A stretch of 34,706 bases of DNA, from contig CALGOE010000232.1 in the NCBI GenBank assembly GCA_937958145.1, forward strand, positions 1-34,706, given 5' to 3'. Origin of the DNA: an uncultured Desulfobacca sp. (GTDB lineage Bacteria; Desulfobacterota; Desulfobaccia; Desulfobaccales; Desulfobaccaceae). Both the position numbers and the translations under genes were made by a program. Position 1 is the first letter of the stretch; every line of letters begins with the position of its first letter. The notes under the pieces were generated by a model. That model was not told where the DNA came from. It worked only from the letters and a program-made list of their open reading frames with translations, and did not search any database. Shown piece by piece: positions 1-34,706 of this stretch.

Positions 1-377
1 ACTCAGACCTTTTTGTTCAAAAAATCAAACATATCGTTCAAAATACTGAACAAAAGAGCAATGAGACCAACTTCGTGTCGTGGCTTCTTGGCGTGTGCGG
101 CAACGCCGTAGCAGGAAATAAGGTTCCAGCCTGTCAGGGAGTGACAAAATTCCTGTCTGTGCTGGGGGACAGGGTTCCCCTATGCTATCGTTTTGAACAG
201 GATAAAAGAAAAGGGGGCAGCTTGGCGCCATGGGGAATGCGCCTGGGGGGAGGGCAACAGCAACTCCAGCTACCTCGGTGCGAACCATAGCGAAAAAAAA
301 GTTTTCCTATTGAAAAATGTATATTATACTAACATTACTTTGCGGCCTTCGGGGGAGGGCTGCAGGGGGGGATCACC
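1..377. promoter_or_regulatory. Gene-free AT-rich left edge with GTTCA repeats
   Basis: I see no convincing gene here; the short ORFs on both strands have no recognisable protein character. Bases 11-55 carry a 9-bp inverted repeat, TTTTGTTCA and TGAACAAAA, and the spacer holds a further GTTCA that pairs with the right arm (GTTCA-6-TGAAC at 36-51). This looks like an operator or a small element end, but its target would lie outside the window or be the gene at 378. Bases 295-335 are AT-rich and could hold a promoter, but I cannot place a well-spaced -35/-10 pair. Confidence 0.35.
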
Positions 378-680
378 ATGCTGTACAAATGCATCTGGGA
401 AGGATGCAACCGAGTTTGGGGAGAGCCCGAGCCTGGAGAAGAGGGCTTTAGTCACGGGTTATGCCCGGCGCATTCGCGGGTGGCCTTTACTGAGCTTTTC
501 CGGCGGTTGCAGCAGCGGGAAGGCAATCCAGACTGCTATCTGCGCTGTTATGGCAACTGTCCCCGCCATTGGTGCACGTTTTATCCCCTCTGTGCCGTTG
601 ATGAACCCGGCCCGGAGCATGTGGCGGAATTGGAAATGCGACTGATGGCCCGCAGCCACTCCTTGCAGAGAGGCTTTTAA
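378..680 (+). CDS. Small Cys-rich protein, possibly metal-binding
   Basis: This is a 100-residue hypothetical protein. The start is an ATG preceded by a G-rich Shine-Dalgarno-like stretch (GGGGGG, 6 bases upstream). Two Cys clusters are visible: CIWEGC with SHGLCPAH near residues 5-33, and DCYLRCYGNCPRHWC with a final C near 52-73. The SHG-[IL]-C phrase also occurs at the ends of short Cys-rich signalling proteins in Desulfobacterota, which is recollection and not a search result. The spacing suggests a small zinc or Fe-S fold rather than secreted disulfides, because no signal peptide is seen. A longer overlapping ORF from 193 in another frame is rejected because its sequence looks unstructured. 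Function is unknown. Confidence 0.65.
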   Translation: MLYKCIWEGCNRVWGEPEPGEEGFSHGLCPAHSRVAFTELFRRLQQREGNPDCYLRCYGNCPRHWCTFYPLCAVDEPGPEHVAELEMRLMARSHSLQRGF

Positions 681-994
681 GCCAGACCGGCCCGGCCGGA
701 GGACATCTCCGACCTTGCTGCCGGCGAATCAATCAATCCGAATCGGCGGCGGCACCCCGACGCGACGGCCGGGCAGGACCCCACCAAGGTTCACCAGACC
801 CGCCAGAGGTCAGAAGAGACGTTTGACCCCATTCCAGCCAACCCTCGAAATAATCTCTTCCTTATTGAAATCAAATAATTATCAGGTAGCTCAACATCGC
901 CTCCCCGGTCGGCGTGGCTTCTGTCGGCGCGCCAATTTGGCGGGACCGGCGGCCACCGGGATTGCGGCCGAGCCCTTCCGCAGGTAACCTTGCT
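681..994. other. Intergenic stretch with no gene seen
   Basis: This 314-bp gap separates the Cys-rich small protein from the YdcF-like gene. An in-frame upstream extension of the next gene (from 914) exists, but it reads as Arg/Pro-rich non-protein sequence. An AT-rich patch near 855-890 may carry a promoter; I could not find a well-spaced hexamer pair. No hairpin terminator was recognised. Confidence 0.4.
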
Positions 995-1759
995 ATGTTT
1001 ATGGTTAAAAAAATCATCGGCTATTTGACGGCGCCCGGGACGATCATCCTGGTGCTGCTGGTCCTCGGCCTCTGGCGTCTGCTCCGGGCCAGAACACCTG
1101 GCCGCGCTGGAGTCCCCTGGCTCATCCTGGGGACGGTATGCTTCTATCTCTTCACCACGGCCCCGCTGCCCACAGCACTCTTACGGCCGTTGGAGCAAAG
1201 GTATGCCCCCCTGGCGGACCCCAGCGGCCTGACGGCCAGCCGTTATATCGTGGTCTTATCCGGCGGCTGTCGCGACAACAGCTCCGTGCCGGCCACCAGC
1301 CAGCTGGATGACGACACGGCGCTGCGGGTGTTGGAGGGGATCCGGCTTTTCCACCTGCTGGCCGGTCAACCCACTCTGATTATGTCTGGTGGCGGCGAAA
1401 AGCAGGTCGGCGCCAGAATGGCGGCCTTGGCCCAGTCCTTGGGGGTCCCCGCCGATAAGCTGCGGGCCGAGACCAATTCTCTGGATACCCACGGCAACGC
1501 CCGAGAAGTCAAGGCCCTGGTCCAGGATGCGCCCTTTATCCTGGTCACCTCGGCTTCCCATCTGCCCCGGGCCATGGTTATTTTTCAGATGTTGGGAATG
1601 CAGCCCGTTCCGGCTCCCGCCGATTTTCGCAGCCGGGTGGTCTGGGGCGTGGCGGATTTTTTTCCCAACGGGGCTTTCCTCCGGGAGCTGGATGCGGCCC
1701 TGCATGAATACCTCGGTCTGGCGTATTTAAGACTCTTTCCCGGGCGGGCCGGGAGATAG
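995..1759 (+). CDS. YdcF/ElyC-like DUF218 envelope protein
   Basis: The product is a 254-residue inner-membrane protein of the DUF218 (YdcF/SanA/ElyC) family, whose members influence cell-envelope and undecaprenyl-phosphate metabolism; the precise reaction here is unknown. Two N-terminal membrane segments (about residues 8-24 and 38-56) precede the DUF218 core. Core motifs are VVLSGG, IMSGG, ETNSLDTHGNA and LVTSASHLPRAM, which is the expected family order. I chose the ATG at 995 instead of the ORF-track start at 914 because the upstream extension is Arg/Pro-rich junk and an AGGT lies about 9 bases before it. A second ATG two codons later is possible. The two-TM architecture fits ElyC better than soluble YdcF. 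It appears to be monocistronic, with tandem palindromes following its stop. Confidence 0.85.
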   Translation: MFMVKKIIGYLTAPGTIILVLLVLGLWRLLRARTPGRAGVPWLILGTVCFYLFTTAPLPTALLRPLEQRYAPLADPSGLTASRYIVVLSGGCRDNSSVPATSQLDDDTALRVLEGIRLFHLLAGQPTLIMSGGGEKQVGARMAALAQSLGVPADKLRAETNSLDTHGNAREVKALVQDAPFILVTSASHLPRAMVIFQMLGMQPVPAPADFRSRVVWGVADFFPNGAFLRELDAALHEYLGLAYLRLFPGRAGR

Positions 1760-1773
1760 GGGGAGGCAAGAGG

Positions 1774-1918
1774 GGTCCCCTCCAGCGGACCTGGAGGTCC
1801 GCTCTACTGGGATTTATCCCGCGGTCCCCTCCAGCGGACCTGGAGGTCCGCTCTACTGGGATTTATCCCGCGTCCCCTTTTGCGGACCTGGAGGTCCGCT
1901 CTACTGGGGCTTATCTGG
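1774..1918. repeat. Three tandem ~49-bp palindromic repeat units
   Basis: Units run 1774-1822, 1823-1871 and 1872 to about 1918. The first two are identical over 49 bp; the third lacks one G at the start and diverges at several positions. Each unit contains a near-perfect hairpin, AGCGGACCT-GG-AGGTCCGCT (8-bp arms in the third unit), followed by CTACTGGG. They fill most of the gap between the YdcF-like gene and hpnI. The layout resembles REP/BIME-type intergenic palindromes and could act as an mRNA-stabilising or transcription-stopping element. No U-tract follows, so a simple intrinsic terminator is unlikely. I saw no other copy in the window. Confidence 0.85.
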
Positions 1919-2039
1919 GGGCCATAGGGCGGCCCGTGGCCGCCGCCTCAGGCCCAATGGTGCGCCAGAGAGCGTCAACGCTACGCCTTGGAGAACCGGG
2001 AATTATGCGGAGCGCAAAAACCTTAAGAAGGGTGCCCTG

Positions 2040-3185
2040 ATGAAGTTGGTCATTGCTGTTCTGTCCCTTCTGATTATTGCGGGCCTGATCTATCAGGCGG
2101 CTGCCCTGTTGGCTCTGCATTTTTTCTGCCGCCGGTCCCGGCCCCGCCTGCCGGCAGGGGTTGAGCCGGGGATTACCGTGCTGAAACCGGTGCGGGGGGT
2201 GGATGCGGGCACCCGAGCCTGTCTGGCCAGTTTTCTGCAACAAGACTATTCCGGGCATCAGGTCCTCTTTGGCGTGGCCGCGGCTGACGATCCGGTCCTG
2301 CCGTTGCTGGCGGAACTGCAGGCGGCTCATCCCGAGGTGGAGTGCCGGACTGTGCTGTGCCCCCAGTCTCTGGGTCTGAATCCCAAGGTCAGCACGTTGC
2401 GGCAGCTCCTGCCCCATGCCAGGCACGACCTGATCGTCATTGCCGACAGCGATGTCCTGGCCCCGCCGCACCTCCTGCAAACCCTGGCTGCGGCCTTGCA
2501 GGAGCCGGGAGCGGGCCTGACCTCCTGTCTGTACCGGGCCGGGCCGGTGCGGACGGTGGGCAGCGCCCTGGAGGCGTTGGCCATCAGCGCAGATTTCATT
2601 CCCTCGGTGGCGGTGGCCCATTATCTGGAAGGGGTCAGCTTTGCCTTGGGCGCGGTCATGGCCGTCCGCCGGGAAGCGCTGGACCAGATCGGGGGGCTAG
2701 CGGTCATTGCCGATTATCTGGCCGACGATTATCAGTTGGGGCACCGGGTGCACCAGGCCGGGTGGCAGGTAACCCTGCTGCCGTTGGTGGTGGCAACGGG
2801 GCAGCCACACGCCGGCCTCAGGGGTTTTTTCTCCCACCAGTTACGGTGGGCCAGGACCTATCGAGTCTGCCGACCGCGCGGGTTTCTGGGCTATGGCATT
2901 ACTTTTGTCGTGCCCTGGAGTCTGCTGGCCTGGGAGCTGGGGGGGCTGACCTGGTGGGGCGGGGGTTTGGTCGGGATATCCTGTCTGACCCGTTGGCTGG
3001 TGGCTTGGATTTCAGAACGGGTGCTGTTGCAGGGGCGGCTGCCAGGACGCTTTTTTTTCTTGCTGCCGTTGAAGGATCTGCTATCTTTCGCTTTATGGGC
3101 GCTCAGTTTCGGGGGCGACCGGGTGGTCTGGCAGGGGCGATCGTATCGGGTGCAGCCGGATGGTCGCCTGCAAGAGCTCAAATGA
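2040..3185 (+). CDS. hpnI: Ceramide-glucosyltransferase-like GT21 enzyme HpnI
   Basis: This 381-residue membrane glycosyltransferase matches the GT21 (ceramide glucosyltransferase) group that includes HpnI. HpnI is known to add an N-acetylglucosamine unit to bacteriohopanetetrol in hopanoid lipid synthesis. Visible family features are an N-terminal membrane anchor (about residues 3-28), the D1 pair DDP near 83, the D2 motif DSD at 136-138, the D3 pair DD at 229-230, and the Q-x2-RW acceptor motif QLRWART near 267. Two or three C-terminal membrane segments follow. An AAGAAGGG ribosome site precedes the ATG. No other hpn gene is present, so the hopanoid assignment rests on similarity. It ends 10 bp before larB, so the two are probably co-transcribed. 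A related lipid glycosyltransferase is the alternative. Confidence 0.8.
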   Translation: MKLVIAVLSLLIIAGLIYQAAALLALHFFCRRSRPRLPAGVEPGITVLKPVRGVDAGTRACLASFLQQDYSGHQVLFGVAAADDPVLPLLAELQAAHPEVECRTVLCPQSLGLNPKVSTLRQLLPHARHDLIVIADSDVLAPPHLLQTLAAALQEPGAGLTSCLYRAGPVRTVGSALEALAISADFIPSVAVAHYLEGVSFALGAVMAVRREALDQIGGLAVIADYLADDYQLGHRVHQAGWQVTLLPLVVATGQPHAGLRGFFSHQLRWARTYRVCRPRGFLGYGITFVVPWSLLAWELGGLTWWGGGLVGISCLTRWLVAWISERVLLQGRLPGRFFFLLPLKDLLSFALWALSFGGDRVVWQGRSYRVQPDGRLQELK

Positions 3186-3195
3186 AAAGGAACGT

Positions 3196-3948
3196 ATGGA
3201 CCCGGCGGAGTTGACCAAACTTCTGGAAGAGGTGCAGAGCGGCCGGTTGAGCGTGGCGGCGGCCCAGGAACGGCTTGTGCATCTGCCTTTTGAGAACCTG
3301 GGGTTTGCCCACATTGACCACCATCGCCACCTGCGCCAGGGCTTTCCCGAGGTGGTGTTTGCCGCGGGTAAAAGTGTGGAGCACCTGAGAGGCATTCTGA
3401 CGGCCCTGAGCCAGCGGGCCCGACAGATCCTGGTCACCCGTTTGGAACCGGACAAGGCTGCACAGCTCCAGGCAAGTTTTGGGGAAGCGGTGTATCACCC
3501 GGAGGCCCAGGCCCTGACGTTTGGCCTGGACCAGGCCGAGGACCGGGGGCGCGGTCTGATCCTGGTCATCTCCGCCGGCACTTCTGACCTGCCGGTGGCC
3601 GCAGAGGCCTGCCTGACCGCCCAGATCATGGGAAATCGGGTGGAGGCCATCAATGACGTGGGGGTGGCCGGACTACACCGCTTATTGGCCTATAAAGAGA
3701 AGCTGCAGGAGGCTGCCGTCTTTGTGGTGGTGGCCGGCATGGAGGGAGCCCTGCCCAGTGTGGTGGGGGGCTTGGTGCAACGACCGGTCATCGCCGTGCC
3801 CACCAGCGTCGGTTATGGCGCCAGCTTCGGTGGCCTGGCGGCCCTCCTGGGAATGCTCAACTCGTGTGCCTCCGGCGTGGCGGTGGTGAACATCGACAAC
3901 GGCTTCGGGGCCGGGTATATCGCCGCCCTGATCAACCGCCGGGAGTGA
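3196..3948 (+). CDS. larB: LarB, nickel-pincer cofactor carboxylase
   Basis: The 250-residue product matches LarB, which carboxylates and hydrolyses nicotinic acid adenine dinucleotide to start synthesis of the nickel-pincer nucleotide cofactor of lactate racemase-type enzymes. The C-terminal half carries the PurE-like (AIR carboxylase) fold motifs VISAGTSDLPVAAEA and INDVGVAGLHRLL, with the Gly-rich stretch VPTSVGYGASFGG near the end. The N-terminal helical part begins MDPAELTKLLEEV. I use the ATG at 3196, preceded by AAAAGGA, instead of the earlier start at 3160 that overlaps hpnI. LarC and LarE are not in the window. It converges on the small gene at 3960 with only 11 bp between. Confidence 0.9.
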   Translation: MDPAELTKLLEEVQSGRLSVAAAQERLVHLPFENLGFAHIDHHRHLRQGFPEVVFAAGKSVEHLRGILTALSQRARQILVTRLEPDKAAQLQASFGEAVYHPEAQALTFGLDQAEDRGRGLILVISAGTSDLPVAAEACLTAQIMGNRVEAINDVGVAGLHRLLAYKEKLQEAAVFVVVAGMEGALPSVVGGLVQRPVIAVPTSVGYGASFGGLAALLGMLNSCASGVAVVNIDNGFGAGYIAALINRRE

Positions 3949-3959
3949 GGGCAGAGTCC

Positions 3960-4160
3960 TCAGATGGGGAGGGGTGGTTCTTTTTTCGCCTCCAGCAGGG
4001 CCTTGAAATGATCCCGCTCTTTGTGGGCCTGAAAGAGTTCCGCCTCGAGGGCGGCCCGTTCAGCCGCGGCCTCTGGCTTCAGGGCTGCAAGCTTCTTTTC
4101 CAGTTCCTGGATCTTTTTCTCACAACGATACAATTCGATGGCAACATAGCGGATTGACAT
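3960..4160 (-). CDS. Small coiled-coil protein, 66 residues
   Basis: A 66-residue protein beginning MSIRYVAIELYRCEKKI, nearly all charged helix with heptad-like spacing (LEKKLAALKPEAAAERAALEAELFQAHKERDH). The start at 4160 is supported by a strong GAGGGGTGGT just upstream. The ORF-track start at 4322 adds a 54-residue Arg-rich extension that I reject. It lies downstream of engB on the same strand, with a 174-bp gap, and may be co-transcribed. The look is of a structural or partner-binding coiled-coil dimer. No known family was recognised; function unknown. Confidence 0.7.
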   Translation of the reverse strand: MSIRYVAIELYRCEKKIQELEKKLAALKPEAAAERAALEAELFQAHKERDHFKALLEAKKEPPLPI

Positions 4161-4334
4161 ACCACCCCTCTTATTCGTGGCTGCTGCCAGGGACACCGCG
4201 GAATGTCTGGCCAAAGACGAGCCGGGGGGCCAAGCCCTTTGCATCTCTCCACAAACCCGCCTCAACCCCGTCCTGGGCTTTGGCCACAAGCTCCGGCCAC
4301 ACCCTGGCGACCGCCAGGCCACAGGTACAATCTC

Positions 4335-4925
4335 CTAAAGGACGGTCAACAAGCGCGTCCACAATTCTTTGCGGCCCTCATGGGTAAGGGCGGAAAACCA
4401 GATAAAGTCCGTCATGCCGCTGGGGGCCAGACTGGCGGTAATTTCCTTGAGCTGCCGCTGGCGTTGGCTCTGTTTCAGTTTATCGGCCTTGGTGAGGACC
4501 AGGATCACCTGGCGTTGCCAGCTTTGCAGGCTCGAGATGATCTCCAGCTCTTCCGGACCGGGTCGGCGCCGGCAATCCAGCAGGAAGACCACGGCCCGCA
4601 GACCGAGCCGCTGCTGCAGATAGACGTCGATGAGGCGGAGCCAACGTTCCTTCACCGGCACCGGCACCTGGGCATAGCCATAGCCCGGCAGGTCCACAAA
4701 ATACCAGGAGTCATTGATGAGGAAATAATTGATGGCCTGGGTACAGCCGGGCCGGGAACTGGTCCGCACCAAACCCTTGCGGTTGAGCAAGGCATTGATG
4801 AGCGAGGATTTGCCCACGTTGGAGCGGCCCCAGAACGCCACCTCGGGCCGCGCTTGAACCGGAAAATCCTCGGGCCGCGGGGCGCTGAGAAGAAATCGGG
4901 CCGTCTGAATTTTCGGAATCGCCAT
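4335..4925 (-). CDS. engB: Ribosome-biogenesis GTPase EngB (YihA/YsxC)
   Basis: A 196-residue TRAFAC GTPase of the EngB family, which assists 50S subunit maturation in the cytoplasm. All G motifs are present in order: G1 GRSNVGKSS, a threonine in the G2 segment PGCTQAINYF, G3 DLPGYGYAQ, G4 TKAD and a G5-like FSAL. Family-typical phrases are RPEVAFWGRSNVGK and YFVDLPGYGYA. Length is normal. I take the ATG at 4925, with TGAGGTG before it; the track start at 4931 is a GTG two codons earlier. It is transcribed away from the gene at 5101. The single catalytic GTPase domain has no extension. Confidence 0.95.
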   Translation of the reverse strand: MAIPKIQTARFLLSAPRPEDFPVQARPEVAFWGRSNVGKSSLINALLNRKGLVRTSSRPGCTQAINYFLINDSWYFVDLPGYGYAQVPVPVKERWLRLIDVYLQQRLGLRAVVFLLDCRRRPGPEELEIISSLQSWQRQVILVLTKADKLKQSQRQRQLKEITASLAPSGMTDFIWFSALTHEGRKELWTRLLTVL

Positions 4926-5100
4926 GTTCACCTCATGCAGTTTAAACTTCCGCGCCGCCGCCGCATTCGATATTATACCAGTGGCACACGCATTATCCTA
5001 TATCCCTCTGCAGGCCAGCAGCCAGGAGGTTTGCGGCAGACCACGACGGCGGCAGAACCAGGGGTTGGCCTCAGAGATAATACCGTACCCGGAGGGAAGT

Positions 5101-5625
5101 ATGAGGCATTGTTTATCAGGCCGGTTGGCGGCGATTCTCTGCTGCCTGATCGTTGTTGTTCTGGCCTGGCCAAGTCCGGCCCGGAGTCAGGATGCTCCCC
5201 ACGCGGTTCTGGCCAAGGCCGTCGCGGCCCTGCAACGGGCGGAAAAGCTGGTGGCCGACGAGCCCGAGGAGGCCCTGGCTGCGGCCAAGGAATCCCGCCT
5301 GCTGTTCGGTGAGCTGCAAAAAACCTTGGCTGGCCAATTGGCGGACAAACATCTGACGGAAGCACAGGCGGAGCAGGAAAAGCTCAACCTCAAGTTGGCG
5401 GATGACCTCTTCAAAAAGGGTGAGCTGTTCCATAAGGCCGCTCAGGAGAAATTGGACCGAAGCAAAGCCCTGCGCTCGCAGGGTGAAGAGGCCGCGGCCC
5501 AAAACCTGGAGGGCGTGGCCCAGATTGAAGCCCGTTTGGCCCTGCAGAACTATGTCCGCTCCGAGATCTTCGGACTGAAAAATCAGCAGTTGGTGTTTGA
5601 CTCTCTGCTGAAAACCGCAAAATAA
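5101..5625 (+). CDS. Periplasmic helical protein with signal peptide
   Basis: A 174-residue protein with a clear Sec signal peptide: Arg-containing n-region, hydrophobic core LAAILCCLIVVVLAW and a likely cut after PARS or the next few residues. The mature part is Ala/Glu/Lys/Leu-rich and entirely helical, with repeats of the AEKLVADEPEEALAAAKESR type that resemble tetratricopeptide-like or SlyB/Lpp-like helical hairpins. No catalytic motif or lipobox Cys is visible. The ATG at 5101 has a GGAGGG ribosome site; the earlier track start at 4924 is discarded. A hairpin follows 7 bp after the stop. Function unknown; a structural periplasmic role is a guess. Confidence 0.8.
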   Translation: MRHCLSGRLAAILCCLIVVVLAWPSPARSQDAPHAVLAKAVAALQRAEKLVADEPEEALAAAKESRLLFGELQKTLAGQLADKHLTEAQAEQEKLNLKLADDLFKKGELFHKAAQEKLDRSKALRSQGEEAAAQNLEGVAQIEARLALQNYVRSEIFGLKNQQLVFDSLLKTAK

Positions 5626-5632
5626 TCTCGTT

Positions 5633-5673
5633 GGCGGTTGTTGAAAAACTGTGGGGGGCACGGGGCAACCGCC
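5633..5673 (+). other. Inverted repeat after the periplasmic protein gene
   Basis: GGCGGTTG (5633-5640) and CAACCGCC (5666-5673) form a perfect 8-bp stem around a 25-base loop. It sits directly after the stop at 5625 and before the radical SAM gene. It may end or process the upstream transcript, but no U-tract follows. The left arm continues into TTGTTGAAAAACTGTGG, which resembles intergenic sequence near 30799. Confidence 0.45.
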
Positions 5674-5713
5674 CTGCCCCCTCCCTGCCAACCCCGCCCC
5701 TGCTGCCAACGCC

Positions 5714-7015
5714 ATGGCCGACGTTCCTTTGCTGTTATGCCTCAATCCCTGGGTCTATGATTTTGCTGCCCACGATTTTTTTGCTCGGCCGTTGGGTTTG
5801 CTTTTGCTGGCGGGACAATTGCGGGCCGCCGGCTACCGGGTGGCGCTGCTGGACTGCCTCAGTCGGCCGCTGACCGGCCGGAGCCCCACCGGGCGGTGGC
5901 CCAAAGAAATTCTGCCGACACCGCCGCCCCTGCAGGGGGTGCCCCGGCATTATGGACGGTATGGCTTGCCTCCGGACCAGGTGCGCCAAGCTTTGGCCGC
6001 CCTCCCCCAGCCTCCGGCGGCGGTGCTGGTAACGTCGCTGATGACCTATTGGTATCCCGGAGTGCAGGCCGCCATCCGGCTGGTGCGGGAACACTTCCCG
6101 GCGGTTCCGGTAATTTTGGGGGGCATTTATGCCTCTCTGGTCCCGGAGCACGCCAAGGCCAACAGCGGTGCCGATTTTGTCATCACCGGGCCGGGAGAAG
6201 AGGCGGTTCTGGCATTGCTGGCCGATCTCACCGGCTTTGCAGGCCAGACGAACGCCAGGGCAGGGGTTTATCCGGCCTGGGACCTGCTGCCCGACCGGCG
6301 GTTGCTGCCGATCCTGACTTCCCGGGGCTGCCCCTTTGATTGCGATTATTGTGCCTCCCGCCTCCTGGCGCCGGTCTTTCGGCGGCGACAGCCCGATGAG
6401 GTGGTGGCGGAGCTCCATGACTGGCATAGACGCTTCGGAGTTAGGGATGTGGCCTTTTATGACGACGCCCTGTTGGTGCAGGCCGAACAGCATCTCTTGC
6501 CGATTTTAGAAGGGGTGAGGCGCCTCAAGCTGCCGCTGCGGTTTCATACGCCCAATGCCCTGCACCTCGGTCTGCTTACTCCGGATATTGCCCGGTGGCT
6601 GCGGCAGGCCAACTTTGCCACCCTGCGACTGGGGCTGGAGACGATGGAAAGCGACGGGAGCCGACGGGATCGGAAAGTCCAGGCCGGTGATCTGGCGCGG
6701 GGCGTGGCGGCCCTGCGGGAGGCTGGTTTCACCGCCGACCAGATCGGCGTCTATCTCCTCCTGGGGTTGCCGCATCAGGAGGATGCGGCGGTGGAGGCTG
6801 CCATCAGGGCTGTCCGTCGGGTGGGGGCAACGCCGGTTTTGGCCCAGTATTCGCCCATTCCGGGGACCGCCCTGTGGCCGGAGGCGGTCCAGGTCTCCCG
6901 CTATGACCTGGCCGCGGACCCCATTTTCCACAACAATTCCATTTTCCCCTGTTGGCCGGAATTTTCCTGGGAGCGGTACACCAGATTAAAGAACCTGGCC
7001 GCCGGTCGGGGCTGA
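5714..7015 (+). CDS. Radical SAM protein with B12-binding-like N domain
   Basis: A 433-residue cytoplasmic radical SAM protein. The N-terminal 160 residues form a Rossmann-like cobalamin-binding-type domain (LLLLAGQLRAAGYRVALLD, VPVILGGIYASLVPEHA), but the classical DxHxxG cobalt-ligand motif is not evident, so B12 use is uncertain. The radical SAM core carries the cluster motif CPFDCDYC (C206, C210, C213) after the LTSRG lead-in, and later LRLGLETM and GVYLLLGLPHQ, typical of the Elp3/B12 radical SAM branch. The ATG at 5714 fits the start of homology-like sequence, but no strong ribosome site precedes it. The stop lies 13 bp before the QatB-like gene, so the genes are probably co-transcribed. 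Substrate unknown; it is not QueE-like in cluster spacing. Confidence 0.85.
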   Translation: MADVPLLLCLNPWVYDFAAHDFFARPLGLLLLAGQLRAAGYRVALLDCLSRPLTGRSPTGRWPKEILPTPPPLQGVPRHYGRYGLPPDQVRQALAALPQPPAAVLVTSLMTYWYPGVQAAIRLVREHFPAVPVILGGIYASLVPEHAKANSGADFVITGPGEEAVLALLADLTGFAGQTNARAGVYPAWDLLPDRRLLPILTSRGCPFDCDYCASRLLAPVFRRRQPDEVVAELHDWHRRFGVRDVAFYDDALLVQAEQHLLPILEGVRRLKLPLRFHTPNALHLGLLTPDIARWLRQANFATLRLGLETMESDGSRRDRKVQAGDLARGVAALREAGFTADQIGVYLLLGLPHQEDAAVEAAIRAVRRVGATPVLAQYSPIPGTALWPEAVQVSRYDLAADPIFHNNSIFPCWPEFSWERYTRLKNLAAGRG

Positions 7016-7028
7016 ACCAAGGAGAAGG

Positions 7029-7748
7029 ATGGGAACGTCGACTGCCCGGAAAGCGCCACCAAAAGGGGCGTATTGGCGGAAGGCCAAGACGGCTGCAGCC
7101 CACTATGCCGCCCACGGGGAGGCGGCCCGCCTGTCGGTGGCGGAAGTGGTGGCTCGGTATGCCGTAGCGGTGGCGCCGGTGGGGTGGGATAGCCAACCGG
7201 ACCAGAACCTGTTGGAGGCAACGGCGCGTACCGCCGCGGCCCTGAACAGGTTTTATGAAACCTGGGAAGCCCAGGGCTGGCAGCGGGCCCTGGCCCAGCT
7301 CGGCATTGCGGCCCACGCCGGACACAACTGGGAGGCCCTGATGCCGGCTCTGCTCGACGCCCTGGCCGGGCCGGGGGCCCATCTGGCTGAAGCCGTGGCG
7401 AGAACCGCTCTGTTGGACCATTTCGCCGCCATGGGCCTGCTGGACGATGTGGCCGCGGCCGTCACCGGCAATGTCGACGCACCGCCGCTGCCCCCCGGCG
7501 ACGGCGCTTGGCATTTCCTGGCGTTGGCCCTGTTTCACCGTTATATCGCCGATATGGGGGAGACCTTGGAATTTCATGCCCCGTCTGTGGCGGCGGGGCG
7601 GGAGCGCCAGGAAGCCATCCGAGCCCACTTCCTGGCGCAGCTGAACCTGCTGCTCTCCCTGACCGGCGAAGAAGATGGTTGGCAGAGCCAACCGCTGACC
7701 TGGGTGGAAAATTTCCTCGGTCTGTTGGCAAACTACCATGGCCGTTAA
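7029..7748 (+). CDS. qatB: QatB-like helical protein, MGTS N-terminus
   Basis: A 239-residue, Ala/Leu-rich, largely helical protein with no signal peptide or catalytic motif. It begins MGTSTARKAPP; a MGTS start followed by a Pro/Gly-containing tail is what I recall of QatB, a component of the Qat anti-phage system. The decisive context is that it lies directly before, and overlaps by 11 bp, a QueC-like gene, which is the qatB-qatC order. The ribosome site AAGGAGAAGG is strong. The penultimate Gly would be exposed after Met removal. The assignment is family-level by position, size and N-terminus; sequence conservation in QatB is low, so an unrelated helical partner of the QueC-like enzyme remains possible. 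Confidence 0.5.
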   Translation: MGTSTARKAPPKGAYWRKAKTAAAHYAAHGEAARLSVAEVVARYAVAVAPVGWDSQPDQNLLEATARTAAALNRFYETWEAQGWQRALAQLGIAAHAGHNWEALMPALLDALAGPGAHLAEAVARTALLDHFAAMGLLDDVAAAVTGNVDAPPLPPGDGAWHFLALALFHRYIADMGETLEFHAPSVAAGRERQEAIRAHFLAQLNLLLSLTGEEDGWQSQPLTWVENFLGLLANYHGR

Positions 7749-9036
7749 GATCCTGTTGCAGCCGGGACCGCCGCCGGCCGACCTGGCGCGGCTTTCCTTT
7801 GATCATGTGGTGGGATTGCAACCCTCACCCCTGCCGGTAAAAATACACCACAATTTAGGTCTACTGGCGGGCGGCCGCACCGTCCTGCCGGAGCGGGTGT
7901 TGACGGCGCTGGTGGTGAGTCTGGGCGTCTGGGCCGCGGATAAGTTGGTCCCCCGGCGCCAGGCCGAGGATGCCTGGACCAGATATCTGGAGGTGTCGTG
8001 CCCGGCGCCGGCGTGGGGAGAGGCGCTCATGGGCCTGGCTGGTCTGCTGGATTTTCTCACCGGCGACATCTGGATGGTGCGAGCCCGGTCGGCCCGGCCC
8101 TGGCTGCCCATGGTCCTGCGGCCAGAAACGGCCTGGCAGCCGGACTGCGTCTGCCTTTTTTCCGGCGGTTTGGACTCCCTGACCGGGGCCATTGATCTTC
8201 TGGAAAGCGGCCGCCGGGTCCTCCTGGTCAGCCACTACGATTTCGGCCAACTGGCCAGCTGCCAGAATTATCTGACGGAGGCCCTGAAGCAGGCCTATGG
8301 TCCGGACCGGGTCCGACGCTGGGGGTTTCGAATCCAGTTTGAAGCGCCGGAATTGAGTCTGCGCAGCCGGTCGCTGTTATTCCTGACCCTGGGCGTGGCG
8401 GCCGCCTCGGTCTGGGAGGAGCCTGTGCCGGTAATTGTCCCGGAAAACGGCTGGATCAGCCTCAACCCACCCCTGACCGGCAACCGTCTGGGGAGCTACA
8501 GCACCCGCACCACACACCCTTATTTTCTCACCGGCCTGCGGCAGTGGCTGGCCAGCCTCGGTATGGGGCTCAGCATTGAGAATCCCTATCAGTATCTTAC
8601 CAAAGGGGAGGTGCTGCGGGGCTGCCGACGGCAATCCCTGCTGCGGCAGTTGGTGCCCTTTACCCTTTCCTGCGCCCATCCGGTGGCTTCCCGGTGGCTC
8701 AAAGGCCGGCAGGGGAATTGCGGCTACTGTTATCCCTGCCTGATCCGGCGGGCGGCCTTAGAGGCCGTGGGCTGGGATAACGGCGGGGAGTATCTGGTGG
8801 ATGTGCGCCAGGAGCCGAAAGTTTTGGCCAGCCGGACCAAGGGGGCCGATCTGCGGAGCCTCCTCTACCTCCTGGAGACCGGGCGGGATGGTGCGGCGCT
8901 CCACCGTCTCCTGTGGCAGACCGGGCCCCTGCCGGTTCCCGCAGCAGCGCAACGGGGTTTATTGGCGGTGCTGCGGCGGGGGTTGGAGGAGATCACTGCT
9001 TGGTGGGGAAGCGGGAAAATGTGCGCCGGGCGGTGA
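7738..9036 (+). CDS. qatC: QueC-like PP-loop protein, QatC-like
   Basis: A 432-residue protein with an ATP-pyrophosphatase PP-loop, FSGGLDS (SGGLDS at 142-147), and a QueC-type zinc site made of C312, C328, C331 and C334 (the last three in CGYCYPC). Between them lies VPENGWISLNPPLTGNRLGSYSTRTTHPYFL-type sequence, which marks the QueC-like group. Normal QueC (7-cyano-7-deazaguanine synthase) is only about 220-240 residues; here an extra ~130-residue N-terminal and ~90-residue C-terminal region are added, as in QatC. Its start codon lies inside the end of the QatB-like gene, giving translational coupling. Known family chemistry is ATP-dependent activation of a carboxy-deazaguanine. No qatA ATPase or adjacent qatD nuclease is present. 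It ends 8 bp from the convergent rnhA. Confidence 0.75.
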   Translation: MAVKILLQPGPPPADLARLSFDHVVGLQPSPLPVKIHHNLGLLAGGRTVLPERVLTALVVSLGVWAADKLVPRRQAEDAWTRYLEVSCPAPAWGEALMGLAGLLDFLTGDIWMVRARSARPWLPMVLRPETAWQPDCVCLFSGGLDSLTGAIDLLESGRRVLLVSHYDFGQLASCQNYLTEALKQAYGPDRVRRWGFRIQFEAPELSLRSRSLLFLTLGVAAASVWEEPVPVIVPENGWISLNPPLTGNRLGSYSTRTTHPYFLTGLRQWLASLGMGLSIENPYQYLTKGEVLRGCRRQSLLRQLVPFTLSCAHPVASRWLKGRQGNCGYCYPCLIRRAALEAVGWDNGGEYLVDVRQEPKVLASRTKGADLRSLLYLLETGRDGAALHRLLWQTGPLPVPAAAQRGLLAVLRRGLEEITAWWGSGKMCAGR

Positions 9037-9044
9037 GAATCGGC

Positions 9045-9587
9045 CTACTTGCGGCCGCTGGCGCGATAAAAAAGGCGATCTTTCTGGGCCTCGTAACCAC
9101 GATCCGGCGGCAGGTCCGAGGCCTGGGCGGCTTGGGTGGCCAGCGCATCGCACCGCTCGTTCTCACCATGGCCATTATGGCCCCGGAGCCAATGGAAATG
9201 CACCTGGTGGCGATTGCACAACTCCAGCAACTTTTCCCAGAGATCGGGATTTTTGGCCTTCTCGGTTTTGGACCGCATCCAGCCCTGGGCCCGCCACCGT
9301 CTGACCCAGCTTTTGGTCATGGCGTGGACGAGGTACTGGGAATCGCTGTAAAGGTCCACCCGGCAGGGGGTTTTGAGGGCGCTCAAGGCGGCGATGGCGG
9401 CCATGATCTCCATGCGGTTGTTGGTGGTGAGGCGAAAGCCGCCGGAAAGCTCCTTGCGATGGTCGCCGTAAAGCAAAACGGCACCATAGCCGCCCGGCCC
9501 CGGGTTGCCCAAACAGGCGCCGTCGGTAAATATGGTGACGTGTTTCAGGGTTCGACCTTGCTGAGCCGGTGGGGATGAATCTGCCAT
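9045..9587 (-). CDS. rnhA: Ribonuclease HI
   Basis: A 180-residue ribonuclease HI that cleaves the RNA strand of RNA-DNA hybrids. The catalytic acidic residues are all visible in order: Asp in [14 protein letters not shown], Glu in NNRMEIMAA, Asp in YSDSQYL and Asp in NERCDALA. The [12 protein letters not shown]-type basic handle region and HWLRGHNGH are also present. I place the start at the ATG at 9587; the track begins at a TTG two codons earlier. A short acidic N-terminal tail ([16 protein letters not shown]) precedes the core. A TATAAT lies upstream at 9727-9732 on this strand. It converges with the QueC-like gene. Confidence 0.95.
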
Positions 9588-9726
9588 GGTCAACGATGAG
9601 CCCGCAGGAGAGGAGCTGCGGCCGAATCCAGGCGGTTATCAATCATTTTGCGCCCCGGTTGCAATCAACCCAGTCTGCCAGCCACGAATGGAGCAATATT
9701 TTTCTGCCCTGTTCCCGGATAGCGAC

Positions 9727-9755
9727 ATTATACCCGGATTTCTCCCCGCCAGAAA
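9727..9755 (-). promoter_or_regulatory. Possible promoter for rnhA
   Basis: A perfect TATAAT reads on the minus strand at 9732-9727. The -35 region, 17-18 bases upstream, is TTCTGG or TTTCTG, a poor match to TTGACA. It sits just downstream of the terminator of the large minus-strand operon, which is where an rnhA promoter would be expected. The leader would be about 130 bases. Confidence 0.35.
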
Positions 9756-9778
9756 GAAGGGCCGGCAGCGCCGGCCCT
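9752..9778 (-). terminator. Hairpin terminator of the sulfur/Mo operon
   Basis: On the minus strand AGGGCCGGC-GCT-GCCGGCCCT forms a perfect 9-bp stem with a 3-base loop, followed by TCTTTCT. It begins 22 bases after the stop of the fusion gene at 9800. The T-rich tail is imperfect, but position and stem strength support an intrinsic terminator. Confidence 0.7.
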
Positions 9779-9799
9779 GAAAGTTGTGGCCGCAGCAGT

Positions 9800-12700
9800 T
9801 TACAAGTGGGCAAATTTTTCGGCCCGGACGCTGCGGGCGCATTTTGGACAGAGGCGGCGGAGCACATGTTTCCCGATCTGGCCGTCGCTGCGGTTGGTGA
9901 CATAGCTGAGGAACCGGGCCGGCACGAAAGGTTCGCCGCAGGCGGAGCATTTGGCTGTTTCCAAGTGATTCAAGACGGTGCCGCAGAGCCGGACTTCCCG
10001 GAAATTCTGGGCCTCCACGTAATCTATGGCCTGGGTCGGGCAGGCCAGGGCGCAGGCGCCGCAGGCGATGCACCGCTCCTGGACCCGCTGATAGTCGGTA
10101 AGGACCCGCTCCGTGGTGGTGATCTGGGAGAATTTCAGGGCGTAAACGTGCATCTGATCCCGGCAGACCCGCTCGCAGGTGCTGCAGCGGATGCAGACAT
10201 CGCAACGCAGACAGCGTTGGGCCTCGCGGCGGGCCTCCTCTTCGCTGTAACTCAGCTCCACCGGTTCAAACGTAGTGGTACGTTTGGCAATATCCAACAT
10301 GGGCACGGGATGCCGATGGTTATTGATCTTTTCGCTGGCCGGGATGTTCTGGAAAGGCACCTTGCGGCGCTTTTGGAAGCGCACCATGGGGGCTGGTCCG
10401 GGCCGCTGGAAAAGGAAATGGTCAATCTCCACGGCCGCCTGTTTGCCCATGGCAATGGCTTCCACCACGGTGGCCGGCCCCGTCACGGCATCGCCGCCGG
10501 CAAAGATATCCGGCACGGAGGTCCGGCAGGTGCCGGTATCGGTGACGATGGTGCACCAGGGAGTGGTGTGGACAGGCGGTACCGGAAAGGCGCAGAAATC
10601 GGGCTGTTGGCCGATGGCGGTGATGATGGCCCCGGCCTCAATGCGGTAATTGCTGTCGGGGATGGGGATCGGCCGGCGCCGGCCGCTGGCATCGGGGCGG
10701 CCCAGTTCAGCCTGGAGGCACTCCAGATACTCCACTTTGCCGTTGCCGCCGATGCGGATGGGCACGGTCAAAAAGTGGATCTGCACGCCTTCTTCCAGGG
10801 CCTGGGTCACTTCTTCGGGATGGGCCGGCATCTCAGCCCGGGTGCGGCGGTAGGAAACATGGACTTCCTGGCAGCCCAGGCGGATGCAGGTCCGGGCCGC
10901 ATCCATGGCGGCGTTGCCGCCGCCGATGATGACCACCTTGTCCGCAGGTTTTTTCTTTTCACCCAGATAGATGTTCCGGAGGAAATTGATAACATCATAA
11001 ACCTGGGGATAGTCATTCTCGCCTTCAATCTTGAGCTTGTAACCCAGGTGGGCGCCGATGCCCATGAAAAAGGCACCGTAGCCCTGGGCCCGCAGGTCGT
11101 CCAGGGTAACATCCTGGCCCACGGTGACGCCAGTGCGGATCTCCACCCCCAGGGAGGTGATCATCTCCACCTCCCGGGCCACCACCCGGCGGGCCAGGCG
11201 GTAATCGGGAATGGCCGCGACGAGCAGACCGCCCGGGATCTGGGCCTGTTCAAAGACCGTGACCTGGTGGCCTTTGAGGGCCAGAAAATAGGCGCAACTC
11301 AGACCGGCCGGACCGGAGCCGATCACCGCCACCTTTTTGCCGGTGGCCTGTTTGGCCGGAGGCGGTTGAAACTTCCCGTGTTGATCCACCCATTCGGCGG
11401 CGAAAGCCTTCAGGTAGCGGATATTGATGGGCTCATCCAGGTTGGCCCGGACGCAGGCCCGTTCGCAGGGATGGGGGCAGACCAGGCCGCAGACCCAGGG
11501 GAAGGGGTTGTCTTCCCGCATGACCTCCCAGGCCTCCTGGTGATTCCCCTGGGCAATGAGGGCCAGAAAGCTGGGAATGTCGATGCCGGCCGGACAGGCC
11601 AGATGACAGGGGGCCGACAACAGTTTGGGGCAGACATGGGCGTCACAGTAATGATTTTCAATGTGATGCTGGAATTCGTGGCCGAAATAGTGAAGGGCGG
11701 TGAGGATGGGATTCACGGCCAGACGGCTGAGCTGGCAGGAACCCTTCTGCTGGATCTCCTCGCAATCCACCTGAAGTTGGGCCAAAGTATCGTAGGTTGC
11801 AGTGCCATCCGTGATTCTGTCCAAAGACTCTTTGATCCGGAGTAGCCCCTGATGGCAATCGGGGCACTGACCGCCGGGCTGGTCCAGGACGAACGTCAGC
11901 AGATCCCTGGTCAGGGCCACGACGCAATCGTGATCATCCAGGGCCCGGATATGGCCGACGGCCAAGCCGCCGCCCAACTCCCGGAGGGTTTCGTGATTCA
12001 ACGGGATGCTGAGCATATTTTTGGGAAAGATGCCTCCCAACGGCCCGCCGATGAGGAAACCCTTGGGTTTGCGGCCATGCCGCCAGCCGCCGCCGATGCC
12101 GTTGAGGATATCCCCCAAAGTGGCGTTCAGGGGCACTTCGACAAAACCGGGCCGTTCCACGGCCCCGTTTAAGTGAAAAAGCATGGTCCCCGGCGCACAT
12201 TCAAACCCTTGACTGCGGAACCAGGCCACCGGCTGTTGGGCAATGAAGGGCAACGTGGCGATGGCCAGAAGGCTGTGCACCAAAAATTGCGGGGAGGGAT
12301 TCTTTTTCCAAAAGCCGGGGGGCAGGAGGCCGGAGAGGTAGCGGCGAAACAGATCCTCGTCTTCAATGAGGAAACGGCCCTTGCCACTGATGATATGGAT
12401 ATCGGGCAAAGGTTCCTTGGCCGGCCAGAGCCGGGAGTCCTGGAAGGCTTGCCAGGCTCTTCGCAGGCGTTCCAAGGCCAACGTCGCCTCTTCGGGGAGA
12501 TAGATGATAACGGTCCTGGCCTTCAGGGTTTGGGCTGCCAGCAACACCCCCTCCAGGACCTGATGGGGAATGCCTTCAACGATATACATGGCCGGGGAGG
12601 CGGACAACAAGGGCGGCGCGCCGTTCAGGGCTAGGATGGGCTGGCGTTTTTCCACCCGCCATTCGCACCACAGGGGCCCGAGGGCGACGGTGGTCATGCG

Positions 12701-13198
12701 GTTCACTTCCCGAAAACCTGCGGCCACGACCTTTTGCAGAAAGGAATCAAACCCCTGGCTAAAAAAGGTGCGCAACCCTTTGTAGCCGTCGTAATCCTGG
12801 TATTCTTCCCAGGACAACGGATCGATCTTGCCCACCAACTCGGAGATATAGGGTTTTTGCGGTTCGCTGAAATCCTGGTAGTCTTTGCCTACCAGCCACT
12901 GGCGCAAGGGACGCCGCTCATCGATATGGCTCTGGAGGATGCGGGGGACCATATCCGGGGTCAAGAGCTCATAGAGGTTGACGCCCAGCTCATCCCGGAT
13001 TTCCACCACCACATCTTTGCCTTCAATTCCCCGCCAGCCCACCAGACGGACCTCCACCGGTCCCAATTCATCTAAAGAACGTTCTTTGATGACCGCCAGA
13101 AAGGCTTCCCGAACGGCTTCGGCCGCGGCAATATCTGCGCCCGGGAAGGTGGAGATATTGATCTGCAGCAGCGGCTTGGCATTTGCTTGGGCTATCAT
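9800..13198 (-). CDS. NuoF-like/GltD-like/ferredoxin fusion oxidoreductase subunit
   Basis: A 1132-residue cytoplasmic fusion. Residues 1-95 resemble a NuoE/thioredoxin-type domain but contain no Cys. Residues 115-515 follow the NuoF layout (IDPLSWEEYQDYDGYKGL, IPHQVLEGVLLAA, an SLBB domain near 330-395, then the cluster region), yet the FMN motif GRGGAGFP is replaced by EVNRMTTVALGP, the NADEGEPG-type motif is absent, and only three cluster Cys remain (C445, C448, C488). Residues 515-935 are an intact GltD/NfnB-like module: N-terminal Fe-S Cys, FAD motif VIGSGPAGLSCAY near 625, and NAD(P) motif VVIIGGGNAAMDAAR near 755. Ferredoxin motifs CLRCDVCIRC and CIACGACALACP lie at 997-1053, and a zinc-ribbon-like pair (CSAC, CPKC) ends the protein. 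Start: AAGGAGAAGAAG precedes the ATG. Probably the NAD(P)H- or ferredoxin-linked electron-input subunit of the molybdoenzyme. Confidence 0.85.
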   Translation of the reverse strand: MIAQANAKPLLQINISTFPGADIAAAEAVREAFLAVIKERSLDELGPVEVRLVGWRGIEGKDVVVEIRDELGVNLYELLTPDMVPRILQSHIDERRPLRQWLVGKDYQDFSEPQKPYISELVGKIDPLSWEEYQDYDGYKGLRTFFSQGFDSFLQKVVAAGFREVNRMTTVALGPLWCEWRVEKRQPILALNGAPPLLSASPAMYIVEGIPHQVLEGVLLAAQTLKARTVIIYLPEEATLALERLRRAWQAFQDSRLWPAKEPLPDIHIISGKGRFLIEDEDLFRRYLSGLLPPGFWKKNPSPQFLVHSLLAIATLPFIAQQPVAWFRSQGFECAPGTMLFHLNGAVERPGFVEVPLNATLGDILNGIGGGWRHGRKPKGFLIGGPLGGIFPKNMLSIPLNHETLRELGGGLAVGHIRALDDHDCVVALTRDLLTFVLDQPGGQCPDCHQGLLRIKESLDRITDGTATYDTLAQLQVDCEEIQQKGSCQLSRLAVNPILTALHYFGHEFQHHIENHYCDAHVCPKLLSAPCHLACPAGIDIPSFLALIAQGNHQEAWEVMREDNPFPWVCGLVCPHPCERACVRANLDEPINIRYLKAFAAEWVDQHGKFQPPPAKQATGKKVAVIGSGPAGLSCAYFLALKGHQVTVFEQAQIPGGLLVAAIPDYRLARRVVAREVEMITSLGVEIRTGVTVGQDVTLDDLRAQGYGAFFMGIGAHLGYKLKIEGENDYPQVYDVINFLRNIYLGEKKKPADKVVIIGGGNAAMDAARTCIRLGCQEVHVSYRRTRAEMPAHPEEVTQALEEGVQIHFLTVPIRIGGNGKVEYLECLQAELGRPDASGRRRPIPIPDSNYRIEAGAIITAIGQQPDFCAFPVPPVHTTPWCTIVTDTGTCRTSVPDIFAGGDAVTGPATVVEAIAMGKQAAVEIDHFLFQRPGPAPMVRFQKRRKVPFQNIPASEKINNHRHPVPMLDIAKRTTTFEPVELSYSEEEARREAQRCLRCDVCIRCSTCERVCRDQMHVYALKFSQITTTERVLTDYQRVQERCIACGACALACPTQAIDYVEAQNFREVRLCGTVLNHLETAKCSACGEPFVPARFLSYVTNRSDGQIGKHVLRRLCPKCARSVRAEKFAHL

Positions 13199-13360
13199 GA
13201 AACTTCTTCTCCTTGGGTCCGGCCGGTGTTACGGTTGGCCGGCGACCCGTCTGTCAGAGTCAAAAACGGCGTTACCAGGTGCTCTGTCGGCAAGCCCCTG
13301 AGGCCGCTGAATTGACCGGCGGCAGGCAATAACTGCTTCCGGGCGTGGCCGGCCGCGAGG

Positions 13361-13885
13361 TTACCGGGCACTGACCACGACATCCAGCTCGAACGCCACT
13401 TTTTCAGCGATTTTCTGCCGTCGCTCCGGTTCCAGATCAGCGATGCGGCCAAATTTCAGGCAATGGGTGACGCATTTGCTGACGCAGGCCGGCTGCAGAC
13501 CCTGATCCAGTCGATCCATGCAATAATCACATTTTACCACTCGGTTGGTTTGCGGGTTCCATTGCGGCGCCCCCCAGGGACAGGCACTGATGCAGCTTTT
13601 GCAGCCGACGCAGAGGGATTGATCCACATAGACGATCTGATCCTTGGGGCGCACCCGCATGGCCCCGGTGGGGCAGACGGGAACGCACCAGGGTTCGCTG
13701 CAATGGAAACAGGGCATAAAGACAAAGGCCAACTTGGGCCGACCGTTCACTATTTTGGGGCCCACTGGTATGATCTGCCCCAGGCGGGGGCCCACCGGCA
13801 GGTTTTTATTCGATTTGCAGTGGACTTCACAGCTGTAACAACCGATACATTGACCGAGATCCTGCAGAAGATAGTATTGACTCAT
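13361..13885 (-). CDS. Four-cluster [4Fe-4S] electron-transfer subunit
   Basis: A 174-residue ferredoxin-type subunit of the DmsB/PhsB/PsrB/HybA family. Four cluster motifs are visible in order: CIGCYSCEVHC, CFHCSEPWCVPVCP, CVGCKSCISACP and CDYCMDR with ACVSKC. Sixteen ligand Cys plus at least one extra can be counted. There is no signal peptide, in keeping with a cytoplasmic complex. GGAAGAG precedes the ATG, 15 bp after the stop of the molybdoenzyme gene. It should relay electrons between the molybdopterin subunit upstream and the fusion subunit downstream. The 162-bp gap to the fusion gene holds no ORF I would support. Confidence 0.92.
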   Translation of the reverse strand: MSQYYLLQDLGQCIGCYSCEVHCKSNKNLPVGPRLGQIIPVGPKIVNGRPKLAFVFMPCFHCSEPWCVPVCPTGAMRVRPKDQIVYVDQSLCVGCKSCISACPWGAPQWNPQTNRVVKCDYCMDRLDQGLQPACVSKCVTHCLKFGRIADLEPERRQKIAEKVAFELDVVVSAR

Positions 13886-13900
13886 GGTTTCTCTTCCCAG

Positions 13901-16000
13901 TTAAGCTAAAGGCCGGACCTGCACGAGGGTATGGTCATAGGCCGGGCTGCCGCCCACCATGTCAGAGATATTTTCCTGCAAGGCCGAATCATCAGCACCC
14001 TTGCGATAAACCCGGGTCTGAGCCGGGACCGTCTTGCCGAAGCCGTGCAGCATAAACACCGCTTCGGGATGGATGAAATCCGTCACCTTGGCCCGCAGGC
14101 GGCCAGAGCCGACGGCCGATTTGACCTCCACCAGGTCGCCGGGTTTGATGCCAAGTTTCTGGGCCTGGGCGGTATTGATCCATAATTCGTTTTCCGGGCA
14201 GACCTCGTTGAGATAGAGGTTGTTTTGGGTGGAAACGTGGGTATGGGTGGCGGTGCGGCCGACCAGGAGCCGGAACTGGCCCGGCGGCGGCGCCGGCAAT
14301 GGCTCATACGGAATGAAGGAGGGGAAACCGGCGTTCTCCATCAGGGCGCTGGTAATTTCAAATTTGCCGGAGGGGGTGTTGAATTTAATGCCCTTTTCCC
14401 GGTCCCACCAGATGGGCTCCTCGGCCAGGGTAACAAACCCCTTTTTGTCGAAATCGCTGAGTTTGACGCCTACCGGGGCCAACTGGAAATTCCAGATATC
14501 CTCGATGGTTTCATAGGGGAAATAATGGCCGATATCCAGGCGCCGGGCCAATTCTTTCAGGATCCACCAGCCCGGTTTGGTATCGTAGCGGGGAGAGACT
14601 GCGGGTTGGCGCCGATAGAGCTGCGGTTTCAGACCCGAAACGACCTGGATGGAGTCGCCCCGCTCCAGGTACGTGGACTCGGGGAGGATGACATCGGACA
14701 TCCAGGCGATTTCGCTGAAATTAATGTCAATGGCCACGATCAGGTCCAATTTTTCCAGGGCCCGCCGGGTATTATTGCTGTCGGCAATGGACTGCAGCGG
14801 TTCAAAGCGATTGATGAATAAGGCTTTGATGGGATAGGGGTCTTCGTGCAGGATGGCATGGGCCAACATTTGGGGGTTGCCGTGGGAGGCATCGGCAATG
14901 GGGAAGCGGCTGCCGCCGCTGCCGTCGAACCGGGGCACGGTAATTTTGGGGAAGTCCTGGTCCACGTATTTGCCCACGTCTTGGCGGCCCACAGCTTTAA
15001 GCCCCTTTTTGAAGAACAGGCCGCCGGGGGCCTCCAGACTGCCCATCAGGGCATTCAGGATGAGGATGGAGCGACGCAGATAGATTTCGTTGGGGTGATG
15101 GGCGCCGCGGTAGCCGAAATGGAAGATGACCGCAGGCTTGACCGCGCTTGCTTCCCGGGCTAACTCGATAATTTCTTTGGCCGGGATGCCGGTTTCCTTT
15201 TCGGCCCACTCGGGCGTGTACGATTTGACAAATTCTTTCAGGGCCGCCAATTCCTGGCGATGATCCTTGATCCAGCGGACCGCAAAGGCCATATCCAAGA
15301 GTTCTTCATTGAGAATGACGTTGATGAGGGCGTAGTTCAGGGCCAGATCGGTGCCCGGGCGGATCTGCCAGTAGCGGTCGGCTTTGGAGGCCGTCACGGT
15401 ATAGCGGGGATCAATGTAAGTGATCTTGGCGCCCTTGCTCCGGGCCTTCATCAGGTTATTGATGGCTTTGATTTCCAGGGATTCGAAGATATTGCGGCCG
15501 TAGAGGATAATATGTTTGGTGTTGCCGTAATCGATGCCGATCTGGGGATCAACGTAACCGGTGAGACTGCGGCAGGCGGTATTAACGGAACCTTTACAGA
15601 GGGCGTCATGGGTAAAGTGGTTGGGCGAACCCAGGGCCTTCATGAAGGTTTTGCTGATATGGGTATTGAGATTGGTACGCTCGCCGAAGACCACGCTTTG
15701 GGGCCCGTATTGGGCGACAACGGCCTTGAGCTTGTCGGCCACGTAATCCAGGGCTTCGTCCCAGGAAGCCTGCCGCCACTGACCGGCACCCCGATCGCCG
15801 GTGCGGATCATGGGATGCTGAGGCCGTTCCGTGTCGTGCAACAAGGCCAGCCCCGCCGAACCTTTGGCACACAGGGCGCCGTCAATACCTGGCACGTGGG
15901 GGTTGCCCTCGATCCAGGTGACGTCATCATTGTCCACCAGAACGCGAATGGGACAGCGCACCGTGCACATGAAACAGATGCTGTAGACTTCTTGCGTCAT
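13901..16000 (-). CDS. Molybdopterin oxidoreductase, Phs/Psr-like, no Tat signal
   Basis: A 699-residue catalytic subunit of the DMSO-reductase superfamily, binding a molybdopterin-guanine dinucleotide cofactor and one [4Fe-4S] cluster. Cluster Cys are C9, C12, C16 and C44 (ICFMCTVRC, GALCAKG). The likely metal ligand is C135 in HDALCKGS, which would place it with Cys-ligated thiosulfate/polysulfide reductases (PhsA/PsrA) and related sulfur enzymes. Other superfamily phrases are YIDPRYTVTASKADRYWQIRPGTD-type sequence, LPESTYLERGDS and the C-terminal molydop-binding domain near 590-699. The cluster lies at the extreme N-terminus and an in-frame stop lies just upstream, so there is no Tat leader: the enzyme should be cytoplasmic. 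Substrate cannot be read from sequence; a sulfur compound is inferred from neighbours. Confidence 0.88.
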   Translation of the reverse strand: MTQEVYSICFMCTVRCPIRVLVDNDDVTWIEGNPHVPGIDGALCAKGSAGLALLHDTERPQHPMIRTGDRGAGQWRQASWDEALDYVADKLKAVVAQYGPQSVVFGERTNLNTHISKTFMKALGSPNHFTHDALCKGSVNTACRSLTGYVDPQIGIDYGNTKHIILYGRNIFESLEIKAINNLMKARSKGAKITYIDPRYTVTASKADRYWQIRPGTDLALNYALINVILNEELLDMAFAVRWIKDHRQELAALKEFVKSYTPEWAEKETGIPAKEIIELAREASAVKPAVIFHFGYRGAHHPNEIYLRRSILILNALMGSLEAPGGLFFKKGLKAVGRQDVGKYVDQDFPKITVPRFDGSGGSRFPIADASHGNPQMLAHAILHEDPYPIKALFINRFEPLQSIADSNNTRRALEKLDLIVAIDINFSEIAWMSDVILPESTYLERGDSIQVVSGLKPQLYRRQPAVSPRYDTKPGWWILKELARRLDIGHYFPYETIEDIWNFQLAPVGVKLSDFDKKGFVTLAEEPIWWDREKGIKFNTPSGKFEITSALMENAGFPSFIPYEPLPAPPPGQFRLLVGRTATHTHVSTQNNLYLNEVCPENELWINTAQAQKLGIKPGDLVEVKSAVGSGRLRAKVTDFIHPEAVFMLHGFGKTVPAQTRVYRKGADDSALQENISDMVGGSPAYDHTLVQVRPLA

Positions 16001-16069
16001 GTTTGTCCTCTTGCAAAAGAATCACTCCCGCCGCCGGCCAACTTGGCCATGCCCAGCAGCAACTGCGGT

Positions 16070-16627
16070 CTAAGGGGCAGTGGGTGAGTTGGACACCGGG
16101 CCCGGGGCAACCGGCACCTGGGGCGGCCGGAGGACACGTCGGACAAATCGGCCCACCGATTTGACGACGATCAGGGTCCCGAAATACAGAAGCAGAAAGA
16201 CGCCGATAAAACCTAAGGACCACGGGGTGCCGGGGATGGGCACCGCCAGTTCCAGGAAGCGGTATTGCAGCCACGCCAGGGCAAAGAAGATGGGCCAGAG
16301 ATAAGCCGCCGACAGGGCCACCTGCTGAAAAAAGGTGTGGCCGAAGGCGTCATTGGCCAGTTTATTGGCAGCCTGATAGGCTTCTTTATCCCCGGCTTTG
16401 AGCGCAGCGGTGGCCAGTTCCTGGTATTTGGCCGCCTCGGCGCCATATTGGGCCAGCCGCGGCTGCAGGAAGCGGAGCACGAAGACGGCGGTCAGCTTGC
16501 CCAAAATAAGGCAAAGACCGGCCAGGAAGACGGTGCCGATGATAAAATCCAGCTCGGCCAGGCCGGTCAGGCGATACCACCAGATCAACCACCGATCCAC
16601 CACCTGCACGTATGGGTGCATCTCCAT
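16070..16627 (-). CDS. Oxa1/EMC3-like (DUF106-type) membrane protein
   Basis: A 185-residue membrane protein starting MEMHPYVQVVDRW, with GGGAG five bases before the ATG. It has a hydrophobic segment near residues 22-45, then a charged helical hairpin (LAQYGAEAAKYQELATAALKAGDKEAYQAANKLAND), then two hydrophobic segments (ALSAAYLWPIFFALAWL and GFIGVFLLLYFGTLIVV) and a Pro-rich tail. That order (TM, cytosolic coiled coil, TM, TM) matches the minimal Oxa1 superfamily, especially archaeal DUF106 and EMC3. This is a pattern match, not a search. It lies between tauE and the molybdoenzyme gene in the same operon, so it may help insert or anchor the exporter or dock the soluble complex. The track start at 16768 is rejected. 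Confidence 0.7.
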   Translation of the reverse strand: MEMHPYVQVVDRWLIWWYRLTGLAELDFIIGTVFLAGLCLILGKLTAVFVLRFLQPRLAQYGAEAAKYQELATAALKAGDKEAYQAANKLANDAFGHTFFQQVALSAAYLWPIFFALAWLQYRFLELAVPIPGTPWSLGFIGVFLLLYFGTLIVVKSVGRFVRRVLRPPQVPVAPGPVSNSPTAP

Positions 16628-16647
16628 GGCACTCCCAGGGAGCGGCG

Positions 16648-16669
16648 GGGGCCGGCCCGGGCCGGCCCC
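16648..16669. repeat. Perfect 22-bp GC-only palindrome between cistrons
   Basis: GGGGCCGGCCC is followed directly by its exact reverse complement. It lies in the 61-bp gap between the tauE stop and the EMC3-like start, 20 bases before the ATG. In mRNA it could form a very stable hairpin that protects the upstream tauE message or limits downstream translation. Confidence 0.75.
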
Positions 16670-16688
16670 GCCCTCACGAGAACTTAGG

Positions 16689-17864
16689 CTACATTCCTGG
16701 GAAGATGGAATAACCCAGGAATCCTTTGGTAGTATAGCCCACGCCGACGTAAATGGCCAGCAGAACAAATAGGCGTTTCAACCAGACGTCAGGAATATAT
16801 TTTGAGGTGATGGGACCGACAAAGGAGCCGATGGCAATGCCGATCAATTCGGCGCCGACAAAGACGAAGTCAATGGGAGTGCCTTTGACAAACATGAAGG
16901 TAAAAATGGACGTCACCATGCTGACAAAGACGGCCAAGGCGGACGTCCCGGCGACAATATACATGGGGAGGTTGGTCACCGAGGTCAAGAAGGGGACATA
17001 CAGGAAGCCGCCGCCGACGCCGATGAAGGCGGAGATGGCGGCGATGAAAAAACCGCCCACAAAGGGCCAGATGGGATTAAAAGAAAACTCCACGCCGAAA
17101 AAGGTGAAATTGATGCGGGTCAGACCCCATTTCTGGACGCGCACGCCCGTGAGTTCGGGACCGGCGGTCTCCTCCCCTTTGGCCTTTTTCTTCACCGATT
17201 CTTCAAAGGCCTTGGCCGCTTCTTTGGCCTTCTTTTTGCGTTCCTGGCCCTTGGGGGTGGTCTCATAGAACAGGAAGCAGCCGATGACCAGGACGATGAG
17301 GCCGAAGTAGCCGATATAGGCGCTCAGGGAAATCTTGCCGGCCGTCAACACCGGAATCAGATACGCGCCGGCGATGCCGCCCAGGGCCAGGGCCAGACCC
17401 AGGGGCATGACCAAACGGCCCAGCCGGTAGTAGGTGATGGAAGAGATAAAGGCCGACAAGCCGACAAGATATTGGTTGGAGGTGCGGATGGAGTCGGTTA
17501 AAAGTTTATTCAGGGCCGGGTTGGTGTTTTTAAAGGTTTTGCCATAATCGGCCAACCCAAACACAGTAATATGGCCGACGCCGGCCATGATGCCGCCAAA
17601 GGCGCCGACCGTGGAGAAGATCCAGCCGACCCAGATACCCCAGAGAATGCCCCAGAACCACCAGGGGCTGGGGGCGCCGGGGATGCCCATGAAGCCTTTC
17701 GGGGCATTGGGATCGATCTGGCCGGGGCCGGTCCCTACCGGGGTTTTGTTAATCAGATCCTGGAGTTTGCTGACCTGGGCGGCGGCCGTTTCCGGCAGGA
17801 TAACGGCGGCCAGCGCCAGGGCCACCAGCATGAGTCCGAAAATGCTTAAAAATCGCTTATTCAT
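16689..17864 (-). CDS. TauE/SafE-family anion exporter
   Basis: A 391-residue integral membrane protein of the TauE/SafE family, whose members move sulfite, sulfonates and related anions across the inner membrane. The N-terminus is a cleavable-signal-like segment (LMLVALALAAVILPETAAAQ) followed by about 40 extracytoplasmic residues. Two TauE half-repeats follow, seen in WFWGILWGIWVGWIFSTVGAFGGIMAGVGH and PFVGGFFIAAISAFIGVGGGFLYVPFL. A Lys/Glu-rich cytoplasmic loop of about 45 residues (KGQERKKKAKEAAKAFEESVKKK) separates the halves. AGGAGGAAGG precedes the ATG. It is the first gene of the minus-strand operon and suggests that the complex handles a sulfur oxyanion. Direction and substrate are not determinable from sequence. 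Confidence 0.9.
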   Translation of the reverse strand: MNKRFLSIFGLMLVALALAAVILPETAAAQVSKLQDLINKTPVGTGPGQIDPNAPKGFMGIPGAPSPWWFWGILWGIWVGWIFSTVGAFGGIMAGVGHITVFGLADYGKTFKNTNPALNKLLTDSIRTSNQYLVGLSAFISSITYYRLGRLVMPLGLALALGGIAGAYLIPVLTAGKISLSAYIGYFGLIVLVIGCFLFYETTPKGQERKKKAKEAAKAFEESVKKKAKGEETAGPELTGVRVQKWGLTRINFTFFGVEFSFNPIWPFVGGFFIAAISAFIGVGGGFLYVPFLTSVTNLPMYIVAGTSALAVFVSMVTSIFTFMFVKGTPIDFVFVGAELIGIAIGSFVGPITSKYIPDVWLKRLFVLLAIYVGVGYTTKGFLGYSIFPGM

Positions 17865-17903
17865 ACCTTCCTCCTGAAAATTATAATACCGAATGGGTAA
17901 AAC

Positions 17904-17920
17904 TACAAATATTATGCCAA
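17904..17920 (-). promoter_or_regulatory. Sigma-54 promoter candidate for the tauE operon
   Basis: On the minus strand the sequence TTGGCATAATATTTGTA matches the sigma-54 pattern TTGGCAC-N5-TTGCA: GG at -24 and the -12 G are separated by the required 10 bases, with the -12 GC present as GT. The tauE ATG is about 40 bp downstream, with a good ribosome site between. A sigma-54 activator gene is divergently transcribed next to it. Confidence 0.65.
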
Positions 17921-18031
17921 TTCCTTGGATTCAAGCGAGCCATGCAGATAAGAGCTTGCCCTGCTTAACTATTTTCTCATATTTTTCTTATGTCGGCGTA
18001 ATTTTTTCCTCTCCTGCCGGTTGTCTTTAGC

Positions 18032-18065
18032 GTTAACTTAACTTACAATGAACGTTAACGTTAAC
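18032..18065. promoter_or_regulatory. GTTAAC box cluster, likely activator-binding site
   Basis: Three GTTAAC boxes lie at 18032-18037, 18054-18059 and 18060-18065. The last two abut to make a perfect 12-bp palindrome; the first is 22 bp away, about two helical turns. They are about 110-150 bp upstream of the sigma-54 promoter at 17904-17920, the usual range for an enhancer, and 27 bp before the activator's own ATG, so autoregulation is also possible. The AT-rich tract between them could bend. Confidence 0.55.
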
Positions 18066-18091
18066 ATGGTGTTGCCGGCTGCAGGCCCATT

Positions 18092-19513
18092 ATGAATAAT
18101 TTTACAGAAAAATTCTGGGAAAACATTATTAATACCATGGTCGACGGCCTGGTGGTGATTTCGCCCCGTGGCTTGATTGTGGCGGTGAACCAAGCCCTGG
18201 TGGAGATGACCGGATACCGTCGGGAGGAGCTCATCGGGCAGCCCTGCGCCCTGATCAAGACAGACAAATGTTTTTCGGGGGTGTCGCCGGCCACGGGGAA
18301 GATTTGCGAATTGTTTCGCGCCGGGGCCATCCGGCGGCAACGGGGTAGTCTGGTGCGCAAAGACGGCGGCCTGGTGCATGTGGTCAAAAACGCCGTCCTG
18401 ATGCCCGGTGAGGATGGGCAGCCGGTGGCGGTGGAGACCTTTACGGATGTCAGTGAGCTGGTGGCCCAGGAGCGGGTGGTGTCCCGGCTGCGGCGGGAGC
18501 TGCATCGGCAGGACGGTTTTCAGGGTCTGATCGGGCAGTCGCCGGTGATGCGCCATCTCTTTGCCCTCATTGAGAGTGCGGCTCAGTCCGATGCCCCCGT
18601 CATGATCCTGGGAGAGAGCGGCACCGGCAAGGAGCTGGTGGCCTCGGCCATCCATCGGCTCAGTCCCCGCCGCCAGGGGCCGTTCATCAAGGTGAACAGT
18701 GCGGCCCTGCATGAATCCTTGCTGGAAAGCGAGCTTTTCGGCCACGTCAAGGGGGCCTTTACCGGCGCCGACCGGGCCCGGATGGGACGGTTCGAGGCGG
18801 CCCACGGCGGCGATATCTTTCTGGACGAAATCGGCGACCTGCCGTTGGCCACCCAGGCCAAATTGCTCCGGGTCTTGCAGGAAAAGGTGGTGGAGCGGGT
18901 GGGGGATCACACCCCCATCCCGGTGGATGTGCGGCTGATTTCAGCCACGAATAAAGATCTGAACCAGCTTCTGGCTGCGGGCCGGTTTCGGGAAGATCTT
19001 TTTTATCGGGTCAATGTCATTCCCATCCAGGTACCGCCCCTGCGGGAGCGGGTGGGGGATATACCGCTGTTGGTGGAGGCTTTTCTGGAGCGGATTCGCC
19101 TGAAGACCAGGAAGCCCATTGTCAGCATCAGCAAAGAGGCATTGGAAATACTCATGGCGTATCATTGGCCGGGCAACGTCCGGGAGCTGATCAACGTCAT
19201 GGAATTCGCCTTTGTGCTCTGCGGCGGCGACAAGATTTTGCCGTCCCATCTGCCCAATCTCAAAAAACTGCGTCCGGCCGCCCGGCCTAAAGTCGTGGGC
19301 GGAGAGGAGGACGGGGAGAGGGATGAGCGGGAGGTGCTGCGCCAGACCCTGGCGGCGGCTGGCGGCAATAAGGCCGAGGCGGCCCGGATGCTGGGCATAA
19401 GCCGCGTGACTTTGTGGAAAAGATTGAAAAAATATAATCTACAAGGGTTGCTGGCCGCAGAGGCCGGAGCGCAGACACCGGCAGCAGCCGAGACCCTGAT
19501 CAGAATCAAGTGA
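18092..19513 (+). CDS. PAS-AAA+-Fis sigma-54 activator
   Basis: A 473-residue sigma-54-dependent transcription activator. Residues 5-125 form a PAS sensor (MVDGLVVISPRGLIVAVNQ, ending VETFTDVSELV) containing three Cys (C52, C60, C72), which might bind a cluster or sense redox. The AAA+ domain has Walker A GESGTGK at 174-180, the sigma-54 contact loop GAFTGA at 221-226, Walker B GGDIFLDEIGDLP, and an arginine-finger region in REDLFYRVNVIP. The C-terminus carries a Fis-type helix-turn-helix (GGNKAEAARMLGISRVTLWKRLKKY). There is no receiver domain, so control is by PAS ligand or redox state. It is divergent from the tauE operon, its most probable target. The ATG at 18092 has only a weak GCAGG site. 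Confidence 0.93.
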   Translation: MNNFTEKFWENIINTMVDGLVVISPRGLIVAVNQALVEMTGYRREELIGQPCALIKTDKCFSGVSPATGKICELFRAGAIRRQRGSLVRKDGGLVHVVKNAVLMPGEDGQPVAVETFTDVSELVAQERVVSRLRRELHRQDGFQGLIGQSPVMRHLFALIESAAQSDAPVMILGESGTGKELVASAIHRLSPRRQGPFIKVNSAALHESLLESELFGHVKGAFTGADRARMGRFEAAHGGDIFLDEIGDLPLATQAKLLRVLQEKVVERVGDHTPIPVDVRLISATNKDLNQLLAAGRFREDLFYRVNVIPIQVPPLRERVGDIPLLVEAFLERIRLKTRKPIVSISKEALEILMAYHWPGNVRELINVMEFAFVLCGGDKILPSHLPNLKKLRPAARPKVVGGEEDGERDEREVLRQTLAAAGGNKAEAARMLGISRVTLWKRLKKYNLQGLLAAEAGAQTPAAAETLIRIK

Positions 19514-19566
19514 AAGGTCAGGGGGCGGCCGGCGGCCCCCAGAGTCACAGCGAACAGAGAACGATC

Positions 19567-20550
19567 ATGGATGCCTATTCGATGCAAGGAACAGGAACAA
19601 AGGGGACTGCTGCGACCAAGGTCCTGGGTTGGCCCGGCCTGCTGGTGCTGCTTTTTTGTCTCGGGCTAAGCCTCATGGCCTGCGGGGAGGAGGAGCCCCG
19701 CAAGAGGGTAGACCTGAGCAAAGTACAGGACCAGCCTCTGGCCAAACAAGGGGCGGCGATCACCTATGCCTATCTGCCGCAGTACGCCCATACGGTGTCC
19801 TACCAGCGCCATCATCTGGTCATGGATTATCTCACCAAAACCACCGGCTTGGAGATCCGGCAGGTGTTTCCCGATACCTTCGATGAACATATGAACATGG
19901 TGGGGCGGGGTCTCATCGATATCACCTTCAGCAATCCTTTTATTTATGTCAAGATTGCCGACCGCTATGGGGCGCGGGCCTTCGCCCGGGTGGTGGAGCC
20001 CGGCGGGCAGGAGAATTTTCGGGGGCAGATCATCGTCCGGGCTGACAACCAGGAGATCCAAACCCTGGCCGATCTTAAAGGCAAGCGGCTGATTGCGGTG
20101 GATCCCACCTCCGCGGGTGGCTATCTCTATCCCTGGGGATTGATTTTGGAAAGCGGTTTGCGCCAGGAGGATTTTGCCGAGATCGCCTTTGCCCCGGGGC
20201 CGGGAGGCAAACAGGAAAAAGTGGTCATGGCGGTCTATTCCGGAAAATATGATGCCGGCCTGATCCGGGAAGGGACCCTGGAAGTGGTGAAAGACAAGAT
20301 CGATTTGAATCAGATCAGGGTGTTGGCCTACTCCCACTGGTATCCGGGCTGGGTCTATGCGGCGCGCAAAGGGTTTGACGAGGCGAAGCTGGCCAAGATC
20401 AAAGAGGCCCTGTTGGCGTTGCATTATGAGAATCCGGAGCATCGCCAGATTTTAGACAACGCCGGTTTCATCGGCATCATTCCGGCCCGGGATGAGGATT
20501 TTGTCAGCGTCCGGCGGTTGGCGGAATTGGTCGAAGCCGCGGGTAAGTAG
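19567..20550 (+). CDS. PhnD-like periplasmic binding lipoprotein
   Basis: A 327-residue substrate-binding protein of the PhnD (phosphate/phosphonate-type) group. The N-terminus is hydrophobic (LLVLLFCLGLSLMAC) and ends in a lipobox-like LMAC with C39, so it should be a lipoprotein. PhnD-type features are VSYQRHHLVMDYLTKTTGLEI, FSNPFIYV, the LADLKGKRLIAVDPTSAGGYLYP motif and KYDAGLIREGTLEV. No ABC permease or ATPase gene lies nearby; instead a histidine kinase follows by 64 bp. PhnD-like domains are known as the sensor part of kinases such as TtrS for tetrathionate. It is therefore probably a sensory binding protein for a sulfur or phosphorus oxyanion. The track start at 19510 is a GTG overlapping the previous stop; I prefer the ATG at 19567, though its ribosome site is weak. 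Confidence 0.82.
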   Translation: MDAYSMQGTGTKGTAATKVLGWPGLLVLLFCLGLSLMACGEEEPRKRVDLSKVQDQPLAKQGAAITYAYLPQYAHTVSYQRHHLVMDYLTKTTGLEIRQVFPDTFDEHMNMVGRGLIDITFSNPFIYVKIADRYGARAFARVVEPGGQENFRGQIIVRADNQEIQTLADLKGKRLIAVDPTSAGGYLYPWGLILESGLRQEDFAEIAFAPGPGGKQEKVVMAVYSGKYDAGLIREGTLEVVKDKIDLNQIRVLAYSHWYPGWVYAARKGFDEAKLAKIKEALLALHYENPEHRQILDNAGFIGIIPARDEDFVSVRRLAELVEAAGK

Positions 20551-20614
20551 GAATGCACCAGGGGATCGGGCCCCAAGCAGTCAAAACTAGGCAGCGAAGA
20601 CCAGCAGCGGCAAT

Positions 20615-21310
20615 ATGAAAACCGGCATAGGACGGGCGTTGGCAAGATTATCCTTCCGCAGCAAGATCTTTTTGGGGATCACGGCGGTCATTGTCTTTTT
20701 CGGTCTGACCCTGGCGATTGCCATCAGTCAGGTGGCAACCCGGGCCATGTTGACCGAGATCAAGAAACGGGGTTTGAATTTAGGGGTTAGTTTGGCGGCC
20801 CGGACGGCCGACCCCATGTTGGCCCAGGATTTCCTGCGCCTGAAAAACATGGTGGATGAGGTCAAAGATTCCAGCGACGACATTGTCTATGCCTTTATCC
20901 TGGACAAGTATGGCCAGGTTTTGTCCCATACGTTTTTGGGGGGCTTTCCGGTGGAGTTGCTGGGGGCCAATGAGGTGGTGCCGGAAGCGGCGCGCAATAT
21001 TGTCATCCTGGAGACCGAAGACGAGCGGGTCTATGATTTTGCCGTCCCGGTGACGGTGGGGACGCACCGTATCGGCACCGTGCGGGTCGGTCTGTCGCAG
21101 ATCAAGGCCCAGGCGGCGGTAAGCCGCCTGTTGTATATTGTTTTTGGGGTATCGGCGGGCGCGGCTTTGCTGGCAGTGTTGTTGGGAACCCTCTTTGCCG
21201 ACACGGTGACCCGTCGCCTGGAGGTGCTCAGACGGTCGGCCGAGCAGATGGTGCGCGGCAACCTCAGTCTGGCCACGGGAGGGCCGGGCGGCGCCAGTGT
21301 TGGGAGATAA
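20615..21310 (+). CDS. Histidine kinase N-terminal part (frameshifted)
   Basis: This 231-residue ORF is the sensor half of a membrane histidine kinase. It has a membrane segment near residues 18-42, an extracytoplasmic region that resembles a short Cache-like sensor (ARTADPMLAQDFLRLKNMVDEV, IVYAFILDKYGQVLSH), a second membrane segment (LLYIVFGVSAGAALLAVLLGTLF) and the start of a HAMP domain (RRLEVLRRSAEQMVRGNLSL). Reading then runs off into GGPGGASVGR and a stop at 21310, while the expected continuation appears in the -1-shifted frame from 21298. The break lies between about 21262 and 21298 in a G-rich tract. It may be a sequencing indel, a real mutation or recoding. Confidence 0.8.
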   Translation: MKTGIGRALARLSFRSKIFLGITAVIVFFGLTLAIAISQVATRAMLTEIKKRGLNLGVSLAARTADPMLAQDFLRLKNMVDEVKDSSDDIVYAFILDKYGQVLSHTFLGGFPVELLGANEVVPEAARNIVILETEDERVYDFAVPVTVGTHRIGTVRVGLSQIKAQAAVSRLLYIVFGVSAGAALLAVLLGTLFADTVTRRLEVLRRSAEQMVRGNLSLATGGPGGASVGR

Positions 21311-22764
21311 AAAACTGCCGGCAGGAGAATTGTCCGGCCTATGGGGACCGCCAGCGCCGTTGTTGGCTGCTGCCGGACACCCTCTGTCCGGAATGCCGGG
21401 CCGGGAATTACAGCCGCAAGATCGAGGCCTGCCAGGAGTGTCAGGTTTACCAGGAGTTGGCCGGGGACGAGATTCAGGCTTTGGCCGATACCTTTGACTA
21501 CATGGCCGTCAGCTTGCAGGAACATATTGAGGGGCTGCAAACGGCTCAGAAGATATTAACCCGGCAGCAGCAGCTCCTGCGCACCATGCTGGACATGACC
21601 CCCGATCTGGTGAGCCTGCAGGACGCCCATCTGGTTTATCAGGCGGTGAACCAGTCATTTTTGGAGTATTTCGGGTTCAGGCCGGAACAGGTGATCGGCC
21701 GCACCGATGTGGATATTTTCCCGCCGGGGGTGGCCGCGGCGATTCGGCAAGAGGACCTGGCCATTTTGCGGACCGGTCAGCCGCTGCGCAAAGAGGTGGT
21801 CATTCCCCGGCAGAACCAGAAGCATTGGTTCCACATGGTAAAGGTGCCGATCATTGATGAGGAGCGGACGGTGGGTCTGTTGTTGACGGCCCGGGACATC
21901 ACCGAATTGAAGCTGTATCAGGAAAAGTTAATCCAAGCCGTCAAGATGGAAGAGCTGGGGAAACTGGCCGGCGGCGTGGCCCATGAAATTAACACTCCGC
22001 TGGGGATTATCCTGGGATATGCCCAGATGCTGCTGGAGGATCTGCCCCAGGACGAAGAGAGTTATGAATTTATCCAGATTATTGAAAAACAGGTGAAGAT
22101 CTGCCGGCGCATCGTGGCCGATCTGCTGAGCTTTTCCCGGATCAGCGAAGGCAGCAAGGAGCTTTTGGATGTCAATGCCAGCCTCAGAGAAGTGGTCCAG
22201 TTGATCGACCATATCTTTCAACAGCACTGGGTGCACATTGACCTGGCCCTGACCCCGGAGCTGCCGGCGGTGGAGGGAGACCGGGAGAAACTCCGCCAGG
22301 TTTGGCTGAATCTGCTGAATAATGCCTTTGAGGCCATCGGTCAGGGCGGGACGATCTGGGTGCGAACGGACCTTTGCCCGTCCGGACAGCATATCCTGGT
22401 GAGCGTGGCGGACACCGGCAGCGGCATCAGTCCGGAGCATTTACCCCGGGTTTTTGATCCCTTTTTCAGCACCAAGGCCCCGGGCGTGGGCACCGGTCTG
22501 GGCCTGGCCGTGTCCTACGGCATTATTCAGGAGCATCAAGGCAACATTTTTGTGGTCAGTCCCCGGCCGGCGGGTTATCCTGTCGCCCCGGGGAGCGAAC
22601 CCAAGGGCGCCGGTCCCGGCGCGCTCTTTGTGGTGAAACTGCCGCGGGCCGGCCAGGTTTTAATGGCAGACGATTGCGAAAACAGTTTACTGCACCCGGA
22701 AGCGGCAAAACTACTATCAGAGGCTCAAGGAGGTCGGCATGGGGCGCATCATGGTCTTGGATGA
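21298..22764 (+). CDS. Histidine kinase, Cys-rich insert plus catalytic part
   Basis: In this frame coding sequence runs on from 21298, before the ORF-track start (a TTG at 21457). The first 50 residues contain eight Cys: CWEIKNC, CPAYG, CW, CPEC and CQEC, a motif I recall inserted after HAMP helices in sensor proteins of Desulfobacterota. It is followed by GDEIQALADTFDYMAVSLQ, the second half of HAMP, then a PAS domain (DLVSLQDAHLVYQAVNQSFLEYFGF). The kinase core has the H-box GGVAHEINTPLGIILGYAQ, N-box NLLNNAFEAI, G1 DTGSGI, F-box FDPFFST and G2 GTGLGLAVSYG. The C-terminal tail after VVKLPRAG is unusual and overlaps the response regulator by 26 bp. It likely phosphorylates that regulator. 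Confidence 0.82.
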   Translation, partial: CWEIKNCRQENCPAYGDRQRRCWLLPDTLCPECRAGNYSRKIEACQECQVYQELAGDEIQALADTFDYMAVSLQEHIEGLQTAQKILTRQQQLLRTMLDMTPDLVSLQDAHLVYQAVNQSFLEYFGFRPEQVIGRTDVDIFPPGVAAAIRQEDLAILRTGQPLRKEVVIPRQNQKHWFHMVKVPIIDEERTVGLLLTARDITELKLYQEKLIQAVKMEELGKLAGGVAHEINTPLGIILGYAQMLLEDLPQDEESYEFIQIIEKQVKICRRIVADLLSFSRISEGSKELLDVNASLREVVQLIDHIFQQHWVHIDLALTPELPAVEGDREKLRQVWLNLLNNAFEAIGQGGTIWVRTDLCPSGQHILVSVADTGSGISPEHLPRVFDPFFSTKAPGVGTGLGLAVSYGIIQEHQGNIFVVSPRPAGYPVAPGSEPKGAGPGALFVVKLPRAGQVLMADDCENSLLHPEAAKLLSEAQGGRHGAHHGLG

Positions 22765-23107
22765 CGTGCCGGACGCAGGCATCATGATCAAACGCATTCT
22801 GGAGCGCCGAGGGCATCAGGTGGCGGTGTTTACCGACGAAGAGGAGGCCTTGCAACATGCCCGCAGCCAAGGGGTGGATGTGGCCATCCTGGATATCCGG
22901 TTGAAAAAGATGAGCGGGGTGGATGTCCTGGAGGAGCTGAAGAAAATTTCGCCCCAGATACAGGTGATCATGTTGACCGGCTACCCGACCCTGGAAACGG
23001 CCCGGCAGTCCAAAGAATGGGGGGCCTATGACTACTGCATCAAACCCATTGACAAGGATGAACTGGAAGAGAAGGTGGCCGGGGCCTTGGCGGCCAAAAC
23101 CGGGTGA
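22739..23107 (+). CDS. Single-domain response regulator
   Basis: A 122-residue CheY-like receiver with no output domain. The acidic pair is in MVLDDVPD, the phospho-acceptor Asp in VAILDIRL, the conserved Thr in IMLTGYPT and the Lys in CIKPIDKDE. An ideal AAGGAGGT lies 6 bases before the ATG. The gene starts inside the end of the kinase gene, so the two are translationally coupled. With no DNA-binding domain it must act through another protein; an obvious but unproven candidate is the sigma-54 activator at 18092, which lacks a receiver. Confidence 0.92.
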   Translation: MGRIMVLDDVPDAGIMIKRILERRGHQVAVFTDEEEALQHARSQGVDVAILDIRLKKMSGVDVLEELKKISPQIQVIMLTGYPTLETARQSKEWGAYDYCIKPIDKDELEEKVAGALAAKTG

Positions 23108-23254
23108 CGGGGGCGAGGGAGGAAGGCCATGCAGAAGTGTTGCTGCCAGGAGGGGAAAAACACTGAAAAAATGATCTGACGCCAAGGAAGAGTTCATCTT
23201 CCCGGACGGGGCAGCCGATAGATTACACAGCGGAATTTTTCAACTATTTTTTTG
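23108..23254. other. Intergenic stretch before the porin promoter
   Basis: Apart from the possible 16-residue peptide ORF at 23129, this stretch shows no gene. AGTGTT and AACACT within that ORF form a short inverted repeat. Near the right end, AATTTTTCAACTA is close to the reverse complement of the TTGAAAAACT motif seen at 5641, possibly a relic of a dispersed repeat. No clear terminator for the regulator genes is seen. Confidence 0.35.
23129..23179 (+). CDS. Possible 16-residue CCC-containing peptide
   Basis: ATG at 23129 is preceded by GGGAGGAAGG at good spacing and opens a short frame reading MQKCCCQEGKNTEKMI before TGA. It begins 21 bp after the response-regulator stop. The strong ribosome site and three adjacent Cys, beside a Cys-rich kinase, argue for a real microprotein or leader peptide. 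The length alone is no evidence, and chance cannot be excluded. Confidence 0.3.
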   Translation: MQKCCCQEGKNTEKMI

Positions 23255-23283
23255 TTGACAAATTCTGGACCTTGGCCTATATT
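23255..23283 (+). promoter_or_regulatory. Strong sigma-70-type promoter for the porin
   Basis: TTGACA at 23255-23260 and TATATT at 23278-23283 are separated by exactly 17 bp. An AT-rich stretch (ACTATTTTTTTG) just upstream resembles an UP element. Transcription would start near 23290, giving a leader of about 140 bases. Confidence 0.85.
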
Positions 23284-23351
23284 AGCGCCAAGCAGTGAAT
23301 AAATGTGTCGCCTGTACCAGACACGGGAAAGGAGGGGGGAGAACCAAAATT

Positions 23352-23382
23352 ACGCATTAAAACATGAAGTTATGCGTTTTAA
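23352..23382 (+). promoter_or_regulatory. Interleaved inverted repeats in porin 5' leader
   Basis: ACGCAT (23352-23357) pairs with ATGCGT (23372-23377), while TTAAAAC (23357-23363) pairs with GTTTTAA (23376-23382). The order A-B-A'-B' permits either of two exclusive hairpins or a pseudoknot in the RNA. As DNA it can also be read as a direct repeat TTAYGCRT about 20 bp apart, a possible operator. A role in porin expression is inference. Confidence 0.4.
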
Positions 23383-23430
23383 CCTGAAAGGGGAAAAAGG
23401 TTAACCATCACATCAATTAAGGGGGGAACA

Positions 23431-24879
23431 ATGAAAAAGACATGGTTACTGGTCTTGGCGGTGGCAGTGCTGGTCTGCCTGCCGTTGACTGCCCAGGCCA
23501 AAACGGAATTCGAGTTGGGCGGCTATATCCGCTTGGATGCCATGTGGAACAGCCAGCAGGGCATCAACTATGCGCTGTCCAACTATTCAGCGCGTAACAA
23601 CGTCGCCAACGCCAACCATGGCAAGTTCATGATGAACGCCAACGCCACCCGCTTCAATTTTACCGTTAAAGGTCCGGAACTCTGGGGCGGCAAAGTGACC
23701 GGCTTCATCGAAGTGGACTTTGACGGCGGTGATGGCACGAATGTCGGCCGGACCGTGGCCGGTCGGCAAAACAACTGGACGGCGACAAATGAATCTTCGT
23801 TTAACCAAGCCAAGCTGCGGCTGCGCCATGCCATGTTCAAGATGGCCTGGACCGACCGGGAAATTATCTTCGGTCAGTTCTGGTCCATCAACAGTGAATT
23901 TATCCCGGAAACGGCCGATTCCGGTGCCTATTGCCTCTACGGTGCCACCCAGCTGCGTATCCCGCAGGTCCGTTATACCCACAAGTTTGATAATGGCATC
24001 AGTGCTTCTTTGGCCATTGAAGCACCGCAGAACGGCCGCTGGGGTCTGAACGTGGACGCCACCAACCCCATTGAAGGTGAAGTGAGCGAAACCCCGATGG
24101 TGGAAGCCAAGGTCCGGTTTGAGCAGGATCTGTACGGCAAGGCCGCCTGGTATGGCAAGCCCCGGGGCTTCTATGTGGGCGTCGGCGCCGGCTACTTCCG
24201 GACCCGGAACAACCCGGTGAACTTCGCAGCCGGCGATTGGCGGACCTGGGGGCAGGATAACTTCCAGGCTCCTGCTGTGGCGATGAATGTGAACCAGTCC
24301 GAGTATCAGAACCACTGGTTGGCGTTGATCGAAAACTTCACCCCCATCATCCCCACCACCACCAAAAGCCTGGCGGGGACCTTGGGACTGGCACATCAGT
24401 GGTGGATCGGCCAGGGCGTCTCGGCTTGGCGGATTGATCTTCCCGGCAACGATCGTTTCTATGCCTTCCGCGGTTTTGATCCAGTTACTGCCAACTACAA
24501 CTATAACCTCACCTTCGTGAAACGGTATGGCGGCAATGTCCAGCTACAGTACTACTGGACTGAGGAGATTTATACCAACGTCAATTTCGGCTTCCAGAAA
24601 TCCTGGGGCATCACCCAACAGCGGGATGCCTTCCTGGCCGCGGCCATGGCTGCCAACCCGGCCGGCTATGTGTATGCCAACCCGTTGGGTTATGATCCCA
24701 TCGTCAGCTCCTGGAGAGCCGGTGTGACCCAGTGGTATCGACCGATTCCGGCGGTCAAGTTCGCTCTGCAGTATTCTTACATGCGGACGAATTATTTCCA
24801 GGACACCACGGTCAACAGCAGCAAGACCAAATATGGCGAGAACCATTCCCTCATGGCCAACGCCTGGTATATGTTCTAA
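23431..24879 (+). CDS. Outer-membrane porin
   Basis: A 482-residue outer-membrane beta-barrel protein. A classic signal peptide ends in AQA (residue 23). The mature part opens with FELGGYIRLDAMW, and shows alternating hydrophobic strands throughout (ATRFNFTVKG, GKVTGFIEVDFDG, QLQYYWTEEIYTNVNFGFQ), ending in ANAWYMF with the terminal Phe expected for BAM recognition. It resembles DcaP-like or other general porins seen in anaerobic proteobacteria. AAGGGGGG precedes the ATG. A strong promoter and terminator make this a single-gene unit with high predicted expression. Position beside the sensor block could mean entry of the sensed anion, but no regulatory link is visible. Confidence 0.9.
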   Translation: MKKTWLLVLAVAVLVCLPLTAQAKTEFELGGYIRLDAMWNSQQGINYALSNYSARNNVANANHGKFMMNANATRFNFTVKGPELWGGKVTGFIEVDFDGGDGTNVGRTVAGRQNNWTATNESSFNQAKLRLRHAMFKMAWTDREIIFGQFWSINSEFIPETADSGAYCLYGATQLRIPQVRYTHKFDNGISASLAIEAPQNGRWGLNVDATNPIEGEVSETPMVEAKVRFEQDLYGKAAWYGKPRGFYVGVGAGYFRTRNNPVNFAAGDWRTWGQDNFQAPAVAMNVNQSEYQNHWLALIENFTPIIPTTTKSLAGTLGLAHQWWIGQGVSAWRIDLPGNDRFYAFRGFDPVTANYNYNLTFVKRYGGNVQLQYYWTEEIYTNVNFGFQKSWGITQQRDAFLAAAMAANPAGYVYANPLGYDPIVSSWRAGVTQWYRPIPAVKFALQYSYMRTNYFQDTTVNSSKTKYGENHSLMANAWYMF

Positions 24880-24892
24880 CCATCGCAATATC

Positions 24893-24921
24893 TTGACTTA
24901 ATCAAGCCCACAGGGTATGAT
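24893..24921 (+). promoter_or_regulatory. Promoter for the lipoprotein gene inside the porin terminator
   Basis: TTGACT (24893-24898), 17 bp, TATGAT (24916-24921) make a good sigma-70-type promoter. The -10 element is exactly the 6-base loop of the porin terminator, and transcription would start in the right arm of its stem. The target is the gene at 25008. Confidence 0.6.
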
Positions 24922-24941
24922 CCCTGTGGGCTTTTTGTTTT
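24905..24941 (+). terminator. Intrinsic terminator of the porin gene
   Basis: AGCCCACAGGG and CCCTGTGGGCT form a perfect 11-bp stem around the loop TATGAT, followed by TTTTTGTTTT. It starts 25 bp after the porin stop. Confidence 0.95.
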
Positions 24942-25007
24942 GCCGAAAGGGGTAAACCGGGTGGCGCCCGGAGACAGCGCTTATTTCTTCTGAACGAGGA
25001 GTCAAGG

Positions 25008-26168
25008 ATGAGGTCTCCTGCAGGCAACAAGTTTGTCTTGACCATAGGTATGATTCTTATTTTCCTGGCGGTGCTGCCGGGGTGTACGACCATCAAAAAA
25101 TGGACCGGTTTGCAGACTGCGGATGATGAGGAAGTGGCCCAGGAGGCCAAGGAGGCGGCGACGACGCCCGAAGCGGTCGGGGATACAGTGGTCATTGGCG
25201 GCAAGACCTATGTGCGGGGCCGCAACCCATATTACCTGACCTATCCGGCGGAACCGGAATATGTCTATTATGAAAAAGGCAAGGAATTCACTGGCTTGGG
25301 CGATGTCATCGCCAAATGGCGGGACCGCCGGAGTGGGAAAGAGAAAGGACTGGCCGGAGTGCCGCCGGAAAAGGTCCAGGAAATGGTACGGGCCGAGGTG
25401 GAACGGATCCTGCGGGAACAGGGCCGCGGCGGTGATATCTTTGTCTCCAAGGTGAAAGCCACCAGCCCCTACAGCGGCCGGGCCGTGGCGGTGGTGCCGG
25501 CCTTACGGGAAACCCCGAAAGGCTACGATGGCTTAAACCTAACCCTGGCCAATAATCTGCGGGCCGATCTGGCGCGGCAGCGGGATCTGGTGGTCATGCC
25601 CGAGGCGGCCACCAAAGAAGCTGAGGCCAAACTGATCGGCAGCAAGATCACCACCAGCCGCAATATCCAGGCGCTGGGGCACGCTTTGGGCGTCCAGGGG
25701 GTGATTATCACCCAAGTGATCCCGCCGGGCTATAAAGACAGCTCGGGTTACGTGGCCCTGAGCCTTTATGAGACCTTTAACGGCTCGGAGGTCAAGACGA
25801 TCCTGGAGCCCTTTGCGGCCAGCGAGGCCAAGACCGAGGTGGCCAACAAGGTGGTGAGCCGCAGCAGTATTCTCTTGGGCAACGAAATCCGGGGCCTGGA
25901 ATGGTTCGGCCGCATTGAATTTATGGAAAAAGAAAAAATTTTCGTCAACGTTGGCAACAATGCCGGTCTGAAGCCGGGCAAACTGCTGCAGGTGGTGCAG
26001 CCGGGCAAAGAAGTCCGCAACCCCCAGACCAATGCCCTGTTGGGTTATACCAATGATGTGGCCAAGGGGGAACTGCGGGTGACGGAAGTCCTGGGGAAGA
26101 ATGCCGTGGCCGCAGTGGCGGTGAGCGGTGGGCCGTTCCAGCCCAATGATCTGGTGAAGCCCAGGTAA
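25008..26168 (+). CDS. Lipoprotein with FlgT/CsgG-like periplasmic region
   Basis: A 386-residue lipoprotein: hydrophobic leader IGMILIFLAVLPGC with lipobox LPGC and C26. A low-complexity acidic/Ala linker follows, then a Tyr/Pro patch (YYLTYPAEPEYVYYEKGKEF). The middle (VAVVPALRETPKGYDGLNLTLANNLRADLARQRDLVVMPE) resembles the CsgG/FlgT-type domain that binds other envelope proteins, with VQGVIITQVIPPG. The C-terminal part (KIFVNVGNNAGLKPGKLLQVV, RVTEVLGKNAVAAVAVSG) resembles the FlgT C-terminal domain. No flagellar gene is present, so a general envelope function is as likely. GAGGAGTCAAGG precedes the ATG. It ends 14 bp before the dGTPase-like gene. Confidence 0.8.
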   Translation: MRSPAGNKFVLTIGMILIFLAVLPGCTTIKKWTGLQTADDEEVAQEAKEAATTPEAVGDTVVIGGKTYVRGRNPYYLTYPAEPEYVYYEKGKEFTGLGDVIAKWRDRRSGKEKGLAGVPPEKVQEMVRAEVERILREQGRGGDIFVSKVKATSPYSGRAVAVVPALRETPKGYDGLNLTLANNLRADLARQRDLVVMPEAATKEAEAKLIGSKITTSRNIQALGHALGVQGVIITQVIPPGYKDSSGYVALSLYETFNGSEVKTILEPFAASEAKTEVANKVVSRSSILLGNEIRGLEWFGRIEFMEKEKIFVNVGNNAGLKPGKLLQVVQPGKEVRNPQTNALLGYTNDVAKGELRVTEVLGKNAVAAVAVSGGPFQPNDLVKPR

Positions 26169-26182
26169 CGGGAAGAGGGCGC

Positions 26183-27349
26183 ATGCCTTTTGATCTGCGG
26201 GCCCTGCGGGACCAATTGGACCGCCAGGAAGACGAAACTCTGTCGCCCTATGCCACCAAGAGCCGGCAGGCCATCCGCCGCCAGTACGAGGAGCGCATTG
26301 CGGCCGGCCATCGGCAGAACTTTGCCGTGGACGCCGACCGGATCCTCCACTCCCGGGCCTACACCCGTTATATTGACAAGACCCAGGTCTTTTACCTCAT
26401 TGACCACGAGCACATCAGCCATCGGGTGCTGCATGTCCAACTGCTTTCCAAGATTTCCCGAACCATCGGCCGCTACCTGCGCCTGAACGAGGACCTGCTG
26501 GAGGCCATCGCCCTGGGGCACGACATCGGCCACCCGCCCTTTGGTCACGACGGCGAGGCCATCCTGTCGCAGCTCTGTGTGGAGCACGGCGTAGGGCCTT
26601 TTCTGCATAGCATTCAGGGGGTCAGGTTTCTGGACAGGATCGAGAAGGGCGGTCGGGGGCTGAACTTAAGCCTGCAGGTCTTGGATGGCATCCTCTGTCA
26701 TGATGGAGAGATACATCAGGAGCGCCTGGCCCCGGACCGGGAAAAAAGTTTTGCCGATTTTTACCAGGAGATCGACCGGAAGCAGGACGACCCCCACGCC
26801 GCCCTCAAACCCATGACCCTGGAAGGCTGCGTGGTGCGCCTGGCCGATACCATCAGCTACATCGGCCGGGACCTGGAAGATGCCATCCTCCTGAAGTTGG
26901 TGGACCGCAACGATCTGCCGGAGATGGTCAGGGAGCGGCTGGGACAGACCAATGGGACGATTATTTATTCGCTGGTGTCGGACCTGATCACCCAGAGCCA
27001 GAACAAGAATTACGTCTGCTACAGCCGGGACATCGGCGAGGCCCTAAAGGCCTTAAAGGAATTCAACTACCGCCAGATCTACCAGGACCCCCGCATCAAG
27101 GCTCAGACTGACAAGATCGCCGAACTTTTTGCCAACATGTTCCGCCGGTTTCTCCGGGATGTGGCAGACGAGCGGCGGGACTCCCCCATTTGGACGGATT
27201 TCCTGGCGGGAATGAAGCCGGCTTATCTGGAGGCGCACCAGCCGGCGGAGATGGTGCGGGATTTTATCGCCTCCATGACGGATGCCTATTTTCTCCGCCA
27301 ATGCCAGGAGCTGTTCTTCCCCAAGACCATCCCCGTGCCCTTTGTTTAG
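26183..27349 (+). CDS. dgt: dGTPase-like HD-domain triphosphohydrolase
   Basis: A 388-residue HD-domain protein of the Dgt family, which hydrolyses dGTP or other dNTPs to the nucleoside and triphosphate. Metal-binding HD residues appear as H80 in HISHRVLHVQ, H113-D114 in GHDIGHPPFGHDGE and a later Asp in VVRLADTISYIGRDLEDA. SRAYTRYIDKTQVF before the HD motif is family-typical (the LRRLxxKTQV region). Length is normal for the shorter Dgt subfamily. AAGAGGG precedes the ATG. Some Dgt homologues protect against phage by depleting dNTPs, but nothing in the context suggests defence here; a housekeeping role is more likely. Converges with tatD. Confidence 0.88.
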   Translation: MPFDLRALRDQLDRQEDETLSPYATKSRQAIRRQYEERIAAGHRQNFAVDADRILHSRAYTRYIDKTQVFYLIDHEHISHRVLHVQLLSKISRTIGRYLRLNEDLLEAIALGHDIGHPPFGHDGEAILSQLCVEHGVGPFLHSIQGVRFLDRIEKGGRGLNLSLQVLDGILCHDGEIHQERLAPDREKSFADFYQEIDRKQDDPHAALKPMTLEGCVVRLADTISYIGRDLEDAILLKLVDRNDLPEMVRERLGQTNGTIIYSLVSDLITQSQNKNYVCYSRDIGEALKALKEFNYRQIYQDPRIKAQTDKIAELFANMFRRFLRDVADERRDSPIWTDFLAGMKPAYLEAHQPAEMVRDFIASMTDAYFLRQCQELFFPKTIPVPFV

Positions 27350-27411
27350 GGGAAAGGGAAACGGCGTTTGAGCCGAGAACGATTCAAGAAATAAATTTCC
27401 CGCCTTTTTTC

Positions 27412-28236
27412 CTATACGGCCCTTATTTTCCCATTTTCCCTTTGCTGCCCCCCATCCGGGTGAATCCCGAAAACCCGGCAGGTGTTTTCCCAGGTCTGGG
27501 CGGCGATGTCCGCCAAAGGCTGCTGGCGGAGTTCAGCCAGGGTCTGGGCGGTAAACCGGACATAAGCCGGCTCGTTGCGTTGGCCCCGGCGGGGTTGGGG
27601 GCTGAGGTAAGGGGCATCGGTTTCGATGAGGAGGCGCTCCAGGGGCAGGCGCCGGGCCGCGTCGTGCAGGGGTTTGGCATTGGGATAGGTCAGGACGCCG
27701 GAGAAGGAAATCTCCAGACCCAGGTCCAGAAAAGCCACGGCTTCATCATAGGTGCCGCTGAAACAGTGCATGACGCCGCCAGCCAGGCGCTGGCGGTAGT
27801 CCCGCAGGATGGCCAGGGTGCGGGCGGTGGCGTCCCGGGTGTGGATGACCACCGGTTTGGCATGGCTGATGGCCAGGTCCAGGAACTGGCGGAAAACGTG
27901 TTCCTGGATATCTTCGGGGGCCCGGCGGCGGTAAAAGTCCAGGCCGATTTCGCCCAGGGCGACGACTTTGGGGTCGGCGAGAAGGTCGGCGACCGCGGCT
28001 AGATCGGCGCCGGAGACGCCAGCGGCGCCGTGGGGGTGGACGCCGGCGGTGGCATAGATCCAGGGATAGCCGCGGGCGGTGGCCAGGACCTGGCGGGAAT
28101 TTTTCACGCTGATGCCGACATTAATGATAAGTCCGACCCCGGCTTCCTGGGCCTGTTGAATGATGTTGCTCTGATCAGCAGCGTATTCGGGCATATCCAG
28201 GTGCGCGTGGGCGTCGGCCAGGCGTGGAGTGGGCAT
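27412..28236 (-). CDS. tatD: TatD-family metal-dependent deoxyribonuclease
   Basis: A 274-residue TIM-barrel metallohydrolase of the TatD family (3'-5' exonuclease or D-aminoacyl-tRNA deacylase-like activities). Metal ligands lie in DAHAHLD, the Glu in ALGEIGLDFYR, His in VVIHTRDA, His in VMHCFSGT and Asp in LIETDAPYLSPQPRRGQRNEP. Length and motif order are normal. It is divergent from the gene at 28313 with 76 bp between. Qat systems carry a TatD-like QatD, but this gene is 18 kb from the qatBC-like pair and looks like the ordinary chromosomal copy. Confidence 0.93.
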   Translation of the reverse strand: MPTPRLADAHAHLDMPEYAADQSNIIQQAQEAGVGLIINVGISVKNSRQVLATARGYPWIYATAGVHPHGAAGVSGADLAAVADLLADPKVVALGEIGLDFYRRRAPEDIQEHVFRQFLDLAISHAKPVVIHTRDATARTLAILRDYRQRLAGGVMHCFSGTYDEAVAFLDLGLEISFSGVLTYPNAKPLHDAARRLPLERLLIETDAPYLSPQPRRGQRNEPAYVRFTAQTLAELRQQPLADIAAQTWENTCRVFGIHPDGGQQRENGKIRAV

Positions 28237-28312
28237 ACGGCGGCATCCTATAGACGAACAATATTTCCTGTGATAAGATACCTAAAATTAACAGACTTCG
28301 CAAGGATAGGCA

Positions 28313-29137
28313 GTGTTGCAGCGTTTTTTCACCATCCTGCTGCTCCTGTGGGCCAGCGCCTCACCGGCAGCAGCAGAATTAAGTTATCTGGATCATACCT
28401 GGCAGAGCATCGGCAAAGGCCTGAGTTATACCCGCCTGGAGGTCTTGGAGACCAAAGAGGTGGTCGAGTCCCTGGCGGTGGTGCGCATTGATCCGAATCT
28501 GAATTCCTTCCGGGTCTATCACGGCCCACCCCAGCGGCTGCAGAGCTGGCAGGAGATGACCGAGGCGGCGGTGATCTTCAACGGCAGTTATTTTACCAAG
28601 GAGTGGCAACCCGTCGGCCTGGTGGTGAGCGACGGCCGACTCATCGGCCCGCGGCGCAATGTGGCCATGCGGGGGATGTTTGTGGCCGAACCCCGGGGGA
28701 TATCACCGGACCTGCCCCGGGCGACGATTCTGGACCTGGTGGCCAACCCGGTGGACGTCAATAAGCTGCCCTGGACGCAGGGGGTGATGTCATATCCGCT
28801 GCTGTTGGATTCCCGGGGGCGAATTCGGGTCAAAAAGACGGACTTGCAGGCACAGCGGACCGTCATCGGTACAGACCGCCGGGGCAATATTTTAGTCATA
28901 CACACGGCCGGTGATTTTTTTACGCTCTATGAATTGGCCAAATTCCTCAAGGCCAGCCCCCTGGAAATTGATGCAGCCTTGAATCTGGATGGCGGCTCAA
29001 AAGCGCAACTTGCCATCAAAACCCCGGATTTCAGTTTTTTCGCCCCGTCCTCACTGGAGCAGAGCGCCAGAGAGCTCTTTGATGTGACCGCCCCCTTGCT
29101 GCCGACGGTGATCGGGGTCTTTCCCCGGCAAGAATAA
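28313..29137 (+). CDS. Secreted phosphodiester-glycosidase-like protein
   Basis: A 274-residue exported protein of the NAGPA/phosphodiester glycosidase domain family (DUF2233). A GTG start follows AAGGATAGG; the signal peptide (RFFTILLLLWASASPAAA) ends near residue 21. Family motifs are AAVIFNGSYFTKEWQPVGLVVSDG, RTVIGTDRRGNILVIH and AALNLDGGSKAQLAI, where the final LDGGS is characteristic. It likely acts on periplasmic or cell-wall sugar phosphodiesters. Its stop is 2 bp before the next gene, so it is the first gene of a likely operon with 29140 and 29810. Confidence 0.88.
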   Translation: MLQRFFTILLLLWASASPAAAELSYLDHTWQSIGKGLSYTRLEVLETKEVVESLAVVRIDPNLNSFRVYHGPPQRLQSWQEMTEAAVIFNGSYFTKEWQPVGLVVSDGRLIGPRRNVAMRGMFVAEPRGISPDLPRATILDLVANPVDVNKLPWTQGVMSYPLLLDSRGRIRVKKTDLQAQRTVIGTDRRGNILVIHTAGDFFTLYELAKFLKASPLEIDAALNLDGGSKAQLAIKTPDFSFFAPSSLEQSARELFDVTAPLLPTVIGVFPRQE

Positions 29138-29139
29138 TC

Positions 29140-29820
29140 GTGGCGGCCGCCTATCTCATTGTCGGGGCCGGACGTTTCGGGCAGTTGGCCTGGCGGCGCC
29201 TCCAGGCCCAAGACCCGGAAGCCCGGTTTCTGCTCGTGGATCAGGATCCCCAGAAGCTGGCCCGGTTGCCGGTGGAGGCCAATACCCGGATAATGCGGGC
29301 GTCGGGGCCGGCCGCGGTGGCCGCAATCTTGGCCGAAGAGACCTGGCCGGATTGGCTTATCCCGGCCATACCGGTGCATCTGGCCTTTGCCTGGCTGCTG
29401 CTGACGCCGCCGGCGGGCGAGACTTGGCTGCCGCTTCCGGTGCCGGCAGAGCTGGGTCAAGGTCTGCCGTTCCGGCAGCAAGGGCCAGAGGGGGAGGTCT
29501 ACCTGAGTCTGGCCACCGGCCTGTGCCCCGACGACTGCCCGGAACCGGCCCGGCGGTGCGGCTTGACAGGCGCCCCCCGCCTCGGCAATCTCTTTGAGAT
29601 GCTGGCTCGCCAGCAGATCAGGGACTATAAGACATTGGTCTTGCGCAGCCGCCAACTGGCGCCGGGAGTAGGCGGGTATCGTCCGGCGGAGCTGTGGCGG
29701 TTGCGGGAAAAGGTAGTGCAGGCCGGGAAACGCCTGATTGTGTGTACTGCCTGTCGGTGTCATGGTGTCTGCCACGGCCTGGAAAGGTTGATCGGAAGGG
29801 AGTCCGAGGTTGGCATTTGA
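29140..29820 (+). CDS. Rossmann-fold protein with Cys-rich motifs
   Basis: A 226-residue cytoplasmic protein beginning with a TrkA-N-like dinucleotide-binding motif, [17 protein letters not shown], and an acidic residue at the end of the second strand (LLVDQDPQ). The second half has [12 protein letters not shown], a LAPGVGGY stretch and a terminal [13 protein letters not shown], suggesting a metal or Fe-S site. No known family name was recognised, though I recall similar anonymous proteins in Desulfobacterota. The start is GTG, 2 bp after the previous stop; the end overlaps the sigma-54 activator start by 11 bp. It may sense NAD(H) or redox state for that activator, which is inference from coupling. 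Confidence 0.7.
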
Positions 29821-30772
29821 TCGGAGCGGCATCATCGGGGAATCCCCGCCCATGCAGGAAATTTTCCAACTCCTGGAACTGGCGGCGCCCACTGACGCCA
29901 CCATCCTGCTGTTGGGGGAAACAGGGACCGGCAAGGAGCTGATCGCCCGGGCCATTCATCACAATAGCCCCCGGCGGGAAGGGCCGTTCGTGGTAGTGAA
30001 CTGTGCCGCCATACCCGAGACCTTGCTGGAAAGCGATCTCTTCGGCCATGAGCGGGGGGCCTTTACCGGCGCCGCGCAGCGCAAAAGCGGCCGCTTTGCC
30101 GCGGCCCACAGCGGGACGATCTTTTTGGATGAAATCGGCGAACTGCCCATGGCCATCCAGGCCAAGATTCTGCGGGTGATCCAGTTCAAGGAATTTGAGC
30201 CGTTGGGCAGTCATCTCACCCAGAAGGCAGACGTGCGGATCATCGCGGCCACCAACCGGTCATTAATGGATGAGGTCCGAGAGGGTCGCTTCCGGGAAGA
30301 CCTGTTCTATCGGCTGAACGTGGTCAGCCTGACCTTGCCGCCGCTGCGGCAGCGCCCCACGGACATCCCTTTGCTGGCGCAGCATTTTTTGGTCTATTAC
30401 AGCCGGAAAAATCATCGTACCATTCAAGGCCTGGAGCCTCCGGTCCTGGCCCGTTTGCAAGCCTATTCCTGGCCCGGCAATATCCGGGAGTTGGAAAATG
30501 TCATGGAACGGGCGGTGATCTTCTGCACCGAGCCGGTGTTGCGGGTGGAGCATCTCCCTGAATTCCTGCAGCAGGCCCGGCCGGAGGTCGGCGGAGCCAT
30601 GGCCGGCCCCGAACCTTCCCTCATGGACCTGGAACGGGAATTGATTTTTCGGACCCTGGAGAGGGTAGGCAATGACCGGCGGCAGGCGGCCCAGGTGTTG
30701 GGCATTTCCCTGGAGGAACTGGATTTTAAGCTCAAGGCCTATCAGTGGCGGGGGAGCGCCAGCGCGCACTAG
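29810..30772 (+). CDS. Sensorless sigma-54 activator (AAA+ and HTH only)
   Basis: A 320-residue sigma-54 activator with no N-terminal regulatory domain, like PspF. The AAA+ domain starts almost at once: [13 protein letters not shown], Walker A GETGTGK at 36-42, GAFTGA at 83-88, Walker [13 protein letters not shown], and [17 protein letters not shown]. The C-terminus carries a degenerate Fis-type HTH ([25 protein letters not shown]). The likely start is a TTG after GTCCGAGG, overlapping the previous gene; the first residues [10 protein letters not shown] fit. As PspF is held by PspA, a partner protein may control it, and the coupled Cys/Rossmann protein is the obvious candidate. Confidence 0.9.
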
Positions 30773-30782
30773 TTTCAGCGTA

Positions 30783-30800
30783 TTGGCAAACCGCCGGCAA
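30783..30800 (+). promoter_or_regulatory. Weak sigma-54 promoter candidate
   Basis: TTGGCAAACCGCCGGCAA has GG and GC separated by the correct 10 bases and a good TTGGCA -24 element, but the TT before the -12 GC is CG. It lies 11 bp after the sigma-54 activator stop and about 105 bp before the DUF1614-like gene. Confidence 0.35.
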
Positions 30801-30840
30801 CAGGTTGTGGAAAAAGTGCCGGCAGGGGCGGGGCCGGGGG
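30799..30840 (+). repeat. Dispersed intergenic repeat, copy 1
   Basis: AACAGGTTGTGG, then TGCCGGCAGGGG and a G-rich run, nearly matches 32097-32140 in order and spacing. Both copies follow a gene end. It may be a fragment of a dispersed family; the 5633-5673 hairpin shares GGTTGTTGAAAAAC-like sequence. Confidence 0.5.
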
Positions 30841-30903
30841 TCCAAGTCGCCTCCCTCCTCCCCTGAAACCCCGCCCCCTAACCCAAGAAGAGAGACGGAC
30901 ATC

Positions 30904-31575
30904 ATGTTTTTTCCACCACTGGTCATGTTTATGGTCGCCCTGTTTTTTGTGCTGACCATCTTTCTGTTTGCCTTTTTGCAGGTCGGGATCATTGGGGTGG
31001 CCTTTGCCAAACTGGGTCTGCCGCCGAGCTCCCTGTTCGGGATCATGATGGCCACCCTGCTGGGCAGCTTTGTCAATATCCCCATCGGTGAGTTGGAAGG
31101 CGGGCAGATCGTCGAAGATAAAGAGATCATTTATTTTGGGGTGCGCTACCGCCTGCCGACCCAGTATCGGCGGCAGAAAACGGTCTTGGCCATCAACGTC
31201 GGCGGCGCCCTCATCCCCCTGCTGATCTCTCTGTATCTGATCCTGAAGATGGCGAATGTCGTCCCGGCGGTCCTGGCGACGGGCGTGGTTACCGCCGTCG
31301 TCTATCGGATCTCCCGGCCCATCAAGGGCCTGGGCATCGGCATTCCGGCCCTCATCCCGCCGCTGGTGGCGGTCTTGGCCGCATATCTGTTCAGCAGTCC
31401 GGACCTGCGGGCGCCGGTAGCCTATATTGCCGGGACCTTGGGGACGCTGATCGGGGCCGATCTCCTGAGGCTGAACGACATTAAGCAGATGGGGGCACCG
31501 GTGGCCTCCATCGGCGGCGCCGGCACCTTTGACGGGGTCTTCTTGAGCGGTATCCTGGCGGTGCTGCTCAGCTGA
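30904..31575 (+). CDS. DUF1614-like integral membrane protein
   Basis: A 223-residue membrane protein with about six hydrophobic segments, e.g. MFMVALFFVLTIFLFAFLQVGIIGVAF, ALIPLLISLYLIL and VPAVLATGVVTAVVY. Between them is a soluble loop (EDKEIIYFGVRYRLP). The C-terminal phrase IGADLLRLNDIKQMGAPVASIGGAGTFDGVFLSGILA is what I recall as the signature of DUF1614, a family of unknown function found in anaerobes. The true start is the ATG at 30904 (AGAGAGACGG upstream); the extended ORF from 30745 is rejected. Role unknown. Confidence 0.85.
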   Translation: MFFPPLVMFMVALFFVLTIFLFAFLQVGIIGVAFAKLGLPPSSLFGIMMATLLGSFVNIPIGELEGGQIVEDKEIIYFGVRYRLPTQYRRQKTVLAINVGGALIPLLISLYLILKMANVVPAVLATGVVTAVVYRISRPIKGLGIGIPALIPPLVAVLAAYLFSSPDLRAPVAYIAGTLGTLIGADLLRLNDIKQMGAPVASIGGAGTFDGVFLSGILAVLLS

Positions 31576-31678
31576 CCGGGTCTCTTTGGGAAGAACTTTC
31601 TGCCCATCAAAAAATCTGCTGGCAATGGCAGCGGTCGGGTCGACTTCTGGCCGTATTTTCATGGAAAAGGAGAGCTGC

Positions 31679-32098
31679 ATGAGCCTGCGTCGACGTATCT
31701 GCCACGGTGTGATGCTTCTGGGGATGCTGCTGTGCCTCTTGGCTTGGCGGGATGTCACCGGCAATACCATCAATCCCCGCTATGTGGAGCGCATCCAGGA
31801 CGGCAAGACTACCAAAAATGAGATCATGCTGATGTTCGGCGATCCCCAGGAAATCAAGAGAACAGACAATACCATTGTCTACATCTACCGGAGCTTTAAA
31901 GATGCCCCGGCTCTGCCCTACAACCCGGACAAACGGCAGCCCAGTGCTCAATCCACCACCCCCTTCCTGGTGGATGAGGAGAAAAAAGTCCGGAAGGTGC
32001 AGGATAAAACCCAGGGCAAAATCCCCCGCAGCACCCTGGTGATCTATTTCACCACGGATGGCCAGACCGTGTCCGGGCACGAATATACTGAACACTAA
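31679..32098 (+). CDS. BamE/SmpA-like small envelope protein
   Basis: A 139-residue exported protein with the BamE/OmlA-like pattern INPRYVERIQDGKTTKNEIMLMFGDPQEI, in which GKTTKxEI and FGDP are diagnostic, followed by a strand-like YIYRSFKD and VIYFTTDGQTVSGHEY. The hydrophobic leader (GVMLLGMLLCLLAW) looks like a lipoprotein signal, but the lipobox Cys is absent (LLAWRDV), so it may be soluble periplasmic or membrane-anchored. AAGGAG precedes the ATG at 31679; the longer ORF from 31586 is not used. Unlike true BamE it has a Pro/Lys-rich middle insert. Confidence 0.78.
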   Translation: MSLRRRICHGVMLLGMLLCLLAWRDVTGNTINPRYVERIQDGKTTKNEIMLMFGDPQEIKRTDNTIVYIYRSFKDAPALPYNPDKRQPSAQSTTPFLVDEEKKVRKVQDKTQGKIPRSTLVIYFTTDGQTVSGHEYTEH

Positions 32099-32140
32099 CA
32101 GGTTGTTGCCACAATGCCGGCAGGGGAGGAGGCCGGGGGG
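32097..32140 (+). repeat. Dispersed intergenic repeat, copy 2
   Basis: AACAGGTTGTTG, then TGCCGGCAGGGG and GGCCGGGGG, aligns with 30799-30840. It begins within the last codon of the BamE-like gene and runs downstream. Confidence 0.5.
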
Positions 32141-32225
32141 CGATGCCCCACCCCCAATCCCAGCGGGGGCTTTGGGCGGCGCCAAAAGCCTTTCTTTCCA
32201 TTTTCATGTCCGGCGGAGCCGCGCC

Positions 32226-33335
32226 ATGTTCCGCATCAAGCGGCTGTATATTGAGGCGGCGGTGCAGGACGAGCCGGTCAGCCGCTCGGTGCGGCAGCGC
32301 CTGGCGTCTCTGCCCACCGCCATTATCCCCAGTCGGGAGGTCCTGCGGCCCACAGGGCCCCTCGCCCCGGCCGATATTGCCCGGGGCAAGGAGACCCTGG
32401 TCCTGGCCAGACAGAAGGGGCCGTTCTGGCGGGCCTGCCCCGGCACCAAAGAATATATCTGCTGCGGCTACCAGACCCTGCAGGTCATGACCAACTGCCC
32501 CCTGGACTGCAGCTATTGCATCCTGCAGGGCTATTTCAATTTCCCGGCCATAACCGTGTTTACCAACTGGGACGATATGTGGGGGGAGATTGAGGCGCAG
32601 GTAACGGCGAAACCAAACCAGATCCTCCGCCTGGGGACCGGCGAGTTCGGCGACAGCCTGGCCCTGGATGACCTCCTGGGTTTGAACCGGGAGCTTATTA
32701 CCCGGCTGGCGGCCTGGCCCCCTATCGTTCTGGAGATCAAGACCAAATGGCACCGGGTGGAGCCGCTCCTGGACCTGGGGCCCAACCCCCGGGTGATCTT
32801 TGCCTGGTCCCTGAACCCGCCCCGCCTCATCCGGCAGGAGGAGCACGGCGCCGCGCCACTGGCCGCCCGCCTGGCCGCGGCCCAGCAGTGCGCCCGGGCC
32901 GGGTTCCGATTGGCCTTTCACTTTGATCCGCTGATTTATTTTCCAGGATGGGAAGAGGAGTATCGGCGGGTAATTGACCAGCTCTGCGGCGCTGTGCCGC
33001 CGGCTGCCATCGCCTGGATCAGTCTGGGCACCTTGCGCTACCTGCCGGCTCTCCGAGACATCATCCGGGCCCGCTTCCCGGCCAGCCGCATTGCTGATGA
33101 GGAATTCATCACCGCTTTGGATGGCAAACAGCGCTATTTCAAGACCCTGCGGGCCGAGATGTTGAGCAGGATGCGGGGCTGGCTGCACGACCGGGCGCCG
33201 GAGGTGTTTGTCTACCTGTGTATGGAAAGCCCCTGGATGTGGCGGCAGGTCTTTGGTTCTGTCCCCAGCAGCGAGGAATTGGCTGCAGCATTGGATGTGC
33301 GGGCGGCTGCGGGAAGAAGCTTGAGGCAGGACTGA
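32226..33335 (+). CDS. SPL-family radical SAM protein
   Basis: A 369-residue radical SAM protein of the spore photoproduct lyase (SPL) family. The cluster motif is CPLDCSYC (C91, C95, C98) in the SPL-typical setting ACPGTKEYICCGYQTLQVMTN, then ILQGYFN. True spore photoproduct lyase repairs the thymine dimer of UV-irradiated spores using a hydrogen-donor Cys about 45 residues after the cluster; here that region reads RLGTGEFGDSLALDDL and has no Cys. No spore genes are present. It is therefore a non-sporulation SPL relative of unknown, perhaps DNA-repair, function. The ATG at 32226 follows a GGCGGAG; the track start at 32058 is rejected. Confidence 0.85.
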   Translation: MFRIKRLYIEAAVQDEPVSRSVRQRLASLPTAIIPSREVLRPTGPLAPADIARGKETLVLARQKGPFWRACPGTKEYICCGYQTLQVMTNCPLDCSYCILQGYFNFPAITVFTNWDDMWGEIEAQVTAKPNQILRLGTGEFGDSLALDDLLGLNRELITRLAAWPPIVLEIKTKWHRVEPLLDLGPNPRVIFAWSLNPPRLIRQEEHGAAPLAARLAAAQQCARAGFRLAFHFDPLIYFPGWEEEYRRVIDQLCGAVPPAAIAWISLGTLRYLPALRDIIRARFPASRIADEEFITALDGKQRYFKTLRAEMLSRMRGWLHDRAPEVFVYLCMESPWMWRQVFGSVPSSEELAAALDVRAAAGRSLRQD

Positions 33336-33376
33336 GGGGGCCCAGAAGGCTTGAGCCCCTCACCCCCCGCAAGAAT

Positions 33377-34627
33377 TTATTCAGAAATTTTCACCTCCCA
33401 CTGCGGCACAACCAGCCGGCGATAGGTGGCCAGGCCGAGCCAGGCCCAGTTGTTGCCGTAATAATCGTCGGGGCGGTTGAAATAGCCACCCTCCGGACCT
33501 TCCTGATAAAAGCCCAGGATTTTTTCCACGGCCTGGCGGGCCAGGTCTTTGTCCCCCTCGGCCAGAGCCGCAGCCACCAGGCTGGCATACAATACCGGGC
33601 TGTCATAGTCCACCAGGAGGCGGCCGTCATAGGTATAAACGGCGAACAGGCGCCCGTGTTCCTGCCACTGCTGGCGGGCAAAAGGAAGAAAGGTCTTGGC
33701 CAGGACGTCCTTGGCCCGTTTATCCTGAAACCAGATGGCGGTCAGGCCCACCCGCCAGGGGACCCGGACGGCGTCCCAGCCGAAGGCGGCGCTCTGGTCC
33801 GGCGCCGGGGCAAAGGTCTCTTTATCCTGGAGCAGGCACCAATCCGGTACCAGGCCGACGCCGGCCTGTTCCCCGAACCGGCGGCCCAGGATCTCCAAGG
33901 CCAGATAGGCGCTGTCGGTTAACTGCAGCCAGCGCCGGTCGCCCTGAACCCAATAAAAGACTTCATACCACGCCGGCGAAAAATACGAGGGATTGAGAAG
34001 CAAGGGCTGCTGGCAGGCGGCCCAATCTCCTGGCGTCAGCCAGAGGCGGCCCCATTGATCCCGACAGGTGTTGTGGCCCAGGATGTCCTGCAGCACCAAA
34101 AGGGCTTTTTCCTTGTAATCAGGCAGATTGGCGGTTGGGCGACCCCAGCGCCGGTGGGCCAACAGCAGGGCCAGGGCGTAGTCCAAATCGGCGTCGGTGG
34201 CGCTGTTGGCATCCAACAGCCGCCATTGCCCCTGGTCATCCTGCCCGAAATGCCAGGATAAAAGATGGCGGCCCTGGCGGGCCTGTTGGGAGAGGTTGGC
34301 TTCGGTCCAGCCATAGACGCGGTCAAAGGTGGCCTGGTCATTGCTCCAGACGGCCCGCAAAAGGGCATAGGCCTGGCCCTCGGAGATGGTGTCATGGTGG
34401 TTTTCCGGCCGCACTACCCGGCCGTCTTCCTGGATGAAGCGGACCTTGTAGAACCGCCAACTGGCGGCCAGGACTGCGTCGAGGCGAGCCGCCAACTGCT
34501 GGTCCGGGTTGGGCGCTTGCTGACAGGCGGGGCCGGCGAGACTCAGCAACAGGCAGAAGAGAAGGAAGTTCGGCCACCTGGGGACCGGCAGCAATCTTCC
34601 CGGCCGGGCTAAAGGTTTTTTTGTCAT
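33377..34627 (-). CDS. Glycoside hydrolase family 8 endoglucanase-like protein
   Basis: A 416-residue exported GH8 enzyme (BcsZ/endoglucanase type), expected to cut beta-1,4-linked glucans or related exopolysaccharides in the periplasm. The hydrophobic leader (NFLLFCLLLSLAGPAC) may be a signal peptide or weak lipoprotein signal with C35. The catalytic acid lies in TISEGQAYALLRAVW (E83) and the second acidic region in DANSATDADLDYALALLLAHRRW. The middle NPSYFSPAWYEVF and C-terminal GYFNRPDDYYGNNWAWLGLA fit the (alpha/alpha)6 barrel. GGAGGG precedes the ATG. No cellulose synthase gene is in the window. It converges with the SPL gene. Confidence 0.92.
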   Translation of the reverse strand: MTKKPLARPGRLLPVPRWPNFLLFCLLLSLAGPACQQAPNPDQQLAARLDAVLAASWRFYKVRFIQEDGRVVRPENHHDTISEGQAYALLRAVWSNDQATFDRVYGWTEANLSQQARQGRHLLSWHFGQDDQGQWRLLDANSATDADLDYALALLLAHRRWGRPTANLPDYKEKALLVLQDILGHNTCRDQWGRLWLTPGDWAACQQPLLLNPSYFSPAWYEVFYWVQGDRRWLQLTDSAYLALEILGRRFGEQAGVGLVPDWCLLQDKETFAPAPDQSAAFGWDAVRVPWRVGLTAIWFQDKRAKDVLAKTFLPFARQQWQEHGRLFAVYTYDGRLLVDYDSPVLYASLVAAALAEGDKDLARQAVEKILGFYQEGPEGGYFNRPDDYYGNNWAWLGLATYRRLVVPQWEVKISE

Positions 34628-34706
34628 CTACCCTCCACACGCGGGCCCCCGGCCTGGCAGGAACCGGGATCGGAAATGGGGTGGGATACTGGCATGCCAA
34701 GAAACT

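What the first reader, a model, noticed from the sequence alone, without database searches (positions are those of the whole stretch)
9800..13198. NuoF-GltD fusion whose NuoE/NuoF half has lost its cofactor motifs
Residues 1-515 keep the NuoE/NuoF layout (IDPLSWEEYQDYDGY, SLBB, cluster region), but there is no Cys before residue 178, the GRGGAGFP FMN motif is replaced by EVNRMTTVALGP, the NADEG-type motif is gone and one cluster Cys is missing. The GltD-like half and ferredoxin motifs are intact. A dead flavin module retained as scaffold, with NAD(P)H entry moved to the GltD part, would be an unusual redox design.
Basis: partly seen in the sequence, partly recalled or inferred. Interest (0 to 1): 0.75.

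Follow-up and report, generated by a model that had tools for sequence, protein, structure and literature searches.

The report
Emptied flavin module inside NADPH molybdoenzyme
A family of sulfate-reducing bacteria keeps, apparently under selection, a complex I-like flavin protein domain from which the flavin, NADH and iron-sulfur motifs have been erased, fused to a working-looking NADPH module that probably feeds a sulfur-handling molybdenum enzyme.

Summary
Window 9800-13198 (-) encodes a 1132-aa fusion: a NuoE/NuoF-like half (1-515), a GltD/NfnB-like FAD/NADPH half (517-930), a two-cluster ferredoxin region and a Cys-rich tail. The NuoF half keeps its fold (AlphaFold model; VIA-align Z 41.8 to the HydB-type chain 7t2r_B, 403 aa, 2.4 A) but has lost the FMN/NADH motifs and the [2Fe-2S] Cys pair. 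It is not a one-copy accident: 20 of 20 orthologous N-halves (17 genomes of the window's order, 3 of another family) lack them, while 21 of 21 comparison NuoFs keep the FMN loop. dN/dS in the emptied half is mostly as low as in the GltD half, so it is retained. The gene ends a conserved operon: TauE-type permease, small membrane protein, cytoplasmic PsrA/PhsA-like molybdoenzyme, DmsB-like protein, fusion. Relatives of the same molybdoenzyme carry an intact unfused bifurcating-type NuoE/NuoF, or a GltD with only the last ~110 residues of NuoF, or no NuoF. Best reading: a relic of a Bfu/NuoF-type NAD module, kept as structural element of an NADPH-linked molybdoenzyme. Substrate and scaffold role are inferred. 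New variant of a known kind.

The parts
9800..13198 (-). NuoF(emptied)-GltD-ferredoxin fusion protein, 1132 aa
   Evidence: orthologs
12869..13198 (-). NuoE-like thioredoxin-fold N-domain (residues 1-110), no Cys
   Evidence: alignment; model
12299..12868 (-). former FMN/NADH-binding domain (residues 111-300), motifs erased
12674..12721 (-). place of the glycine-rich FMN loop (residues 160-175); low model confidence (pLDDT 57-69 for blocks 151-170)
11927..12298 (-). SLBB-containing region (residues 301-424), partly conserved
11654..11926 (-). NADH_4Fe-4S helical bundle (residues 425-515); 3 of 4 N3 cluster Cys left (C445, C448, C488)
10409..11650 (-). GltD/NfnB/StnC-like [4Fe-4S]/FAD/NADPH module (residues 517-930)
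9803..10246 (-). two-[4Fe-4S] ferredoxin region plus CxxC...CxxC tail (residues 985-1132)
13361..13885 (-). DmsB-like ferredoxin, 174 aa, 17 Cys (room for four [4Fe-4S])
13901..16000 (-). PsrA/PhsA-like molybdopterin oxidoreductase, 699 aa, no signal peptide visible, probable Mo ligand Cys135
16070..16627 (-). small membrane protein between tauE and mop, about 185 aa, similar small protein at the same place in L021 and L101
   Evidence: position of ATG read; no family assigned
16689..17864 (-). TauE/SafE-type permease
   Evidence: conserved neighbour
18092..19513 (+). divergent PAS/sigma-54 activator, probable regulator
19510..20550 (+). PhnD-like periplasmic binding protein, weak match to tetrathionate kinase TtrS sensor

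Best explanation
The fusion is the electron-input subunit of a cytoplasmic NADPH-linked PsrA/PhsA-like molybdoenzyme (fusion + DmsB-like + Mop). NADPH reduces FAD in the GltD half; electrons go through its [4Fe-4S] clusters, the C-terminal dicluster and the DmsB-like protein to the Mop cluster and the molybdenum centre, which probably reduces a sulfur compound. The NuoF half is a relic of a HydB/StnB (Bfu)-type NAD module: an ancestor had an intact NuoF joined to GltD; in this lineage FMN, NADH, the [2Fe-2S] sites and one or more N3 ligands were lost but the fold was kept, most likely as a structural/docking element. Shown here: domain order, motif loss in all orthologs, retained predicted fold, purifying selection, conserved operon, graded relatives. 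Inferred: electron path, NADPH preference, substrate and direction, scaffold role, absence of FMN.
For: Motif table: 20 of 20 N-halves of the group lack the FMN loop, NADE motif, CGE motif, thioredoxin Cys and first N3 Cys; in 21 of 21 comparison rows the FMN loop is present (strict pattern tests failed on single motifs in a few intact controls). dN/dS for four emptied subregions 0.032-0.357 in the 10 closer pairs (one not computable) against 0.038-0.190 for the GltD half. Fold kept: mean pLDDT 84.7; N-half 9bp5_B Z 43.5, 7t2r_B Z 41.8, complex I NuoF Z about 37; GltD half StnC 8oh5_C Z 48.2, NfnB 5jca_L Z 40.7. Operon conserved. StnC K170, strictly conserved ligand of the cluster next to a non-bifurcating FAD (PMC10482914, section 9 read), aligns with K597. 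Graded relatives: intact unfused NuoE/NuoF beside the same Mop in G130 and G331; GltD with a ~110-aa NuoF remnant (hhalign probability 96.9% with 12 of 13 rows; at most 3.6% in 20 column shuffles made from the first 4 rows); GltD without NuoF in G294 and G328. GltD tree: this group and the remnant group form one clade (99), intact fusions outside. The genome has dsrA and aprA.
Against: No biochemistry. The pocket could still hold a flavin or another ligand with new residues; coordinates of the model were not available to me. Three N3 Cys persist in the window's order (except G020), so a three-Cys cluster is possible. Most related operons examined outside the order lack the NuoF half, so a scaffold is not generally required. 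The NuoF tree puts the emptied group on a very long branch, so its exact parent among intact NuoFs is unresolved. Mop substrate rests on similarity and neighbours. Four of 36 loci with Mop >=60% identical were not examined.
Confidence: 0.7

Rival explanations
1. The former flavin pocket has been rebuilt into a new ligand or regulatory site, so the N-half is an active sensor or allosteric domain rather than a scaffold.
For: Group-specific invariant residues cluster in the former FMN region (W177, C178, R181, E183, P187, N192, A194, P196, D280, E281 in 15 of 15 aligned members of the order); dN/dS stays low there.
Against: Outside the order (G185, G406, G407) C178 is not kept and the segment after W177 reads REA, which argues against one shared ligand. 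The loop region has low model confidence.
Confidence: 0.15
2. The N-half still binds FMN and NAD(H) through substituted residues and remains a redox module.
For: Fold kept; N192 kept in 19 of 20 and E281, within the old CGEE segment, in the 15 aligned.
Against: G164, R165, G167, D194, E195, G196, C278, G279, T282 and A283 kept in 0 of 20; no [2Fe-2S] Cys; G185 and G406 keep 1 of 4 N3 Cys, so no outlet cluster is expected there.
Confidence: 0.06
3. The N-half is a decaying remnant with no function, carried along because it is fused in frame.
For: Related operons have truncated or removed it: G294, a close relative, has none; G084 shows a separate decay.
Against: dN/dS well below 1 in all subregions where it could be computed; 15 full-length copies in the order without stops; predicted fold intact.
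Confidence: 0.09

Closest known systems
Nfn-Bfu / StnABC transhydrogenase (8oh5, 9bov, 9n5u; PMC10482914, PMC9304861)
   Same: Same two modules: HydB-type NuoF half (StnB) and GltD-like FAD/NADPH half (StnC), both at high structural similarity; K170 ligand position kept as K597.
   Different: Here the two are one chain, FMN, [2Fe-2S] and N3 sites are lost, the Fd-like domain after NuoF is replaced by GltD, no NuoE/StnA partner lies in the operon, and a PsrA-like Mop is attached.
PsrA/PhsA polysulfide/thiosulfate reductase (2vpw)
   Same: Mop is most similar to it in PDB (E 3.4e-115), with N-terminal Cys motif, a Cys at the aligned place and a DmsB-like partner.
   Different: No signal peptide visible and no membrane anchor subunit recognised in the operon; electrons appear to come from NADPH, not quinol.
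NuoF of complex I / HydB
   Same: Fold, SLBB region and helical bundle.
   Different: FMN, NADH and cluster motifs erased.
NuoF-GltD fusions with intact NuoF (L018-L020, L035-L037, L176-L179)
   Same: Same fusion order.
   Different: Intact motifs; L018-L020 and L035-L037 are only 35-39% identical; in those inspected, NuoG/FdhA-like partners (by reading the ORFs).

Membership tests
Bfu electron-bifurcating family (defined in PMC9304861 by the BfuBC core) | FMN site in the BfuB/NuoF chain | tested here: not met
   Motifs absent in 20 of 20; sequence test only
Bfu electron-bifurcating family (defined in PMC9304861 by the BfuBC core) | Iron-sulfur clusters of BfuB (B1 of four Cys, N-terminal [2Fe-2S], Fd-like B3/B4 domain) | tested here: not met
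   First N3 Cys and thioredoxin Cys absent; GltD follows the NuoF core
Bfu electron-bifurcating family (defined in PMC9304861 by the BfuBC core) | BfuC/NuoE-type partner | tested here: not met
   None in the window operon; present in G130 and G331. A partner encoded elsewhere was not sought
Bfu electron-bifurcating family (defined in PMC9304861 by the BfuBC core) | HydB/StnB fold | tested here: met
   Z 41.8 over 403 aa to 7t2r_B
GltD/NfnB/StnC family | Fer4_20, FAD GxGxxG, second Rossmann GGGNxxxD and YRR | tested here: met
GltD/NfnB/StnC family | NADPH rather than NADH preference | not testable with these tools
   YRR motif is suggestive (recalled)
PsrA/PhsA-type molybdoenzymes | N-terminal Fe4S4 Cys, Molybdopterin and dinucleotide-binding domains, Cys at the Mo-ligand position | tested here: met
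   the ligand role of the aligned PsrA Cys is recalled
PsrA/PhsA-type molybdoenzymes | Exported by a signal peptide, quinol-linked by a membrane subunit | tested here: inconclusive
   Mop begins at the Cys motif (residue 9) with no signal sequence; the small membrane protein of the operon is unassigned

The most novel reading that the evidence does not exclude
The emptied NuoF half is not a passive scaffold: its FMN/NADH pocket has been rebuilt into a new conserved site, so that an ex-bifurcating module now regulates or gates electron flow from NADPH to a molybdoenzyme without carrying any cofactor itself.
Probability: 0.15. Interest if true: 0.8.

Novelty: new variant of a known kind. Interest (0 to 1): 0.6.

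Why it matters
The paper that defined the Bfu family states that the BfuBC redox cofactors are absolutely conserved in all its members (PMC9304861, abstract and section 5 part 1 read). Here a lineage keeps the BfuB/NuoF fold under selection with the motifs gone, beside relatives of the same molybdoenzyme that have the intact module, a fragment of it, or none. That gives a natural series for asking what the NuoF fold does besides carrying flavin, how a two-nicotinamide (possibly bifurcating) enzyme is reduced to a plain NADPH-linked one, and whether cofactor-free redox domains act as structural parts.

Tried and rejected
Pseudogene or assembly error: rejected, 15 full-length open copies in the order, no internal stops. 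Antisense ORF 9569-11845 (+, 758 aa): taken as spurious; the minus-strand gene has the family matches. One-copy mutation: rejected. NuoF tree to find the parent of the emptied half: the group lies on a branch of 2.1 changes per column, no usable placement. Literature: ten searches listed no paper that, by title and abstract start, describes a NuoF/HydB half without its FMN site in such a fusion; the library holds open-licence PubMed Central papers only, and most listed papers were not opened. Papers: PMC10482914 (passages, section 9), PMC9304861 (outline with abstract, passages, section 5 part 1 of 3), PMC12998232 and PMC8780430 (passages); the others as search listings only. Rows left out of the 20-row count: G023, G027 (only C-terminal ends on contig edges) and L073 (189 residues). 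G084, a differently decayed fusion without the NuoE-like domain, was kept apart. In one search only 4 of 13 remnant rows passed my pattern; one search repeated it with 12 of 13. The trees are quick ones without bootstrap. The second structure job and the remaining fold searches were not used.

Full report
What is there. The ORF at 9800-13198 (-) encodes 1132 aa. Pfam finds, in order, a weak FMN-domain match, a weak SLBB match, a clear NADH_4Fe-4S bundle (429-512), Fer4_20 (517-608), Pyr_redox_2 (621-918) and a two-cluster ferredoxin region (1002-1058). The C-terminal ~150 residues resemble part of separate Fer2/Fer4 subunits in relatives. By sequence the N-half is closest in the PDB to BfuB-type chains 9n5u_B, 9bov_B and 8oh5_B, and the second half to 9bov_A, 8oh5_C and 9n5u_A.

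The loss. Against 21 comparison NuoFs (unfused, fused, and two paralogs of the window's own genome), the glycine-rich FMN loop, the NADE segment, the CGEETA segment, the thioredoxin-domain Cys pair and the first N3 Cys are gone in all 20 orthologous N-halves. Of 53 FMN/NADH-region positions conserved in at least 20 of 21 comparison rows, 7 are kept in at least 18 of 20 of the group; in the SLBB region 16 of 37; in the cluster bundle 9 of 18. The later N3 Cys are kept in most: C445 in 19 of 20, C448 and C488 in 18 of 20 each; G185 and G406 keep only C445 of these three. The two own-genome paralogs are intact.

Who has it. In 40 relatives (29 in the window's order including itself), 19 of the 29 have a match of 60% identity or more; 15 are full length, two have the N-half and two only the C-terminal end. 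It is absent at this level from 10 of 29, among them G003, a same-genus genome in one contig. In 395 phylum genomes 12 order members and G185 have the fusion; G130's hit is an intact unfused NuoF. Among 39 genomes of G185's order, three have it (G185, G406, G407). The search for related loci gave 64 loci in genome collections; the near ones are MAGs of the same group, the nearest named Desulfobacca sp. (L021, 91%).

Retention. Nei-Gojobori dN/dS in the four subregions of the emptied half is 0.032-0.357 in the ten closer pairs (one value not computable), 0.038-0.190 for the GltD half; the highest value is the cluster bundle of L028-L033. Two more distant pairs give 0.13-0.34 and 0.17-0.20, with dS close to saturation in places. 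The emptied half is less conserved than an intact NuoF paralog: N-half identities 90, 61, 62 and 63% to G002, G007, G009 and G017 against 97, 74, 69 and 70% for the paralog. So it is constrained but somewhat looser.

Fold. AlphaFold2 on 38 sequences gives mean pLDDT 84.7, pTM 0.69; blocks 151-170, the old FMN loop, are at 57-69. Foldseek and VIA-align put the N-half on HydB/StnB chains (9bp5_B Z 43.5, rmsd 2.9 A, 507 aa; 7t2r_B Z 41.8, 2.4 A, 403 aa) and the GltD half on StnC and NfnB (Z 48.2 and 40.7). The model was built from an alignment that included intact NuoFs, so it tests compatibility with the fold rather than proving it.

Operon. tauE, a small membrane protein, mop, dmsB and the fusion lie on one strand and recur in the order (in two loci tauE lies downstream of the fusion instead, and short contigs miss parts). 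Mop is PhsA/PsrA-like (PRK15488 574.7 bits, cut-off 694; 2vpw E 3.4e-115), begins at its Cys motif without a signal peptide and has Cys135 where PsrA has its aligned Cys. A sigma-54 activator and a PhnD-like binding protein, weakly similar to TtrS, are divergent. The genome carries dsrA and aprA above cut-off. Together this points to a sulfur compound; substrate and direction are inferred.

Relatives of the operon. 85 of 395 genomes have a Mop at E 1e-190 or better; 36 are at least 60% identical. Of the 24 of these outside the order I examined 20: 1 emptied fusion (G185), 1 differently decayed fusion without the NuoE-like domain (G084), 12 with GltD carrying only a ~110-aa N-terminal remnant, G331 with that GltD plus intact unfused NuoE/NuoF, G130 with intact NuoE/NuoF (contig edge), G294 with GltD and no remnant, and 3 with no GltD seen nearby (G036, G402, G119; the last ends at Mop). 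The remnant is homologous to the NuoF cluster bundle (hhalign 96.9%; shuffled controls at most 3.6%). The Mop tree holds the emptied-fusion rows as one group (support 82); the GltD tree unites emptied, remnant-free and remnant forms (99), with intact fusions outside. This fits an ancestral NuoF-GltD fusion followed by truncation, deletion, or erasure with retention.

Mechanism. NADPH to FAD in the GltD half, then its [4Fe-4S] clusters, the C-terminal dicluster, the DmsB-like clusters, Mop. StnC's K170, which takes part in the cluster next to a FAD described as non-bifurcating, aligns with K597; C114 aligns with I541, and the paper reports Val or Ile there in two homologs. The arginine of NfnB that matters for bifurcation is conserved in StnC too and aligns with R667, so that residue does not decide. 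On balance neither half looks like a bifurcating site. By recalled potentials, NADPH suits polysulfide or tetrathionate better than thiosulfate. The N-half is most simply a structural part; this is inference.

Verdict. Observation confirmed; interpretation partly supported; a new variant within the NuoF/Bfu and GltD kinds, notable because the defining paper calls the BfuBC cofactors absolutely conserved.

Noticed in passing
window 7029-9036 (+): QatC (336 bits) preceded by a weak QatB match: a probable Qat-type anti-phage system next to the operon.
   Followed up: partly
L100 1142-7315 (G130), L144 4144-10866 (G331): The same PsrA-like Mop and DmsB beside intact NuoE, HydB-type NuoF and Fer2/Fer4 subunits: a candidate electron-bifurcating PsrA-like complex, not named among the third substrates in the abstract of PMC9304861.
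   Followed up: partly
L141 1-1673 (G084): A second, differently decayed NuoF-GltD fusion lacking the NuoE-like domain, cut by the contig edge.
   Followed up: partly
G003 C1:1214854-1241969: Four NuoF-like genes (55-56% to the query paralog) within 27 kb of one genome.
   Followed up: no
window 16070-16627 (-): Small membrane protein between tauE and mop, recurring at similar places in relatives, without an assigned family.
   Followed up: no
window 20615-22764 (+): Single-cache sensor and PAS histidine kinase downstream of the PhnD-like gene, possibly sensing for the operon.
   Followed up: no
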